Origin: Olsenella sp. An293
Lineage (GTDB): Bacteria > Actinomycetota > Coriobacteriia > Coriobacteriales > Atopobiaceae
Reading direction: 5' to 3'
Assembly (NCBI RefSeq): GCF_002159495.1
Contig: NZ_NFIT01000010.1
Coordinates: 1 to 64,000 of the forward strand
DNA: 64,000 nucleotides
Under the pieces are notes generated by a model. It had not been told where the DNA came from and did no database searches. It worked only from the letters and a program-made list of their open reading frames with translations. Within the stretch, counting starts at the first letter, position 1; every line of letters begins with the position of its first letter. Below, one piece after another: positions 1 to 64,000 of the stretch. A program made the position numbers and the translations under genes.

Positions 1-44
1 GGGGGGGGCGCCTCCCTAGCGGGTAGGCCCTGCGGGGTGGTCGC

Positions 45-485
45 ATGGCTGTGACCGGGGACGAGCCCATCAGTGCGACGAACCTGTCTGCGGCCATCGC
101 CGGGGCCAAGGCGAACGTGCTCGCGAGCGCCAACGCCTACGCCGACCAAGCCGTGCAGAAGCTGCGCAACGAGATTAACGAGATTCCGAACAGCTACTAC
201 TCCGTGACGCTCGTGGTCGCGGGCCACGGCATCGACCACTACCTCACGGTCGATAGGCAGAACGAGACCAGCTCGGGAGGCGTCACGGCGTCATACGAGT
301 ACAGCTACAACAGAGGCAACTACGTGGACTGCACGTTCAAAGCGTCCAAGACCGGCGTCTACGTCGTGAGCATCGACGGGACGGAGGACGGTCGCTTCAA
401 CGGGGCCGGGAGCTACAAGAAGAGACTCTCCATCCCCTCGAACGGCTACAAGACGTACGTCGTCCTCGTGACGAGAATCGCATAA
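45..485 (+). CDS. Prophage tail-associated hypothetical protein
   Basis: A 146-residue protein with a helical N-terminal half (Ala-rich, residues 10-45) and a beta-rich C-terminal half rich in Tyr, Thr and Ser. No enzyme motif is visible. Its first residues (MAVTGDEPISATNLSAAI) resemble those of the next gene, so the two look like tail-fibre or tail-tip paralogues sharing an N-terminal attachment region. An RBS-like GGGGTGG lies just upstream, and the gene is followed 11 bp later by the next start. Position before holin and lysin fits a distal tail or baseplate role; this is inferred from synteny, not from a recognised domain. Confidence 0.65.
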   Translation: MAVTGDEPISATNLSAAIAGAKANVLASANAYADQAVQKLRNEINEIPNSYYSVTLVVAGHGIDHYLTVDRQNETSSGGVTASYEYSYNRGNYVDCTFKASKTGVYVVSIDGTEDGRFNGAGSYKKRLSIPSNGYKTYVVLVTRIA

Positions 486-496
486 GGAGGCAGCAC

Positions 497-834
497 ATGG
501 CACTCACTGGCACGGAGCCCATCAGCGCTGAGAACCTCAAGTCGCTGATGGACAGCGGGGCGATGGGGGGGGGGTTGTCCTCTTCAGCGGGGAGATGACG
601 TCCGCCACCATCCCGCTGTCGGCTGACCCGTCCACGTTCGACATGGTCGAGGTCATTGTCAACGAGACGCAGAGCTACCTGCGCTACTTCCCGATTGTCT
701 CGCCGAAGCTCAATACGAGCTACTCAGCGGTTGGGACTTCTAACATCAAGTGCTCGTTCAGCGCGACGAGCGCGACCATTTCCGGGATCATGCTCAGCAA
801 CAACCCAACCTTAATCCGCGGCTACAGATTCTAA
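497..834 (+). pseudogene. Tail-associated gene interrupted at a G10 tract (frameshift or phase-variable)
   Basis: The gene starts at ATG 497 behind a strong AAGGAGG and reads MALTGTEPISAENLKSLMD, matching the start of the preceding gene. A run of ten G at 565-574 then throws it out of frame and it stops near 597. The downstream reading frame (up to 834) continues as GVVLFSGEMTSATIPLSAD and looks like a normal phage beta-structured domain. A tract of 8 or 11 G would join both halves into one protein of about 112 residues. Either contingency switching, real decay or a homopolymer sequencing error is possible. Confidence 0.6.
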
Positions 835-858
835 GAAGGCCAACAGAAAGGGGAGCCG

Positions 859-1626
859 ATGCTTCTCAATGGGACCATCGAGTGCGGGGGCTACGTCCTC
901 CCGCTCAAAGACACGGTCGAGTTCTCGCTCACGGGCACCACCATCGCGGCGACCGCGCAGCTCGAGGCGCCCTACGTGCTCACGGAGGGCGAGGACACCG
1001 TCGCGAGCTTCGCGGGCTACGTCCAGACGGCGGTCTACCTCGGCACCGAGGAGGGCAGCGTCCGCATGCGCGCCGCGCGCGAGCTGCCCACGGAGAGCAA
1101 GGAGGCCATCGAGGCCGTCGAGGCCAACCTCTCGGCGCTCACCACGCGCGTGACCACCACCGAGGCCACGGCCACCGAGGCCAAGGAGACCGCAGAGGGC
1201 GCCGCCGCGTCGGCCAGCCCGTCGGTGCGCGCCGCGTCCGTGCTCTACGTCAACGCGTCCACGACGCTCACGAACTCCCAGCTCGGCGACGTGCGCGACC
1301 TCATCGAGGACTTCGTGCAGGGGGCGGAGTACGAGAAGGGCGCCATCCGCAAGTACGACGGCAAGTTCTGGCGCATGGCCCAGAAGATCACCTCGACCAC
1401 CTCGCAGACCTACCTGCCCGGGACCGGCACCGAGAGCCTCTACACCCTCATCGACCTTGCCGCCGACGGCATCCGCGTGTGGCACGCGCCGACCGACGCG
1501 ACGAACAGCTTCGCGCTCGGCGAGAAGGCGCACCACCCCGGCGAGGACGGACCGGTGTACGTCTCCAAGCGCGACGGCAACACCTCGGAGCCGGGCACCG
1601 ACCAGTGGTGGGTGCTGGCCGAGTAG
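859..1626 (+). CDS. Phage tail protein with coiled coil and C-terminal carbohydrate-binding-like module
   Basis: A 255-residue protein. Residues 1-75 are beta-rich, 75-120 form an Ala/Glu/Thr-rich coiled coil, and the C-terminal half contains aromatic spacing (YDGKFWRM, then PGTDQWWVLAE at the end) typical of the CBM5/12-like modules found at the ends of phage tail proteins. This suggests a receptor- or cell-wall-binding tail component. A ribosome site AAAGGGGAG precedes ATG 859. The fold assignment rests on the aromatic pattern only. A G/C-rich hairpin plus T run (about 1650-1675) lies between this gene and the next. Confidence 0.6.
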   Translation: MLLNGTIECGGYVLPLKDTVEFSLTGTTIAATAQLEAPYVLTEGEDTVASFAGYVQTAVYLGTEEGSVRMRAARELPTESKEAIEAVEANLSALTTRVTTTEATATEAKETAEGAAASASPSVRAASVLYVNASTTLTNSQLGDVRDLIEDFVQGAEYEKGAIRKYDGKFWRMAQKITSTTSQTYLPGTGTESLYTLIDLAADGIRVWHAPTDATNSFALGEKAHHPGEDGPVYVSKRDGNTSEPGTDQWWVLAE

Positions 1627-1686
1627 CCCAGAGCACAGAGACGATTCGCAGACGGCCCTCCGGGGCCTTTTTCTTTAGGGGGCCGC

Positions 1687-2103
1687 ATGCAGCCAAGCGA
1701 GGGGTTCTGGGAGGGCGTCGGCGCGAGCGTCGGCACGTCCCCCGGGTGGATGGTCATCGGGGCGCTCCTCGTGGTGGGCATCCTCTTCGTGGTCGCGAAG
1801 TACATCTACCCTGGCCACAAGGAGCTGAAGATGCGCGAGCTGGACATCCGCCAGCGCGAGGCCGACAACGACTCGGAGCGCATCAAGGCCAACGCGGCGC
1901 TCGCGGAGAACATGCGCGGTCTGCGCGAGTCAAACGACCAGCTCGCCCAGCAGAGCGCCGCGCTCGCCGCGGGCATCGAGGAGAGCAAGGCGCGCTCGCG
2001 CGGCATGGGCGACGACGTGAGCCGCATCCGCGCGACCACAGACCACACGGCAGAGCAGGTGGAGGACATCCACCGGCGCCTCTTTCGAGAAGGGACGGAC
2101 TAA
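1687..2103 (+). CDS. Phage lysis-cassette membrane protein with coiled coil
   Basis: A 138-residue protein with one transmembrane segment (about residues 20-41) followed by a long charged heptad-like helix (45-130, rich in Arg, Glu, Ala and Gln). It sits directly before the holin, with its TAA stop overlapping the holin ATG (TAATG), so the two are translationally coupled. The architecture (single N-terminal anchor, cytoplasmic or periplasmic coiled coil) resembles accessory lysis proteins, antiholins or spanin-like helpers, but no family could be assigned by eye. Confidence 0.6.
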   Translation: MQPSEGFWEGVGASVGTSPGWMVIGALLVVGILFVVAKYIYPGHKELKMRELDIRQREADNDSERIKANAALAENMRGLRESNDQLAQQSAALAAGIEESKARSRGMGDDVSRIRATTDHTAEQVEDIHRRLFREGTD

Positions 2104-2327
2104 TGCAGTACATCGTGCCCGATTCAATCTACGCGATTCTCAAGTGGGCGGGCCTCATCGCCCTGCCCGCGGTCGCGGTCTTCGTGAGCACCGTCGGCCA
2201 GGCGTGGGGCATGGACCCCGGTCTCTCCAACGCCATCGTCACGACGCTGAACGCACTGGGCGTCCTCGTGGGCGCGCTTCTCGGCATCTCTCAGGCCACG
2301 GCCAAGCCGGGCGAGGCCGATGCTTAG
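2103..2327 (+). CDS. Phage holin (Dp-1-like)
   Basis: A 74-residue membrane protein. It has two hydrophobic helices (about residues 10-33 and 44-63) separated by a WGMDPGLSN turn. The opening pattern, YxxLKWxxLIxLPAxAVF followed by WG, matches small holins of the Dp-1-like type from phages of Gram-positive hosts. Holins form membrane lesions that release the endolysin. The gene overlaps both neighbours: its ATG uses the upstream TAA, and its end overlaps the endolysin start by 8 bp, a standard holin-lysin cassette. Confidence 0.75.
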   Translation: MQYIVPDSIYAILKWAGLIALPAVAVFVSTVGQAWGMDPGLSNAIVTTLNALGVLVGALLGISQATAKPGEADA

Positions 2328-3162
2328 CTACCCCGAGCGCGCGGCGCAGGTGATGGAGCACCTCGTGACCTGTCCGAGCCACGGCTACAGCCAGTACAGC
2401 CGTCAGGGCGACGGCGGCACCGAGACGGTGACGCTCGCCGACGGCTCCACAGTCACGATCGCGACCGGTGACCGCGACTGCTCCTCCAGCGTCATCGACG
2501 CGTGGGAGCACGCGCTTCCCGGCTCGACGGGCGGGGCCACCTACACCGGCAACATGCGCCGCGGCTTCACCGAGAGCGGATGCTTCGCGTGGCACCCGTG
2601 GGGTGACGGCTACCAGCCCAAGCGCGGCGACGTCTACCTCAACGAGACGCACCACACCGAGATGTATCTCGGCGGCGGCAAGCTCGCGGGGTTCCGAGGC
2701 TCCGAGCGAGGCACCATCGACGGCGCCGAGGGCGACCAGACGGGGCGCGAGTCCCGCATCAGCGACGTCTACACCTACAGCAAGGGCTGGGACGGCATCC
2801 TCGCCTACGTCGGCCCCGAGCCCGAGCCCGAACCGACATTTACGGAGGATGACATGAACTGCTTCATCGAGATTCCCGCAGAGGGCGACGTGAGGTCCGC
2901 CCTGACCGTCTGGCTCTGCAACGACCGCATCCACGACCTGAGCCACCCGGACGACGTCAAGTACGTCAACGAGTGCTACAAGGCGTGCTTCGGCAAGGAC
3001 ATGCCCGTTGTCAAGCTGAGCGCGAGCAAGGACAAGCCCGAGTTCCAGCGGCTCGTTCAGGCCATCGAGGGCGGCATCCCGTCCGCCGACCTCATCCCGT
3101 CCATCGCCATCCTGCCGTCTCGGTCCGAGCACCGCGCCGACGGCAACGACGGCACAGAGTAG
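2320..3162 (+). CDS. Phage endolysin, NlpC/P60-like (Amidase_5-type) peptidoglycan hydrolase
   Basis: A 280-residue endolysin. Residues 1-165 form the catalytic domain: DRDCSSSV places the nucleophilic cysteine at about residue 54, and the ETHHTEMY motif (residues 109-116) supplies the histidine, as in bacteriophage peptidoglycan hydrolases of the Amidase_5/NlpC-P60 group. A PEPEPEP linker (about 167-175) leads to an unrecognised C-terminal domain, probably cell-wall binding. The start overlaps the holin. It is the last prophage gene, followed by a strong terminator. Confidence 0.8.
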   Translation: MLSYPERAAQVMEHLVTCPSHGYSQYSRQGDGGTETVTLADGSTVTIATGDRDCSSSVIDAWEHALPGSTGGATYTGNMRRGFTESGCFAWHPWGDGYQPKRGDVYLNETHHTEMYLGGGKLAGFRGSERGTIDGAEGDQTGRESRISDVYTYSKGWDGILAYVGPEPEPEPTFTEDDMNCFIEIPAEGDVRSALTVWLCNDRIHDLSHPDDVKYVNECYKACFGKDMPVVKLSASKDKPEFQRLVQAIEGGIPSADLIPSIAILPSRSEHRADGNDGTE

Positions 3163-3210
3163 CCCCCTCCGCGCCGGGCGGGCTTTCCTCCTTTCACCCG
3201 CCCGGCATGC

Positions 3211-3246
3211 GCCCCCATCCCGCTTCGGCGGGGTGGGGGCTTTTTT
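3211..3246 (+). terminator. Intrinsic terminator of the prophage lysis module
   Basis: A GC-rich hairpin with a TTCG tetraloop (stem halves 3211-3222 and 3228-3240, one bulge) is followed by six T residues. It ends the late transcript about 50 bp after the endolysin stop. Confidence 0.9.
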
Positions 3247-3284
3247 CGTTTTTGATGTGGAATCCGCGTCCCAATATTGTCCCA

Positions 3285-3389
3285 ATGGGCGAATCATCGC
3301 GCACGTTGCGGGACATGTGGCGTGAAAAACGCATGTTGACGGCGATGTGGATTAACGTGCAGCTTAATCAACAGTACATGGAAGACTGA
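3285..3389 (+). CDS. Possible small ORF at the prophage edge
   Basis: A 34-codon reading frame beginning MGESSRTLRDMWREKRM and ending at TGA 3387-3389. It is less GC-rich than its surroundings and is followed 10 bp later by an intrinsic terminator, which argues that something is transcribed here. No convincing ribosome site precedes it; an upstream in-frame ATG at 3255 is equally unsupported. It may be a small protein, the remains of a phage or host gene at the attachment junction, or chance. Confidence 0.25.
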   Translation: MGESSRTLRDMWREKRMLTAMWINVQLNQQYMED

Positions 3390-3398
3390 GCGGCTTAC

Positions 3399-3427
3399 GG
3401 CCCCGGCTTCGACCGGGGCCGCATTTT
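3399..3427 (+). terminator. Intrinsic terminator
   Basis: A perfect 8-bp stem (GGCCCCGG at 3399-3406 with CCGGGGCC at 3413-3420) and a six-base loop, followed by GCATTTT. It lies just after the small reading frame ending at 3389. Confidence 0.7.
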
Positions 3428-3550
3428 GCCACGGGTAGGCGAGAAGGGCGCGAACCCGCCCGCCCGGATGGTGCGCGCCCAACGGCGGGGGATGTGCGCA
3501 GCGCCGACGGTGGGGGGCGACCTTATCTCCTGCGGCGGCGCATAACAAAT

Positions 3551-3577
3551 CAGGCCACCGGGAAATGCCCGATGGCC
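3551..3577 (-). terminator. Terminator of the tRNA-Asn transcript
   Basis: A 10-bp stem with one mismatch (GGCCACCGGG at 3552-3561 with CCCGATGGCC at 3567-3576) and a short loop. Read on the minus strand it follows the 3' end of the tRNA by about 12 bases and is followed by a T-rich stretch. Confidence 0.7.
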
Positions 3578-3588
3578 TGCGCGTTTAC

Positions 3589-3663
3589 TGGCTCCCCGGG
3601 TAGGATTCGAACCTACGACACGCTGATTAACAGTCAGCTGCGCTACCACTGCGCCACCGGGGA
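3589..3663 (-). tRNA. tRNA-Asn (GTT)
   Basis: On the minus strand the sequence folds as a full cloverleaf: acceptor TCCCCGG with CCGGGGA, D stem GCGC, anticodon stem GCTGA/TCAGC enclosing loop CTGTTAA (anticodon GTT), T stem GTAGG/CCTAC with loop TTCGAAT, discriminator G and encoded CCA. Its 3' end faces the prophage, the usual orientation when a phage integrates at a tRNA gene. The integrase and opposite attachment site are outside the window, so the use of this tRNA as att site is an inference. Confidence 0.95.
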
Positions 3664-4191
3664 ATTGGTGAGGTGCGTTTGCACAAGAGAAGAGTATACA
3701 GATGCCGCGACGAGTTGCAAGCGAGATTTTGGATTTCTTCTCTCCGGGTGGCGCGGTGCGTGGGTATGGGGTCAATGGGACTAGGAGAGCGTTGCGGGAA
3801 TGGGGGCCAGGGCGCGCCGGGGAGCTCTGATCGTTTCCAAATTGAGGGCTGTGGCAAATGGGCTCACGTCTATGTTGGCGATATGGAGCCGGAAGGGGCC
3901 CAAAGTCCTGACATAGGCCCCAATCAGGCAACATTTGAACCCCGTTCGACCTCGGCCTTCCCGCGGGGGAAGGCCACAGACGCCGCGCCTCTGCCACGAC
4001 CCAAATATTCGCCACGCTCTTCTCGCCGTCCGTGCCCTGACCGCAAAAGGTGCAACGCGCATCATCGAGGCGCTCGAGGCCGGTCCCCGCCCTTCCGCAG
4101 CCTCTGCCGTTTCTATGACCGCCTACGTGCTGTGATAGGATTTCTGGACAGGCAAATGCACCGAGGCTACCTGGGAGGTACGTCCAGCCAT
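3664..4191. other. 528-bp non-coding stretch upstream of the exporter, with a half repeat element
   Basis: No credible gene is seen here; long frames crossing it lack ribosome sites and family resemblance. It contains a decamer GCTCTTCTCG at 4016-4025 followed by 4032-4058, a segment closely related to the inverted arms of the 31.98-32.27 kb element (reverse complement begins GCGTTGCACC and ends GGTCAGGGCAC). It looks like half of one of those elements. The rest is A/T-richer than average and probably holds the exporter promoter. Confidence 0.6.
4133..4141 (+). promoter_or_regulatory. Candidate extended -10 promoter for the ABC exporter
   Basis: TGATAGGAT at 4133-4141 reads as an extended -10 (TG-N-TAGGAT) about 50 bp before the permease start. 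No good -35 box is present. Confidence 0.35.
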
Positions 4192-5007
4192 ATGTCCTCA
4201 ACAGCAGAGAAGGTCACGCACGTCTCCGACAACGTGGCAAAGGATCGCTTCATCCTCCAGCAGCTCGTCACCAAGGACTTCAAGCTGAGATACCGCCGCT
4301 CCGTGCTGGGCGTCGTCTGGAGCGTGCTCAACCCGCTGCTCATGATGATCATCATGAGCTTCGTCTTCTCGTACTTCCTGCGCGGCTCCTCGGTCGAGAA
4401 CTACCCGCTGTACCTCATCGTGGGCAACATCACCTTTGGCCTCATGAACGAGGCCACCACCGGCGGCCTGGGCTCGATCATCGGCGCGGCGCCGCTGCTC
4501 AAGAAGGTCAAGGTGGACCGCTGGGTCTTCCCGGTGCAGAAGGTGCTCTCCGCGATGATGAACTTTGGGTTCTCGCTCATCGCCGTCGTGGTGGTCATGC
4601 TCTTCTTCCAGGTGGTCCCCACCTGGCACATCGTCTGGATGATCCCCGCGCTGCTCTTGCTCATGGTGTTTTGCATCGGCATCAGCCTGCTCATCGGCGC
4701 GGCGGCGGTCTTCTTCCGCGACATGATCCACCTCTGGAGCGTCGCCATCACCGCCTGGACCTACCTCACGCCCATCTTCTGGGACCTCTCGCTGCTCACC
4801 AATGCCGGCGCGCCGCAGTTTGTCATCTGGGTCGTGAAGCTCAACCCCATGTACAACTACCTCGACATGATGCGCTGCGCGATCGTGTACCAGGCAAGCC
4901 CCGGCGCCACGGTGCTGCTGCTCGCCGTCTTCTGGGCGCTGCTCGCCCTGGCGCTCGGCCTTCTCGTCTTCCGCAAGACCGAGCACAAGTTCATCCTCTT
5001 CATCTAG
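4192..5007 (+). CDS. ABC-2 type polysaccharide/teichoic-acid exporter permease (TagG/Wzm family)
   Basis: A 271-residue permease with six predicted transmembrane helices. The N-terminal cytoplasmic part has the family signature (VTKDFKLRYRRSVLGVVW, residues about 22-40) of TagG/RfbA/Wzm proteins, which move undecaprenyl-linked cell-surface polysaccharides or teichoic-acid-like polymers across the membrane. The protein ends in KTEHKFILFI, as many family members do. Start ATG 4192 was chosen because the family domain begins soon after it; GGGAGG lies 13 bp upstream. The matching ATPase follows 18 bp after the stop, so this is a two-component exporter. Confidence 0.88.
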   Translation: MSSTAEKVTHVSDNVAKDRFILQQLVTKDFKLRYRRSVLGVVWSVLNPLLMMIIMSFVFSYFLRGSSVENYPLYLIVGNITFGLMNEATTGGLGSIIGAAPLLKKVKVDRWVFPVQKVLSAMMNFGFSLIAVVVVMLFFQVVPTWHIVWMIPALLLLMVFCIGISLLIGAAAVFFRDMIHLWSVAITAWTYLTPIFWDLSLLTNAGAPQFVIWVVKLNPMYNYLDMMRCAIVYQASPGATVLLLAVFWALLALALGLLVFRKTEHKFILFI

Positions 5008-5025
5008 GACGCTAGGACGGGACCC

Positions 5026-6864
5026 ATGTCTGACACCATCGCAGAGCCCATCGCAGCCGAGGACGCCCCCGTCACCGAGGACGTCACGGACGCCGTCGCC
5101 GCAGACGCCGCCGCCGCGGACGCCGCCACCGAGGCCGCCGACTACGCCATCGAGGTCAATGACGTCTCGATGATCTTCAACATCGCCAGCGAGCAGCTCA
5201 ACAACCTCAAGGAGTACTTCATCAAGATCATGAGGCACGAGCTGTTCTTCAAGGAGTTCCGTGCCCTTGACCACGTGAGCTTCAAGGTGGGCCGCGGCGA
5301 GGTCGTGGGCCTCGTCGGCACCAACGGCTCCGGCAAGTCCACGATGCTCAAGTGCATCGCCGGCGTGCTCGAGCCCTCCGAGGGCTCGATCGTGGTCCGC
5401 GGCAACATCGCGCCGCTCATCGAGCTCGGCGCCGGCTTCGACCTCGAGCTCACCGCGCGCGAGAACATCTACCTCAACGGCGCCCTTCTCGGCTACACCC
5501 GCGAGTTCATCGACGAGCACCTCCAGGAGATCATCGACTTCGCCGAACTCGAGGACTTCATGGACATGCCCCTCAAGAACTACTCCTCGGGCATGGTGGC
5601 CCGCATCGCCTTTGCCATCGCCACGGTGACCGAGCCCGACGTCCTCATCGTCGACGAGACCCTCTCGGTGGGCGACGTCTTCTTCCAGCAGAAGTGCGAG
5701 GACCGCATCAGGAGCTTCATTGACTCCGGCAACGTGACCGTGCTCTTTGTCTCCCACTCCATGTCGCAGGTGGCGCGCATCTGCGACCGCGTCATCTGGA
5801 TCGAGAAGGGCGTCATGCGCCGCGACGGCCCGGCCAAGGAGGTCCTCGGCGAGTACAGCGCCCAGTTCGACCCGGCGGCGGGGCAGGGGGGCGAGAAGGT
5901 CGTGGTCGAGCGGCTCGTCGCCGACGCGCCCGACGCCCTTCTCGATACCGACCGTACGACCGGTCTCATCCCGGAGCGCGACGAGGCCGGCAACGCCAAC
6001 CGCTTCTTCGTGGCCCACACCGGCGCGCCCATCGCCGTCCCGGCCGTGCGCTACCAGGTCAAGCGCGGCAACGCCTACCTCTACCCGGTGCTCGACCCGT
6101 CCCTGTACTCCGTCGTCTACATCAGAAACGAGGAGGGCAAGATCGTGCGCGAGGCCGTCGACGAGGGCACCTACACCGTCGAGATCGACCTCGCCGACGC
6201 CGCCCGGACGCGCTACCAGCTCGTCTCGACGTCCTTCTCCTTCACGGTGCGCGACTTTGGCCACTACGACGACGTGGACTCGGCGGCGTGGTACTCGATC
6301 GCCGTGGAGCGCGCCTACGACCTCTACTTCCTCGACGACACCCCGGACAACCGCCTGCGCCCCGACGAGCCGGTCAGCCGCGCGGACGTGGTGGAGCTCA
6401 TGTGGCGCATGTCCTTCGGCGCGCCCGAGCCCGTGGGAGGCCCGGCCTGCTCCGTCTCCCCGGAGCGCGCCTTCACGGACGTCTCCGGCGGCGAGCCCTT
6501 CGCCGAGGCGCTCGCCTGGGCCCTGCGCGCGGGCGTCGTCCTCGCCCCGGAGAAGCCCGGCCCCTTCCGGCCGGACGACCCCGTCACCCGCGAGGCCTTC
6601 GCCTGCATGCTCGCGCGCCTCGCCCGCTCGCGCGGCGCCTACGTGGCCCCCTCGCTCGACGCGCTCGCGAGCATCTCCGACGCCGACGCCATCTCCGGCT
6701 GGGCCCTGGAGTCGGTGGCCTGGGCGGTCGCCGGCAAGGTCATGGGCAACGGCGGCACCGTCAGCAGCGGCGCGCTCGTCAGCCGCGCCGAGGCGGCGTC
6801 GATGGCGGTGAACTACCAGCCGCAGGCCCTCGACGGCCACAACCGCCTCACCAACCCCCGCTAG
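5026..6864 (+). CDS. Polysaccharide ABC exporter ATPase (TagH/Wzt type) with three C-terminal SLH repeats
   Basis: A 612-residue protein. Residues 1-38 are an acidic Ala/Asp/Glu-rich tail. The ATPase (about 40-282) has Walker A GTNGSGKST (98-106), signature YSSGM (186-190), Walker B VLIVDE (206-211) and switch His in VSH (about 244), with the extra N-terminal helix typical of TagH/Wzt. A beta-rich linker (about 325-410) is followed by three S-layer-homology repeats at about 413-465, 481-536 and 548-597. SLH modules normally bind pyruvylated cell-wall polymers outside the cell. Here they occupy the position where Wzt proteins carry a glycan-recognition domain. No signal peptide is present. Confidence 0.88.
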   Translation: MSDTIAEPIAAEDAPVTEDVTDAVAADAAAADAATEAADYAIEVNDVSMIFNIASEQLNNLKEYFIKIMRHELFFKEFRALDHVSFKVGRGEVVGLVGTNGSGKSTMLKCIAGVLEPSEGSIVVRGNIAPLIELGAGFDLELTARENIYLNGALLGYTREFIDEHLQEIIDFAELEDFMDMPLKNYSSGMVARIAFAIATVTEPDVLIVDETLSVGDVFFQQKCEDRIRSFIDSGNVTVLFVSHSMSQVARICDRVIWIEKGVMRRDGPAKEVLGEYSAQFDPAAGQGGEKVVVERLVADAPDALLDTDRTTGLIPERDEAGNANRFFVAHTGAPIAVPAVRYQVKRGNAYLYPVLDPSLYSVVYIRNEEGKIVREAVDEGTYTVEIDLADAARTRYQLVSTSFSFTVRDFGHYDDVDSAAWYSIAVERAYDLYFLDDTPDNRLRPDEPVSRADVVELMWRMSFGAPEPVGGPACSVSPERAFTDVSGGEPFAEALAWALRAGVVLAPEKPGPFRPDDPVTREAFACMLARLARSRGAYVAPSLDALASISDADAISGWALESVAWAVAGKVMGNGGTVSSGALVSRAEAASMAVNYQPQALDGHNRLTNPR

Positions 6865-6897
6865 CGGCTCCGCGCCCACGCCGGCCCCCACATGGTG

Positions 6898-7012
6898 TAC
6901 ACTGGGGAGGATTTTTAAGCCGGTGCGAGACGCCAGCAAGGTCGGTCCCTCGGGACGCTTCTCATAGCCTTATCTCGACGTCCTCGCCGGCATCCCGGCA
7001 GGACGTCTTTTT
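6898..7012 (+). promoter_or_regulatory. pyr operon leader with transcription attenuator
   Basis: A possible -10 TACACT lies at 6898-6903. The leader then has a strong intrinsic terminator: stem GACGTCCT (6977-6984) with AGGACGTC (7000-7007), an inner CCGG/CCGG pairing and five T residues, only 16 bp before pyrR. Upstream, 6926-6963 can form a competing imperfect hairpin (GAGACGC with GCTTCTC). This is the arrangement of PyrR-controlled attenuators, in which UMP-bound PyrR favours termination. I do not see the canonical Bacillus PyrR-loop sequence, so the exact binding element is uncertain. Confidence 0.7.
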
Positions 7013-7028
7013 GTGAGAAGGGAGTCCC

Positions 7029-7598
7029 ATGGAACAGCCACAGCTCAAGGCCCAGATCATGGATGGGCAGGCCATGAGCCGCGCGCTCACCCGCATCGCC
7101 CACGAGATCATCGAGAGAAACGAGGGCGCGGGAAGCATCGCGCTGGTGGGCGTCGTGCGCCGCGGCGCCGCGCTCGCCCCGCTGCTCGCCGACGAGATCG
7201 CCAAGATCGAGGGCACCCGACCGCCCGTGGGCACGCTCGACGTGAGCTTCTACCGCGACGACGTGAGCCGCAAGATCGCGCCGGTCGAGTTTGGTACCGA
7301 CATCCCCTTCGCCGTCGACGACCGCGACATCGTGCTCGTGGACGACGTCCTCTACACCGGCCGCACGATCCGCGCCGCACTCGACGCCCTCATCGACCTC
7401 GGGCGCCCCAGGACCGTCCAGCTCGCCGTCATGATCGACCGCGGGCACCGCGAGCTGCCCATCAGAGCCGACTACGTGGGCAAGAACGTCCCCTCCTCGC
7501 ACGAGGAGGACGTCCGCGTGACCATCGTCCCCTACGACGAGGCCAACGCGGTCGAGATCTGGACCAAGCCCGCCGAGAAGAACGGAGGCGACCGCTAA
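7029..7598 (+). CDS. pyrR: Bifunctional pyr operon regulator / uracil phosphoribosyltransferase
   Basis: A 189-residue PyrR. The PRPP-binding motif IVLVDDVLYTGRT spans about residues 101-113, and VVRRGAALAPLL (42-53) gives the usual N-terminal loop of type I phosphoribosyltransferases. PyrR binds pyr mRNA and promotes attenuation when UMP is high; many members also convert uracil plus PRPP to UMP. It is first in the operon, directly after an attenuator terminator, as in other autogenously controlled pyr operons. GAAGGGAG precedes ATG 7029. The stop is one base before pyrB. Confidence 0.95.
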   Translation: MEQPQLKAQIMDGQAMSRALTRIAHEIIERNEGAGSIALVGVVRRGAALAPLLADEIAKIEGTRPPVGTLDVSFYRDDVSRKIAPVEFGTDIPFAVDDRDIVLVDDVLYTGRTIRAALDALIDLGRPRTVQLAVMIDRGHRELPIRADYVGKNVPSSHEEDVRVTIVPYDEANAVEIWTKPAEKNGGDR

Positions 7599-7599
7599 C

Positions 7600-8535
7600 A
7601 TGCTGTCAGTCAAGCACCTCATCGACACGACGAGCCTGACCGCCGACGACATCACGCAGATCCTCGACACGGCGCGCTCGTTCTCCGAGGTCAACAAGCG
7701 CGCGATCAAGAAGGTCCCCGCGCTTCGCGGCCGCACGATCGTCAACCTCTTCCTCGAGCCGTCCACCCGCACCAAGAGCTCCTTCGAGCTCGCCGAGAAG
7801 CGCCTCTCCGCGGACAGCCTCTCGATGGGCGGCGCCACGTCCTCGGTGGTGAAGGGCGAGAGCCTCGCCGACACCATCGAGACCATCGACGCCATGAACG
7901 TCGACATGTTCATCTGCCGCGCCAAGCTCGCCGGCACGCCGCAGAAGATCACCGAGCACACCGACGCCATCGTCATCAACGCCGGCGACGGCAAGCACCA
8001 GCACCCCACCCAGGCGATGCTGGACCTCTACACCATCCGCGAGAACTTCGGCCACCTCGACGGCCTCAAGGTCGCCATCGTGGGCGACCTCTCCCACAGC
8101 CGCGTGTGCGGCTCGCTCGTGCCCGCGCTCAAGACCATGGGCGCCGACGTCACGCTCGTGGGCCCGCCCACCTTCCAGGTGGACGACCCCGACTACTACG
8201 GCGTCCCGCAGACGGCCGACCTCGACGCGGTCATCCCCGAGATGGACGTCGTCTACATGCTGCGCGTCCAGCTCGAGCGCATGGAGGGCGCGGCCATCCC
8301 GTCCCGCCGCGAGTACAACCGCCTCTGGGGCCTGGACATGGCCCGCGTGAACAGGATGAAGCCCGAGGCCATCATCTGCCATCCCGGCCCCATGAACCGC
8401 GGCATGGAGATCAACGCCGACGTCGCGGACTGCGCGCGCTCGCGCATCCTCGACCAGGTGAACGCCGGCGTGCTCACCCGCATGGCCGAGATGTACCTGC
8501 TTCTGGGAGGAGAGAACAATGGCGTATCTGCTTAG
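7600..8535 (+). CDS. pyrB: Aspartate carbamoyltransferase catalytic subunit
   Basis: A 311-residue enzyme forming carbamoyl-L-aspartate from carbamoyl phosphate and aspartate. The carbamoyl-phosphate loop PSTRTKSSFE (residues 54-63) and the HQHPTQAMLDL motif are intact. No pyrI regulatory chain lies nearby, so the trimeric unregulated class is likely. It starts one base after pyrR and its end overlaps pyrC by 17 bp, indicating co-transcription and translational coupling. Confidence 0.96.
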   Translation: MLSVKHLIDTTSLTADDITQILDTARSFSEVNKRAIKKVPALRGRTIVNLFLEPSTRTKSSFELAEKRLSADSLSMGGATSSVVKGESLADTIETIDAMNVDMFICRAKLAGTPQKITEHTDAIVINAGDGKHQHPTQAMLDLYTIRENFGHLDGLKVAIVGDLSHSRVCGSLVPALKTMGADVTLVGPPTFQVDDPDYYGVPQTADLDAVIPEMDVVYMLRVQLERMEGAAIPSRREYNRLWGLDMARVNRMKPEAIICHPGPMNRGMEINADVADCARSRILDQVNAGVLTRMAEMYLLLGGENNGVSA

Positions 8536-9832
8536 GGGCGCCCACGTCGTCGACCCGCAGGTGGGCCTCGACGACGTCCGCGACGTTCTTATCGACGGCG
8601 ACAAGATCGCCGAGGTGGGGGAGTCCCTCGAGGCCCCCGAGGGCGCGGAGGTCATCGACGCCTCCGGCAAGTACCTCGTGCCCGGCCTCGTCGACATGCA
8701 CGTTCACTTCCGCGACCCGGGCTTCGAGTACAAGGAGACCATCGAGACCGGCGCGCGCGCCGCGACCCACGGCGGGTTCACCGACGTGGCCACGATGCCC
8801 AACACCGACCCGGTGACCGACAACGGCGCCGAGGTCCGCTACCAGATCGACCGCTCGCGCCATGCCGGCCTGTGTCACGTGCGCCCCATCGGCGCGCTCA
8901 CGGTGGGCGAGAAGGGCGAGACGCTCGCGGAGATCGGCGACATGGTCATGGAGGGCGCCGTGGCGTTCTCCGACGACGGCCACGGCGTCCAGAGCGCGGG
9001 CATGATGCGCACCTGCATGGAGTACGTGAGCCAGTTCGACAAGGTCGTCTCCGCGCACTGCGAGGTCGAGTCGCTCACCACGCACGGCGTGATCAACGAG
9101 GGCCGCGCCTCCACGCGCCTGGGCATGTTCGGCTGGCCGGCGCTGGGCGAGGAGCTCGAGATCTACCGCGACATCGAGCTCTGCCGCATGACGGGCTGCT
9201 CGCTGCACATCGCCCACATCTCCACCGAGAAGGGCCTCGAGCTCGTGCGCGCCGCCAAGGCCGAGGGCCTGCCCGTGACCTGCGAGGTCACCCCGCACCA
9301 CCTGTTCCTCAGCGAGGAGGACATCACCGACGCCTACGACACCAACCTCAAGATGAACCCGCCCCTGCGCACGGCCGCCGACGCCGCGGCGCTGCGCGAG
9401 GGCATCCTCGACGGCTCGATCGACTGTGTCGTGACCGACCACGCCCCGCACGCGCCGCACGAGAAGGACTGCGAGTGGGAGATCGCCTTCTTTGGCATCG
9501 TGGGCCTCGAGACGTCGCTGCCGCTCATGCTCACCAACCTCGTGCTGCCGGGCAAGATGAGCTGGTCTCGCCTCGTCGAGGTCATGGCCGTGAACCCGCG
9601 TCGCTGCCTGCGCCTGCCAAAGATCTGTGTGGAGGCCGGCTCCACCGCCGACCTCACGCTCATCGACCCGGCCGCCGAGGTCACGGTCACCCCGGACTGG
9701 CTCCAGAGCCGCTCCAAGAACTCCGCGTGGCTCGGCGCCACGCTCACGGGCGCCGCGTGCGACGTCTTCGTCGCCGGCCGCCACACGCTCACGGACGGCG
9801 TGGTGACGCCGGTCAAGCGGGTGCTTCGATGA
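8519..9832 (+). CDS. pyrC: Dihydroorotase
   Basis: A 437-residue class I dihydroorotase of the amidohydrolase superfamily, which cyclises carbamoyl-aspartate to dihydroorotate. Metal ligands are visible: DMHVHFRD near residue 60, SAHCE, HIAHIST and VTDHAPHAPHEKDC. GGGAGGAGAG precedes ATG 8519, inside the end of pyrB. Its TGA overlaps the ATG of pyrK (ATGA). Confidence 0.96.
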   Translation: MAYLLRGAHVVDPQVGLDDVRDVLIDGDKIAEVGESLEAPEGAEVIDASGKYLVPGLVDMHVHFRDPGFEYKETIETGARAATHGGFTDVATMPNTDPVTDNGAEVRYQIDRSRHAGLCHVRPIGALTVGEKGETLAEIGDMVMEGAVAFSDDGHGVQSAGMMRTCMEYVSQFDKVVSAHCEVESLTTHGVINEGRASTRLGMFGWPALGEELEIYRDIELCRMTGCSLHIAHISTEKGLELVRAAKAEGLPVTCEVTPHHLFLSEEDITDAYDTNLKMNPPLRTAADAAALREGILDGSIDCVVTDHAPHAPHEKDCEWEIAFFGIVGLETSLPLMLTNLVLPGKMSWSRLVEVMAVNPRRCLRLPKICVEAGSTADLTLIDPAAEVTVTPDWLQSRSKNSAWLGATLTGAACDVFVAGRHTLTDGVVTPVKRVLR

Positions 9833-10617
9833 GCGCCGGGCTTGACGTCCACGACTTCGCCGTCGTCTCCAACGAGCCGGCGGCAGACGGGCTCATGCGC
9901 ATCGTGTTCTCCGCGCCCGAGCTCGCCGCCGCGCTCGCGCCGGGGCAGTTCGTGAACGTCCGCGTGCCCGGGGACGCGAGCCAGATCCTGCGCGTCCCGC
10001 TGTCCTTCAGCCACGCGGACGCCGCGGCCGGCACCGTCGAGATCGTCTATGCCGTCGTGGGCGACGGCACGCGCCGGCTCGCCGCGATGGCGCCGGGGCA
10101 GGCCTCCACGGCCGTGGGCCCCTGCGGCAACCCCTGGCCGGCCGTCGAGGGCGCCCGCCGCGCCTGCGTGGTGGCCGGCGGCGTGGGCATCACCCCCGTG
10201 GTGGCCTGCGCGCGCATGCTCGCCGAGCGCGGCGTCTCCTTCGACGCCGTCGTGGGCGCGCAGACCGCCGGCAGGCTCTGGGGCGTCGACGTCCTCGAGG
10301 GCCTCGGCGCGCGCACCGTCGCCGTCACCACCGACGACGGCACCGCCGGGCGGCGCGGCTTCACCACCGACGCCCTGTCTGAGCTGCTCGCCTCCGGAGG
10401 CTACGACGTGGTCTACGCCTGCGGCCCAGAGGTCATGATGGCCGGCGTCGCGCGCCTGTGCCGCGAGGCCGGCGTGGCCTGCCGCGTCTCCATGGAGCGG
10501 ATGATGAGCTGCGGCTTTGGCGCGTGCGCCACGTGCAACGTGGCCATGGCCGACGGCACCTACAAGTCCTGCTGCAAGGACGGCCCGGTCTTCGACGCCG
10601 AGGAGGTGGCGTGGTGA
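9829..10617 (+). CDS. pyrK: Dihydroorotate dehydrogenase electron transfer subunit
   Basis: A 262-residue ferredoxin-reductase-like subunit with an N-terminal FAD-binding barrel (RVPLSFSHA), a central NAD-binding part (GGVGITPVV) and a C-terminal [2Fe-2S] site with four cysteines in CGFGACATC and KSCC. PyrK pairs with class 1B PyrD and passes electrons from dihydroorotate to NAD+. It is coupled to pyrC (ATGA) and to pyrD (TGATG). Confidence 0.95.
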   Translation: MSAGLDVHDFAVVSNEPAADGLMRIVFSAPELAAALAPGQFVNVRVPGDASQILRVPLSFSHADAAAGTVEIVYAVVGDGTRRLAAMAPGQASTAVGPCGNPWPAVEGARRACVVAGGVGITPVVACARMLAERGVSFDAVVGAQTAGRLWGVDVLEGLGARTVAVTTDDGTAGRRGFTTDALSELLASGGYDVVYACGPEVMMAGVARLCREAGVACRVSMERMMSCGFGACATCNVAMADGTYKSCCKDGPVFDAEEVAW

Positions 10618-11561
10618 TGGCTCAGGAGAACGTGGGCGCGACGGGCGTGAGCATGGCCGTCGACCTCGGCGGCATCCGCATGCAAAACCCCGTGAACACC
10701 GCCTCGGGCACCTTCGGCTTTGGCTCGGTCTTCGAGGGCTTCTTCGACGTGGGACGCCTCGGCGCGATCACGCTCAAGGGCTGCTCGGCCGAGCCCTGGG
10801 CCGGAAACCCCGCGCCGCGCATGTGCGAGGTGCCGAGCGGCATGATGAACACCGTGGGCCTGGCCAACCCCGGCGTGCGCGGCATGGCAGAGCAGTACGG
10901 GGAGTACCTCGCTGGCCTCGAGGAGCGCGGCTGCCGCGTCATCGTGCAGGCCGCGGGCCACTCCGTCGAGGAGTACGTGGCCGCCGTCGAGCTCATCGAG
11001 CAGCATTGCCCTTGGGCGAGCGGCGTCGAGATGAACATCTCCTGCCCCAACATCGCCCGCGGCGGGGCCCTGGTGGGCGGCACGCCCGAGAGCGCCGCCG
11101 AGGTCGTGCGCGCGGTGCGCCCGCGTGTGCGCCGGCCGCTGCTCGTGAAGATGGCCCCCGTGCGCGTGCCCGAGATCGCGCGTGCCTGCGAGGCCGAGGG
11201 CGCCGACGCCCTCTCGCTCATCAACACCATCAACGGCATGTCCATCGACGTGCGCACCCGCAGGAGCCGCCTCTCCAAGCCCACGGGCGGCGTCTCGGGC
11301 CCGGCCATTCACGCGATCGCCGTGCGCATGGTCTGGGAGGCCGCACAGGCCGTCAAGATCCCGGTCAACGGCATGGGCGGCGTCGCGAGCTGGCAAGACG
11401 CCGCCGAGATGATCCTCGCGGGCGCCACCTCGGTCACGGTGGGCACCGCGAGCTTCTACGACCCCCGCTGCGCCGCCGACGTGGTCGACGGCCTTGCCGC
11501 CTGGGCGGCCGAGCAGGGCGTCTCCGACATCAACGAGCTGATTGGAGCCTTCGAATGCTGA
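10617..11561 (+). CDS. pyrD: Dihydroorotate dehydrogenase, class 1B catalytic subunit
   Basis: A 314-residue FMN barrel. Class 1B features are visible: NTASGTFGFG near the start, the catalytic cysteine in NISCPN, LINTINGMSID, and the FMN-phosphate motif GMGGVASWQDAAEMI near the C-terminus. The ATG at 10617 overlaps the pyrK TGA. It must work with the adjacent PyrK as the NAD-linked enzyme. The end overlaps pyrF by 7 bp. Confidence 0.96.
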   Translation: MAQENVGATGVSMAVDLGGIRMQNPVNTASGTFGFGSVFEGFFDVGRLGAITLKGCSAEPWAGNPAPRMCEVPSGMMNTVGLANPGVRGMAEQYGEYLAGLEERGCRVIVQAAGHSVEEYVAAVELIEQHCPWASGVEMNISCPNIARGGALVGGTPESAAEVVRAVRPRVRRPLLVKMAPVRVPEIARACEAEGADALSLINTINGMSIDVRTRRSRLSKPTGGVSGPAIHAIAVRMVWEAAQAVKIPVNGMGGVASWQDAAEMILAGATSVTVGTASFYDPRCAADVVDGLAAWAAEQGVSDINELIGAFEC

Positions 11562-12277
11562 CGTACGAACAGGCGAGCGACAAGGTCATCATCGCGCTGG
11601 ACTGCTCGAAGGAGCGCGCCTTCGAGCTCGCCGACCTTCTCGGCGGCAAGGCCACGTGGGTCAAGGTGGGCATGACGCTCTTCTACGCCGAGGGCCCCTC
11701 GATCGTGGACGCCATGCGCGAGCGCGGCCTGCGCGTCTTCCTCGACCTCAAGGTCCACGACATCCCGTTCCAGGTCCAGGGTGCCGTGCGCGCCGCCTCG
11801 CTCACCGGAGCGGACATCCTCTCCATCCACGGCCTGGGCTCCTCCGCCATGATCGCCGCCGCCCGCAAGGGCGCCGAGGAGGCGGCCGAGCAGCGCGGCG
11901 GGGACCGCACCCGCCTCGTGGCCATCTCCGTCCTCACGAGCATGGACCAGGCGGCGCTCTCCGAGATCGGCGTGGAGTCACCCGTCGCCGAGGAGGTCGC
12001 GCGGCTGGCGAGCCTCTCCTACGGCGCCGGCGCCGACGGCATCGTGTGCTCCCCGCAGGAGGCCGCCGAGATGCGCGCCCTTCTCGGTCCGGACGCCCTG
12101 ATCGTCACGCCCGGCGTGCGCCCCGCGGGCGCCGAGGTGGGCGACCAGAAGCGCATCGCCACGCCCGCGGCCGCCGTCGCCGCCGGCGCGTCCAAGCTGG
12201 TCATCGGCCGTCCGATCACGGGCGCCGAGGACCCGGTGGCCGCCTTCGACGCCATCTGCGCCGAGCTCATGGCCTAG
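11555..12277 (+). CDS. pyrF: Orotidine 5'-phosphate decarboxylase
   Basis: A 240-residue group I OMP decarboxylase. The catalytic DLKVHDIP motif (a DxKxxD core, about residues 66-73), SIHG, and the phosphate-binding VTPGVRPAG and IGRPITGAEDP motifs are present. It makes UMP. It is the last gene of the pyr operon; pyrE and carAB must lie elsewhere. It is followed by a tandem hairpin array rather than an obvious U-tract terminator. Confidence 0.96.
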   Translation: MLTYEQASDKVIIALDCSKERAFELADLLGGKATWVKVGMTLFYAEGPSIVDAMRERGLRVFLDLKVHDIPFQVQGAVRAASLTGADILSIHGLGSSAMIAAARKGAEEAAEQRGGDRTRLVAISVLTSMDQAALSEIGVESPVAEEVARLASLSYGAGADGIVCSPQEAAEMRALLGPDALIVTPGVRPAGAEVGDQKRIATPAAAVAAGASKLVIGRPITGAEDPVAAFDAICAELMA

Positions 12278-12300
12278 GGCGGGTCGTCTTCCCGGGGAAG

Positions 12301-12471
12301 GCGCGGCGTCCGGACGGTTTGGGCCCGAAAAGCGTCCGGTTGCCGCACCCACCCCAACAAGGTGCGGCGTCCGGACGGTTCTTCTCGTCAAAGCGTCCGG
12401 TTGCCGCACCCTCTCCAACAAGGTGCGGCGTCCGGACGGTTCTTCTCGTCAAAGCGTCCGGTTGCCGCACC
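12301..12471. repeat. Three tandem 61-bp hairpin units with loop GTTCTTCTCG
   Basis: Three consecutive units start at about 12301, 12361 and 12422. Each folds as a long hairpin: outer stem GGTGCGGC with GCCGCACC, inner stem CCGGACG with CGTCCGG. Units 2 and 3 are almost identical and have the loop decamer GTTCTTCTCG (12378-12387 and 12439-12448). Unit 1 has a diverged loop. They lie between pyrF and mihF and no gene is present. The short spacer between units (about CTCTCCAACAAG) is also conserved. Confidence 0.9.
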
Positions 12472-12619
12472 TCTCACGGGCCGTTTTGTGGAGGATTGCC
12501 CCTGAGCTGCACCTTTGGTGAAGAGGGGTTGCAAATCTCAAGGTGAATGGGCAAACTTTATTCTTGCGATGCCGCCGGTCCGGCTCGGCGGCAGAAAGTA
12601 ACGCGAATTGGAGGATCAC

Positions 12620-12928
12620 ATGGCTCTACCTCAGCTTACCGACGAGCAGCGCAAGGCCGCTCTCGAGAAGGCCGCCCAGGCCCGTCACGAGCGCGCCGAG
12701 CTGCGCGAGAAGATCAAGAGCGGCAAGGTCGCCCTCGAGGACGTCCTCGACTCCGACGACCCCATCGCCAGCCGTATGAAGGTCTCCACCCTCATCGAGT
12801 CCCTCCCGGGCTACGGCAAGGCCAAGGCCGCCAAGATCATGGACGAGCTCGGCATCTCCGCCACCCGTCGCGTCAAGGGCCTCGGCGCTCGTCAGCGCGA
12901 GCAGCTGGTCGAGGCTCTGACCAAGTAA
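12620..12928 (+). CDS. mihF: Integration host factor, actinobacterial type
   Basis: A 102-residue basic nucleoid protein. The N-terminal helix (LPQLTDEQRKAALEKA), the DPIASRMKVSTLIESLPGYG core and the helix-hairpin-helix-like C-terminal part (AAKIMDELGI through RVKGLGARQREQL) match actinobacterial mIHF. It binds and bends DNA and usually precedes gmk and rpoZ, as here. ATG 12620 follows TTGGAGG. The gmk GTG begins right after its TAA. Confidence 0.93.
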   Translation: MALPQLTDEQRKAALEKAAQARHERAELREKIKSGKVALEDVLDSDDPIASRMKVSTLIESLPGYGKAKAAKIMDELGISATRRVKGLGARQREQLVEALTK

Positions 12929-13507
12929 GTGACGCGCAGAGCCCGGCTCTTCGTCGTCTCTGGACCGTCAGGCGTGGGCAAGGGGACGCTCGTCGCGCTG
13001 CTGCGACAGCGTCTTCCGCGCCTGGGCCTGACGGTTTCTGCGACTACGAGGGAGCCCCGTCCCGGTGAGCGGGACGGCGTCGCCTACTACTTCCTCTCCA
13101 ACGAGGAGTTCGACCGCCGCGTCGAGGCCGGCGAGTTCCTCGAGTGGGCCTGGGTCCACGGCAACCGCTATGGCACCCTCCGCCAGGAGGTCGAGCGCGT
13201 CACGGGCGAGGGTCGCTCCGTCGTGCTCGAGATCGACGTCCAGGGCGGCCTGAACGTCCGGGAGGCGCTTCCGGACGCCGTGCTCGTCTTCATCGAGCCG
13301 CCCAGCGCCGATGAGCTCGAGCGTCGCCTGCGCGGACGCGGCACCGAGGACGAGGCGTCGATCGAGCGCCGCCTCTCCAACGCCCGCGAGGAGCTGGCGT
13401 GCGCGCCCCGCTACGACGTTCGCATAGTCAACGACGACCTCGAGCGCGCCTGCGACGAGCTGGCGCGCGTCATCGAGAGCTACGAGAACAACGGAGGTCT
13501 CTCATAA
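12929..13507 (+). CDS. gmk: Guanylate kinase
   Basis: A 192-residue kinase converting GMP to GDP. The P-loop GPSGVGKGT spans residues 12-20, followed by the GMP-binding SATTREPRPGERDGVAYYF segment and the lid region RGRGTEDEASIERRL. The GTG start immediately follows the mihF stop (TAAGTG), which gives tight coupling; no better ATG fits the family N-terminus. rpoZ follows one base after the stop. Confidence 0.95.
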   Translation: MTRRARLFVVSGPSGVGKGTLVALLRQRLPRLGLTVSATTREPRPGERDGVAYYFLSNEEFDRRVEAGEFLEWAWVHGNRYGTLRQEVERVTGEGRSVVLEIDVQGGLNVREALPDAVLVFIEPPSADELERRLRGRGTEDEASIERRLSNAREELACAPRYDVRIVNDDLERACDELARVIESYENNGGLS

Positions 13508-13508
13508 G

Positions 13509-13793
13509 ATGTCTGTGATCAAGCCTGAGATCGACACCCTGCTCGACAAGACCGAGCACAACCCCTTCCTGCTCTGCTCCATCGCCTCCAAGCGCGCCTG
13601 CGACATCAACAACATGGTTCGCGGCCAGCACCTGCGCGTGGCGGCGATCCAGGACTTCGACGACATCACCACCGTCGTCTCCGGGAAGGACCCCGTGTCC
13701 ATCGCCATGCAGGAGATCGAGGACGACACGCTCGGCTTCGTCAAGGAGGACTTCGACGAGGACATCCGCGGCGCCAACACGATCGTCCTGTAG
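13509..13793 (+). CDS. rpoZ: RNA polymerase omega subunit
   Basis: A 94-residue omega subunit. The conserved PEIDTLLDKTEHNPFLLCSI opening and the KRACDINNMV motif (compare the usual ARQIN region) are clear. It assists assembly of beta prime into RNA polymerase. The gmk-rpoZ pair is widespread. GGAGGTCTC precedes ATG 13509. Confidence 0.93.
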   Translation: MSVIKPEIDTLLDKTEHNPFLLCSIASKRACDINNMVRGQHLRVAAIQDFDDITTVVSGKDPVSIAMQEIEDDTLGFVKEDFDEDIRGANTIVL

Positions 13794-13799
13794 GCGCGC

Positions 13800-15047
13800 A
13801 TGACCGAGAGACTCTGCCTCGTCCACTACCACGAGATCGGCCTCAAGGGCAAGAACCGCTCGACCTTTGAGAACCAGCTCGTGACTAACCTGCATCGCGC
13901 GCTCCAGGCCTTCCCGGTCTCGAGCATCGCCCGCATCTCGGGCCACATCGCCGTGGAGACGAGCGACCGCCGCGCGAGCGAGGAGCTCGCCGCCGCGATC
14001 CGGTGCGTGCCGGGCGTGGCGCGCGTCAGCCTCGCCTACAAGTGCGGGCTCGACGAGGGCGAGTACTGCGCCGCGGCCATCCGCGCGCTCGGCGAGGCGG
14101 GCGACTTCGCCACCTTCAAGGTCCACGCCCGCCGCTCCTCGACCACCTACGAGCTCCACAGCCTCGAGATGAACCGCCTCGTGGGGGCGGCGCTGTGCGA
14201 GGCCTTCCCTGACAAGAAGGTCGATGTCCACACCCCCGACGTCACCGTCATCGTCCACGTGGTCCAGGGCAGCGTCTTTGTCTACGCCGCCTCCGCACCG
14301 GGCGTGGGCGGGCTTCCCGTGGGCACCGCCGGCAAGGTCGTGACGCTGCTCTCGAGCGGCTTCGACTCGCCGGTCTCCACCTGGATGGTGGGTCGCCGCG
14401 GCGCGACCTGCGTCCCCGTGCACTTCTCGGGCCGCCCCATGACGGCGGACACGAGCGAGTGGCTCTGCCAGGACATCGTCGAGGCCCTCGCGCCCTCTGG
14501 CGTGGTCGGCCGCCTCTACGTGGTGCCCTTCGGCGAGCGCCAGCGCGAGATCTCGCTCGCCGTCCCCCAGGGCCTGCGCATCATCATGTACCGTCGCGTC
14601 ATGCTGCAGGTCGCCGAGCGCATCGCGCAGATCGAGGGCGCCAAGGCCCTCGTCACGGGCGAGTCGCTCGGCCAGGTGGCCTCCCAGACCCTCGACAACA
14701 TCGCCGCGGTCAACGAGGCCGTCACCATGCCCGTCCTGCGCCCGCTCATCGGGTCGGACAAGCAGGAGATCATCGCGCGGGCGCACCAGATCGGCACCTA
14801 CGACATCTGCTGCGAGACCGCGCCCGACTGCTGCACCCTCTTCATGCCCCGTCGGCCCGAGACCCACGCCCGCCTGCGCGACGTGCTCGAGGCCTGGGAG
14901 AGCTTCGACCACGAGGGGATGGTCCGCGACCTGGTGGAGAGCGTGGAGTGGCGCGACTTTTCCCAGTGCCCGTCGTATCACGCGCCCAAGGGGCCCTTCC
15001 GTGAGCACCATCGCGAGCTCCGTGGGGCAAATCCGGCCGAGCGGTAG
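13800..15047 (+). CDS. thiI: tRNA 4-thiouridine synthase / thiamine biosynthesis protein ThiI
   Basis: A 415-residue protein with an N-terminal ferredoxin-like part, a THUMP domain (about 60-165) and a PP-loop adenylation domain whose loop reads LSSGFDSPVS (about 183-192) instead of the more usual SGGxDS. The short form lacks a C-terminal rhodanese domain, so a separate sulfur donor is expected. Cysteines in CCETAPDCC (about 337-345) are near the usual active region. It makes s4U in tRNA and may supply sulfur for the thiazole of thiamine. Confidence 0.9.
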   Translation: MTERLCLVHYHEIGLKGKNRSTFENQLVTNLHRALQAFPVSSIARISGHIAVETSDRRASEELAAAIRCVPGVARVSLAYKCGLDEGEYCAAAIRALGEAGDFATFKVHARRSSTTYELHSLEMNRLVGAALCEAFPDKKVDVHTPDVTVIVHVVQGSVFVYAASAPGVGGLPVGTAGKVVTLLSSGFDSPVSTWMVGRRGATCVPVHFSGRPMTADTSEWLCQDIVEALAPSGVVGRLYVVPFGERQREISLAVPQGLRIIMYRRVMLQVAERIAQIEGAKALVTGESLGQVASQTLDNIAAVNEAVTMPVLRPLIGSDKQEIIARAHQIGTYDICCETAPDCCTLFMPRRPETHARLRDVLEAWESFDHEGMVRDLVESVEWRDFSQCPSYHAPKGPFREHHRELRGANPAER

Positions 15048-15091
15048 CGCAACGAGCCGCGAGCGGCGAGCACCCAATTAAAGATCTTATG

Positions 15092-15122
15092 AACGGCACC
15101 CTCGGTCACCGGGGGTGCCGTT
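15092..15122 (+). terminator. Hairpin after thiI
   Basis: A perfect 10-bp stem AACGGCACCC (15092-15101) with GGGTGCCGTT (15113-15122). The T run is short, so termination may be partial. A second hairpin (about 15236-15262, GGCGAAGGGG with CCCCTTCGCC) lies just before comEA. Confidence 0.6.
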
Positions 15123-15278
15123 TGCTGTGTCAGCTGGTGGAAAGCTCCCCGGGAGCTGCGTGTCGAGGTTTCTCAGGTTCTCGCCGCCCTGCGACCCATC
15201 CGCCCCCATGCTAGAGGGTGCTCCAAAACCGCGGGGGGCGAAGGGGGCCGGCCCCTTCGCCGGGCAGGGGGTGGTCTC

Positions 15279-15983
15279 ATGGCACAGGAGCGAAGGGGAG
15301 GGGCCCGACGTCTGGCGGGCCGATACGGCGTCGCGTGGGGCGTCGCGGCGGCGGTCGCGCTCTGCGCCGTGCTCGCGGGCGTGACGCTGCTCGGCGTCGC
15401 CGGCAGGGATGCCGTTGTGATCGAGCGGGCGGATCCGGCGGAGGCCCCCGCGGAGCCGGACGAGGCGGGCGAGCAGGACGCGGGCGAGAAGGACGCGGGC
15501 GAGAAGGACGCGGGCGAGAAGGACATCGCTGCCGACGAGCCCCCGGAGACGGTGCTCGTGCACGTCGACGGGGCGGTGGCGGCGCCGGGCGTCTACGAGC
15601 TGCCCGCGGGGTCGCGCGTGAACGACGCGGTGCTCGCCGCGGGCGGGCTCGCCGCCGGGGCCGACACCTCTGGGGTGAACCTCGCCGCACCCGTGTCGGA
15701 CGGCGAGAAGGTCAGGGTGCCCCTCGAGGGCGAGGACGTCGCGCCGGCGGTCGGGGAGGTGACGGCGGGGGAGGGCGACGAGGGCGATCCCGCACCGGTG
15801 AACCTCAACACCGCCGGCGTCGAGGAGCTCGACGAGCTGCCCGGCGTGGGCGAGGCGACGGCCCGCGCGATCATCGAGGACCGCGAGGAGAACGGTCCTT
15901 TCACGTCACCGGAGGACCTCATGCGGGTCTCGGGGATCGGCGAGAAGAAGTTCGCCCGGCTCGAGGGGCTCATCTGTGTCTGA
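15279..15983 (+). CDS. comEA: Competence protein ComEA (SLBB plus helix-hairpin-helix DNA receptor)
   Basis: A 234-residue surface DNA-binding protein. A transmembrane anchor lies at about 16-42, then a low-complexity linker with four 5-residue repeats (AGEQD once, AGEKD three times), an SLBB domain (about 90-150) and a C-terminal helix-hairpin-helix pair (NLNTAGVEELDELPGVGEAT, then GIGEKKFARLEGL). In transformable bacteria ComEA captures DNA and hands it to ComEC, encoded next with an 8-bp overlap. Confidence 0.93.
   Translation: MAQERRGGARRLAGRYGVAWGVAAAVALCAVLAGVTLLGVAGRDAVVIERADPAEAPAEPDEAGEQDAGEKDAGEKDAGEKDIAADEPPETVLVHVDGAVAAPGVYELPAGSRVNDAVLAAGGLAAGADTSGVNLAAPVSDGEKVRVPLEGEDVAPAVGEVTAGEGDEGDPAPVNLNTAGVEELDELPGVGEATARAIIEDREENGPFTSPEDLMRVSGIGEKKFARLEGLICV
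15465..15524 (+). repeat. Four tandem 15-bp repeats in the comEA linker
   Basis: Units of 15 bp (GCGGGCGAGAAGGAC, first copy with one change) encode the AGEKD repeats. Such in-frame units can expand or contract without frameshift. The unit contains GGGCGAGAAGGAC, a word that recurs in other genes of the window such as era and dusB. Confidence 0.9.
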
Positions 15984-18315
15984 GGCGCCCGAGCGGCCGG
16001 ACCGCCCGCTGCTGCCGCCGGCGCTATGGGCGCTCGTTGCGACGCTCGCGCTCTCGCGGGCCGTGCTTCTCGCCGGGCCCGGGGCGGGAGAGGTCGCGCT
16101 GGTTACGGCCGTCGTCGCGGTGCCTGCCGTCGCGGTTCTTCTCGCCCTGCTGCGGACCCGCGCGCGGCCCGTCGCGGCGTCCCTGCTCGTGGTGGCGGTC
16201 TCGGCTTCCTGCGCGGGGCTCGCATGCGCGGGGGAGCTCCGCGCCCAGGAGGCGCTCGCCGACGCCCTCGCGTCGAGCCCGGTCTCAAGCTGGGAGCTCG
16301 TGGTCGAGGGCGACCTCAGGGAGGGCGCCTCCGGCTGGCGGGGGCGCGCGACCGCCGTGCGCGACGGCGTGCGCGCGAGCGGCGTCTGGCTGCTCGCGGA
16401 CGAGCCCCTTGGGATGGGGGTCACGCTGCGCTGCGTGGGCCGCTTCGAGCCCAACGGCCAGGACGATTGGGGCGCGAGCTCCCGGGCACAGGGCCTCGCC
16501 GGGACGGTGCGGGCGGTCCGCGTGCTCGAGAGCCGCCCGCCCGAGGGCCTGCGCGGCGCGGTCGTGCGGCTGCGCGACGCCGTGCTCGAGAGCATCGACG
16601 CCTCCTCCTCCGACGCCCGGGCGCTGCTCGCCGGGACCATCTGCGGATGGACCGGCGCGATGTCCGCTCGCGGGCTCGACGAGGTCTTCGCTGCCTGCGG
16701 CGTCTCGCACCTGGTGGCCGTCTCGGGAGGGCACCTCGTGCTCGTGGCCGGCATGCTCTCGCGGCTGCTCGGGCGCTCGCGGCTTCCCGCGGGCCTGCGC
16801 GCGGCGCTGCTCCTCGCGGTCACCGGGGGCTTCGTCGCCTTCTGCGCGGCGCCTCCCTCGGCGGTGCGCGCGTGGGCGATGTCCGCCGTGGCGGAGCTCT
16901 CCCGGCTCGCGGGGCGACGCTCGCACCCGCTCACCTCGGCGTGCGCGGTGGCGATTGCCATGGCCCTGCTCGACCCGGGCGTGACGGGCCAGCTCGGCTA
17001 CCTCCTCTCGGTGCTGTGCGTGTGCGGCATCTGCGCGCTGGGCTCCTACGCGCGCTACGCGGTGCGCGCCCTGCTGCCCCGGCGGGCGGCACCTCGGCCG
17101 CGCTCGCGGCTTGGCTCCGCGCTCGGGCGCGCCCGGGCCGACGCCGAGGAGGCCCTCTCGCTCACGCTCGTCTCGCAGGCCGTCACGGCGCCCGTCACCT
17201 GCGCCACGTTCTCGCAGCTCTCGCTCGTGGCGCCGCTTGCCAACGTGGTGCTCGGCCCGCTCTTCTCGGTGCTTCTCGCCCTGGGGCTCCCGTCCGCGGC
17301 GCTCGTGTGGGCGCCGCCGCTGCAGGCGGTCGCGTTCGCGGGGTGCGACGCCGTGGGAGGTGCGCTCATGGCGCTGTTGCGCCTGCTCGCGGCGCTCCCT
17401 CTCGCGTGCGTGCCCGTGAGCGTCGAGGAGGGGCCGGCGCTGGCCGTGCTCGCCGTCCTTCTCTCCCTGCTCCTTGCCTGGTGGCCGCGGGTCTCGCGGG
17501 TCGCGGCGGCAGGCGCGCTTGCCGCCCTGCTCTGCCTGGGGCTCGCCTGGGCGGCGCGCTGGGGGCTTTTTGCCCCGGCGCGCGTCGTCGTGCTGGACGT
17601 GGGCCAGGGCGACGCGATCCTGGTCACGGACGGCGCCGCCGCGGCCCTGGTGGACACGGGACCGGGGGACGCGGTGGTCGGCGCACTGGCGCGCGCGAAC
17701 GTCCTGCGCCTGGACGCCGTTATCCTCACGCACCTGCACGCCGACCACGCCGGCGGGCTCGAGGACGTCCTCGGCGCGGTTTCGGTGGGTCGCGTCGTCG
17801 TGCCGGAGGACACGGACGCCGCGGCGCTCCCGGGAGGGTGCGCGGTCGAGGAGATTGGCTACGGGGACCGCCTGAGGGTCGGGCGCTTCTCGCTCGAGGT
17901 GGTCTCGCCGGTCGAGCCGGCGGGAGGGGAGGGCAACGAGGGCTCGCTCGAGCTCCTGCTTGCCTTCGACGACGGCGAGCGATCGCTCACGGGGCTTCTC
18001 GCCGCGGACGCCGAGGTCGAGGAGACGTCTGCCGCCGTGGGGCGCGGGGACGTGGGTGACGTCGACTTCCTCAAGGTGGGCCATCACGGCTCTGCCGCCT
18101 CGCTCGACGCGGAGACGGCGGCGGCGCTGGACCCGGAAGTGAGCGTCGCGAGCGCGGGGGAGGGAAACTCCTACGGGCACCCCGACCCCGCCTGCGTGGA
18201 GGTCCTCGAGGGCGCCGGGTCAGTCTTTCTCTGCACGATCGACGCCGGCGACGTCACCGTGGAGCCCGGCGTCGAGGGGCCTGTGGTCAGCTGTCAGAAA
18301 GGAGGGGAGCCATGA
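15976..18315 (+). CDS. comEC: DNA internalization channel ComEC/Rec2
   Basis: A 779-residue full-length ComEC. The N-terminal part has several membrane helices and an OB-like region, the Competence domain spans the middle (VSHLVAVSGGHLVLVAGML is typical), and the C-terminal third is a metallo-beta-lactamase-like nuclease domain (VLDVGQGDAILV, then LTHLHADHAGG). It carries single-stranded DNA across the membrane. The GTG start at 15976 lies inside the end of comEA. Confidence 0.95.
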   Translation: MSEAPERPDRPLLPPALWALVATLALSRAVLLAGPGAGEVALVTAVVAVPAVAVLLALLRTRARPVAASLLVVAVSASCAGLACAGELRAQEALADALASSPVSSWELVVEGDLREGASGWRGRATAVRDGVRASGVWLLADEPLGMGVTLRCVGRFEPNGQDDWGASSRAQGLAGTVRAVRVLESRPPEGLRGAVVRLRDAVLESIDASSSDARALLAGTICGWTGAMSARGLDEVFAACGVSHLVAVSGGHLVLVAGMLSRLLGRSRLPAGLRAALLLAVTGGFVAFCAAPPSAVRAWAMSAVAELSRLAGRRSHPLTSACAVAIAMALLDPGVTGQLGYLLSVLCVCGICALGSYARYAVRALLPRRAAPRPRSRLGSALGRARADAEEALSLTLVSQAVTAPVTCATFSQLSLVAPLANVVLGPLFSVLLALGLPSAALVWAPPLQAVAFAGCDAVGGALMALLRLLAALPLACVPVSVEEGPALAVLAVLLSLLLAWWPRVSRVAAAGALAALLCLGLAWAARWGLFAPARVVVLDVGQGDAILVTDGAAAALVDTGPGDAVVGALARANVLRLDAVILTHLHADHAGGLEDVLGAVSVGRVVVPEDTDAAALPGGCAVEEIGYGDRLRVGRFSLEVVSPVEPAGGEGNEGSLELLLAFDDGERSLTGLLAADAEVEETSAAVGRGDVGDVDFLKVGHHGSAASLDAETAAALDPEVSVASAGEGNSYGHPDPACVEVLEGAGSVFLCTIDAGDVTVEPGVEGPVVSCQKGGEP

Positions 18316-18368
18316 GCGTCCCGTATGCTACCCTAGAGGCCATGATTGTGGCCCAAAGGGGGTGTGAA

Positions 18369-18638
18369 ATGCCAAGATGCGTCCCCATCAAGGACATCAA
18401 GAACACGACCGAGTTCGCGCGCATCGTCGAGGAGTCGCCCGAGCCCGTCATCGTGACGCGCAACGGCCGCGAGGCCTTCGCCGCGATGTCGATCGAGCTG
18501 CTCGACTCGCTGCGCATGGAGCGCGCCCGCGCCGAGCTCTACCGGCTCATCGATGAGGCGGAGGAAGACTCTCGGGCGGGGCGCGTGGTCGACGCCCGCG
18601 AGTCGAACAGAAGGACGCGTGAGCGCTATGGCCTGTGA
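18369..18638 (+). CDS. Phd/YefM-type antitoxin
   Basis: An 89-residue antitoxin. PRCVPIKDIKNTTEFARIVE followed by PVIVTRNGREAFAAMSIE is the Phd/YefM DNA-binding fold, and the charged C-terminal tail (to ESNRRTRERYGL) would wrap the toxin. I chose ATG 18369 because the family starts at MPR-type residues and AAAGGGGG lies at proper distance. An in-frame ATG at 18312, overlapping the comEC stop and preceded by a strong AGGAGGGG, would add 19 residues and cannot be excluded. Confidence 0.8.
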   Translation: MPRCVPIKDIKNTTEFARIVEESPEPVIVTRNGREAFAAMSIELLDSLRMERARAELYRLIDEAEEDSRAGRVVDARESNRRTRERYGL

Positions 18639-18933
18639 CGTCACCTACACCAAGGCGGCGGAGCGAGACAAGGAGCGTATAGTCGCCTACCTGCTCTACG
18701 AGCGGGAGAGCCCCCGCGACGCGCAGCGCTTCCTCGCGGAGCTCGACCGCCTGGTCGAGAACCTCTCGCGCATGCCGGAGATGTACCCGCGCGCGGCGGA
18801 CGGGCGCGCGGCGGAGGCCGGCTATCGCAAGGCCGGCTTCCGGAGCTACGTCGCGCTCTATCGCATCGTGGGTGACGTGGTGGAGATCGACCGCGTCTTC
18901 CACGCCAAGCAGGACTACGCGCGGCTGCTCTAG
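18628..18933 (+). CDS. RelE/ParE-family toxin
   Basis: A 101-residue toxin of the RelE/ParE superfamily: helical N-terminus (YTKAAERDKERIVAYLLYE), a central RFLAELDRLVENLSRMPEMYP helix pair, then a beta-sheet core ending in YRIVGDVVEIDRVFHAKQDYARLL. The ending and overall length resemble ParE-like or RelE-like members; the actual target (mRNA or gyrase) cannot be read from sequence. It overlaps the antitoxin by 11 bp. Confidence 0.82.
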   Translation: MACDVTYTKAAERDKERIVAYLLYERESPRDAQRFLAELDRLVENLSRMPEMYPRAADGRAAEAGYRKAGFRSYVALYRIVGDVVEIDRVFHAKQDYARLL

Positions 18934-18951
18934 CCGCGGGAGGGGAGTTTC

Positions 18952-19914
18952 ATGGCAGACAAGCCCGCGCTGCTGCCGGCCTACCTCATCGTGGGGCCGG
19001 ACGAGCTCAAGCGCAAGCAGGCCCTCGCGCGCCTGCGCGCCCGCGTGGACGGGCCCTTCTCGGCCTTCAACCTCGAGGAGATCGTGGCGGGCGGGGACAC
19101 CGACGTGGTGCCGGTGCTCGCCTCGCTCAACACGCTGCCCATGGGCGGCGACCGCCGCGTCGTGGTGATCGAGAACGCCGAGAAGCTGCCCAAGGCCGTC
19201 TCCGAGGCCATCGTCGAGTATCTCGGGAACCCCAACGAGAGCTGCACGCTCGCGCTCGCCGCGGCGACGCTCGCCAAGACCACGCGCCTCTACAAGGCCG
19301 TCGCCAAGGTCGGGCCGCGCTCGGTCATCGAGTGCGCCGCCAAGAAGGGCCGCGACCTGCCGCCCTACGTGCAGAAGCTCGCCGCCGCGCACGGGGTCTC
19401 CATCGCGGCCGATGCCGCCCGCGAGCTCGTGGCGCGCGTCGGCGAGTCCACGACGATGCTCGACACCCAGATCGCCACGCTCGCCGCCCTGATGGGCGGG
19501 CAGGGCACCATCACCGTGCCCTTCGTCGAGGCCAACGTCGCGCGCGTGGCCGAGGTCAAGCCCTGGGAGTTCCTCGACCGGCTCTCGGAGCGCGACGCCC
19601 ATCGCGCGCTCGCGCTCTACCGGCTGCTCGACGGGTCGGCGCTGGGACTGCTGTTGCTGGTGACGGGGCGGCTGCGCGAGCTCGTGTGCGCCCGGTCGCT
19701 CGCGGCCCGCGGCCAGGGCCACGCCGTAGCCGCGGAGCTCAAGAAGCAGGACTGGCAGGTCAGAAACTACGTGCGCTGGTCGCGCGCCTTCGATGACGGC
19801 GAGCTCGAGCGGCTGCTCGGGGAGTGCGCCGCCGTCGAGCGCGCCCTCAAGAGCGGCGCCGACGAGGACGCCGAGATGGTGCGCCTCGTCGCCCACGTCT
19901 GCGGCGTGGCGTAA
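18952..19914 (+). CDS. holA: DNA polymerase III delta subunit
   Basis: A 320-residue clamp-loader delta subunit: N-terminal AAA+-like part beginning YLIVGPDELKRKQALARLR, central VVVIENAEKLPK, and the C-terminal helical collar (DRLSERDAHRALALYRLLD, about 200-222). It opens the sliding clamp during loading. The gene normally lies between comEC and rpsT, as here apart from the inserted toxin-antitoxin pair. The 89 bp after its stop contain CTTCTCG-type words (near 19923, 19950 and 19963) related to the dispersed decamer. Confidence 0.93.
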   Translation: MADKPALLPAYLIVGPDELKRKQALARLRARVDGPFSAFNLEEIVAGGDTDVVPVLASLNTLPMGGDRRVVVIENAEKLPKAVSEAIVEYLGNPNESCTLALAAATLAKTTRLYKAVAKVGPRSVIECAAKKGRDLPPYVQKLAAAHGVSIAADAARELVARVGESTTMLDTQIATLAALMGGQGTITVPFVEANVARVAEVKPWEFLDRLSERDAHRALALYRLLDGSALGLLLLVTGRLRELVCARSLAARGQGHAVAAELKKQDWQVRNYVRWSRAFDDGELERLLGECAAVERALKSGADEDAEMVRLVAHVCGVA

Positions 19915-20003
19915 GGGCCGCGGGTTCTTCTTGCGCCCGCACCCGTCCTTCTCGACCCCGCGTCCTTCTCGCCCCGCGCCCCGCACCCGCACCCGCCGCG
20001 CGC

Positions 20004-20037
20004 AAAAAAACGGACCCGGGCAGCACCCCGGGTCCGT
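20004..20037 (-). terminator. rpsT terminator
   Basis: Read on the minus strand, an 11-bp perfect stem (ACGGACCCGGG with CCCGGGTCCGT) is followed by a run of seven T. It lies about 25 bp after the rpsT stop. Confidence 0.93.
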
Positions 20038-20060
20038 TCCAACGCGCTCTGAGGGAGAAG

Positions 20061-20324
20061 CTACTTGATGGTGTTCACGAGCTTCTGGACGCCGCTCTTG
20101 CGCTGAGCGGCCTGGTTCTTGTGGATGATGCCCTTGGAAGCGGCCTTGTCGAGCAGGCGGTTGGCCTTGTTGGCGGCGTCCTGGGCGGCGTCGACGTCCT
20201 TGGCCTCGACGGCAAGGCGGACCTTCTTGACGGCGGTCTTGAGCTCGGAGCGGACCGCGCGGTTGCGCTGACGCGCCTTCTCAGCGGTGATGATGCGCTT
20301 CTTCTGAGACTTGATGTTAGCCAC
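20061..20324 (-). CDS. rpsT: 30S ribosomal protein S20
   Basis: An 87-residue basic protein with the S20 pattern: ANIKSQKKRIITAEKARQRN at the start, then SELKTAVKK and a C-terminal GIIHKNQAAQRKSGVQKLVN. It binds 16S rRNA. The start is GTG at 20324, because GTGGCTAACATC encodes the conserved opening and AAAGGAA lies seven bases upstream; the next upstream codons do not fit the family. It is divergent from lepA. Confidence 0.95.
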   Translation of the reverse strand: MANIKSQKKRIITAEKARQRNRAVRSELKTAVKKVRLAVEAKDVDAAQDAANKANRLLDKAASKGIIHKNQAAQRKSGVQKLVNTIK

Positions 20325-20433
20325 GTGCAGTTCCTTTCGGTTCCCAATACATGTGAGGCCTCTGTGCTGAGACACGGCGAGGTCAACCCGACGAATATAG
20401 CATATCGGTCGCGACTTCGCTATTATTCACCAC

Positions 20434-22241
<1,808 letters not shown>

Positions 22242-22245
<4 letters not shown>

Positions 22246-23273
22246 GCCCGCGCATGACGGCCGGCGAGGTCCTGGCCTCGTTTGGGCCGGTCGCGGGCCT
22301 CGCGCCGCGCGTGGAGCCGTTCGCGGCGGGCGAGAAGGACCGTCCGCTCGCGGAGCGCCTCGCTGGAGCGCTGCTCATGGCGCCGATGGCCGGGGTCTCC
22401 GACGCCGCGTACCGCGTCATGGCGCGCGCGGGCGGCGCGGCGCTGGCCTACTCCGAGATGGTCTCCTGCGCCGGGCTCCACTACGGCGAGAAGAGCTGGG
22501 AGCTCGTGGACCCCAATCCGGCCGAGCCGGAGATCGCCGTGCAGCTCTTTGGCTCCAAGCCCGAGCTCTTCCGCGAGTCCGCCGAGCGCGTGGCGGCGCG
22601 GCTGGGAGAGCGCCTGGCGCTTCTCGACATCAACATGGCCTGCCCCGTGCCCAAGGTCACCCGCAAGGGCGAGGGCTCGGCGCTGCTGGAGGACCCGGCG
22701 CTCGCGGCGCAGATCGTGCGCGCCTGCCGCGAGGGCGCGCCGGGCGTGCCCGTGACGGTGAAGATTCGCCGCGGCCGCTACGCCAGGCAGGAGGTGGCGC
22801 CGGAGTTCGCGCGCGCGATGGAGGCCGCCGGGGCGGCCGCGGTGGCCGTGCACGGGCGCTTTGCCACGCAGATGTACCACGGCGAGGCCGACTGGGGCGT
22901 CATCGACCGCGTGGCGGACGCCGTGGGCGTGCCCGTGATCGCCTCCGGGGACGTGCTCTCGCACGAGGCCGCGGAGCGCGCGCTGGCCCAGACCGGCGCG
23001 ACGGCCGTGATGGTGGCGCGCGGGACCTACGGCAACCCGTGGGTCTTCTCGGGCCACGAGCCGAGCGCGGGCGAGAAGATCGCGGCCTTCGAGTGCCACG
23101 TGCGGCTGCTCGAGGCCACCGGCGCCCACCTCAAGCGGGCGCGCAGCCTCGCGGGCTGGTACTTCAAGGGGATGCCCGACGCGGCGCGCTGGAGAAACGC
23201 GGCGATGAGCTGTGTGACGGCCGAGGAGTTCCTGGCGGTGGCGGCTGAGGTGCGCGCCGCGCTGGGCGCGTGA
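22242..23273 (+). CDS. dusB: tRNA-dihydrouridine synthase
   Basis: A 343-residue FMN enzyme that reduces uridine in the D-loop of t[18 protein letters not shown], the catalytic cysteine in [19 protein letters not shown], and the HGRFATQMY and IASGDVLS motifs are intact. I prefer GTG 22242, which overlaps the lepA stop (GTGA) and has AAGGTGG upstream; ATG 22254 is the alternative. The dusB subgroup label is by overall pattern and less certain than the family. Confidence 0.9.
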
Positions 23274-23305
23274 GGGGCCGGTCGCCGGCTCGGCCCGGCA
23301 GCTCC

Positions 23306-23450
23306 TTGAGGGTATGTACACCGCCCCCTGAGGGTATGTACACGTTCCCGAGCCGTCCGTTCTTCTCGGCAGCCCTTCTACCAGCGGAAACGCAAATCGT
23401 CCAAGTTCGTGCGGTGTACATACCCTGAGGGGCGGTGTACATACCCTCAA
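23306..23450. repeat. Large inverted-repeat element with GTACA arms and GTTCTTCTCG loop (copy A)
   Basis: Left arm 23306-23343 and right arm 23414-23450 are reverse complements over about 37 bp with only a few mismatches. Each arm holds two copies of GAGGGTATGTACAC, so the element is a hairpin made of duplicated units. The 70-base loop contains GTTCTTCTCG at 23359-23368 inside CCGTCCGTTCTTCTCGGCAG. A related copy is at 39611-39756. It starts about 30 bp after dusB. Confidence 0.92.
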
Positions 23451-23487
23451 GGGTTGCGTGTCTGAAAGGCCCCTCGCCTTAACCCGC

Positions 23488-23517
23488 TTGATAGAAGTTC
23501 TCCACGCCGGGTACAAT
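23488..23517 (+). promoter_or_regulatory. Promoter of the candidate type III antitoxin RNA
   Basis: TTGATA (23488-23493), an 18-bp spacer and TACAAT (23512-23517) make one of the best sigma-A-type promoters in the window. Transcription would begin about 23523-23525, exactly where the first pseudoknot starts and about 135 bases before the toxin start. Confidence 0.75.
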
Positions 23518-23522
23518 AGAGG

Positions 23523-23641
23523 TGCCGAGAGCCACGGCATAGAACTGGCTCACGTGTACGTATAGCCTCCGCGGGCGACGGGGCGCGCAAGCGTAGAATA
23601 TCGCCCACTTGTTGGCGGGACTCGCTGAGGCGGGTTCCGCC
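23523..23641 (+). ncRNA. Candidate type III antitoxin RNA with two pseudoknots
   Basis: The RNA between promoter and toxin can fold into two successive H-type pseudoknots. Unit 1: stem 1 TGCCG (23523-23527) with CGGCA (23535-23539), stem 2 GAGCCA (23529-23534) with TGGCTC (23546-23551). Unit 2: stem 1 GCCTC (23565-23569) with GGGGC (23580-23584), stem 2 GGGCGA (23573-23578) with TCGCCC (23601-23606). Both carry TAGAA in the loop before the last strand. A terminator hairpin follows. Known ToxI-like antitoxins are pseudoknots released from a repeat precursor; here the repeats are degenerate and of unequal length. Confidence 0.65.
23614..23641 (+). terminator. Leaky terminator between antitoxin RNA and toxin
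   Basis: A 12-bp stem (23614-23625 with 23630-23641, two G-U pairs) and TGAG loop, followed by GTTTCG. It stands between the structured RNA and the toxin ribosome site, where type III systems place a terminator that keeps toxin expression low. Confidence 0.65.
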
Positions 23642-23659
23642 GTTTCGCAGGGAGGCTTG

Positions 23660-24112
23660 ATGAGGCTCGTTTCAATTGACCCAGACTACCTCGACTTGCT
23701 GTCCTCCCATGACCGTGAGTTCATGCGCAAGCACGGTCGTCCCTGTGTTCTCGTGCTGAGACTTCGCTTCCGAGGGGGAAAGGTCAACTTTGCCGTTCCC
23801 CTGAGGTCGAACATCGCGCCGAACGTGCCGCGTGATCAGTATTTCCCACTGCCGCCGCGCCCCTCGACGAAGCCGCGCCACCGGCATGGCATCCACTACA
23901 TAAAGATGTTTCCCGTTCCCAAGAGTTCATTGAGGCGGTTTCGAACCGAAGGAAACCCCTATTACGAGATGCTTCGGGCTCACATAGATATGCATACTCG
24001 CGACATCGTGAGTGCGTGCCAGGCATATCTGGAGAAATACGAGGCTGAGGGGCGCCCGCGTTTTGCGGTGGACATCGATCGGGCGATTGAGCTGATGGGC
24101 ACGCACCGATGA
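23660..24112 (+). CDS. ToxN/AbiQ-like endoribonuclease toxin (type III toxin-antitoxin)
   Basis: A 150-residue protein that follows the ToxN/AbiQ pattern: LVSIDPDYLDLLSSHD at the start, a beta-rich middle (VLVLRLRFRGGKVNFAVPL), GIHYIKMFPVPKSSLRRF, then a long C-terminal helical pair from YYEMLRAHIDMHTRDIVS. ToxN family toxins are sequence-specific ribonucleases neutralised by a repeat RNA and often protect against phages. ATG 23660 follows GGGAGG; an upstream TTG in the same frame lies inside the terminator stem and is unlikely. The TGA overlaps the hemW ATG. The gene is clearly poorer in GC than its neighbours, suggesting acquisition. Confidence 0.75.
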   Translation: MRLVSIDPDYLDLLSSHDREFMRKHGRPCVLVLRLRFRGGKVNFAVPLRSNIAPNVPRDQYFPLPPRPSTKPRHRHGIHYIKMFPVPKSSLRRFRTEGNPYYEMLRAHIDMHTRDIVSACQAYLEKYEAEGRPRFAVDIDRAIELMGTHR

Positions 24113-25284
24113 TCTCTGCACTCTACCTGCACATACCGTTTTGTCACGCCAAGTGCGCGTACTGCGACTTCGACTCGCGGGCGCTCTGCGGCGAGGCGCT
24201 CGACGTGGCGGCCGCGCGCTACGTGGACGCGCTCGTCGTACGGCTGGACGCCTTTGGCGAGGCCGGGGCGCTCGCGGGCGTGCGCACGGTCTACGTGGGC
24301 GGCGGCACGCCCACGGCGCTGGGGCCGCGGCTGGCTGAGCTGGTGGCCAGCGTTCGCGCCGCCTGCGATCCCATCGAGCTCACGTGCGAGGCCAACCCGG
24401 AGTCCTTCGACGACGTCATGGCGGATGCGCTGGCCCACGCCGGCGTCACGCGCGTCTCGCTTGGGGTGCAGACGCTCGAGCCCGCCGAGCTCGCCGCCAT
24501 CGGGCGCATCCACACGGCGGGGCAGGCGCTCGCCGCGGTGGCGCGTGCCCGTGCCGCGGGGCTCGACACGTCCTGCGACCTCATGTGCGGCTTGCCGGGC
24601 CAGACCGAGGATAGCTGGCGGCGCACGCTCGCCGGCATCGCCGCCGCCGCGCCGGACCACGTCTCGGTCTACCCGCTCACGCTCGAGGAGGGGACGCCGC
24701 TCGCGCGCCAGGCCGAGGAGGACCCCGCGCTCGATCCGAACCCCGACCTCCAGGCCTGGTGCATGGAGGAGGCGCGCCGCACGCTCGCGGCGGCGGGCTA
24801 CGGGCCCTACGAGGTCGCGAGCTACGCGCGGCCCGGCCACGAGTGCCGTCACAACATCGCGTACTGGACGGGCGAGAGCTACCTCGGGATCGGCCGGTCC
24901 GCCGCGGGCATGCTCGCGGCGGGGGAGTGGGACGCCCTCGCGGAGCTCCTGGGCGGCGAGCCGGCGGGCGCGGGCACGGCGCGCGTGCGCTACGTGCAGG
25001 CAGACGACGCCGCCACCCGCTTTGACGTGGAGCGCCTCACCGCGCGCGAGGCCGTGGCAGAGGACCTCATGCTCGGCATGCGCATGACGCGCGGCGTCCC
25101 CCCGGCGCTTCTCGGCCGGGCGCGGTCCCTGGCGGGCGAGAAGAACGTGGACGCCGCGGTGGGACGGGCGCTCTCGCGAGGACTTGCCGCCTGGACCTCC
25201 GAGGGGCGCCTCGCGCCGACGGAGCGCGGGTGGCTGCTCGGCAACGAGCTCTACGGCCTCATGTGGGACCTCGCCGCGGATTAA
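24109..25284 (+). CDS. hemW: Radical SAM heme chaperone HemW
   Basis: A 391-residue radical SAM protein. The 4Fe-4S cysteines are C12, C16 and C19 (FCHAKCAYCDF); VYVGGGTPTAL and ANPESF follow, and the HemN C-terminal domain starts around 300. HemW inserts heme into target proteins and is usually misnamed HemN. In Gram-positive genomes it normally follows lepA; here dusB, a repeat element and the type III module are interposed. The ATG overlaps the toxin stop (ATGA). Confidence 0.93.
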   Translation: MISALYLHIPFCHAKCAYCDFDSRALCGEALDVAAARYVDALVVRLDAFGEAGALAGVRTVYVGGGTPTALGPRLAELVASVRAACDPIELTCEANPESFDDVMADALAHAGVTRVSLGVQTLEPAELAAIGRIHTAGQALAAVARARAAGLDTSCDLMCGLPGQTEDSWRRTLAGIAAAAPDHVSVYPLTLEEGTPLARQAEEDPALDPNPDLQAWCMEEARRTLAAAGYGPYEVASYARPGHECRHNIAYWTGESYLGIGRSAAGMLAAGEWDALAELLGGEPAGAGTARVRYVQADDAATRFDVERLTAREAVAEDLMLGMRMTRGVPPALLGRARSLAGEKNVDAAVGRALSRGLAAWTSEGRLAPTERGWLLGNELYGLMWDLAAD

Positions 25285-25367
25285 TAGCGGCCGTCCGCCA
25301 GCTCCCTGGCGCCTGCGCGTCGGCCCGCGGCTATGATGGGGCCAGCACAAGGAGAGAGGAGCTTTGC

Positions 25368-26138
25368 ATGAAGAGGTTCTCTGCACGTAGGGGAGGGCTG
25401 CTCGCCTTTGTCGCGACGGTCCTTCTCGCTGGGGCGCTCTTCCCCGTCACGGCGCTCGCCGCCGGCACGCGGGACATGTACCGCATGTACAACCCCAACT
25501 CGGGCGAGCACTTCTACACCGCCGAGGCCGCCGAGCGCAACTCGCTGGCCGCCGCCGGCTGGAAGTACGAGGGCGTGGGCTGGGTCGCGCCCGAGTCGTC
25601 CGACGTCCCGGTCTACCGCCTCTACTCCGGGACCGACCACCACTACACCGCCTCCGCCGAGGAGCGCGACCAGCTCGTGGCCGCCGGCTGGAAGTACGAG
25701 GGCGTGGGCTGGTACTCGGGCGGCGACGTCCCGGTCTACCGCCAGTTCAATCCCAACGTGAACCCCGCGGCGCCCACCAACAACTCCGGCAGCCACAACT
25801 ACACCACCTCCGCGGCCGAGAACGACCAGCTCGTGGCCGCCGGCTGGAGGGCCGAGGGCGTGGGCTGGTACGCCGAGGGCGCCGGCCGCGGCCCGACGGC
25901 CGACGAGCTCGCGTCGCTGCCCAAGCCGCCCGCGCAGCCCTCGAACCCCGGCGGGTCCGGCTCCGGCGGCGGGGCGACCAACCCCACCCCCGCCGTGGTC
26001 TACTGGGTGTCCGGCGGCAGCGTGTACCACACCACGCCCGACTGCCCGTCGCTCAAGCGCTCGCACAACATCAAGTCCGGCTCCATCCAGCAGGCCATCG
26101 CCGCCGGCAAGGGCCGCGTTTGCAGGAACTGCTCGTAG
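25368..26138 (+). CDS. Secreted protein with DUF5648-type repeats and C-terminal Cys motif
   Basis: A 256-residue exported protein. A signal peptide (about 1-32, ending LAA-G) is followed by three repeats of about 45 residues (MYNPNSGEHFYTAEAAER, then GWKYEGVGW; again LYSGTDHHYTASAEER; third before a Pro/Gly/Ser linker), matching the DUF5648 repeat found in Actinobacteria and Firmicutes cell-surface proteins. The C-terminal module has VYHTTPDCPSLKRS and GRVCRNCS, a cysteine pattern common in secreted proteins of this class. The role is unknown; probably cell-surface. Confidence 0.85.
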   Translation: MKRFSARRGGLLAFVATVLLAGALFPVTALAAGTRDMYRMYNPNSGEHFYTAEAAERNSLAAAGWKYEGVGWVAPESSDVPVYRLYSGTDHHYTASAEERDQLVAAGWKYEGVGWYSGGDVPVYRQFNPNVNPAAPTNNSGSHNYTTSAAENDQLVAAGWRAEGVGWYAEGAGRGPTADELASLPKPPAQPSNPGGSGSGGGATNPTPAVVYWVSGGSVYHTTPDCPSLKRSHNIKSGSIQQAIAAGKGRVCRNCS

Positions 26139-26217
26139 CGCACCGCGCGCGGGCGGGCGTTGGGTTTTTCCTGCTTGCAAAACCCCGCACGTCGCGCCTG
26201 GTGACCGCCACTTGCTT

Positions 26218-26253
26218 ACAAAACCCCGCCCGTCGCGCGACGGGCGGGGTTTC
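26218..26253. terminator. Bidirectional terminator between the secreted protein and fic
   Basis: A perfect 16-bp stem (26221-26236 with 26237-26252, AAACCCCGCCCGTCGC and its complement) flanked by A and T residues, fitting the convergent genes. A partial copy of the left half lies at about 26174-26197. Confidence 0.85.
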
Positions 26254-26297
26254 TGCTTACGATTCTCGGGCCGTCGCGCCCGTCGGTGCCGCGACGC

Positions 26298-27348
26298 TCA
26301 TTCCGCGCGCACGTATCCGGTCTGCCTGCCGGCGCCGACCTTCCTGATGACGCCGTCTGCCAGCAGCGCAGAGAGCGATCGCTTGACGGTCACCTCGCTG
26401 AGGTCGGGACACTCATCGAGGACCATCGCCTTGGTGACTTTTCCAACGTGTCGATTAAAAACGTCTCGGACTCGGTCAACCGCTCGCTCCCTTCCGGGGC
26501 GGGCGGCGCCCATGCGACCCTCAAGCTCCCGGTAAGCTGCGAGGATGATGCCGAGCAGATAGCGCACGAAGGGAGCCTCGTCGTTTGTCCCCTCCGCCCA
26601 GCCCGTCGAGCTCTGCGCGAGCGCCTCATAGTACTGGTCGCGACTCCGCTCTATGAGGTGCTCGATACTGATGAACTGCGGCACCAGGTAGCCTGCCCGC
26701 TCAAGAAGAAGAACCGTGATCAGACGGCTCATGCGACCGTTGCCGTCATTGAACGGGTGGATGCTCACGAAGTCAAACGTGAACCGTGCGGCGAGAAGGG
26801 CCGGGTCACACGATTCGGAGCGAAAGGCATCGTCGTATGTCTCGCAGAGCCTCGCCACGGCGTCGGGCGTGAGGTGGGCCGGAGTGGGTCGAAAGCGCAA
26901 CGACGTGCTGCCGTCTGCGTTGCGCGTGACGATTTGGCTGTCCGCGTCTTTCCAGGACCCTCCAAACGACAACGGCGTATGGGCGAGAAGATCACGATGG
27001 AGCTGCAGTATGACTCCTGGAGTGACGGGGATGTAGTCGTGTTGTTCGTGAATGAGCGCGAGCACGTCGCGATAGCCGGCAATCTCTTCCTCGGCGCGCG
27101 TCCTTGGGGAATCCGAACGGGTGACAAGGTCTTCGAGTCGCCGCTCGGTGGTAACGATGCCCTCGATGCGGTTGGAAGCGCCGACGCTCTGAGCCTGAGC
27201 CGTCTCGAGAAGGTCCTCGAGCAGGTCTGGTCGCGTCTCGGTCCAAAGCGCCTGACGTCCTTTGTACTCGCGGATCGCAAGGAGCAGGTTGGTCACCGGA
27301 GTTGCCTGGAGCGAGGGGGGGTACGGTGAGGTAGTCAAACGTCCGCAT
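26298..27348 (-). pseudogene. Fic-domain protein (AMP-transferase family) with frameshift at a C7 tract
   Basis: A Fic protein of about 350 residues. The catalytic loop HPFNDGNGRMSR is intact, and the upstream helix SNRIEG fits the inhibitory [S/T]xxxE[G/N] motif, giving a self-inhibited class II Fic; a winged-helix C-terminus (LSEVTVKRSLSALLADGVIR) follows. The family N-terminus is encoded from ATG 27348 (MRTFDYLTVPP, with AAAGG upstream), but seven C on the coding strand (27315-27321) shift it out of frame. With six C it continues as SLQATPVTNLLLAIREYKGRQ. The long open frame from 27422 lacks the family start. It may be switched off, decayed or a sequencing error. Confidence 0.75.
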
Positions 27349-27377
27349 AGGGCACCTTTGGTATCACGAGATTTGCT

Positions 27378-27410
27378 TTCGGTATCATAGTAGCACCCAC
27401 TGATACCGAA
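27378..27410. promoter_or_regulatory. Candidate operator upstream of fic
   Basis: A perfect 10-bp inverted repeat, TTCGGTATCA (27378-27387) and TGATACCGAA (27401-27410), with a 13-base spacer. A third GGTATCA is at about 27359-27365. The location 30-60 bp upstream of the fic ATG suits an operator, possibly autoregulatory. Confidence 0.55.
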
Positions 27411-27554
27411 CATGTGTATCAAAGAGGGCTATTTCGGACATGGTGGGCTACCGTTCGGACAAGGTGTGTTGTGAGCGGCGGGGCGCTCGGATAAAGTTTT
27501 TCTCAGTATGGGAATGCCCCGCCAGAGGGGCGGTCGATCGAGAGGGAGGCCCTC

Positions 27555-27938
27555 ATGCCGCAGTCGAGAAGAACCATCGGGGGGTCGCCGAAGGTTAGGG
27601 GGTAGGGGCCTTCGCGGCGCCCTCGTGTGCGCGATCGCTCTGGTGGCGTGCTGCGCACTGCTGCTCGTTCCTCGCGTTGCGCGAGCTGCTAGTTCGGGCT
27701 GGAACGCGGAAACGAAGACCTATACGGTCAACGGGACCGAGAGGACGTCTCCGCCCGCGCGGACCTCTCGAGGTTCGGCGACGCCGCCTCCGTCTCCGGC
27801 TGGGCCGCCGACGCGATGTCCTGGGCCGTCGCGGAGGGCGTCTTCAACGGAAACGGCCAGGGGCTGCTGGAGCCCGGGCGCGCCATCGCCCGCTCCGAGC
27901 TCTGCGCCGTCCTCATGAACTGGGAGGCCAGGGAGTAG
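27555..27938 (+). pseudogene. Remnant of a secreted SLH-domain protein
   Basis: ATG 27555 has a GGGAGG ribosome site and reads MPQSRRTIGGSPKVRG then stop. A second frame continues a signal peptide (RGALVCAIALVACCALLLV, then RAASSGWNAE). From about 27745 the first frame resumes as REDVSARADLSRFGDAASVS, followed by GWAADAMSWAVAEGVFNGNG, and ends at TAG 27936-27938; this is the tail of an SLH repeat. So start, signal peptide and SLH repeat are in two frames with an apparent large internal deletion. Confidence 0.7.
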
Positions 27939-27985
27939 TTCCGAGCGCCCGGGCGGCCGCGCCCGGGCTCTCCCCGTGCCCGCCC

Positions 27986-28123
27986 CCGGCGAACTCTGGC
28001 TTTTCTGTATACTGAGCGGGCACTCAACGAGAGCCCCACGCGTTCGCGCAGGTCAGCGAGTCGCCCGTTCTTCTCGCCCCGTTAAGTGCCCTCGCAGTGT
28101 ACAGAAAACCCCAAGTTCGCCGG
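27986..28123. repeat. Large inverted-repeat element with GTTCTTCTCG loop (copy C)
   Basis: Arms 27986-28028 and 28081-28123 are reverse complements over about 43 bp with roughly seven mismatches (outer ends CCGGCGAACT and AGTTCGCCGG). The arm sequence is unrelated to copies A and B, but the loop again holds GTTCTTCTCG (28067-28076, inside CGCCCGTTCTTCTCGCC). It lies between the SLH pseudogene and hipA. Confidence 0.9.
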
Positions 28124-28152
28124 AGGGCGGCCTCACGCCGGCGTCCCGCACC

Positions 28153-29442
28153 TTAGAGAAGCGCCAGGGTGATCCGGCAGTTCTCGGCAATCGCCGGGAG
28201 CAGACGCTCACGCAGCTCGTCCGAGCCCGGGGCGCCCTGGCGCTGCGAGAAGGCAAGCTCCAAAGCGGGGGGAATCCGCTGCGCCAGGTCTGCCATAAGG
28301 TCGACGCAGGCCTTGGCCGTGATGCCGCAGGCATCGAGCCTCTTGGATAAGGTGAGGTCATGCGCGCCCGCGTACCGCTCGACGGCGCCCGAGCCCACGC
28401 GTCCCACGCGGTTCTCTCCTCCGATGGACATGGCAAGCCTGCCGCGGCGTCGGAACCGCTCGTAGGCAAGGCCGGAGGCTACGTCGTACATCGGGGCCAG
28501 GATGGCGTTGTTGTCCGCGCCGAGGAGCAGCGAATAGTTTTTCGCGTGCGCGTCAGGCGCTCCGATCAGACAGTTGAAGAAGAGCTGCTGGGTAAAGAGG
28601 AGCAGGTTGCTCGAGGCGTGACGGGTCGTGGCAAGAAGCTCGAGGATGTCGCGGGCTGCCGGGCCGCCGTCCGCGGTGTACTTTCGCTCGGGCGGGCAGG
28701 AGAGCGCCTGGCAGAGGTCTTCCTGGTGAAGGCGTGCCACGACTCCGTTTGCAGCACGCAGACGGTCGAAGCGCTCGACCACGAGGGCCGGCTCGTCTTC
28801 AAAGGAGAGGTGCTCGACGCGGGCCGCGGCGATGCCGCACAGCTCGGCGCAGCGCAGACACATGAACTCGTTGAGGGCCTCGAGTCTCAGCCCGGCGATG
28901 CCGTTCTTGAAGATATGGGTCGTAGGCGCTGATCCATGGCATTCATACCAGCGACCGTCCTTGCGGGCGAGCGCGAACTTTCCTTGGTTGCCACCAAGTG
29001 ACCAACGTTCCTCAAGGCCCATCCAAGAGGAGTCTTCCTCGTCGCGGATGGACTTCAGCCGAACCGCCACCTCGTGCTCGTCGAGCTCACGGTAATCTGC
29101 CGCCCGCGCGAGCGCACCGTCAGTGAGCTCGGGCGGACAGACCTGCACCGCCCCAGGGCAGTCGAGCCCGATGCGGGCGAGAAGTGCCACGGGGTTGCCG
29201 GCAGACACATCGTACTGGCGGGCGATGGCCCTGCGCTGGCGCTCGCTGTCGGGCAGCAGACCAAGGAGGTAGGGCAGAACCACGGCATCGCGATAGATGC
29301 GGTTGGTGACGGGCATGGACAGGGAGAGGGGTGGTCCCTGATAGGCGTCGTCATAGGCAAAGCTCACGACGCCATGGCCGTCTTGGTGGAGGTATCCGGC
29401 AAGCGTGCCGGCTATGAGGACGTGGAGGGTCTGCTCGCGCAT
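28153..29442 (-). CDS. hipA: HipA-family serine/threonine kinase toxin
   Basis: A 429-residue HipA. The N-terminal couple domain (HVLIAGTLAGYL, then LSLSMPV), SLGGNQGKFAL as the glycine-rich ATP loop, catalytic LIGAPDAHAKNYSLLL and the metal-binding APMYDVAS are all present. E. coli HipA phosphorylates glutamyl-tRNA synthetase and induces dormancy; the target here is unknown. It is transcribed with hipB, with 6 bp between them. Confidence 0.88.
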   Translation of the reverse strand: MREQTLHVLIAGTLAGYLHQDGHGVVSFAYDDAYQGPPLSLSMPVTNRIYRDAVVLPYLLGLLPDSERQRRAIARQYDVSAGNPVALLARIGLDCPGAVQVCPPELTDGALARAADYRELDEHEVAVRLKSIRDEEDSSWMGLEERWSLGGNQGKFALARKDGRWYECHGSAPTTHIFKNGIAGLRLEALNEFMCLRCAELCGIAAARVEHLSFEDEPALVVERFDRLRAANGVVARLHQEDLCQALSCPPERKYTADGGPAARDILELLATTRHASSNLLLFTQQLFFNCLIGAPDAHAKNYSLLLGADNNAILAPMYDVASGLAYERFRRRGRLAMSIGGENRVGRVGSGAVERYAGAHDLTLSKRLDACGITAKACVDLMADLAQRIPPALELAFSQRQGAPGSDELRERLLPAIAENCRITLALL

Positions 29443-29448
29443 GGCCTG

Positions 29449-29877
29449 TTACCTCAGCGTTCGTCGGAGCTGCTCGTCGGTGACCTCTCGCAGAAGGGCG
29501 AGGTGGTCTTCCAGGCTCGGAACCCCAACGTTGCGTGCCTCGGGCGAGGGGGAGCCATCGTTTCCGACAGCGGAGGGCGCGATGCACGTGGGAGAGGGTA
29601 CGGCTTGGCCTTGCGGGGGCGTGACATCAGAGGTCCGCACCTCGTCGACAGGCGCGGAGCCGTCTCGAACCACGAGCTCGAGCCCAAGCGCGGAGAGGCT
29701 CGCAAGCAGCTTGTCGAGTCTCATCCCCGTGGCGTCACCGAGCTCGAGGGATGCGAGGGTGCGCTCGGAGACTCCCGAGGCACGTGCGAGCTGCGCTCGC
29801 GTGAGACCCTGCCGCTCTCTCGCGCGCCGGACGCTGATTCCCGCTTGGCGTGGAATGGTGATGACGGCTTCTGTCAT
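29449..29877 (-). CDS. hipB: HipB-family antitoxin, HTH repressor
   Basis: A 142-residue protein. Residues about 10-70 are a Cro/C1-type helix-turn-helix (RRARERQGLTRAQLARASGV, then SERTLASLELG); the remaining half is an unusual Ser/Pro-rich tail with a C-terminal helix, making it much longer than E. coli HipB (88 residues). I chose ATG 29877; a TTG at 29895 directly abuts AGGAGG and is unlikely as a start. It would neutralise HipA and repress the operon. Confidence 0.82.
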   Translation of the reverse strand: MTEAVITIPRQAGISVRRARERQGLTRAQLARASGVSERTLASLELGDATGMRLDKLLASLSALGLELVVRDGSAPVDEVRTSDVTPPQGQAVPSPTCIAPSAVGNDGSPSPEARNVGVPSLEDHLALLREVTDEQLRRTLR

Positions 29878-29916
29878 GGTCCCCCAATCATGCAACCTCC
29901 TGCCTATGAGTATACA

Positions 29917-29956
29917 TGCAATATTCTACAGATTCCAGATAATGCAAAATATTGCA
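29917..29956. promoter_or_regulatory. Candidate hipBA operator
   Basis: An A/T-rich inverted repeat 40-80 bp upstream of hipB: TGCAATATT (29917-29925) and AATATTGCA (29948-29956), spacer 22. The second half also makes a local palindrome (TGCAA-AATA-TTGCA, 29943-29956). This fits HTH repressor binding; the site sequence is unlike the E. coli HipB box. Confidence 0.5.
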
Positions 29957-30044
29957 TATCCTTCGAGTCTGTAGCAGTTGCTACCTGCAAACTTGAGGGT
30001 CGCTTGAGCGTCTCTCGGCGCCAAGCTTCATCCTCAGCCTCAGG

Positions 30045-30110
30045 GTTCTTCTCGCGTCTGCAAGTTGGGGACAGTCCCCAACGTGCTGCAAATTGGGGAC
30101 TGTCCCCAAC
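30045..30110. repeat. GTTCTTCTCG plus paired GTTGGGGAC palindromes
   Basis: GTTCTTCTCG occurs at 30045-30054. Two near-identical palindromes follow: GTTGGGGACAGTCCCCAAC at 30064-30082 and its reverse complement version (one end base changed) at 30092-30110. Together they also form a 19-bp inverted repeat with a 9-base loop. No gene is present between hipB and the dCMP deaminase. Confidence 0.88.
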
Positions 30111-30212
30111 GAACAGAACAGGCGGACGTCCGGTGGCCCGCGCTTCCGGCCCCTTGCGCGGGCGCGGCAAATGCGCCATGCTAGCAGCGTAAACGGTCGA
30201 GAGGGGAGCGCC

Positions 30213-30683
30213 ATGCCGGGCAAGCGCACCGACGTCATCAGCTGGGACGAGTTCTTCATGAGGGCTGCCGTCGCGGCGAGCCTGCGCAGCAAGGACCCCA
30301 ACACGCAGGTGGGCGCCTGCATCGCCGACACCAACAACCGCATCCTCTCGGTGGGCTACAACGGCACGCCCCACGGCCTCAACGACGACGAGTTCCCCTG
30401 GGGCACCGCGGACGACCCGCTCTACGACAAGCACAACTACGTCATCCACGCCGAGGCCAACGCCATCCTCAACTACCGCGGCACCCTCAAGGACATGACG
30501 GGCGCCACCGTCTACGTGACCCTCTTCCCCTGCCACGAGTGCGCTAAGACGCTCGTCCAGGCGGGCATCGGCGAGGTCGTCTACCTCGACGACAAGTACG
30601 ACGGCACGGAGGACAACCGCATCTCCAAGAACATCCTCGAGCGCTGCGGCGTGAGCTACCGCCAGATGTCGCTCGAGGAGTAG
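30213..30683 (+). CDS. dCMP deaminase family protein
   Basis: A 156-residue zinc deaminase. HAEANAIL (zinc His and catalytic Glu) and PCHECAKTLVQAGI (zinc cysteines) are intact, with the SKDPNTQVGACI start and GYNGTPHGL segment of the dCMP deaminase/ComEB group. It converts dCMP to dUMP, the precursor of dTMP. ATG 30213 follows GAGGGGAG. It stands alone between repeats and dnaJ genes. Confidence 0.9.
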   Translation: MPGKRTDVISWDEFFMRAAVAASLRSKDPNTQVGACIADTNNRILSVGYNGTPHGLNDDEFPWGTADDPLYDKHNYVIHAEANAILNYRGTLKDMTGATVYVTLFPCHECAKTLVQAGIGEVVYLDDKYDGTEDNRISKNILERCGVSYRQMSLEE

Positions 30684-30835
30684 CCGGCCCTCCGTCCGGG
30701 ACGCTGCCGCCGCCCCGGAGGCCACTCGCCCGGGCACGCCAACTGCGCGGATACCGTGGCGTTTCTCTCAACCCCCTGAATGGCGGGTATACTTCTCCCC
30801 ATCTGTGACGTATCGCCAGCAGGGAGACATGCCAC

Positions 30836-31939
30836 ATGGCATCGATGAACGACAAGGACTACTACGCCATCCTCGGCGTCGAGAAGGACGCCTCCGCCGA
30901 TGAGATCCGCAAGGCCTTCCAGACCAAGGCCCGCAAGCTCCACCCCGACGTCAACAAGGAACCCGACGCCGAGGAGCGCTTCAAGGAGGTCTCCGAGGCC
31001 TATGCCGTCCTCTCCGACCCCGACAAGCGCAAGCGCTACGACGCCATGCGCTCCGGCAGCCCCTTCGCGGGCGGCGGCTACGGCGCCCCCGCCGGCACCG
31101 GCGGCTACGGCGACCCCTTCGGCGGCGGCCCCTTTGGCTGGGGCCCCTTCGGCGCCGGCTTCGGCGGGACGTCCCGTCAGCGCAGCTCGCGCGCGTACCG
31201 GCCCCGCGCCGGCGCCGACGTCATCTACGAGCTCACCGTCGACGCCGAGAAGGCCAAGGAGGGCGTGCGCCGCGGCGTGACCTACCAGCGCTACGCCACC
31301 TGCGACGTCTGCCACGGCTCCGGCTCCGTCCAGGCGGAGCGCCCCGAGACCTGCCCCACTTGCGGCGGCGCCGGCCACATCACTGTGGACACCGGCCTCT
31401 TTGGCGTCATGATGATGACCTGCCCCGAGTGCGAGGGCGCCGGCAAGGTCGTGGCCGACCCGTGCTCGGCCTGCGGCGGCTCGGGCCGCACGCTCACGGC
31501 GAGCGAGGTCGTCGTCGACGTGCCCGCGGGCAGCCACGACGGCGACGAGGTGCGCGTGGCCGGCATGGGCAACGCGGGCACTAACGGCTCGTCCACCGGC
31601 GACTTCGTCTGCCGGGTCTGCGTCCCCGAGGAGCGCCTCACCCGCTCCCAGGCGAGCGGCTTCAACTTCATCGGGTTCGCGATCCCGTTTTTGGTGCTGG
31701 GGCTCGCCACCTCCACGCTGGCGTCGCTCTCGCTCATGGTGATCATCCCGGTGGTCGTGGGCGTGGTGCTCGTCGTGCGCGACGGCGTGCGGCCCGCGCC
31801 GCGCTGGTGGAGAAACGCGGGCGTCGCCGTGGCCAACGGAATCTCCAACGGCTTCATGATCGCGCTCGTCTTCGCAATGATGTTCTCCTGCACCTCGGGC
31901 CTCGGCCGCGGCGGCTACATGGGGTACTACTACTGGTAG
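30836..31939 (+). CDS. Membrane-anchored DnaJ-like co-chaperone
   Basis: A 367-residue DnaJ relative. The J domain (1-75) has HPD at 36-38; a Gly/Phe/Pro-rich region (78-130) is followed by four CxxCxGxG zinc motifs (about 158-220: [32 protein letters not shown]). The substrate-binding C-terminal domains are cut to about 50 residues and replaced by at least three hydrophobic segments (about 278-300, 300-322 and 340-358). Client binding at the membrane through the zinc domain is inferred. A TATACT box lies at 30788-30793. The protein ends [11 protein letters not shown]. Confidence 0.82.
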
Positions 31940-31974
31940 GCCCCGCGAGGGCGAGCGTGCCGCTGAGCCGGGCG

Positions 31975-32265
31975 CAGCCCCAAAGGGTCGCGTTTTTCGC
32001 GGCTGGGGCGCGTGTGCCGAGAAGTGCGTTGCGCCTTTGAGGGTCAGGGCACGACAGGCCGAGAAGAACGTTGCGCTTCTTGCGGTCAGGGCAGGCGCGG
32101 GCCGCGGTGCGCGCCTCGGTGCGCGGACGCCAGCTGGGCTTTTGCCGGGGCCTGTCTCCGACGTCGCCGTTCTTCTCGCCACCGACGCCCCGGTGAGTGC
32201 CCTCGCCCCCAAAGTCGCAACGCGCCGAAGGCCCCGTCGCGCCCTGGCCCCCAAAGTCAAAACGC
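31975..32265. repeat. Complex inverted-repeat element with GTTCTTCTCG loop (copy D)
   Basis: Two direct copies of a 27-bp unit lie on the left (32026-32052, starting GCGTTGCGCCTTTGAGGG, and 32068-32093) and two inverted copies on the right (32197-32223 and 32239-32265). The centre holds GTTCTTCTCG (32169-32178), and a reverse-complement decamer is at 32060-32069. This is the same plan as copies A and B: duplicated arms around the decamer, with different arm sequence. A fifth unit is at 4032-4058. No gene is seen between 31940 and 32432. Confidence 0.82.
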
Positions 32266-32432
32266 CCGCGGCCCCGGCCCCGCGAGGGCGAGCGTGTCGC
32301 CCCCGTCCCAGGCCCCGCGCGGCCCGTCGCCGCCCTTTTCAGAAAAGTGATAGCTTTGTGCCCTGCCGGGCTGCGCCCGCGCCCGTTTCGGGGTATAACA
32401 CCCACGGACGAAAACGAACGAGTTTCTGGAGT

Positions 32433-33674
32433 ATGCACGTGGAACCGAAGAGGGACTACTACGAGGTGCTCGAGGTACCTCGTGACGCCGATGCCAAGAC
32501 GATCAAGCGGGCCTTCCTCAAGAAGGCCCGCACCCTGCACCCGGACGTCAACAAGGAGCCGGACGCCGAGGAGCGCTTCAAGGAGGTCAACGAGGCCTAC
32601 GCCGTCCTCTCGGACGACCAGAAGCGCGCCAACTACGACCGCTACGGCGACCCTAACGGCCCCGCGGGCTTTGGCTCGGACTACGTCGACGTCTCCGACA
32701 TCTTTGGCGGGGGCGGCTTTGGCTTTGGCGACATCTTCGACTCCTTCTTTGGCGGCGGGGCCGGGCGCGCCGGCGCGCAGGCCCGCACCCGCGGCCGCGA
32801 CATGGGCATCCGCCTCACGGTGACGCTCGAGGAGGCCGCGGCCGGCTGCAAGAAGACCGTCGCCTACACGCGCCTCGCCCCCTGCGAGGACTGCGGCGGC
32901 ACCGGCGCCGCCGAGGGCGGCCGCGCGCACGCCTGCGAGCGCTGCCACGGCACCGGGCGCGTGGTGGAGGTCCAGCGCACGATCTTCGGCCAGATGCAGA
33001 CCCAGGCCACCTGCCCCGTCTGCCACGGCCAGGGCCAGGTCATCGACCACCCCTGCGAGACCTGCGAGGGCCAGGGCCGCGCCCCCTCGCGCGAGAAGGT
33101 CGAGGTGCAGGTGCCCGCCGGCGTCCACAGCGGCCAGACCATCACCGTCTCCGGCAAGGGCGAGGCGGGCGTGCGCGGCGACGCCTCGGGAGACCTCGTG
33201 GTGAGCATCGAGGTGGCCGAGAGCGACCGCTTCGAGCGCCGCGGGGACGACCTCTACTGCACCGTGCGCGTCGACGCGCTCCAGGCGATCGTGGGCACCA
33301 CCGTCGTGCTCGACGGCATCATGGAGGGCGAGCGCGTCACCGTCGAGGTGCCGGCCGGCTGCCAGTTTGGCCAGCAGGTCGTGGTGGAGCGCAAGGGCAT
33401 GCCGCGCATGGGCATGATCGCCCGCGGCAACCTCGTGGCCGTCGTGCAGGTGGAGACCCCGCGCGACCTCACCAAGAAGCAGCTCCTCGACGTCGCGGCG
33501 ATCGTCGCCGAGCGCGCGCTCGACGAGGGCGCGGCGGCCGAGAGGGACGCGCGGCCCGAGCCCACCAGCGAGGAGGAGGCCGAGGGCTTCTCGGCCGCCG
33601 CCGAGAACGCCGCCGAGCACTTTGCCAAGGAGCGCTGGCACGCGCCCAAGAACCCCTTCAGGAGCCGCAAGTGA
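32433..33674 (+). CDS. dnaJ: Chaperone protein DnaJ
   Basis: A 413-residue full DnaJ: J domain with HPD (36-38), G/F region (about 85-110), four CxxCxGxG zinc motifs ([32 protein letters not shown]), two beta-barrel client-binding domains and an acidic C-terminal extension. It stimulates DnaK. The 28 residues after HPD are almost identical to those of the membrane DnaJ upstream, so the two are recent paralogues or share gene conversion. A -10-like TATAAC is near 32393. The end overlaps mtaB (GTGA). Confidence 0.93.
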
Positions 33675-34981
33675 CGACGCCGGCCGCGCCCGCGGTGGCC
33701 CTTGTCAACCTGGGGTGTCGCGTCAACCGCGTCGAGCTCGACCTCATGGCCTCCGAGCTCGAGCGCGCCGGCGCCCGCCTCACCGGCGAGCGCGAGGCGG
33801 ACGTCGTGGTCGTGAACACCTGCGCCGTCACCGGCGAGGCGGAGGCCAAGGCGAGAAAGGCCGTCCGCCGCGCGGCGTCGCTGCCGGGGGCGCCGCTCGT
33901 GGTGGCCACCGGCTGCGTGGCGAGCCTGTTTGCCGACGAGCTCGCTGCGCTCGCGCCCAACGTGGTGGTCGAGCGCGACAAGTCGCGCGTGGCCGGTCTC
34001 GCGCTCGAGCGCCTGGGGCTCGCGGGCGTCGCCGGGGCTGCGGGCGACGCCGGCCCCGAGGCCGCCGCCGGGCCCGAGGCCGCCTGCGCCGCCACGCCCA
34101 CGCCCACCGGCCGCACCCGCCCCGGCATCAAGGTCCAGGACGGCTGCGACAACCGCTGCACCTACTGCATCGTGTGGAAGGCCCGCGGCGCCGCCCGCTC
34201 GGTCGCGCTCGACGAGGTCCTTCTCGCCGTGCGGCAGGCCCAGGACCGCGGCGCGCGCGAGGTCGTGCTCACGGGCATCAACCTGGGCTGCTACCGGGCC
34301 GCCGGCCCGGACGGCCGCGAGCTCGGCCTGCCGGGGCTTCTGGACGAGCTGCTCGAGCGCACAAGCGTGGAGCGCATCCGCCTCTCGTCGATCGAGCCGC
34401 CCGACGTCACGCCCGAGCTCTGCGACGTGATGGCCGCGGCGGGGGAGCGCGTGGCGCCCTTCCTGCACGTGTGCCTGCAGTCGGGCTGCGACGAGACGCT
34501 GAGGCGCATGGCGCGCGTCTACCGCACCGACCTCTTCCGCCGCGTGGTCGAGACCGCGCGCTCGCGCGTGCCCGGGATCGCGCTGGGCACGGACCTCATC
34601 GTGGGCTTTCCCGGCGAGACGGACGAGGAGTTCGAGGAGAGCCTCGCCTTCTGCCGCGAGATGCGCTTCGCCAAGATGCACGTCTTCCGCTACTCCCGCC
34701 GCCCCGGCACCCCGGCCGCCACGATGCCCGGCCAGCTTGACCCGCACGTGATGGCCGAGCGCGGCGCCCGGGCCCGCGAGCTCGCCGACGAGCTGCGCCT
34801 CGTCGAGGCGCGCCGCCTGGTGGGCGAGAAGGACCTCGTGGTGGTGCAGTACCCCGGCCGAGGCGTCTCGGGCGGCCTCTTCGACGTGACGCTCGACCCG
34901 TCGGTGCCTGTGGACTCGCTCGTGCCGGTGCGCCTCGCCTCCGTCTCGCCCGACGCCACCCTCGCCGCCGAGCTCCTGTAG
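33671..34981 (+). CDS. mtaB: tRNA t6A37 methylthiotransferase MtaB
   Basis: A 436-residue MiaB-family radical SAM methylthiotransferase. The N-terminal cluster cysteines are in LGCRVN, NTCAV and TGCVA; the radical SAM site is [17 protein letters not shown], followed by a short TRAM domain. The CRVN start and IVWKARG after the SAM cysteines fit the MtaB branch rather than MiaB or RimO, both also present in the window. Start is GTG 33671, overlapping the dnaJ stop. Confidence 0.88.
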
Positions 34982-35055
34982 CTCGGCACGTTGCGCGCCC
35001 GGCCCCGGCGTGCCTGGGGTATCATCAGGGTAGCAATCGCCGTCACAGGAGGAGC

Positions 35056-36024
35056 ATGGAGCCCACCCAGGTTCGTCTCACCATTCCCGACTCGGTCGAC
35101 CCGACCACCCTCATGGGGCCGGCCGACTCCCTCTTGCGCCGCATCGAGTCCAGCTTCGACGCCATGATCTCGGTCCGCGGCAACCAGGTCGCCCTCTCGG
35201 GGCCCGTCGACGTGGTCGACCAGCTCACCTCGGTCTTCTCGCGCCTGATCCGCCTGGTGGAGGCGGGGGAGGCCCCCACGCCCGACGACGTGGACCTCGT
35301 GGTCGACCAGGTCCGCCACGGTGCCGAGCGCATCGACCTGGCGGGCGACGACATCCTGCTCACCTACCACGGCCGCGCGATCCGGCCCAAGACGGCCGGC
35401 CAGAAGCGCTACGTCGAGTCCATCCGCAGGAGCACCGTCACCTTTGGCATCGGCCCGGCGGGCACGGGCAAGACCTACCTCGCGATGGCCATGGCGGTGG
35501 CGGCCCTCAAGCGCCGCGAGGTGGGCCGGATCGTGCTCACGCGCCCGGTCGTGGAGGCGGGGGAGTCGCTGGGATACCTGCCCGGCACGCTCGAGGAGAA
35601 GCTCGACCCCTACGTGCGCCCGCTCTACGACGCCCTCTTCGACATGACGGACATGGGCAAGGGCAACGCCCTCATCGAGCAGGGCGTCATCGAGATCGCG
35701 CCGCTCGCGTTCATGCGCGGGCGCACCTTCAACAACGCCTTCGTCATCCTCGACGAGGCGCAGAACACCACGCCCGAGCAGATGAAGATGTTCCTCACCC
35801 GCCTGGGCTTCTCGTCCAAGTTCGTGGTCACCGGCGACGCCTCGCAGCGCGACGTCCCCGGGGTGGGCGGCCTGGAGTCGGCCCGTCGAGTGCTCGAGGG
35901 CATCGACGACGTCTCCTTCGTCGACCTCGACCGCAACGACATCGTCCGCCACACCCTCGTGGCGCGCATCGTCGACGCCTACGCGGCGGACGCCGCGGCA
36001 AAGGAGGCAGGACATGGGAAGTGA
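35056..36024 (+). CDS. PhoH-like ATPase
   Basis: A 322-residue PhoH protein: an N-terminal KH-like domain (to about 85), then an ATPase domain with Walker A GPAGTGKTYLA (about 134-144), TRPVVEAGE, Walker B FVILDEAQN and TGDASQRD. PhoH proteins are RNA-linked ATPases that often sit beside ybeY and era, as here. GGAGGAGC precedes ATG 35056, and -10-like TATCAT lies about 40 bp upstream. It overlaps ybeY by 11 bp. Confidence 0.92.
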   Translation: MEPTQVRLTIPDSVDPTTLMGPADSLLRRIESSFDAMISVRGNQVALSGPVDVVDQLTSVFSRLIRLVEAGEAPTPDDVDLVVDQVRHGAERIDLAGDDILLTYHGRAIRPKTAGQKRYVESIRRSTVTFGIGPAGTGKTYLAMAMAVAALKRREVGRIVLTRPVVEAGESLGYLPGTLEEKLDPYVRPLYDALFDMTDMGKGNALIEQGVIEIAPLAFMRGRTFNNAFVILDEAQNTTPEQMKMFLTRLGFSSKFVVTGDASQRDVPGVGGLESARRVLEGIDDVSFVDLDRNDIVRHTLVARIVDAYAADAAAKEAGHGK

Positions 36025-36541
36025 GCGGGCCCTGGAGCACGAGTTCGACCTCTCGTTCGAGGAGGGCGTCGTCGCACCCGTCACGGAGGACGAGATGTGC
36101 GCCGACTGCTCCCTGGTGCTCGAGCGGGAGGGCGTCGAGCGCCCGTGCATGGTTTCCATCTCGGTGGTGAGCGAGGAGCGCATCCGCGCGCTCAACGACG
36201 CCTGGCGCGACGTCGACCGCGCCACCGACGTCATCTCGCTCGAGTGCGAGCGGCCCGACGACCCGGACCTCGCGCCCGGCGAGCCCTGCGAGCTCGGCGA
36301 CATCGTGCTCGCGCCGGCCTACATCGCGCGCCAGGCGGCCTCCTTCGGTACCACCGAGGCCGACGAGTTCCGCCTGCTGCTCACGCACGGCCTGCTGCAC
36401 CTGCTGGGCTACGACCACCTGGACGACGAGGAGGCGAGCGCCATGGAGGCGCGCGAGGAGGAGCTTCTCGCCCTCATGCCGTGCGACCGGCCGATCGACC
36501 ACGTCATCCTCACCCGTCACCGCGAGGACGGCGACGCATGA
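36014..36541 (+). CDS. ybeY: Endoribonuclease YbeY (rRNA maturation factor)
   Basis: A 175-residue YbeY. The zinc site HGLLHLLGYDH is intact, preceded by the conserved LNDAWRDVDRATDVISLE segment. YbeY matures the 3' end of 16S rRNA and supports ribosome quality control. It starts inside the end of phoH and overlaps dgkA (ATGA). Confidence 0.93.
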   Translation: MGSERALEHEFDLSFEEGVVAPVTEDEMCADCSLVLEREGVERPCMVSISVVSEERIRALNDAWRDVDRATDVISLECERPDDPDLAPGEPCELGDIVLAPAYIARQAASFGTTEADEFRLLLTHGLLHLLGYDHLDDEEASAMEAREEELLALMPCDRPIDHVILTRHREDGDA

Positions 36542-36912
36542 TCCCCGGCTCCAAGAGCGACCACCCCGGGTTCCGCAAGAGCTTCCTCTTTGCGATCCAG
36601 GGGTTTAGGACCGCCGTCGTCACCGAGCGCAACATCAAGGTCATGCTCTGCGTGGGCGCGCTCGCGGTCGTGGCCGGCATCGTGCTGCAGATTGACCTCT
36701 TGAGCTGGGCGATCATCTTGCTGTGCTGCGCCGTGGTCATCATGGCGGAGCTCTTCAACACGGCGATCGAGACCGTCGTGGACCTCGTCTCGCCGGAGTT
36801 CCACCCCCTCGCCGGGCGCGCCAAGGACATCGCGGCCGCGGCGGTGTGGTTCCTCTCGTTTGTCGTCGCGATCGTGGGCGTGCTCGTCTACGCCAACGCC
36901 ATCTTCAGCTAG
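36538..36912 (+). CDS. dgkA: Diacylglycerol/undecaprenol kinase family protein
   Basis: A 124-residue membrane protein with three transmembrane helices. The conserved AELFNTAIETVVDLVSPE motif and the N-terminal FAIQGFRTAVVTERNIKVM give the DgkA family. In Gram-positive bacteria these enzymes mostly phosphorylate undecaprenol for the lipid-carrier cycle. The ybeY-dgkA-era order is common. ATG overlaps the ybeY TGA. Confidence 0.9.
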   Translation: MIPGSKSDHPGFRKSFLFAIQGFRTAVVTERNIKVMLCVGALAVVAGIVLQIDLLSWAIILLCCAVVIMAELFNTAIETVVDLVSPEFHPLAGRAKDIAAAAVWFLSFVVAIVGVLVYANAIFS

Positions 36913-36944
36913 GGGCGCGGCCCCGACTGCCCCAAGGAGGTTTC

Positions 36945-37874
36945 ATGGCCAACAAGAACGCGGGCGAGAAGGACGCGCCGTTCACCAGCGGCTTCGTCGC
37001 CCTGGTGGGCCGCCCCAACGCCGGCAAGTCCACGCTGCTCAACGCCTGCATGGGCGAGAAGGTCGCCATCACGAGCCCCGTGGCCCAGACCACGCGCCGC
37101 CGCATGCGCGCGGTCATCAACACGCCGGGGTCCCAGCTCGTGATCATCGACACGCCGGGCCTGCACAAGCCCAAGGACGCCCTGGGCTCCGAGCTCAACA
37201 AGGCGGCGCTCGCCGAGCTCGCCGACGCCGACGTCGTGGCCTTCCTCGTGGACGCCACCAAGCCCGTGGGCCGCGGCGACGAGTGGGTGGCGCGCCACGT
37301 CGACTCGGCCGAGGCCGACTACAAGCTGCTCGTGCTCACCAAGGCCGACATCGCCGGCCCCGAGCAGGTCTCCGCGCAGCTCGAGGCCGCCCGGGCCCTG
37401 TGCCGCTTCGACGACGAGCTCGTGGTCTCCGCGACCGAGGGCTTCAACGTCGACGCGTTTCTCGCCCTGGTCTCCGAGCACCTGCCCGAAGGTCCGCGGT
37501 GGTTCCCGGAGGGGATGGACGTGGACGCCACGCCCGAGGACCTCGTGGCCGAGTTCGTGCGCGAGAAGCTCTTCTTGCACCTGCGCCAGGAGCTGCCGCA
37601 CTCGGTGGGGGTGCTGTGCGAGAGCCTCGAGTACGCCGACGACGGCCACGCCTCGATCGCGGCCACGATCCTCGTGGAGCGCGACGGCCAGAAGGGCATC
37701 GTGCTCGGCCGCGGCGGGCAGATGATCAAGCGCGTGGGCGTGGAGGCCCGCCGCGACATCGAGCGCCTGCTCGGCTGCAGGGTCTTTCTCGACCTCACGG
37801 TGCGCGTGGCGCCGCAGTGGAGGCGCGACGAGCGCGAGATCCGCCGCCTGGGCTACGGGCTCGACGAGGGCTAG
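36945..37874 (+). CDS. era: GTPase Era
   Basis: A 309-residue Era with G1 GRPNAGKST (22-30), G3 DTPGLHKP, G4 TKAD and a C-terminal KH domain with GRGGQMIKRVGVEARRDIE. It binds the 3' end of 16S rRNA during 30S assembly. A short extra N-terminus (MANKNAGEKDAPF) precedes the G domain. AAGGAGG precedes ATG 36945. Confidence 0.95.
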   Translation: MANKNAGEKDAPFTSGFVALVGRPNAGKSTLLNACMGEKVAITSPVAQTTRRRMRAVINTPGSQLVIIDTPGLHKPKDALGSELNKAALAELADADVVAFLVDATKPVGRGDEWVARHVDSAEADYKLLVLTKADIAGPEQVSAQLEAARALCRFDDELVVSATEGFNVDAFLALVSEHLPEGPRWFPEGMDVDATPEDLVAEFVREKLFLHLRQELPHSVGVLCESLEYADDGHASIAATILVERDGQKGIVLGRGGQMIKRVGVEARRDIERLLGCRVFLDLTVRVAPQWRRDEREIRRLGYGLDEG

Positions 37875-37877
37875 GCC

Positions 37878-38630
37878 ATGGCGGGGAGGCGCACCTACCG
37901 AACGCGCGCGATCGTGCTCGACCGCACCAAGCTCGGCGAGACGGACCTCATCCTGACGCTGCTCGCCGAGGACGGCTCCCAGCGCCGCGCCGTCGCGAAG
38001 GGGGCGCGCAAGCCGGGCGGCAGGCTCGCCGCGCGCGTCGAGCTCTTCTGCGAGACCGACTTCCTGCTCGCCGAGGGGCGCAGCCTCGACGTGGTGAGCG
38101 AGGCCGCGCTCGTAAACGCCCACCCGCGCCTGCGCGGCGACTTCGACCGCGTGGCCGCCGCGAGCGCCGTGGCCGAGGTCGCGCGCCTCACCTGCTTCGA
38201 GGACGCGCCGGACGGCTTTCTGCACCCCATCTGCTCGCGCGCGCTCACCGCCTGCGAGCAGGCGGCGGACCGCGCGCACCTCGACCTCGTGGTGGCCGCG
38301 CACGCGTGGAAGGTGCTCGCGCACGGCGGCTGGCGCCCCGAGCTCGACGCGTGCTGCGCCTGCGGGGACGCGGACGTGACGTTCTTCTCGCCCGCTGCGG
38401 GAGGGGCGCTCTGCGAGAGCTGCGCCCGCGAGGTCGCCGGGGCGCAGCCGGTCGCGCCCGGGACGCTCGCGTGGCTGCGCGCGCTTCTGGGCCTCACCTT
38501 CGACGAGCTGCTCGCGGCGGAGATTGACGCCGAGGGCGCCCTCGCGCTCTTGGGCCTCGCGCACGCCTGGGCCGCCACCCACCTCGACTCCCGCCTGCGC
38601 GCCTGGGAGTTCTACCTCGGCGCCCTGTGA
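37878..38630 (+). CDS. recO: DNA repair protein RecO
   Basis: A 250-residue RecO. The N-terminal OB fold (RTYRTRAIVLDRTKLGETDLIL at its start) and a C-terminal zinc finger (CCACG and CESC) match. It loads RecA on SSB-coated DNA together with RecR. It starts three bases after era, with which it usually forms an operon. Confidence 0.92.
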   Translation: MAGRRTYRTRAIVLDRTKLGETDLILTLLAEDGSQRRAVAKGARKPGGRLAARVELFCETDFLLAEGRSLDVVSEAALVNAHPRLRGDFDRVAAASAVAEVARLTCFEDAPDGFLHPICSRALTACEQAADRAHLDLVVAAHAWKVLAHGGWRPELDACCACGDADVTFFSPAAGGALCESCAREVAGAQPVAPGTLAWLRALLGLTFDELLAAEIDAEGALALLGLAHAWAATHLDSRLRAWEFYLGAL

Positions 38631-38694
38631 GTGCGGCGGGGCCGCGCGCCGCGGGCCGCGGGCCCAGTGTCTCGCGCGCCCCGCACCCCAAGGG

Positions 38695-38788
38695 GAGAAA
38701 TGTACGACCGTTTCCCTTGACAGTAAACCATTGAGCTATGGAGTTAAATTAACGGAATGGCCTCACTGAGAATGGTCGTACATTTCTC
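38695..38788. repeat. Inverted repeat with 15-bp arms upstream of the amidotransferase
   Basis: GAGAAATGTACGACC (38695-38709) and GGTCGTACATTTCTC (38774-38788) are perfect reverse complements. The 64-base loop is A/T-rich (contains TTGACA at 38717-38722 and TTAAATTAA). It lies between recO and a class-I amidotransferase; it may be a mobile hairpin or regulator site. Confidence 0.85.
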
Positions 38789-38891
38789 GGGGATTAATGC
38801 CGGGGCCTGCGCCGCCCGGGCGATCCTCCGCGCGGAGTTGCGGCATAATGGGCGGCCGTGCCCTGCCGCCCGCGAGAAGGGAGTGCGTCCC

Positions 38892-39614
38892 ATGTCCCAC
38901 AAGCCGCTGATCGGCTGCGTGCCGCTCGTCGACTACGGTCGCGAGAGCCTGTGGATGCTCCCGGGCTACTTCGACGCCGTCGCCGAGGCCGGCGGCGTGC
39001 CCGTGATGCTGCCGCTCACCTCCGACGCCGACGCCGTGGCCTGCCTGCTCGACGCCCTCGACGGGCTCGTCGTGACCGGCGGGCAGGACGTCGACCCCGC
39101 CCGCTACGGCGCGGGCGCCCCCGACCAGGCCGCCCTCTGCGGCGAGTTCTGCCGCGAGCGCGACGCCATGGAGGCGCTGCTCGTCCCGGCGGCGCTGGAG
39201 CGGGACCTGCCGCTGCTTGGCATCTGCCGCGGCCTCCAGGCCCTCAACGTCGTCCTGGGCGGCACGCTCTGGCAGGACCTGCCTGCGCAGCTGTCCTCCG
39301 AGGTCGAACACCATGGGAAGGCCCCCTACGAGAACCCGGTCCACGAGGTGGACGTGCTCCCCGGAACGCCGCTTTCGGCCTGCGTGGGCGCCGGCGCGCT
39401 GCCCGTCAACAGCTTCCACCACCAGGCGCTGCGAGACGTGGCACCGGGCCTGGAGGTCATGGCCACGGCGCCGGACGGCGTGGTCGAGGCCGTGTGGCGC
39501 CCCTCCTCGCGCTTCTGCTGGGCGGTCCAGTGGCACCCCGAGTTCTCGCACGCCGTCGACGAGCCCAGCCGCAAGATCTTCTCGGCGCTGGTGGACGCGG
39601 CCTCCCTCTCGTGA
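38892..39614 (+). CDS. Class I glutamine amidotransferase-like hydrolase (peptidase C26, PuuD-like)
   Basis: A 240-residue protein with the gamma-glutamyl hydrolase fold: GLVVTGGQDVDPARYG, nucleophile cysteine in LGICRGLQALNVVLGG, and the catalytic His/Glu in VQWHPEFSH. Relatives cleave gamma-glutamyl-GABA (PuuD) or similar gamma-glutamyl compounds. No putrescine genes are nearby, so the substrate is open. ATG 38892 follows GAAGGGAG; a GTG nine bases upstream (38883) is possible. Confidence 0.85.
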   Translation: MSHKPLIGCVPLVDYGRESLWMLPGYFDAVAEAGGVPVMLPLTSDADAVACLLDALDGLVVTGGQDVDPARYGAGAPDQAALCGEFCRERDAMEALLVPAALERDLPLLGICRGLQALNVVLGGTLWQDLPAQLSSEVEHHGKAPYENPVHEVDVLPGTPLSACVGAGALPVNSFHHQALRDVAPGLEVMATAPDGVVEAVWRPSSRFCWAVQWHPEFSHAVDEPSRKIFSALVDAASLS

Positions 39615-39756
39615 GGGTGTGTACACCGCCCCTGTAGGGTATGTACAGTCATCCGACCCGCCCGTTCTTCTCGGCAGCGCTCTGACCTGCGCCTTTGCGA
39701 GAAGTGCCACAGGGCCTGGCGTACATACCCCATAGGGGCGGTGTACACACCCTCAT
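39611..39756. repeat. Large inverted-repeat element with GTACA arms and GTTCTTCTCG loop (copy B)
   Basis: Arms 39611-39646 and 39721-39756 are reverse complements over 36 bp with few mismatches. Their units (GTGTGTACACCGCCCC and GGGTATGTAC) are those of copy A at 23306-23450. The loop has GTTCTTCTCG at 39664-39673 within CGCCCGTTCTTCTCGGCAGC, identical to copy A over 14 bases or more. The left arm overlaps the stop of the amidotransferase gene. Confidence 0.92.
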
Positions 39757-39942
39757 AAGGGGGCCGCTTCGTCCCCGCAAACGCCGCCGTGCCGCGCGTG
39801 TCTCGTGGATTTTCTGCCGAGAAGGACCGGAGCGCGCGCTTGTGCTACACTGCCACAGGTCAGTACCCCGTACCTGGCGGCCCGCCCACACCTGACGGCC
39901 ATCCCGGTTCGGGGCGAATCTATGTGAAAGGTGGTTTTGAAC

Positions 39943-40221
39943 ATGGCAGTCACCAAGGAGCGCAAGGCCGAGCTCGTCGCCCAGTACGGCAAGGACGAGA
40001 AGGACTCCGGTTCCGCGGCCGTGCAGGTCGCCCTGCTCACCGAGCGCATCAAGGGCCTGACCGAGCACATGAAGACCCACAAGAAGGACTTCCACACCCG
40101 TCGCGGCCTTCTGATGCTCGTCGGCAAGCGTCGTCGCCTGCTCTCCTACATCAAGGGCAACGACATCGAGGCCTACCGTACCCTCATCAAGAGCCTCGGC
40201 ATCCGCGACAACATCCAGTAA
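39943..40221 (+). CDS. rpsO: 30S ribosomal protein S15
   Basis: A 92-residue S15: [20 protein letters not shown], then [20 protein letters not shown] and [20 protein letters not shown]. It binds 16S rRNA early in 30S assembly. GAAAGGTGG precedes ATG 39943. rpsO-pnp order is conserved widely. TACACT at 39846-39851 may be the promoter -10, without a clear -35. Confidence 0.96.
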
Positions 40222-40232
40222 AGCGGTTCTTC

Positions 40233-40262
40233 GAGGGGGCGCCCGCGGGTGCCCCCTCTTTT
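40233..40262 (+). terminator. rpsO terminator
   Basis: Perfect stem GAGGGGGC (40233-40240) with GCCCCCTC (40251-40258), followed by TTTT. Located between rpsO and pnp, so pnp may rely on read-through or its own promoter. Confidence 0.85.
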
Positions 40263-40353
40263 GGTTTAGCCCGCACGGAGCGGGCGGCGGTCGCAGGCGC
40301 GGCCGCCAAGACGGCCCGCCTGCAATGGGGCAGGCGGAGATAAGGGAAAAGAA

Positions 40354-42594
40354 ATGGCAAAGGTTACGCACGAGTTCGACCTCTACGGCAAGCACTACGT
40401 CCTCGAGACCGGCGAGCTTGCCAAGCAGGCCACCGGCGCCTGCCTCGTGAAGGCGGGCGACTCCACGGTCCTTCTCACCGCGGTGGTCTCCAAGGAGCGC
40501 AAGGACTACGACTTCTTCCCGCTCACGGTCGACTTCATCGAGAAGATGTACGCCGTGGGCCGCATCCCCGGCGGCTACCTCAAGCGCGAGGCGCGCCCGT
40601 CCGAGAAGGCCACCCTCACGGCCCGCATGATCGACCGCCCGCTGCGCCCGAGCTTCCCGGCCGGGTTCCGCAACGAGGTCCAGGTCGTGGCCACCACCCT
40701 CGTGGCCGACCAGATCAACCCCGTCGACACCATCTGCGTGATGGCCGCCTCCGCCGCCCTCACCGTCGGCGGCGTGCCCTTCGAGGGCCCGCTCGCCTGC
40801 GTGCGCATCGGCCGCGACCGCGACACCCACGAGTTCATCGTGAACCCCACCTACGAGGAGCGCGACAACTCCGACCTCGACCTCGAGCTCGGCGGCTCCT
40901 GCGACTTCATCTCCATGCTCGAGGCCGGCGCCGAGGAGATCTCCGAGGAGGACATGCTCGCCGCCATGGCCTTTGGCCAGGAGGCCATCGCCGCCTTCTG
41001 CGAGGAGCAGAAGAAGTTCTTCGCCAAGGTCGAGGAGGCCAACGGCCCCATCGTCCCGCGCGAGTACATCCTCGACGAGCCCATCCCCGAGGTCCACGAC
41101 CGCGTCTTCGCCCACTACGACGAGATGGAGGCCGCCCTCAAGGACGCCGACAAGCTCTCCCGCATCGGCAAGGTCGAGGCCCTCAAGGAGTCCATCAAGG
41201 CCGAGTTCACCGACGAGGAGCGCGCCGAGTGGAGCCGCGCCATCCCCGTGGAGCTCAAGGCCCTCGAGAAGCACGCGATGCGCCTGATGGTCGTCGAGAC
41301 CGGCGAGCGCGTCGACGGCCGCACGCCCACCGAGGTGCGCCCGCTCATGGTCAAGGGCGACTACCTGCCCCGCGTCCACGGCTCCGGCCTCTTCCAGCGC
41401 GGCCAGACGCAGGTGCTCTCCATCTGCACCCTCGGCATGCTCAACGAGTGGCAGCGCCTCGACACCATCGAGCCCGTCGATGGCAAGCGCTACATGCACC
41501 ACTACAACTTCCCGCCGTTCTGCACCGGCGAGACCGGCCGCATGGGCAGCCCCAAGCGCCGCGAGATCGGCCACGGCAACCTCGCCGAGCGCGCCCTGCT
41601 CCCGGTGATCCCCTCCGAGGAGGAGTTCCCCTACACCATCCGCGTGGTCTCCGAGGTCATGGAGTCCAACGGCTCGTCCTCGATGGGCTCCACCTGCGGC
41701 TCTACGCTCGCGCTCATGGACGCCGGCGTGCCCATCAAGCGCCCGGTCTCCGGCGTGGCCATGGGACTGATCCAGGAGGAGGGCAAGACCGTCGTCCTCA
41801 CCGACATCCAGGGCCTCGAGGACTTCCTCGGCGACATGGACTTCAAGGTGACCGGCACCACCAAGGGCATCACCGCCATGCAGATGGACAACAAGGCCAC
41901 CGGCCTCACGCCCGAGATCCTGCGCTCCGCGCTCATGCAGGCGCACGAGGGCCGCATGTTCATCCTCGACGCCATGCTCGACGCGGTGCCCGGCGTGCGC
42001 GAGAACACCAAGGACTCCGCGCCCCAGATCATCTCCCTCACCATCCCCACGGACAAGATCCGCGACGTCATCGGCTCCGGCGGCAAGGTCATTCGCGGCA
42101 TCCAGGAGGACACCGGCGCCACCATCGACATCCAGGAGGACGGCACCGTCTTCATCGCGGGCGTCGGCGGCGCGGGCGACGCGGCGGCCGAGCGCATCAA
42201 GGCCATCGTCAAGGTCCCCGAGGTCGGCGAGGAGTACACCGGCCGCGTCGTGGGCATCCAGCCCTTCGGCGCCTTCGTCGAGCTGCTGCCCGGCAAGGAC
42301 GGCCTGCTCCACATCTCCCGCGTGGCGCAGGGTCGCGTGGACAAGGTCGAGGACGTCCTCAACATCGGCGACGAGGTCAAGGTCCGCGTCCTCGAGGTCG
42401 ACGAGAAGGGCAAGATCAGCCTCGACCGCATCGACAAGCCCGAGGCCCCGGCCGGCTCCGGCCGCCCGCACGGCGAGAAGGACGGGGATGCCGGGCGTCC
42501 GCGCCGCGAGCACCGCGGCCCGCGCCGTCGTCCCGGCGACAAGGGCGAGGGCGGCGACGACCGTCCGCGTCCGCGCCGTCACCACGGGGCGTAG
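40354..42594 (+). CDS. pnp: Polyribonucleotide nucleotidyltransferase (PNPase)
   Basis: A 746-residue enzyme with two RNase PH domains (GRIPGGYLKREARPSEK in the first; FSPFCTGETG-like FPPFCTGETGRMG in the second), a KH domain (IGSGGKVIRGIQEDTGA) and an S1 domain (GFVELLPGKDGLLHIS-type). It degrades RNA 3'-5' using phosphate. The C-terminal tail is Gly/Arg/Asp-rich and disordered. RNase J follows downstream, so decay enzymes cluster here. Confidence 0.96.
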   Translation: MAKVTHEFDLYGKHYVLETGELAKQATGACLVKAGDSTVLLTAVVSKERKDYDFFPLTVDFIEKMYAVGRIPGGYLKREARPSEKATLTARMIDRPLRPSFPAGFRNEVQVVATTLVADQINPVDTICVMAASAALTVGGVPFEGPLACVRIGRDRDTHEFIVNPTYEERDNSDLDLELGGSCDFISMLEAGAEEISEEDMLAAMAFGQEAIAAFCEEQKKFFAKVEEANGPIVPREYILDEPIPEVHDRVFAHYDEMEAALKDADKLSRIGKVEALKESIKAEFTDEERAEWSRAIPVELKALEKHAMRLMVVETGERVDGRTPTEVRPLMVKGDYLPRVHGSGLFQRGQTQVLSICTLGMLNEWQRLDTIEPVDGKRYMHHYNFPPFCTGETGRMGSPKRREIGHGNLAERALLPVIPSEEEFPYTIRVVSEVMESNGSSSMGSTCGSTLALMDAGVPIKRPVSGVAMGLIQEEGKTVVLTDIQGLEDFLGDMDFKVTGTTKGITAMQMDNKATGLTPEILRSALMQAHEGRMFILDAMLDAVPGVRENTKDSAPQIISLTIPTDKIRDVIGSGGKVIRGIQEDTGATIDIQEDGTVFIAGVGGAGDAAAERIKAIVKVPEVGEEYTGRVVGIQPFGAFVELLPGKDGLLHISRVAQGRVDKVEDVLNIGDEVKVRVLEVDEKGKISLDRIDKPEAPAGSGRPHGEKDGDAGRPRREHRGPRRRPGDKGEGGDDRPRPRRHHGA

Positions 42595-42944
42595 GGCTTC
42601 AGGCTCCATACTCTGACGCAGCTCGGGCCGCCCCCGGCGCTCCCCCAGGAAGTGCACTTCGGGGAACTTCCTTTCGGAGCGCCGGGGGCGGCCCCGTCTG
42701 TCGGCGAGGCCTTCGAACTGGTTGTTTTGCTTGGCGGCTCTTCTGGGCGCGGACCCAAATCCGGATTTGGGTCCGCCGCCGCGCCACCACCGCGCCCCCG
42801 TCCCGCCCGCGTCCCGTGAAGCCATCGTGGAACATCCGGACGGCGCGTTCTTCTCGGGTAGAATCAATCCGTATGCGAATTGGAGCGACCCTCGGGGTCG
42901 TCTGATATACCTGACCAAACGCGCGCGAAAGGAACCACTCGGGA
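42595..42944. repeat. 350-bp spacer with a 19-bp stem hairpin and a 28-bp perfect palindrome
   Basis: No gene is present. A perfect 19-bp stem (42625-42643 with 42676-42694) encloses a second stem GGAAGT/ACTTCC (42648-42653 with 42666-42671). A perfect 28-bp palindrome spans 42749-42776 (centre ATCCGGAT). GTTCTTCTCG occurs at 42847-42856, just before a possible -10 TAGAAT (42859-42864) for RNase J. Confidence 0.88.
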
Positions 42945-44609
42945 ATGCCAAAGAAGGACATAGCGCTCAAGATCATCCCCCTCGGAGGCCTCGACGGCAT
43001 CGGCAAGAACATGACCGCCTTCGAGTACGGCGACGACATGGTCCTCGTTGACGCGGGCCTGATGTTCCCCGACGAGGGACAGCCCGGCATCGACCTCATC
43101 CTGCCCGACTACACCTACGTCCTGGAGAACGAGGAGAAGCTCCGCGGCATCATCATCACGCACGGCCACGAGGACCACACCGGCGCCCTGCCGTACCTGC
43201 TGGCCGACCTCACCCGCAAGGTGCCCATCTACTCGAGCAAGCTCACGCTTGGCTTCATCCAGGGCAAGCTTGCCGAGCACAACATCCGCTCGCCCAAGTT
43301 CCGCGAGGTGAGCGACGGCTCCACGATCACGCTCGGCGCCTTCACCATCACGTTCTTCTCGATGACGCACTCCATCCCGGCGGCTTTTGGCGTGTTCATG
43401 TCCACGCCGGCGGGCACCGTCATGCACACCGGCGACTTCAAGTTCGACCAGACGCCCATCGACGGCCAGCGCCCCAACTACCAGGCCATCAACAAGTTCG
43501 GCGCCTCGGGCGTGGACCTTCTGCTCTCCGACTCCACCAACGCCTGCCGCCCGGGCTTCACGCCGTCCGAGGCCGCGGTGGGCCGCGACCTGCGCCACGT
43601 CATCAAGAACGCCCCGGGCCGCGTCTTCGTGGCGGCGTTCTCGAGCCACATCCACCGCCTCCAGCAGATCTGCGACGCCTCCGTGGCCGTGGGCCGCAAG
43701 GTCGTCGTGACCGGCCGCTCCATGGTGACCAACACCAAGGTCGCCCGCGAGCTCGGCTACCTCAAGATCGACGAGGAGAACATCATCGACGCCTACGACG
43801 TCGACCGCATCCCGGACGAGAAGATCGTGGTGCTGTGCACCGGCAGCCAGGGCGAGCCGCTCTCGGCGCTTGCGCGCATGGCCAACGGCGAGCACAAGTC
43901 GCTCTCCATCCACAACACCGACACGGTGATCATCTCGGCCACGCCCATCCCCGGCAACGAGAAGAGCGTCCAGGCGATCGTCAACTCGCTCTCCAAGGTC
44001 GGCTGCGAGATCTACGACAAGAGCAAGGGTCTCGTCCACGTCTCCGGCCACGCGAGCGCCGAGGAGCTCAAGCTCATGCTCGCCATGGCCAAGCCGCGCT
44101 ACTTCATGCCCGTGCACGGCGAGGCCCAGCACCTGCGCGCCCACGCCGAGCTCGGCGTGCAGATGGGCGTGCCCGCGAGCCACGTCTTTGTCCTGGACAA
44201 CGGCGACTCGCTCGAGATGGTCAAGCACAAGGTCCGCCGCGGGCGCGCCGTCGAGTCCGGCGTGGTCTACGTCGACGGCGGCACCGTCACCGAGGCCAAC
44301 CCCGTGGTCCTGCGCGACCGCCAGAAGCTCGCCCAGGACGGCGTGGTCACCTGCACCGTCATCATCTCCAAGCGCCGCGGCGCGGTCGAGGCCGTCGAGG
44401 TCTCCACGCGCGGCGTGGCCACCTCCACCGACGACGTGCTCCTGAGCGAGGCGCAGGAGCTCGTGCGCACGCAGGTGGCCAAGCTCACCTCCTCCGGCGG
44501 CGTCAACATCGACGCGCTGCGCCGCGGCGTGCGCAACGCGCTCTCCAACCAGCTCTGGAACAGGACGCACACGCGGCCGATGATCATCCCGGTCGTGATG
44601 GAGGTCTAG
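42945..44609 (+). CDS. rnj: Ribonuclease J
   Basis: A 554-residue metallo-beta-lactamase/beta-CASP RNase. HGHEDHTG (H73, H75, D77, H78), the DSTNACRPG motif and the C-terminal domain of RNase J1/J2 are present. It has 5'-3' exonuclease and endonuclease activity on mRNA and rRNA. The window also encodes RNase Y and PNPase. GAAAGGAAC precedes ATG 42945. Confidence 0.94.
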   Translation: MPKKDIALKIIPLGGLDGIGKNMTAFEYGDDMVLVDAGLMFPDEGQPGIDLILPDYTYVLENEEKLRGIIITHGHEDHTGALPYLLADLTRKVPIYSSKLTLGFIQGKLAEHNIRSPKFREVSDGSTITLGAFTITFFSMTHSIPAAFGVFMSTPAGTVMHTGDFKFDQTPIDGQRPNYQAINKFGASGVDLLLSDSTNACRPGFTPSEAAVGRDLRHVIKNAPGRVFVAAFSSHIHRLQQICDASVAVGRKVVVTGRSMVTNTKVARELGYLKIDEENIIDAYDVDRIPDEKIVVLCTGSQGEPLSALARMANGEHKSLSIHNTDTVIISATPIPGNEKSVQAIVNSLSKVGCEIYDKSKGLVHVSGHASAEELKLMLAMAKPRYFMPVHGEAQHLRAHAELGVQMGVPASHVFVLDNGDSLEMVKHKVRRGRAVESGVVYVDGGTVTEANPVVLRDRQKLAQDGVVTCTVIISKRRGAVEAVEVSTRGVATSTDDVLLSEAQELVRTQVAKLTSSGGVNIDALRRGVRNALSNQLWNRTHTRPMIIPVVMEV

Positions 44610-44613
44610 GCAG

Positions 44614-47136
44614 ATGCCCGCAAAACGCAGCACAAACGCAGCCAAGGGGCGCTCCGGCGCCAAGCGGCCCGCCCGCGCGCAGTCCCGCGCGTCCGGCGGC
44701 GCCGTGGCTCTCGGCAACGCCCAGTCCGACATCCTCGGCGTGGTCCTGGCGGTGGTGGCCGTGGCGATGCTCGTCGCCGTGGTCGTGCCGTCCTCGGCCG
44801 TGGTCACGAGCGCGGTCCACGACTTCCTCGCGCTCTCCTTCGGCGCGGGCGCGCTGCTCGTGCCGGTGGCGCTCTTCGCCTTCGCGATGACCTTCTTCGT
44901 GGGCGGCGACCGCCCGGTCTCCGGCCGCATCGCGGCGGGGCTCGCGCTCGTCCTTCTCGCCGTCCTCGCCATGCTCTCGCTCAACTGCCCCGGCGCCGCC
45001 GAGGACCCGGGCACGGTCCTGCAGCCCGAGCCGGCCGAGCTCGCGGGCGGCTACGTGGGCGGCGCGATCGCCTACGCCCTGCTCGCCCTGCTCGGCCCCG
45101 TGGTGGGCAACGTCGTGCTCGTGGGGTGCGTCCTCGCGGGCGTCGTGGTGTGCGGCTTTTCCATCTCGGGGCTCGTCACCTCGGCGCGCGAGCGCGCCCG
45201 CGCCCTGGCCGACGACCACCGCGCCCGCGTCGAGGAGCGCCGCGCCCAGGCGATCATCGACGCCGCCGCGGACGAGTCGTTCGTCCCCGGCGCCGCCCAG
45301 GGGCCGCAGGCGTCGCTGTTCGACGAGACGGGCGAGGGCACCACGTCGTTCATCGGCGACCGTAAGACCACCGTGCTCAAGCGCAGTCGCGCCAAGCTGC
45401 TCTCCGACGACGTTCAGGAGCCTGCGACCACGCTGCTCGACCGCGCCCCGCGCCCCGCGCCGCTCTTTGCCGACGATGCCCCGGCGCCCTCCGAGGCCCA
45501 CGGCGAGGTCCCCTCGTTCCTGCGCCCCGAGAGGCGCGCCGGCAAGCGCGCCAAGGGCGCCAAGGCCGAGAAGAACGCCAAGGCCGCCAAGGCCGAGAAG
45601 GGCGAGAAGGCCGCCAAGGCCGCGCCCGCCCCGCAGACCATCACCCGGCCCGGCGACGGTGACGAGTCCTACAAGCTCCCGCCGCTCTCCATCCTGCGCA
45701 AGAACGACCAGTTCGACGGCACCTTCGCCAACGACGAGGAGCTCGCAGCCACGGCGGCCAAGCTCCAGGGCACCCTCGAGGAGTTTGGCCTGAGCTCGCG
45801 CGTCGAGGGCTGGATCGCCGGCCCCTCGGTCACCACGTTCAAGATCTCGATGGGCGAGGGCGAGCGCGTCAACAAGATCGTCAACCTCGAGGACGACATC
45901 GCGCTGTCGCTCGCGGCCAAGTCCGTGCGCATCTTCGCGCCCATCCCGGGGACCTCCCTGGTGGGCATCGAGATCCCCAACGACAAGCCCCAGCCGGTCT
46001 ATCTCTCCGACGTGCTTCCTTTCGCCAAGGGCGGCCCGCTCGACTGCGCCTTTGGCCGCGACTCCGAGGGCAAGCCGATCGTGGTCGACCTCGCGGGGCT
46101 GCCGCACCTGCTCGTCGCCGGCACCACGGGCTCGGGCAAGTCGGTCCTGCTCAACGCCATCATCATGTCCATGCTCATGCGCGCCACCCCCGAGCAGGTG
46201 CGCCTGATCATGGTCGACCCCAAGCGCGTCGAGTTCACGGGCTACGCGGGCCTGCCGCACCTCTACGTTCCCGTGGTCACCGAGCCGCGCCAGGCGGCGA
46301 GCGCGCTTCAGTGGGGCGTGACCGAGATGGAGCGGCGCCTCAAGGTCTTCGAGCACTACAAGGTCCGCGACATCAAGACCTACAACGGCAACGTCGACGG
46401 GGGCAAGTATGACGAGATGGAGAACCCCCCGAAGCACATGCCCTACTTCGTCATCGTGATCGACGAGCTCGCCGACCTCATGATGGTCGCCGGCAAGGAC
46501 GTGGAGTCCTCGATCGTGCGCATCGCGCAGCTGGGCCGCGCCGCCGGAATCCACCTGATCGTGGCCACCCAGCGTCCCTCGGCAGACGTCGTGACCGGCC
46601 TTATCCGCGCCAACATCGACAACCGCGTGGCGCTCTCCGTCGACAACTCCATCAACTCGCGCATCATCCTCGACCAGAAGGGCGCCGAGCAGCTCCTCGG
46701 CAGGGGAGACATGCTCGTCAAGCTCCGCGGCAAGAAGCCGCGGCGCGCCCAGGGCTGCTGGGTCTCCGACGAGGAGATCGAGCAGACCGTCGAGTTCGTG
46801 CGCACCCAGGTCACGGCCGACTACCATGAGGACATCCTGACCGCGGTGGTCCCCAACGCCCCGGGCGCCCCCGGCGATCCGGGCGCGGCCAAGGACGACG
46901 ACCCGCTCGTGTGGGAAGCGGCGCGCATCGTCGTGGAGTCGCAGCTCGGCTCCACCTCGAGCCTGCAGCGCGCGCTCTCCGTGGGCTACGCCCGCGCGGG
47001 CAGGATCATGGACATGCTCGAGGCCAAGGGCGTCGTGGGGCCGGCCAACGGCTCCAAGCCGCGCGAGGTCCTTCTCGACAAGGACGGTCTGGAGGACCTG
47101 AAGGTGCAGGAAGCCGCGTATCGGGAGGTTGAGTGA
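44614..47136 (+). CDS. ftsK: DNA translocase FtsK/SpoIIIE
   Basis: An 840-residue translocase with four N-terminal membrane helices (about 45-195), a low-complexity Lys/Ala-rich linker (about 290-345), the motor domain with Walker A GTTGSGKS (about 503-510), Walker B VIVIDELADLM and a C-terminal gamma winged helix (STSSLQRALSVGYARAGRIM). It pumps chromosome DNA at the division septum. It follows RNase J by 4 bp. Confidence 0.95.
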   Translation: MPAKRSTNAAKGRSGAKRPARAQSRASGGAVALGNAQSDILGVVLAVVAVAMLVAVVVPSSAVVTSAVHDFLALSFGAGALLVPVALFAFAMTFFVGGDRPVSGRIAAGLALVLLAVLAMLSLNCPGAAEDPGTVLQPEPAELAGGYVGGAIAYALLALLGPVVGNVVLVGCVLAGVVVCGFSISGLVTSARERARALADDHRARVEERRAQAIIDAAADESFVPGAAQGPQASLFDETGEGTTSFIGDRKTTVLKRSRAKLLSDDVQEPATTLLDRAPRPAPLFADDAPAPSEAHGEVPSFLRPERRAGKRAKGAKAEKNAKAAKAEKGEKAAKAAPAPQTITRPGDGDESYKLPPLSILRKNDQFDGTFANDEELAATAAKLQGTLEEFGLSSRVEGWIAGPSVTTFKISMGEGERVNKIVNLEDDIALSLAAKSVRIFAPIPGTSLVGIEIPNDKPQPVYLSDVLPFAKGGPLDCAFGRDSEGKPIVVDLAGLPHLLVAGTTGSGKSVLLNAIIMSMLMRATPEQVRLIMVDPKRVEFTGYAGLPHLYVPVVTEPRQAASALQWGVTEMERRLKVFEHYKVRDIKTYNGNVDGGKYDEMENPPKHMPYFVIVIDELADLMMVAGKDVESSIVRIAQLGRAAGIHLIVATQRPSADVVTGLIRANIDNRVALSVDNSINSRIILDQKGAEQLLGRGDMLVKLRGKKPRRAQGCWVSDEEIEQTVEFVRTQVTADYHEDILTAVVPNAPGAPGDPGAAKDDDPLVWEAARIVVESQLGSTSSLQRALSVGYARAGRIMDMLEAKGVVGPANGSKPREVLLDKDGLEDLKVQEAAYREVE

Positions 47137-47137
47137 C

Positions 47138-48793
47138 ATGGCACGTCCGCGTTTCAGCGAGGCGCTCGTGACGCGCAGGCACGAGCTCGGCCTCTCCATC
47201 TCCCAGGCGTCCAAGATCTTGAAGCTGCGCGAGGACGTGCTCATCGCCTTCGAGGAGGGCGACTACGACCACCTGCCCCAGAGCGGCTACGCCCAGGGCA
47301 TGCTCTCGAGCTACGCCCGCTACCTCGGCCTCAACGCCCGCGAGATCGTGGACCTCTTCCAGGAGGACCTCTACGTCCACCGCACCGGCACGGCGTCGCA
47401 CGAGCTCAGGCGCCGCACGCGCGACACGCAGGCCGGGCGCGGCGTCTCGGGCTACGACCTCGTCAACGAGGTGGGCTCGCGGCCCAAGGCCTACGTCGAG
47501 TACCGCCCGCTGCTCCCGACCTCGGGCGGCCCCGCGGGCGACATGGGCTACTTCGCCACCACGGCGCCGGTGCGCTCGCGCTCCTCGGTGCCGCTCGTGG
47601 GCATGGGGGCCGCGGCGCCGGGCACCCGCTCGTCGTACTCGTCCTCCCGCGAAAGCGAGCTCGCGTGGACGCGCGAGGGCGAGCGCCGTCGTCCCTACAA
47701 CAGCGCCGGCGAGCGGGACCGCGGGCCGCAGGGCCCCTCGCGCCGCCGCGCCGTCGAGCGCAGGCGCCGCCCCGACGACCAGGCCGGCCGCCTGATCAGC
47801 GAGGGCCAGCGCTCCCCGGAGCGCGCCTACGACGGGCGCTCCCAGGTGCGCTCGAACCGGCTCTACCGCCGCGACGACGTGAGCACGCGCCGCGTGAGCC
47901 CGAGCGAGTACGTCGACGACCTGCGCTACGACGACCGCGCCAACCCCTACGCGCCGGCCTCGACCATCTCGGGCCGCCGCTCCTCTCGAAACATCGCCCA
48001 GGTGGAGCGCCCCAACGTCCGCAGGCGCTCCGCGGGTCCCCAGCGCCAGGTCCGCGGCGTCCGCCCGCCCACGCGCGGGGGCGCCCTCGGCGCCGTCGAG
48101 GGGTTCTTCTCGGACCCGCGCCGCGCGCTGTTCGCGATCGTGATCGTTGCCACCGCGCTGATCACCGCCATCTTGATCTTCTCCGTGGGCTCGTGCGTGC
48201 GCGGCGGCCAGGAGACGACGGGCGGCCAGACCGTCGAGGTGAGCAACGCCACGCAGGGTGACGCCGCAGACGACGCGACCACGCCTGCGGGCGATGCGAC
48301 GGCAGGCGACGGCGCCGACGACGCCTCCGGTGACGACGCCGCGGGCGACGAGACGCCCGACGGCGAGGCGACGGACGGCGAGACCGAAGGCGAGGCGACG
48401 GACGGCGAGACCGACGGCGAGGACCCCGCCGACCCCTCCGCGGACGCGGAGCCCGAGGAGACGGTCGTGAGCGTGGAGCTCGCGAGCGGCGGCTACTCCT
48501 GGCTCGAGATCGTCTGCGACGGCGAGAGCGTCGTCGCCGACGGCATGACCGGGCCGTGGTCCCAGGAGTTCACGGTCTATGACTCGATCACGGTCCAGGT
48601 GGGCGACCCCTCCGTGGTCAAGGTCACCAAGAACGGCGAGCGCGTCGACTTCACGTCCTCCGCCGGCGGCGTCGAGAGCGTGACGATCAAGGGGACCCCG
48701 CGTCCCGAGGGCGCGGAGGACGGGGAGGGCGCCGGCACCGGCGCCGACGCGTCGGCCGACCCCGCCGGGCAGACAGGGACGGACGGCCTCTAG
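47138..48793 (+). CDS. RodZ-like HTH membrane protein
   Basis: A 551-residue protein: N-terminal helix-turn-helix (about 8-75, TRRHELGLSISQASKILKLR), a long Arg/Ser-rich cytoplasmic stretch (80-320), one transmembrane helix (about 330-352), an acidic Thr/Asp/Gly/Ala linker (about 365-445) and a C-terminal domain of the DUF4115 type (SWLEIVCDGESVVADGM). This matches RodZ, which links MreB and cell-wall synthesis; the cytoplasmic part is much longer than in E. coli. ATG follows the ftsK stop by one base. Confidence 0.85.
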   Translation: MARPRFSEALVTRRHELGLSISQASKILKLREDVLIAFEEGDYDHLPQSGYAQGMLSSYARYLGLNAREIVDLFQEDLYVHRTGTASHELRRRTRDTQAGRGVSGYDLVNEVGSRPKAYVEYRPLLPTSGGPAGDMGYFATTAPVRSRSSVPLVGMGAAAPGTRSSYSSSRESELAWTREGERRRPYNSAGERDRGPQGPSRRRAVERRRRPDDQAGRLISEGQRSPERAYDGRSQVRSNRLYRRDDVSTRRVSPSEYVDDLRYDDRANPYAPASTISGRRSSRNIAQVERPNVRRRSAGPQRQVRGVRPPTRGGALGAVEGFFSDPRRALFAIVIVATALITAILIFSVGSCVRGGQETTGGQTVEVSNATQGDAADDATTPAGDATAGDGADDASGDDAAGDETPDGEATDGETEGEATDGETDGEDPADPSADAEPEETVVSVELASGGYSWLEIVCDGESVVADGMTGPWSQEFTVYDSITVQVGDPSVVKVTKNGERVDFTSSAGGVESVTIKGTPRPEGAEDGEGAGTGADASADPAGQTGTDGL

Positions 48794-48816
48794 GCCGCCC
48801 GCGAAAGGAGTTTCAC

Positions 48817-49314
48817 ATGGCCAAGGAATCCAGCTTCGACGTGGTGTCCGTCGTCGACATGCAGGAGGTCGACAACGCCTGCCAGCAGGCGGCGCGCGAG
48901 CTCACCCAGCGCTACGACCTCAAGGGCACCGGCGCCACCCTTGAGCTCTCCAAGAAGGAGGGCGTCCTCAAGATCTCTGCGCCCTCCGAGTTCGTGGCCT
49001 CCCAGGTGCGCGACATCCTGGGGTCCAAGCTCGTGAAGCGCGGCGTCGACCTCACGGCGGTGCGCTGGTCCGACCCCATCGCCGCCTCGGGCATGAGCGT
49101 GCGTCAGAGCGGCACCGTGGTCCAGGGCATCGACCAGGACACGGCCAAGAAGATCGCCAAGGACATCCGCGACCTCAAGCTCAAGGCCAAGGCCACCGTC
49201 GAGGGCGACAAGCTCCGCGTGAGCTCGGCCTCCAAGGACGTCCTGCAGTCCGTCATCTCCGCGCTCAGGGACCGCGACTACGGCCAGCCCCTGCAGTTCG
49301 TCAACTATCGCTAG
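48817..49314 (+). CDS. yajQ: YajQ-family nucleotide-binding protein
   Basis: A 165-residue YajQ protein: SSFDVVSVVDMQEVDNA at the start, RYDLKGTGATLEL, then RQSGTVVQGIDQDTAKKIAK and VSSASKDVLQSVI. Family members bind nucleotides, some cyclic-di-GMP or tRNA. No regulator is nearby. GAAAGGAG precedes ATG 48817. Confidence 0.93.
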   Translation: MAKESSFDVVSVVDMQEVDNACQQAARELTQRYDLKGTGATLELSKKEGVLKISAPSEFVASQVRDILGSKLVKRGVDLTAVRWSDPIAASGMSVRQSGTVVQGIDQDTAKKIAKDIRDLKLKAKATVEGDKLRVSSASKDVLQSVISALRDRDYGQPLQFVNYR

Positions 49315-49328
49315 CAAAGGGGGATGCC

Positions 49329-50648
49329 GTGCGCTTTCTGCTCGTCACGCTTGGCTGCGCCAAGAACGAGGTCGACTCCGACCGCATGAGGGCGCTTCTG
49401 CTCTCCGCGGGCTTCGAGGAGGTCGCCGACGCCGCCGAGGCGGACGTCGCGATCGTCAACACCTGCTCGTTTCTCGCCTCCGCGACGGAGGAGTCCGTCG
49501 AGGCCACGCTCCAGATTGCCGAGGAGCGCAGCGAGGGCGTGCGCGCCTGCCCCATCGTGATGTGCGGCTGCGTGCCCTCGCGCTACGGCGACGAGCTCGC
49601 CTCCGAGCTCCCCGAGGTCGCCGCCTTCGTGCGCGCCGAGGACGAGGACGGCATCGTCGGCGTGGTGTGCGAGGTCCTCGGCGCCGAGGCTCCGCGGGCG
49701 GCCGCCGAGGGGACGCTGCGCACCATCGAGGGCGCGAGCGCCTTCGTGAAGATCTCCGAGGGGTGCGACCGCTTCTGCACCTTCTGCGCGATCCCTTACA
49801 TCCGCGGGCGCTACCACTCGCGCCCGGCCGACGAGGTCGTCTCCGAGGTGCGCGCGCTCATGGAGGGCGGCGTCCGTGAGGTCGTGCTCATCGGCCAGGA
49901 CACCGGCGTGTGGGGCTGCGACCTCGGCGAGGGCGAGACGCTCGCCGCGCTGCTGCGCCGCGTCGCCGAGGCCGTGCGGCCCTACGGCGGCTGGGTGCGC
50001 GTGCTCTACCTGCAGCCCGAGGGCATGACCGACGAGCTCATCGCCACGATCCGCGATGTCCCCGAGGTGCTGCCCTACATCGACATCCCCATCCAGCACT
50101 GCTCCGCGCGCGTGCTCAAGGCCATGGGCCGCCCCGGCTCGGCCGAGGAGCTCCGCGCCCTCTTCGCGCGCCTGCGCGCCGAGATCCCCGGCATGGTGCT
50201 GCGCACCACGGGCATGGCGGGATTTCCCGGCGAGACGGACGAGGAGGCGGACGAGCTCTACGACTTCATCGCCGAGCAGGAGTTCGACTACTGCTCCGTC
50301 TTCGCCTACTCCCAGGAGGACGGCACCGCCGCCGCCCGCATGGACGGCCAGGTGCCCGAGGAGGTCAAGCTCGAGCGCACCCAGCGCCTCATCGACCTCA
50401 CCGAGCAGCTCGGCTTTGCCGCGACGGCCGCCCACGTGGGCGAGCGCGTCCGCGTGATCGTCGACGGCGTGGAGGAGGGCCCGGACGGCCCCGAGCTCAT
50501 CGGGCACGCCTGGTTCCAGGCGCCCGACTCCGACGGCGCCGTCCACATCGCCGAGGGCGAGGCCTCGGTGGGAGACATCGTGACCGTCGACCTCGTCGAC
50601 TCGTTTTGCTACGAGATGACCGGCGAGCTCGTGAAGGAGGACGACTGA
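49329..50648 (+). CDS. rimO: Ribosomal protein S12 methylthiotransferase RimO
   Basis: A 439-residue MiaB-family enzyme. TLGCAKNEVDSDRM at the start and GCDRFCTFCAIPYIRGRYHSR at the radical SAM site are RimO-specific; the TRAM domain closes the protein. It methylthiolates an aspartate of S12. The ATG follows GGGGGATGCC-GTG; an in-frame GTG is used (position 49329). It is the second of three methylthiotransferases in the window. Confidence 0.93.
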   Translation: MRFLLVTLGCAKNEVDSDRMRALLLSAGFEEVADAAEADVAIVNTCSFLASATEESVEATLQIAEERSEGVRACPIVMCGCVPSRYGDELASELPEVAAFVRAEDEDGIVGVVCEVLGAEAPRAAAEGTLRTIEGASAFVKISEGCDRFCTFCAIPYIRGRYHSRPADEVVSEVRALMEGGVREVVLIGQDTGVWGCDLGEGETLAALLRRVAEAVRPYGGWVRVLYLQPEGMTDELIATIRDVPEVLPYIDIPIQHCSARVLKAMGRPGSAEELRALFARLRAEIPGMVLRTTGMAGFPGETDEEADELYDFIAEQEFDYCSVFAYSQEDGTAAARMDGQVPEEVKLERTQRLIDLTEQLGFAATAAHVGERVRVIVDGVEEGPDGPELIGHAWFQAPDSDGAVHIAEGEASVGDIVTVDLVDSFCYEMTGELVKEDD

Positions 50649-50649
50649 C

Positions 50650-51243
50650 ATGGCGGGCGAGAAGAGCGTCTGGACCCCTGCTAACATCGTGACCTGCGTG
50701 AGGATCGCGTTCATCCCGGTCTTCATGGTCGTGGCGGCCCTCGCCGACGGCCCGGTCGACGCCCCGCTTTCCGTGGCCGCCTTCGTCATCTACGTGACCC
50801 TGTCCCTCACGGACAAGGTCGACGGCTACCTCGCCCGCTCCCGCGACGAGATCACCGACTTCGGCAAGTTCCTCGATCCCATCGCCGACAAGCTCCTGGT
50901 CTTCTCGGCCCTGCTCATGCTGCTCGACCGCGGCGAGGTGGCCGTGTGGGTGGTCTTCGTGATCCTCGTGCGCGAGTTTCTCGTGAGCGCGCTGCGCATG
51001 GTCGCGGCGTCCACCGGCGAGGTCATCGCCGCCGACAGCCTCGGCAAGGCCAAGACCGCCGTCACGATGGTGTCGCTGTGCGGCTACTACCTCGCCTTTG
51101 CGCTGTACGCGGTCGGCCTCGTCGACTTTGGGACCCAGATCGGCTTTGTCTCCTGGGCGCTCATGATCGCCGCCGTGGTGCTCACCGTGGTCTCCGGCGT
51201 GCAGTACTTCTGGAACGCCCGTCACGTCGTCTTTGGGAGGTAG
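50650..51243 (+). CDS. pgsA: CDP-diacylglycerol-glycerol-3-phosphate 3-phosphatidyltransferase
   Basis: A 197-residue integral membrane enzyme with the CDP-alcohol phosphotransferase motif, D-G-x2-A-R-x8-G-x3-D-x3-D (DKVDGYLARSRDEITDFGKFLDPIADK). It makes phosphatidylglycerol phosphate. It follows rimO by one base and precedes pncC by two. Confidence 0.93.
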   Translation: MAGEKSVWTPANIVTCVRIAFIPVFMVVAALADGPVDAPLSVAAFVIYVTLSLTDKVDGYLARSRDEITDFGKFLDPIADKLLVFSALLMLLDRGEVAVWVVFVILVREFLVSALRMVAASTGEVIAADSLGKAKTAVTMVSLCGYYLAFALYAVGLVDFGTQIGFVSWALMIAAVVLTVVSGVQYFWNARHVVFGR

Positions 51244-51245
51244 CC

Positions 51246-51770
51246 GTGGCCGAGCGCGAGATCTTCTCGGACGACCCCGAGCTCTATGACGCCTGCGCCG
51301 AGCTGCTCGAGCTCGCCCGCGGGCGGGGGCTTACGCTCGGTACCGCCGAGTCGTGCACGGGAGGCCTCGTGTGCGGCTGCCTGACGGCCGTGCCCGGCTC
51401 CTCGGACGTGGTGCGCGGCGGCGTGGTGAGCTACGCGATCGACGTCAAGCGCGCCGTCCTGGGCGTGGCCGACGAGGTGTTCGAGGACCCCGCGCGCGGC
51501 GCGGTCTCGCCCGAGTGCGCCGAGCAGATGGCGCGCGGCGCCCGCTTCGTGCTCGGCTGCGACCTCGCCGTCTCGGTGACCGGCATCGCCGGCCCGGGAG
51601 GGGAGGAGCCCGGCAAGCCCGTGGGCACGGTGTGGCTGGGACTCTCGGGCCCGGCGGGGGAGCGCAGCGCGCTTCTTGCCCTGGAGGGCGACCGCGCGGC
51701 CGTCCGTCGCGCCGCCGCGCGCGAGGCCGTGGCCCTGCTTCGTGAAGGTGTTGTGGAGGAGCGCTTGTAG
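51246..51770 (+). CDS. pncC: CinA C-terminal domain protein / nicotinamide-nucleotide amidohydrolase
   Basis: A 174-residue protein equal to the CinA C-terminal domain: LGTAESCTGGLVCGCLTAVPGSS, VVSYAIDVKRAVLGV and VTGIAGPGGEEPGKPVGTVW. It lacks the N-terminal MoCF part of full CinA. Family members deamidate NMN and often precede recA, as here. The start is GTG 51246. Confidence 0.9.
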   Translation: MAEREIFSDDPELYDACAELLELARGRGLTLGTAESCTGGLVCGCLTAVPGSSDVVRGGVVSYAIDVKRAVLGVADEVFEDPARGAVSPECAEQMARGARFVLGCDLAVSVTGIAGPGGEEPGKPVGTVWLGLSGPAGERSALLALEGDRAAVRRAAAREAVALLREGVVEERL

Positions 51771-51926
51771 GCGCGGCCCTGGGGCTGGGTGAGGGGCGCC
51801 CCTCCCGAGCCCCGGTACGTGGGGCTTCTCCGAACGGGGAAGTCCCCCGAAAGCTCCCCGCGAGCCGCCCGTCAGCCTGGTTGCTGCCGCCGGTACGTCG
51901 TGCCTGCTATGTTCGATGCGTCCCGC

Positions 51927-51955
51927 TTGACTTAGAACGGATGTTCGGATACCAT
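51927..51955 (+). promoter_or_regulatory. recA promoter with LexA box
   Basis: TTGACT (51927-51932) and TACCAT (51950-51955) with a 17-bp spacer. The spacer holds a perfect GAAC-N4-GTTC box (GAACGGATGTTC, 51935-51946), so LexA would sit between the promoter elements. Confidence 0.85.
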
Positions 51956-51986
51956 CACGGCGACAAAGGACGCGAAAGGGGAGAGC

Positions 51987-53090
51987 ATGGCCAAGGCCAA
52001 GGGCATCACCAAGGAGATCCACCCGAGGACCACCGGCGAGGAGCGCGAGAAGGTCCTCGCCGCCACCACCGAGGAGATCGAGAAGAAGTTTGGCAAGGGC
52101 GCGATCATGCGCTTCGGGGACGAGGGCCCGAGCCTCGAGGTCGAGGCCATCCCCACGGGGTCGATCGCGCTCGACGCGGCGCTCGGCATCGGCGGCGTCC
52201 CGCGCGGCCGCATCGTCGAGATCTACGGCCCCGAGTCCTCGGGCAAGACCACGCTCTCCCTCGAGATCCTCGCCGAGGCGCAGGCCGCAGGCGGCGTCGT
52301 GGCGTTCATCGACGCCGAGCACGCGCTCGACCCGGGCTACGCCGCCCGCATCGGCGTGGACATCGACGAGGTCCTCATCTCCCAGCCGGACACCGGCGAG
52401 CAGGCGCTCGAGATCTGCGACATGCTGGTGCGCTCCGGCGCGATCGACGTGGTGGTCGTCGACTCGGTGGCCGCGCTCACCCCGCGCGCCGAGATCGAGG
52501 GAGAGATCGGCGACTCCACCGTCGGCCTGCAGGCCCGCCTCATGAGCCAGGCGCTGCGCAAGCTCGCCGGCTCGCTCTCCAAGTCAAACACCACCTGCAT
52601 CTTCATCAACCAGCTGCGCGAGAAGATCGGCGTCATGTTCGGCAATCCCGAGACCACGCCGGGCGGCCGCGCGCTCAAGTTCTTCTCGTCCGTGCGCATG
52701 GACATCCGTCGCGTGGACTCCATCAAGGTCAACAACGAGGTCGTGGGCAACCGCGTCCGCGTCAAGGTCGTCAAGAACAAGGTGGCCCCGCCCTTCAAGC
52801 AGGCGGAGTTCGACATCATGTACGGCCAGGGCATCTCCAAGGAGGGCTCGATCCTCGACATGGCGGTGGAGTACGGCATCGTGAGCAAGTCCGGCGCCTG
52901 GTTCACCTACGAGAAGGAGCGCCTCGGCCAGGGTCGCGAGGCCGCCAAGGACTTTTTGGCCTCCAACCCCGACCTCATGGACGAGATCGACCACCGCGTC
53001 CGTGTTGCCTGCGGGTTGGAGCTCGGCGACGAGCGCGTGGGCGAGGTCGTCGAGCTCGACGCCGCTGCCCCGGCGCCCGACGCGCTCTGA
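51987..53090 (+). CDS. recA: Recombinase RecA
   Basis: A 367-residue RecA: Walker [10 protein letters not shown] (81-89), [19 protein letters not shown], loop L2 [25 protein letters not shown]-type segment and a short acidic tail. It drives homologous recombination and LexA self-cleavage. GAAAGGGGAG precedes ATG 51987. recX overlaps its stop by one base (TGATG). Confidence 0.97.
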
Positions 53091-53749
53091 TGCCCGGCTC
53101 GCTCGGCTCGCTCGAGGTCAGGCTGCCCGAGCGCGGTTCCCGGTCCCGGCGCGCACGCGTGACGCTGAGGACGCCCGGGCTCGGCGAGGAGGCCCTCGAG
53201 GTCCCCGTCGCCGTGGGACGCAGGCTCTCGGCGAAGGGCGCTCCCGAGCCCTCCACGCGCGAGGAGCTTCTTGAGGCGGTGGGGGCGCTCGGTCGCTCGT
53301 GCGCCCGCGCCCGCGTCGCCGACCTGCTGGGGCGGCGCGACTACACCTCCTCCGAGCTCATGGACAAGCTCCGCGCCGACGGCTATGCGGACGATCTCGT
53401 CTGTGAGACCCTCTCGTGGGCGCGCGACTGCGGCCTGGTCGACGACGCGCGCTACGGAGCCGCCTTCGCACGCTCCAAGGCCCTCGCCGGATGGGGGAGG
53501 GTCAAGGTCGAGCGCGAGCTCGAGCGCCGGGGCGTGCGCGTGGACGAGGTCGAGGGCTGGCCGGAGGAGTTCTTCGACGACGACTCCGAGCGCTCGCGCG
53601 CCCTCGAGCTCGCCTCGCGCCGCCGCCTCACGGGCAAGAACGACTACGAGAAGATCATGAGGTTCCTGTGCGGGAGGGGCTTTCCCTACGGCGTCTCGGC
53701 GGAGGTCGCGCGCGAGGTCGCGGGGCGCTCCGCGCGGTCGCTTACCTGA
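53090..53749 (+). CDS. recX: Regulatory protein RecX
   Basis: A 219-residue RecX with an unusual N-terminal region (1-75, Arg/Ser-rich then beta) before the three-helix repeats (ADLLGRRDYTSSELMDKLRA, then CGLVDDARYGAAFARSKA, GWGRVKVERELERRGV). RecX limits RecA filaments. ATG overlaps the recA TGA. Following 53750-53984 I see only a possible -10 (TAGGAT near 53780 and 53868). Confidence 0.88.
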   Translation: MPGSLGSLEVRLPERGSRSRRARVTLRTPGLGEEALEVPVAVGRRLSAKGAPEPSTREELLEAVGALGRSCARARVADLLGRRDYTSSELMDKLRADGYADDLVCETLSWARDCGLVDDARYGAAFARSKALAGWGRVKVERELERRGVRVDEVEGWPEEFFDDDSERSRALELASRRRLTGKNDYEKIMRFLCGRGFPYGVSAEVAREVAGRSARSLT

Positions 53750-53984
53750 GGCGCATTTGACAGGGCGCCCGCGCAGACGCTAGGATGAGGGGGCTATTGG
53801 AGCGCACTCTCACGCTGGTCGGCCAGCTGATGTTCATATGTTCGGAACGTTCACGCTAGCTCTCGCATAGGATCTTTCTCTACGTAGGCGCCACGACTGC
53901 ACCTCCGATGGCGGGTTCCATGGCGCTCGCGCCATGGTCTCCTGAACCCACGCATAGAACACGCACGATATCTGAGGAGCAGCC

Positions 53985-55538
53985 ATGGAGTTTATCATCG
54001 CAGGGGTGGTCGGCCTCGCGGTCGGCGCCATCGTCGTCTACTTCGTCCTAGCCGGGAAGAGCGGCTCCAAGCTCAAGGACGCCGAGGCTCAGCTCGCCTC
54101 CGCCCGCGGCGAGGCCGAGCGCATCGCCTCCGAGGCCGCGCGCCAGGCGGAGAACGCCAAGAAGGAGGCCATCCTCGAGGCCAAGGAGCAGATCCTCGCC
54201 CTGAAGCAGACCTCGGAGGCAGAGGAGAAGAAGCGCAAGCACGAGCTCCAGAACCTCGAGAACCGCATCATGCAGCGCGAGGAGTCCCTCGACCACAGAA
54301 ACGACGCCCTCGACCGCCGCGAGCACCAGCTCTCGAGCCTCCAGGGCCAGCTCGACCGCCGCAAGTCCGACCTCGACGAGATGGTATCGCGCCAGGAGGC
54401 CGAGCTCGAGCGCATCGCCGGCCTCTCGAGCGACGAGGCCCACGACGAGCTGCTCGCCCGCGTCCGCGCCGAATCCGTCCGCGAGGAGGCGCAGATCCTG
54501 CGCGAGGCCGAGCAGTCCGTCCGCGCCCAGGCCGACAAGACCGCCCGCGAGATCATCTCCACCGCCATCCAGCGCTGCGCCGCCGACCAGGCCGGCGAGA
54601 TCACCGTCACCTCCGTCCACATCCCCTCCGACGACCTCAAGGGCCGCATCATCGGCCGCGAGGGCCGCAACATCCGCACCTTCGAGCAGGTCTCCGGTGT
54701 CTCCCTCGTGATCGACGACACGCCCGAGACAGTCGTCCTCTCCAGCTTTGACCCGGTCCGCCGCGAGACGGCGCGCGTCGCCCTCGAGAACCTCATCGCC
54801 GACGGCCGCATCCACCCCGCCCGCATCGAGGAGCTCTACAAGAAGGCCGAGGCCCTCGTCGCCGAGCGCGTCCGCGAGGCGGGCGAGCAGGCCGCCTTCG
54901 ACGCCGGCATCCACGACCTGCACCCCGAGCTCGTCAAGACCCTCGGCGCCCTGCGCTACCGCACCTCATTTGGCCAGAACGTGCTCTCGCACTCCGTCCA
55001 GGTCTCCGCGCTCTGCGGCATCATGGCCTCCGAGCTCGGCCTCGACGAGGTGCCCGCCAAGCGCGCCGGTCTTCTCCACGACCTCGGCAAGGCCATCGAC
55101 CACGAGGTCGAGGGCCCGCACGCCGTGATCGGCGCCGACCTCGCCCGCCGCTACGGCGAGCGCCCCGAGATCGTTCACGCGATCGAGGCCCACCACGCCG
55201 ACGTCGACCCCGACACCGTCCTCGACGTCCTCGTCCAGGCCGCCGACGCCATCTCCGCTGCGCGCCCCGGCGCCCGTCGCGAGTCGGCCGAGAACTACAT
55301 CAAGCGCCTCGAGAAGCTCGAGGAGATCTCCAACGCCCACGACGGCGTCGAGCGCACCTACGCGATGCAGGCCGGCCGCGAGCTCCACGTCATGGTCGAG
55401 CCCGAGAAGATCTCCGACGCGCAGGCCACGGTCCTCGCGCACGACATCGCCAAGCAGATCGAGGACGAGATGGAGTACCCGGGCCAGGTGCGCGTCGTCG
55501 TCATCCGCGAGTCCCGCGCCGTCGACGTCGCGAAGTAG
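53985..55538 (+). CDS. rny: Ribonuclease Y
   Basis: A 517-residue RNase Y: N-terminal membrane helix (4-23), coiled coil (30-190), KH domain (GRIIGREGRNIRTFEQVSGV) and HD domain (HSVQVSALCGIM, then GLLHDLGKAID). It initiates mRNA decay by endonuclease cleavage. Together with RNase J and PNPase it gives a Gram-positive type degradosome. Confidence 0.96.
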   Translation: MEFIIAGVVGLAVGAIVVYFVLAGKSGSKLKDAEAQLASARGEAERIASEAARQAENAKKEAILEAKEQILALKQTSEAEEKKRKHELQNLENRIMQREESLDHRNDALDRREHQLSSLQGQLDRRKSDLDEMVSRQEAELERIAGLSSDEAHDELLARVRAESVREEAQILREAEQSVRAQADKTAREIISTAIQRCAADQAGEITVTSVHIPSDDLKGRIIGREGRNIRTFEQVSGVSLVIDDTPETVVLSSFDPVRRETARVALENLIADGRIHPARIEELYKKAEALVAERVREAGEQAAFDAGIHDLHPELVKTLGALRYRTSFGQNVLSHSVQVSALCGIMASELGLDEVPAKRAGLLHDLGKAIDHEVEGPHAVIGADLARRYGERPEIVHAIEAHHADVDPDTVLDVLVQAADAISAARPGARRESAENYIKRLEKLEEISNAHDGVERTYAMQAGRELHVMVEPEKISDAQATVLAHDIAKQIEDEMEYPGQVRVVVIRESRAVDVAK

Positions 55539-55545
55539 CGTGCCC

Positions 55546-56631
55546 ATGAGCGTCGCCGCCGAGGACCTTGCCGGCTTCGTCTCCTCGATGGGCGCCGACC
55601 GCGCCCTTCGCGTCGAGGAGAGCCTCGGCGGCGGCTTCTATCGCCTGCGCGTCGCCGAGGCGGAGCGCAGGCAGGCGAAGCACGACGTGCGCTGCGTCGA
55701 GGACGCGGTCATCGAGATGCTGCGCAACGCCCGCGACGCCGGCGCCCGCCACATCTACGTGGCGACGACCCGCGAGGGAGACCTCAGGACCACGACGATG
55801 CTCGACGACGGCTCGGGCATCCCGGCCGAGCTCCACGAGCGCGTCTTCGAGGCGCGCGTCACCTCCAAGCTCGACAGCGTCCACATGGACCGCTGGGGCG
55901 TCCACGGGCGCGGCATGGCGCTCTTCTCGATCAAGGAGAACGCCGTGAGCGCCGAGGTCATGTCCTCGGCCCCCGGCAAGGGCGCGGCCATCCGCGCGGT
56001 CACCGACGCCACCTCCCTCTCCGAGCGCGCCGACCAGTCCAGCTGGCCGGTCGTCGAGGCCCGGCCCGACGGGGGCCTCGCCTGCGTGCGCGGGCCGCAC
56101 AACATCGTGCGCACCTGCTGCGAGTTCGCCCTCGAGGAGCGCTCGGCCTGCGAGGTCTACCTCGGCTCTCCCGCCGAGGTCGCCGCCACCGCGCGGGCGC
56201 GCGCCGCCGTGAGCGTCGATCCCGGCGAGCTGCTCTTCCTCGACTCGCTCCAGGAGCTCCCGGTGCTCGAGCGCCTGAGGGCCGCCGCGGACGCCGCGGA
56301 GCTGCGCGAGCAGGCGGCGCTTCTCGGCCTCGAGATGTCCGAGCGCACGGCGCACCGCATCGTCTCGGGGCAGATCCGGCCGCTGAGAAGCGTGCTCTCG
56401 CGCCTCACGCACCGCGCCGCGCCGGCGACGGGCCCGCGCGAGGTCGACCTCGCGCGCGACCGGCGCAGCCTCAGGGTCTCGCGCGAGGACCTCGAGGAGT
56501 TCTCGCGGGCGCTCGAGCGCGACTTCGACCTGCTCGCCGAGCGCTACTACCTCTCGCTCTCCTCCGACCCCAAGGTCCGGGTGGGCCGCGGCAAGATCAC
56601 CGTCACCTTCGATCTCGAGGAGCTCGACTAG
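55546..56631 (+). CDS. Orphan GHKL-type ATPase
   Basis: A 361-residue protein with a GHKL (Bergerat) ATP-binding fold: N-box EDAVIEMLRNARDAGA (about 50-65), G1 DDGSGIP (about 86-92), G2 WGVHGRGMALFSIKENA (about 112-128). The pattern resembles MutL/Hsp90/MORC N-domains; there is no kinase dimerisation domain or MutL C-terminus. The C-terminal half is helical with LRVSREDLEEFSRALERDFDLLAE and a small basic end. It lies 8 bp after rny and before spoVS, apparently one operon. Function unknown. GTG 55540 is an alternative start. Confidence 0.8.
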   Translation: MSVAAEDLAGFVSSMGADRALRVEESLGGGFYRLRVAEAERRQAKHDVRCVEDAVIEMLRNARDAGARHIYVATTREGDLRTTTMLDDGSGIPAELHERVFEARVTSKLDSVHMDRWGVHGRGMALFSIKENAVSAEVMSSAPGKGAAIRAVTDATSLSERADQSSWPVVEARPDGGLACVRGPHNIVRTCCEFALEERSACEVYLGSPAEVAATARARAAVSVDPGELLFLDSLQELPVLERLRAAADAAELREQAALLGLEMSERTAHRIVSGQIRPLRSVLSRLTHRAAPATGPREVDLARDRRSLRVSREDLEEFSRALERDFDLLAERYYLSLSSDPKVRVGRGKITVTFDLEELD

Positions 56632-56636
56632 CGCGC

Positions 56637-56665
56637 TTTCCAACGATCCCGCCAACCACTAGAAT
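56637..56665 (+). promoter_or_regulatory. Candidate spoVS promoter
   Basis: TTTCCA (56637-56642), 17-bp spacer, TAGAAT (56660-56665), about 65 bp before the spoVS ATG. Confidence 0.45.
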
Positions 56666-56728
56666 TTTCAGAACGCACACACCACAACCGCAGCAGCTCG
56701 CAGGAGCCACGCAGCAGGAGAACAAGAC

Positions 56729-57040
56729 ATGGACTATCTCAAGGTGTCGAGCAAGTCGTCGCCGGCCTCGGTCGCCGGCGCCATCGCCGGCCTCGTCAAG
56801 GACGAGGTCCCCGTCAACATCCAGTGCGTCGGCGCGGGCGCCGTCAACCAGGCGATCAAGGCGATCGCCATCGCCCGGGGCTTTCTGATCCCCACGGGCG
56901 TCGACATCTCCTGCGCGCCGACCTTCTCGGACATTGAGATCGGCGGCGAGAGCCGCACCGCCATCCGCATCGCGGTCTACGTGCACCGGCTCGTGGCGCC
57001 CTCCGCCGCGGGCGCCGAGGCGGAGCTGATGCCCCGATGA
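56729..57040 (+). CDS. spoVS: Stage V sporulation protein S-like (SpoVS/Alba fold)
   Basis: A 103-residue protein: MDYLKVSSKSSPASVAGAIA, then CVGAGAVNQAIKAIAIARGF and the SFSDIEI-like FSDIEIGGESRTAIRIAV end. SpoVS is a small Alba-like protein needed for late sporulation in Bacillus but also present in non-sporulating lineages. The C-terminal 15 residues are extra. It overlaps miaB (ATGA). Its role here is unknown. Confidence 0.92.
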   Translation: MDYLKVSSKSSPASVAGAIAGLVKDEVPVNIQCVGAGAVNQAIKAIAIARGFLIPTGVDISCAPTFSDIEIGGESRTAIRIAVYVHRLVAPSAAGAEAELMPR

Positions 57041-58404
57041 GGCCGACGGACGCCCTCGTGGGCAAGACCTACTGCGTCAGGACCTTCGGCTGCCAGATGA
57101 ACCTGCACGACTCCGAGCGCGTCGCCGGCCTGCTCGAGTCCTGCGGCTGCATCTGCGTGCCCGAGCCCGACGAGGCGGACATCGTCGTCTTCATGACCTG
57201 CTGCGTGCGCGAGAACGCCGACCAGCGCCTCTACGGCCAGGCCTCGGCGATGGTCTCGGCGCCCACGCCGCCCTCCGGCCGCAGGGTCGTGGCCATCGGC
57301 GGCTGCATCGCGCAGCGAGACGGCGAGCGCATCCGCGAGCACATCCCCTGCGCCGACGTCGTCTTCGGCACGAGCGCCCTCGCGAGCCTGCCCGGCCTGC
57401 TCGCCGAGGCGTTCGCCGACGACGGCCGCGCCGTGGAGGTCGACACGGTGGAGGAGGGCAGGCCCTTCTCCACGGACCTCCCGAGCCGCCGCGAGAGCCC
57501 CTTCCACGCCTGGGTCCCCATCATGACGGGCTGCAACAACTTCTGCACCTACTGCATCGTCCCGTACGTGCGCGGCCGCGAGAAGAGCCGCACGATGGAG
57601 AGCGTCGTCGCCGAGGTCGAGAGGCTCGTCGCCGACGGCGTCCGCGAGGTCACGCTGCTCGGTCAGAACGTCAACTCCTACGGGCGGACCATCTACGGCG
57701 AGCCCCGCTTCGCCGAGCTGCTGCGCCGCGTGGCCGCCACGGGCGTCGAGCGCATCCGCTTCACCTCCTCGAACCCCAAGGACCTCTCTGACGACACCAT
57801 CGCCGCCATGGCGGAGCTGCCGGCGGTCATGCCGCACCTGCACCTGGCGGTCCAGAGCGGCTCGACGCGCGTCCTCAAGGCCATGAACCGCAGCTACACG
57901 CGCGAGGAGTACCTCGAGCTCGTGGGCCGGCTGCGCGCCGCCATGCCGGGCCTGGCCCTCTCGACCGACATCATCGTCGGCTTTCCCGGCGAGACCGAGG
58001 AGGACTTCCTCGACACGCTCTCGCTCGTGCGCGAGGCGGCGTTCTCCTCGGCCTTCACCTTCATCTACTCGCGCCGCCCCGGCACGCCGGCGGCCAAGAT
58101 GCCCGACGACACGCCCCACGAGGTCATCCAGGGCCGCTTCGACCGGCTCGCCGAGCTCGTGGCCCAGCAGGCCCACGACGCCAATCAGGCCGACCTCGGC
58201 ACGCTTGCCGCCGTGCTCGTGGAGGGAACCTCCAAGCGCGACGACGGCGTCATGGTCGGCCACAGCGAGAAGAACCAGACGGTGCACTTCTCGCTTCCCG
58301 AGGGCATGACGGCGGAGGAGCTCGTGGGCAAGATCGTCGACGTGCGCGTCGAGGAGGCGCGGACGTGGTACCTGCGCGGCACCGTGGAGGGCGAGCCGCG
58401 ATGA
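57037..58404 (+). CDS. miaB: tRNA-2-methylthio-N6-dimethylallyladenosine synthase MiaB
   Basis: A 455-residue MiaB. TFGCQMNLHDSERVAGLL at the start and GCNNFCTYCIVPYVRGREKSR at the radical SAM cluster are MiaB-specific; the TRAM domain follows. It methylthiolates i6A37 made by MiaA, encoded next with ATGA overlap. Confidence 0.95.
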   Translation: MRPTDALVGKTYCVRTFGCQMNLHDSERVAGLLESCGCICVPEPDEADIVVFMTCCVRENADQRLYGQASAMVSAPTPPSGRRVVAIGGCIAQRDGERIREHIPCADVVFGTSALASLPGLLAEAFADDGRAVEVDTVEEGRPFSTDLPSRRESPFHAWVPIMTGCNNFCTYCIVPYVRGREKSRTMESVVAEVERLVADGVREVTLLGQNVNSYGRTIYGEPRFAELLRRVAATGVERIRFTSSNPKDLSDDTIAAMAELPAVMPHLHLAVQSGSTRVLKAMNRSYTREEYLELVGRLRAAMPGLALSTDIIVGFPGETEEDFLDTLSLVREAAFSSAFTFIYSRRPGTPAAKMPDDTPHEVIQGRFDRLAELVAQQAHDANQADLGTLAAVLVEGTSKRDDGVMVGHSEKNQTVHFSLPEGMTAEELVGKIVDVRVEEARTWYLRGTVEGEPR

Positions 58405-59327
58405 GCCTGCCGCGCGTCGTCTGCGTGGTCGGGCCCACCGCCTCGGGCAAGAGCGTCGTGGCGGACCTCGTCGCCGAGGGGCTCGGCTCGGCCGTCGTCT
58501 CGGTCGACGCCATGCAGGTGTACCGCGGCATGGACATCGGGACGGCCAAGACGCCGCCCCCCGAGCGCCGCGTCCCTCTTCTCATGGTCGACGTGGTCGA
58601 CCCGCTCGAGAGCTACTCCGTCCAGCTCTTCCAGGGGCAGGCCCGGGCCTGCGTGGACGAGCTGCTCTCCCGGGGGCGGGTCCCCGTGCTCGCGGGCGGC
58701 ACGGGCCTCTACCTCAACGCCGTCATAGACGAGATGTCCTTCCCCTCGGGCGAGAGGGACGACGATCGCCGCCGCTCCTACGAGGCGCTCGCCGCCGAGC
58801 GCGGGGCCGAGGGGCTCCACGCCCTTCTCGCCTCCCGCGACCCCGAGAGCGCGGCGCTCATCCACCCCAACAACGTCCGGCGCGTCGTCCGCGCCCTCGA
58901 GATGCTCGACGAGGGCGTCTCCTACGCCCGCCACCATGAGGGGCTCCACGAGAGGCGCGCGCACTACGACGCGCAGGTGTGGGGGCTCACGATGGCACGC
59001 GAGAGGCTCTATGCTCGCATCGACGCGCGCGTGGACGAGATGGTCTCCTCCGGGCTCGTGGACGAGGTGCGCGGGCTCGCCGCCCGCGGGCTCACGACCG
59101 AGCTCACCGCGGGGCAGGCAATCGGCTACAAGGAGGTGCTCGAGGCGCTCGCGGGCGCGTGCACGATGGACGAGGCGATCGAGCGGGTCAAGCAGAGGTC
59201 GCGCCGCTACGCCAAGCGGCAGCTCTCGTGGTTTCGCCATGACGGGCGCGTGCGCTGGATCGACCTCGACGAGACGGACGCCGAGGGGGCCGCGCGGCTC
59301 ATCCTCGACGCCGCGGGAGGTGCGTGA
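58401..59327 (+). CDS. miaA: tRNA dimethylallyltransferase MiaA
   Basis: A 308-residue enzyme adding dimethylallyl to A37 of tRNAs reading UNN codons. P-loop GPTASGKS (11-18), SVDAMQVYRGMDIGTAKT, and QRSRRYAKRQLSWFR are typical. Coupled to miaB upstream and to hflX downstream. Confidence 0.95.
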   Translation: MSLPRVVCVVGPTASGKSVVADLVAEGLGSAVVSVDAMQVYRGMDIGTAKTPPPERRVPLLMVDVVDPLESYSVQLFQGQARACVDELLSRGRVPVLAGGTGLYLNAVIDEMSFPSGERDDDRRRSYEALAAERGAEGLHALLASRDPESAALIHPNNVRRVVRALEMLDEGVSYARHHEGLHERRAHYDAQVWGLTMARERLYARIDARVDEMVSSGLVDEVRGLAARGLTTELTAGQAIGYKEVLEALAGACTMDEAIERVKQRSRRYAKRQLSWFRHDGRVRWIDLDETDAEGAARLILDAAGGA

Positions 59328-59328
59328 T

Positions 59329-60657
59329 TTGGGAAGGTTCAAGCCGCTCTCGACGGCGCCGGTGCCGGAGCGCGCCATCCTCGTGGGCGTTGACCTCGGG
59401 CGCTCCGACTGGAGCTGCGAGGAGTCCCTCGCCGAGCTCGCGCGCCTCGCCGAGACCGACGGCGCCGAGGTCGTGATGACGCTCACGCAGCGGCTCGACG
59501 CGCCCGTGCCCAAGACCTTCATCGGCAAGGGCAAGGTCGAGGAGCTCTGCTCCTACGTGCGCAGCCTCGAGGCCGACGTCGTCATCTTCGACGACGAGCT
59601 CACGCCCTCGCAGCAGTCCAACCTCGAGAGGATCGTGGGCGAGCCCGTCAAGATCATCGACCGCACGGCGCTGATCCTCGACATCTTTGGCGTGCACGCG
59701 CGCACGCACGAGGGACGCCTGCAGGTGCAGCTCGCCCAGCTCCAGTACGTGCTCCCGCGCCTGCGCGGCATGTGGAGCCACCTGGTGGGGGAGCAGACGC
59801 GCGGCGGCATCGGAAGCCGCTTCGGCCAGGGAGAGAGCCAGCTCGAGGTCGACCGACGCCTGGTGAGGGCGCGGATCTCGACGCTTCGCCGCGAGCTCGA
59901 GCGCCTCGAGCGGCGGCGCGGCGTGCAGAGCAAGGCCCGCTGGGACTCCGGCGTCTATCGCGTGGCGCTCGTCGGCTACACCAACGCCGGCAAGTCGACG
60001 CTGCTCAACCGCCTGACCGGCTCCGACGTCTACGTGCGCGACGAGCTCTTCGCCACGCTCGACCCCACCACGCGGGCGCTCGACCTCGACGAGGGCCGCA
60101 AGATCACGGTCACCGACACCGTCGGCTTCATCCAGAAGCTCCCGACGATGCTCGTGGAGTCCTTCAAGTCGACGCTCGCCGAGGTGCGAGCCGCCGACCT
60201 CGTGCTTTTGGTGGTCGACGTCTCCGACCCGCACCGCGAGCTCGAGATCGAGGCGGTCCGCTCGGTCCTCGCCGAGATCGGCGCCGACAAGATCCGCTGC
60301 GTGACCGTGCTCAACAAGTGCGACCTCGTGGACGCCGAGCAGCTGCGCGCCGCGCTGCTCGAGCACCCCGACGCCCAGGTCATCTCCGCCCGCGAGGGCA
60401 CCGGCGTGCGGGGGCTGCTCTACCGCATCGCCAAGGAGGCGGCGAGCGACAGCGTCACGATGAGCGTGCTCGTGCCCTACGAGAAGGGCCTGCTCATGAA
60501 GATGGTCCACGAGCGGTGCCAGGTCATGCGCGAGAGCTACGTCCAGGATGGCCTGCTCGCCACCGTCAAGGCCGACGCGCGCATGGCCTCGACCCTCGAG
60601 CCGTACCGCGTCGAGGACGAGGGCGACGGCGAGAGGGACGCGACGGCCGAGGGCTGA
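59329..60657 (+). CDS. hflX: GTPase HflX
   Basis: A 442-residue HflX: N-terminal domain (KTFIGKGKVEEL, then FDDELTPSQQSNLE), GTPase domain with G1 GYTNAGKST (about 212-220), G3 DTVGFIQKLP, G4 NKCD, and a C-terminal extension. HflX splits stalled ribosomes. Start TTG 59329 has GGGAGGT at eight bases; GTG 59320 is the alternative. The miaA-hflX pairing is conserved. Confidence 0.93.
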   Translation: MGRFKPLSTAPVPERAILVGVDLGRSDWSCEESLAELARLAETDGAEVVMTLTQRLDAPVPKTFIGKGKVEELCSYVRSLEADVVIFDDELTPSQQSNLERIVGEPVKIIDRTALILDIFGVHARTHEGRLQVQLAQLQYVLPRLRGMWSHLVGEQTRGGIGSRFGQGESQLEVDRRLVRARISTLRRELERLERRRGVQSKARWDSGVYRVALVGYTNAGKSTLLNRLTGSDVYVRDELFATLDPTTRALDLDEGRKITVTDTVGFIQKLPTMLVESFKSTLAEVRAADLVLLVVDVSDPHRELEIEAVRSVLAEIGADKIRCVTVLNKCDLVDAEQLRAALLEHPDAQVISAREGTGVRGLLYRIAKEAASDSVTMSVLVPYEKGLLMKMVHERCQVMRESYVQDGLLATVKADARMASTLEPYRVEDEGDGERDATAEG

Positions 60658-60713
60658 GGGGCCGCGCGCCGCTTACAGAAACCGGCCCGCGCGCAGCGCT
60701 AAGCGACCGCGCG

Positions 60714-61475
60714 CTAGGCGGCGATGAGCATGGTCAGTGCGAGCAGCAGGGGCTGGTGCGCCACGTAGACGAGAAGCGCGTGGCGGCCGATCCACGTGAG
60801 GGGCTCGAGGCGCGCCGACCGTGCCCAGACGGGATAGCCGCGCGCGGCCCACCACGAGCCCATCGCGGCGCCGGCGAGGTACATGAAGAGATAGGGGAGC
60901 AGGGGATAGTAGTCTCCCGAGGCAAAGCCGGGTCCGGGGATGCCAAGCCAGGCGAGCCAGGGGCTCTCGAGAAGCTCCCGGGGCAGCTCTATCCCCATCT
61001 GCCCGAACCCGACGAAGCCCTCCCTGAGGTCGAGCAGGGCGAGAAACGCCACGAGCATCACGGCCGCGGCGACGGGCCCCGACGGAAGCGCGCGGATGCG
61101 TCCGAGCGCCCAGGCGACGAGGGTGCACGCGGCCATGCAGTAGATGATGCCGAAGGATATAGGCGTGTCGACGGCGACGACGGTGGTCACGGCCCAGATC
61201 AGCAGGGCCGCCGCCCCATACTGGAGCGCGCGCCTGAGATTGGAGCGTGAGAGCGGGCACATGCACCCCGCGACAAACAGGAAGGTCCACGAGATGCTCG
61301 CGCTCCAGGCGCCCTGCAGGGGAGGGGCAAACCAGGGAAGATCGACGCCCGCGATGAACCTGAGGTCATAGCAGAGATGAAACAGGACCATCGAGACGAC
61401 CGCGATGCCTCGCACGACGTCGAAGACGCCGACGCGGACCCGCGAGCGCTCGTGCTGGCTCGAGGTCTTCTCCAC
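60714..61475 (-). CDS. Heparan-alpha-glucosaminide N-acetyltransferase-like membrane protein (DUF1624)
   Basis: A 253-residue protein with about seven membrane helices. The FDVVRGIAVVSMVLFHLCYDLRF opening is the mark of this acyltransferase-like family, and IGRHALLVYVAHQPLL near the C-terminus is typical as well. Substrate is unknown; some relatives acetylate surface sugars. Start ATG 61475 lies two bases beyond the lexA stop, so it is probably co-transcribed with lexA. Confidence 0.82.
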   Translation of the reverse strand: MEKTSSQHERSRVRVGVFDVVRGIAVVSMVLFHLCYDLRFIAGVDLPWFAPPLQGAWSASISWTFLFVAGCMCPLSRSNLRRALQYGAAALLIWAVTTVVAVDTPISFGIIYCMAACTLVAWALGRIRALPSGPVAAAVMLVAFLALLDLREGFVGFGQMGIELPRELLESPWLAWLGIPGPGFASGDYYPLLPYLFMYLAGAAMGSWWAARGYPVWARSARLEPLTWIGRHALLVYVAHQPLLLALTMLIAA

Positions 61476-61477
61476 CC

Positions 61478-62125
61478 TTAGCCGACCGAGCGGATGAGTG
61501 CCGTGACGCGCCCGAGGATGACGGGGTTGTCGACGTAGATGGGCTCCATGGAGTCGTTCTCGGGCTGGAGGCGGATGCGGTCGCGCTCGCGGTAGAAGGT
61601 CTTGACCGTGGCGGAGTCGTCGATGAGGGCGACGACGATCTCCCCGTCGTGGGCCTCGTGCTGCTCCTTGACGACGATGTAGTCGCCGTCGAAGATGCCG
61701 GCGTTGATCATCGACTCGCCGCGGACGCGCAGGATAAACGAGCTGGCGTCACCGACGATCGAGGTCGGGAGGCTCAAGGTGTCCTCGATGTTCTGCTCGG
61801 CGAGGATGGGCACGCCGGCGGCGACGCGGCCGACGAGCGGCAGGCGGATGACGTCGTGGTCGACGTCCTGGGAGACCGTGGCGAGGGGCTCGTCGCCCTC
61901 CTCGCTCTTGCCCATGACCTCGATGGTGCGCGGCTTCTTGGAGTCGCGCTTGATGAGGCCCTGGCTCTCGAGCGCCTTGAGGTGCATGTGGACGGTGGAG
62001 GGGGAGGCGAGCCCGACGGCCGCCCCGATCTCGCGGACCGACGGCGGGTAGCCGTGCTCGTCTGAGTAGGACTTGATGAAGTCATAGATGGCGAGCTGGC
62101 GCTTGCCGAGCTTTCCTCGTGCCAT
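61478..62125 (-). CDS. lexA: LexA repressor
   Basis: A 215-residue LexA. N-terminal winged helix (KRQLAIYDFIKSYSDEHGYP, then SVREIGAAVGLASPSTVHMHL), autocleavage site Ala-Gly in RVAAGVPIL, catalytic Ser in RGESMINAG and Lys in DDSATVKTFYRE. It represses the SOS regulon until RecA triggers cleavage. Start ATG 62125 follows AAGGAGG and encodes MARGKLGKRQ; upstream in-frame codons precede the promoter and are rejected. Confidence 0.95.
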   Translation of the reverse strand: MARGKLGKRQLAIYDFIKSYSDEHGYPPSVREIGAAVGLASPSTVHMHLKALESQGLIKRDSKKPRTIEVMGKSEEGDEPLATVSQDVDHDVIRLPLVGRVAAGVPILAEQNIEDTLSLPTSIVGDASSFILRVRGESMINAGIFDGDYIVVKEQHEAHDGEIVVALIDDSATVKTFYRERDRIRLQPENDSMEPIYVDNPVILGRVTALIRSVG

Positions 62126-62150
62126 GTGGGCCTCCTTCTTCCGTGAAGCC

Positions 62151-62240
62151 ATGATACCGCAGCATGGGCCAAGTTGCAAACAGATGTTCGTTTTCTCTTG
62201 ACACGAACAATTGTACCCCCATAATAGGGTACAGACGTTC
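62151..62240. promoter_or_regulatory. Divergent SOS region: lexA and LysM promoters with three LexA boxes
   Basis: Minus-strand lexA promoter: TTGCAA (62174-62179), 17-bp spacer, TATCAT (62151-62156). Plus-strand promoter for the LysM gene: TTGACA (62198-62203), 16-bp spacer, CATAAT (62220-62225). Three GAAC-N4-GTTC-like boxes, each with one mismatch: 62178-62189, 62205-62216 and 62229-62240. The first touches the lexA -35, the second fills the LysM spacer, the third follows its -10. Confidence 0.8.
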
Positions 62241-62310
62241 TCATTGGTCAATTGTTGTCCGGTCGCCACGATATAAACGTCTCGACCACAAGAGACGAAA
62301 GGGGATATCG

Positions 62311-62769
62311 ATGAGCGCTTGCAGCTGCTCGGCCTACGCCGCCGTTGAGGGGACCTCCGCCCTGAGCCCGTGCGAGAGCGGGCTCGTCCTGATCGAGGGC
62401 GGCCGCGCCGGACGCCTTGCCGCTCGGGCCCCGCGCCCCGCGCGCCACGCGGACGCCGGCGGCCTGACGCTCGGCCAGACGGTGCGCGCGCTGGTCTGCG
62501 GCGGCCTCGTCATCCTGGCCGTCGTGGTGGCCTCGGCGCTGGTCGACCCGGCCCGCGCCGCGGGCGTCCAGAGCGCCCTCGACGAGCTGCCCACGCGCTC
62601 CGTCATCGTCTCGAGCGGGGACTCCCTCTGGGGCATCGCCGCAGGCTGCGAGCTTGACGCCCCCACAGACGAGGTCGTCACGTGGATCCAGGAGCGCAAC
62701 GGCATCGAAGGCGGCCTCGTCGTCCCCGGACAGGAGCTGATGGTCCCCGTCGCCGGGGCGCAGGGCTAG
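62311..62769 (+). CDS. LysM-domain membrane protein, probable SOS cell-division inhibitor (YneA-like)
   Basis: A 152-residue protein: a cytoplasmic N-terminus with three cysteines, one membrane helix (about 55-78), and a C-terminal LysM domain (SVIVSSGDSLWGIAAGCELD through VPGQELMVPV). Its divergent position to lexA, with LexA boxes over its promoter, matches B. subtilis yneA and actinobacterial relatives that halt division during DNA damage. Assignment rests on architecture and synteny. GAAAGGGGAT precedes ATG 62311. Confidence 0.8.
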   Translation: MSACSCSAYAAVEGTSALSPCESGLVLIEGGRAGRLAARAPRPARHADAGGLTLGQTVRALVCGGLVILAVVVASALVDPARAAGVQSALDELPTRSVIVSSGDSLWGIAAGCELDAPTDEVVTWIQERNGIEGGLVVPGQELMVPVAGAQG

Positions 62770-62866
62770 CGCCGCTCCTTTCCGTCAGGTTTCGGGACGG
62801 CGGCGAGGCTTCGAGATTTGAACATTTTGTGATACCTTCTCTTGTGCGTATTCACGAGGAGGTCTC

Positions 62867-63316
62867 ATGCGTTGTCCCAAATGCGGGTGCGAGGAGTCAA
62901 AGGTCGTTGACTCCCGGCCCTCCGAGAACAACGACGCCATCAGGCGACGTCGCGAGTGCACGCGCTGCGGCTTCAGGTTCACCACCTACGAGCGCTGCGA
63001 GGAGCTCCCGCTCGTCGTCGTCAAGCGGGACGGGCGCAAGGAGCCCTTCGATCGCCAGAAGCTCATGCGCGGCCTTGTGACGGCCACCGTGAAAAGGGAC
63101 GTGCCGCTCTCGGCGCTCTCCGCGCTCATCGACGACATCGAGTCGGAGCTGCGCGACGGCGGGGTGACCGAGGTCTCCTCGGTAGACCTTGGCGGCATGG
63201 TGCTCAAGCGCCTCGTCTCCGTCGACAAGGTGGCATACGTGAGGTTCGCGTCCGTGTATCGCGACTTCAAGGACGTTGACGAGTTCAGCGAGGAGCTGAG
63301 GAGCCTGAATGACTGA
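62867..63316 (+). CDS. nrdR: Transcriptional repressor NrdR
   Basis: A 149-residue NrdR: zinc finger [20 protein letters not shown] with [13 protein letters not shown], and an ATP-cone domain ([16 protein letters not shown]). It senses dATP/ATP and represses ribonucleotide reductase genes. GGAGG precedes ATG 62867. It overlaps dut by 8 bp, joining nucleotide-pool control. Confidence 0.95.
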
Positions 63317-63755
63317 GGACCGCATCGAGCTTCCGATCAAGCGCCTCGACCCCTCCGTCGAGCTGCCCACCTATGCCTACGCCGGCGACGCCGGCCTTGA
63401 CCTGCGCGCCAACGAGGACGTCGTCCTCGCCCCGCACGAGCGCCGCCTCGTCTCCACGGGGCTCGCCGTCGCCATCCCCGAGGGCTACGCCGGCTTCGTC
63501 CAGCCCAGAAGCGGGCTCGCCCTGCGCGAGGGCCTCTCGATGGCCAACACGCCCGGCCTCGTGGACGCGCACTACCGCGGCGAGCTCAAGGTGTGCGCCG
63601 TGAACCTCGACGACGAGCGACCCATCACCATCTCGCGGGGCGAGCGCATCGCCCAGCTCGTCATCCAGCGCGTGCCCGTCGTCTCGCTCATCGAGGTCGA
63701 CGAGCTCGACGAGACCGACCGCGGCGCCGGCGGCTTTGGCTCGAGCGGCGTCTGA
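63309..63755 (+). CDS. dut: dUTP diphosphatase
   Basis: A 148-residue trimeric dUTPase with its five motifs: [36 protein letters not shown] and the C-terminal [10 protein letters not shown]. It hydrolyses dUTP to dUMP. Coupled to nrdR upstream. Confidence 0.95.
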
Positions 63756-63830
63756 CGTCTGGTTTTGCGCCCGCGGCCGCGCCGCGAGGCAAGACATAGT
63801 GTACGTACCAAACGAAAGGGATGTTTACGT

Positions 63831-64000
63831 ATGGATTCTTTCTTCAAGGCAGGTGAGAGGGGCTCGAGCGTCGGCCAGGAGATTCGCGCTGGCCTGACGA
63901 CGTTCCTCGCGATGGCGTACATCATCGCGGTGAACCCCTCGCTGCTCACGGCGGCCGGCATTCCTGCGGGCGCCGCGGTCACGTCGACCTGCATCGGCGC
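63831..64000 (+). CDS. NCS2-family purine (guanine/hypoxanthine) permease, partial
   Basis: The first 56 residues of a transporter, cut by the window end. The segment RAGLTTFLAMAYIIAVNPSLL is the hallmark opening of the PbuG/AzgA-type NCS2 permeases for guanine, hypoxanthine or adenine. GAAAGGGA lies ten bases before ATG 63831; the ATG at 63821 is out of frame. Confidence 0.85.
   Translation, partial: MDSFFKAGERGSSVGQEIRAGLTTFLAMAYIIAVNPSLLTAAGIPAGAAVTSTCIG

Follow-up and report, generated by a model that had tools for sequence, protein, structure and literature searches.

The window analysed here, a stretch of 64,000 nucleotides from an Olsenella-like species of the Atopobiaceae (G000; genome of 2.3 Mb), contains two copies of an inverted element, which raises the question of what these elements are and which protein, if any, acts on them. 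In its typical form the element is built of a 14-bp unit, GAGGGTATGTACAC, which occurs twice per arm, 22 bp apart with a 7-8-bp spacer; the two arms face each other across a core of about 70 bp, such that the inner unit starts are 83-84 bp apart. Copy 1 (23308..23448), with dusB upstream and a hypothetical gene followed by hemW downstream, has a 70-bp core (23344..23413, plus strand) enclosed by arms of two units each. Its left outer (23308..23321, plus strand), left inner (23330..23343, plus strand) and right outer (23435..23448, minus strand) units match GAGGGTATGTACAC exactly, and the right inner unit (23414..23427, minus strand) has one mismatch. Copy 2 (39613..39754), flanked by an amidotransferase gene and rpsO-pnp, has a more degenerate set: one mismatch in the left outer unit (39613..39626, plus strand), two in the left inner (39635..39648, plus strand), three in the right inner (39719..39732, minus strand) and one in the right outer (39741..39754, minus strand), around a core (39649..39718, plus strand) oriented as in G006, G016 and G009. 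At up to two mismatches GAGGGTATGTACAC has seven sites in the window, all of them inside the pair, whereas shuffled sequences average 0.08, and hence a chance origin can be excluded.

These unit matches confirm the pair of inverted elements with common arm units and core that an earlier, sequence-only reading of the window had described. The same is true of its arms of about 36-37 bp, each a direct duplication: the arm measures 14+8+14 = 36 bp in both copies, the right arm of copy 1 having a spacing of 21 rather than 22 bp. Of the two elements said to start right at the end of a gene, only copy 2 does so: the stop codon of the amidotransferase gene (TGA, 39612-39614) overlaps the edge of the element and is supplied by it, whereas copy 1 starts 34 bp past the dusB stop. 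The decamer GT(T/C)CTTCTCG, which is part of the core, occurs 36 times in the window versus once for the reversed control; some of these occurrences reflect codon usage and some are intergenic, and we left the decamer out of the evidence.

Beyond the window, GAGGGTATGTACAC at up to two mismatches has 127 sites in the genome (64+63) versus 2 (0+2) for the reversed control, and a BLAST search with copy 1 against its own genome returns 118 aligned pieces at dozens of places. A single filter, which accepts pairs of inner units with at most five mismatches in all, yields at least 37 elements in G000, rather than two, and 121 across five related species (G000 37, G016 28, G018 22, G006 21 and G009 13), this set being drawn from the loci around BLAST matches of the element and not a census. 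Since the filter tolerates no more than five inner-unit mismatches, degenerate copies, such as that of G006 at the site of copy 1, are missed. The inner unit starts lie 83 or 84 bp apart in 116 of the 121 elements. The duplicated arm is the commonest form across the five species, with 101 of the 121 elements having a 2+2 arrangement, but 1+1, 1+2 and 2+1 forms also exist. We gave up a strict helical-turn spacing (21-22, 31-32, 83-84 and 93-95 bp) as a general rule, since in other species the period is 19 bp and the inner units are 71-80 bp apart.

In terms of placement, 118 of the 121 elements are intergenic (72 between tandem genes, 28 between convergent and 17 between divergent genes, and one at a contig edge) and three overlap a called gene, the gene positions coming from a home-made gene caller that put the start of the partner gene in G000 (discussed below) at the wrong place. 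Among the 37 elements of G000, 31 are no more than 90 bp from a called stop codon. The elements are, accordingly, dispersed extragenic copies of the kind that characterizes REPINs. Their host range is narrow: an exact scan for two tandem units, with one genome per GTDB species, recovers 67 stretches, all from uncultured Atopobiaceae or Olsenella sp. An285/An290; copy 1 as a BLAST query matches 18 of 40 genomes (its own included), all among the 25 genomes of the same genus, and none of the 15 from other families of the order; and the paired-unit pattern is present in 14 of 140 genomes of the family, every one of this genus. No element was found in the viral contigs searched with the tandem-unit pattern or in the plasmids and phages searched for it.

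Comparison of orthologous sites indicates how stable these copies are. At the first site, with the gene order lepA-dusB-element-hypothetical gene-hemW in G000, the element is present in four of 30 loci (G000, G018, G016 and G009), degenerate in G006 and absent from the rest. At the second, with the order recO-amidotransferase-element-rpsO-pnp, it is again present in four of the 30 loci compared (G000, G006, G016 and G009); G018 lacks it though its rpsO side is 96% identical to that of G000. Thus, copies come and go between close relatives. The earlier reading of the elements as mobile, and as neither plain terminators nor typical MITEs, is partly supported by this presence and absence and by the many copies; what it did not foresee is the constraint on the units, the in-place inversion of the core and the bracketed nuclease-like gene. 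The second site is occupied by different intergenic arrays in two other species: a GTACTCACTTCCGGATTTGCG-like array in G022 (L196) and a GAGTGACGCGTTTCGACC-like array, in both orientations, in G011 (L193). Also at this site, GTGGATTTTCTGCCGAGAAGGACC (window 39803-39830, upstream of rpsO) is near-identical in seven aligned species, far above its surroundings, and has CGAGAAGGAC in common with the element core.

The one candidate that emerged for an autonomous relative with the same ends is a nuclease-like gene that lies between two elements, outside the window, at C1:252766-253716 of G000 (317 codons). It is part of a cluster at C1:247-254 kb, and the matching clusters in G018, G016 and G006 also bracket the gene. 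Close homologues (55-100% identical) are found in 20 of the 31 genus genomes; the copy in G041 is broken by a stop codon, G015 has a partial homologue and the best matches in the remaining 10 genomes are at most 43% identical. G009 and G013 have elements but no close homologue (their assemblies are 95% and 94% complete, respectively); hence, either elements are maintained in the absence of the gene or the gene escaped detection. The units that flank the gene differ by lineage and agree on both sides of it: GAGGGTATGTACAC in the G000 group, AGGGTACGTACAC in G042 and G021, CCGGGTACGTACAC in G011 and G022, TCGCATCGTGTACAC in G019, GCGTTGTGTACAC in G044, CGGTTATGCGCAA in G045 and GAGGTTATGCG in G005, with others in further lineages beyond this non-exhaustive list.

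In a blind comparison of the 450 bp upstream and downstream of each gene, a shared repeat at z>8 was recovered for 18 of 21 homologues versus 5 of 20 paralogues. Two of the three misses, G006 and G020, have units on both sides once these are sought, and the third is the broken G041 gene (L407), which the script had wrongly placed. The own-species unit is seen on both sides of 19 of 20 genes, the exception being G004, whose downstream copy has a variant unit; these units were picked by eye from the same flanks in which they were later counted, the independent tests being the blind flanks and a prediction made for G019. This prediction, the one genome-wide test stated in advance, covers the unit of that one species, which has 14 exact copies in G019, nine being at a distance from the gene and several forming pairs with a separation of 94-95 bp; it has no exact copy in 30 other genomes, each of which has 0-3 one-mismatch sites. 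Further, unit similarity tracks protein similarity over 17 rows (rho 0.46, reached by 0 of 2000 permutations), with three near-identical species omitted from the test. As a control for chance bracketing, none of the 62 genes of the window is bracketed; bracketing of further genes does occur in loci that were selected because they contain elements. We accordingly regard the association between element and gene as well supported. In the G000 cluster (L071 6342-8560, C1:251.8-254.1 kb; also L264 and L283) the elements also bracket a HicB-like gene, in both G000 and G018, and in the G018 cluster a Fic gene is likewise bracketed; still others are bracketed in the clusters of the G000 group.

The partner protein, of about 317 aa, is predicted to combine an AbiEi-like N-terminal fold with a Vsr/EDxHD-type nuclease domain. 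Sequence searches place it poorly: Pfam at E<=0.001 gives no family, NCBIfam, PADLOC and PHROGs give none for the two members searched, a search of phages gives no match and a plasmid collection gives two weak Collinsella matches. At E<=1, weak Pfam matches to REase_MTES_1575 are seen in 34 and to DUF559 in 14 of 38 homologues and paralogues. Across the alignment of these 38 (20 + 18 rows, with L407, L412 and one further row of the 41 genes absent), the invariant residues include H79, E182, D227, E238 and H245, of which the last four would correspond to the catalytic set. A profile search matches I-Bth0305I (3r3p) with E 0.00096. In the AlphaFold2 model (mean pLDDT 93.0), residues 179-294 superpose on the I-Bth0305I catalytic domain (3r3p) with Z 9.1 and an rmsd of 2.6 over 95 aligned residues, followed by a mitoribosomal chain (Z 7.4), Vsr (Z 7.3) and TnsA (Z 6.2). 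A separate model of the first 178 residues (pLDDT 91.9) best fits the AbiEi antitoxin 6y8q with Z 7.2, which is below the caution level of 8 (rmsd 3.5, 116 aligned), the next fit having 4.1. Foldseek alone returns nothing at E<=0.001 for either the full-length or the N-terminal model. The modelled structure and the alignment together point to both the catalytic-domain fold and the conserved acidic and histidine residues of an EDxHD/Vsr-type endonuclease.

The likeness to the EDxHD homing endonucleases lies in the catalytic fold; here there is no intron, the gene is flanked by repeat arrays dispersed in the genome and the N-terminus is AbiEi-like in place of homing-type DNA-binding modules. I-Bth0305I itself is reported to form a dimer on its target, which spans nearly 60 bp (PMC3943268). 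Likewise, the protein resembles the AbiEi antitoxins of type IV toxin-antitoxin systems in the predicted fold of its N-terminus but differs from them in the fusion to a nuclease-like domain and in having no PADLOC match.

Putting these observations together, we consider it fairly probable that the palindromes are dispersed non-coding elements whose 14-bp units a single nuclease-like protein recognises. We infer binding, cutting and mobilisation by the partner protein as follows: it would bind the units as paired blocks facing each other and would nick or cut at or near them; such cutting may once have spread the elements and might still help to keep or convert them. A rare inversion of the core in place would follow from the cutting, or from enzyme-free recombination or template switching between the arms. 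The system would thus work like a REPIN-RAYT pair in which an AbiEi-like/Vsr-like nuclease replaces the HUH transposase. No mobile intermediate of the element was seen.

The pattern of sequence change bears on this directly. At orthologous 2+2 sites (ungapped columns), mismatches amount to 13.2% in the flanks, 14.3% in the cores and 17.5% in the spacers, and to 4.9% in the inner and 5.8% in the outer units. A simulation of neutral change under the detection filter puts the units at an expected 10.9-12.9%; hence, the filter alone cannot explain their conservation. The core drifts at the rate of the flanks and its length is kept. As judged from sequence, the units therefore look like protein sites, and what is kept between them is the length, not the sequence of the core. 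The 16 pairs that contain G009 differ in their outer units at 8.06 of 28 positions, versus 3.95 in 58 other pairs, in a fixed register, and at 10.1-12.6% versus 2.3-5.6% with gaps allowed; the inner units, whose figures are detection-biased, barely show the effect (2.06 versus 1.41). That this species, without a close homologue of the partner gene, has more diverged outer units is suggestive only.

The constraint on units and not on cores could also reflect a host function unrelated to the nuclease. In one account of this kind, to which we give a distinctly smaller chance, the AbiEi-like protein, or some other factor, is a regulator that binds DNA and acts on its own gene via the arrays on either side, the dispersed copies being regulatory, looping or transcription-blocking sites of the host and the nuclease domain serving some other task. 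The AbiEi-like fold of the N-terminus would suit such a role, as would the location of most elements just past gene ends and the position of the nearest upstream array, which ends 175-348 nt before the start codon of the partner gene. However, self-regulation has no need of the downstream array, which starts 13-105 nt past the stop in 18 of 19 genes (661 nt in G006); the gain and loss of copies between close relatives is unlike fixed regulatory sites; and the nuclease residues are invariant.

Elements that follow gene ends might alternatively act as RNA, that is, as terminators or stabilising stem-loops in transcripts with the protein as a bystander. Indeed, both window copies fold better than their shuffles (z -3.4 to -4.6). 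Nevertheless, over 101 elements the left and right arms do not co-vary: spacers match at 4.54 of 8 positions versus 4.52 when permuted (p 0.43), and neither the outer (p 0.60) nor the inner (p 0.39) units match across the core. Among four species, G016 alone shows slightly matching spacers between arms (p 0.018), and units on one and the same arm are slightly matched to each other (p 0.005-0.006). Because the two arms do not co-vary, protein binding fits better than a hairpin. In addition, no T-tract is evident by eye at the element edges, and a search of seven loci against Rfam at E<=1 gives no family at its curated threshold; we read two sub-threshold matches, one of a hairpin to the MIR8622 miRNA model and the other to a viral frameshift element, as chance. 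We hence consider an RNA role improbable.

Being small, non-coding, dispersed and intergenic with inverted arms, the elements also resemble MITEs, and even their non-orthologous cores are related (65% identity versus about 49% for shuffled cores), as would be expected of a conventional MITE that derives from a DDE transposon, is now decaying and has no relation to the bracketed gene. Unlike in such elements, the number of arm units varies, inspection by eye of 38 copies and of two alignments with empty sites revealed no target-site duplication, and the units are conserved long after insertion; we therefore rate this origin as very unlikely.

At the first site, the core of copy 1 is, in alignment, the reverse complement of the G018, G016 and G009 cores, between the same arms and genes. 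This is not an isolated case: of 95 reciprocal-best orthologous pairs, scored between species only, 81 have the core in the same and 14 in the opposite orientation, and the flip is present in seven of 30 orthologous groups, window copy 1 among these and one of the seven weak (66%). Mean core identity is 86% in the opposite pairs once flipped back, 82% in same-orientation pairs and 65% between unrelated copies. A segment flipped between inverted repeats recalls an inverton, in which a recombinase would flip the core as a phase switch; yet frequent switching would give a roughly even mix rather than 81 of 95 pairs alike, and the inverted arms are common to all copies, such that this explanation has slightly less in its favor than even the MITE. 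The core does flip, but seldom, in contrast to an active phase switch, and it could do so by recombination or template switching with no dedicated enzyme.

Finally, that the elements are non-autonomous REPINs which depend on a RAYT (PF01797) encoded in their own genome is the least probable account of all. Although RAYT-type genes are present in 28 of the 31 genus genomes, no RAYT in the loci scanned is bracketed by GAGGGTATGTACAC units or lies closer than about 1.5-2 kb to an element (L251 and L222 come nearest, at about 4 and 5.6 kb), and on adjacency in the scanned loci we rejected RAYTs as the mobiliser. Close reading of ten RAYT loci showed that they often have other palindromes, such as GGGGACAGTCCCC, beside the gene. 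The RAYT-type PF01797 genes number 1-6 per genome (loci L242-L260), those of G000 being at C5:16597-16917 and C34:111178-111507.

We thus return to the pairing of the elements with the nuclease-like protein. REP-like repeats are common in bacteria. In those parts of the literature that we drew upon, the enzyme linked to them is the RAYT family of transposases. The present system resembles REPIN-RAYT pairs in its small dispersed extragenic palindromes, in the bracketing of the cognate gene by the same repeats, in the joint divergence of repeat and protein and in the presence of more than one lineage per genome. It differs from them in its protein, which is Vsr/EDxHD-like with an AbiEi-like N-terminus and not an HUH transposase (PF01797), in its arms of tandem 14-bp units around a core of about 70 bp, and in having no left/right co-variation, where compensatory changes are reported to be common in REPINs (PMC3116915). 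As it has neither the RAYT protein nor the arm co-variation by which REPIN-RAYT systems are defined, it is not a member of that class but one that would work alike. No published description of the element or of its pairing with a nuclease was found in the literature covered, which excludes most subscription papers and all bioRxiv preprints.

Paralogues of the partner protein have repeats of their own. One at about 40% identity (L408, L413, L417 and L421) has 60-75-bp palindromes on both sides, which are species-specific and alike within a species; L408 lies at C3:35079-35963 of G000 and has relatives in G011, G022, G016 and G013. At a fifth locus of this paralogue, L425, there is a palindrome downstream and a partial stem upstream. 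Among these five loci, L408 and L421 alone reach z>8 in the blind test, and the stem of L408 has three matches in the G000 DNA examined, all at its own locus. The paralogues L410, L422 and L416 have other repeats in both flanks at z>8, namely GTTGT..GCAGTTTTT palindromes and GCTTAGGTGAGC arrays. Given the palindromes of the about 40% paralogue, bracketing may be a trait of the wider family, with genome-wide dispersal as a special case.

We advance more tentatively, at somewhat less than even chances, the broader proposal that there is a family of AbiEi-Vsr-like nucleases bracketed by lineage-specific, fast-changing palindromes, that one lineage or more has spread its recognition arrays over whole genomes, and that this represents a second, independent REP solution. 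If true, it would constitute a new class of nuclease-driven miniature element, and a genus-wide case with an unrelated protein would suggest that the combination of scattered repeats with one tame enzyme arose more than once. The lineages would then provide about 14 natural protein/site pairs in which to study changes in DNA specificity, and the system would open the effects of such enzymes on their hosts, good or bad, to testing.
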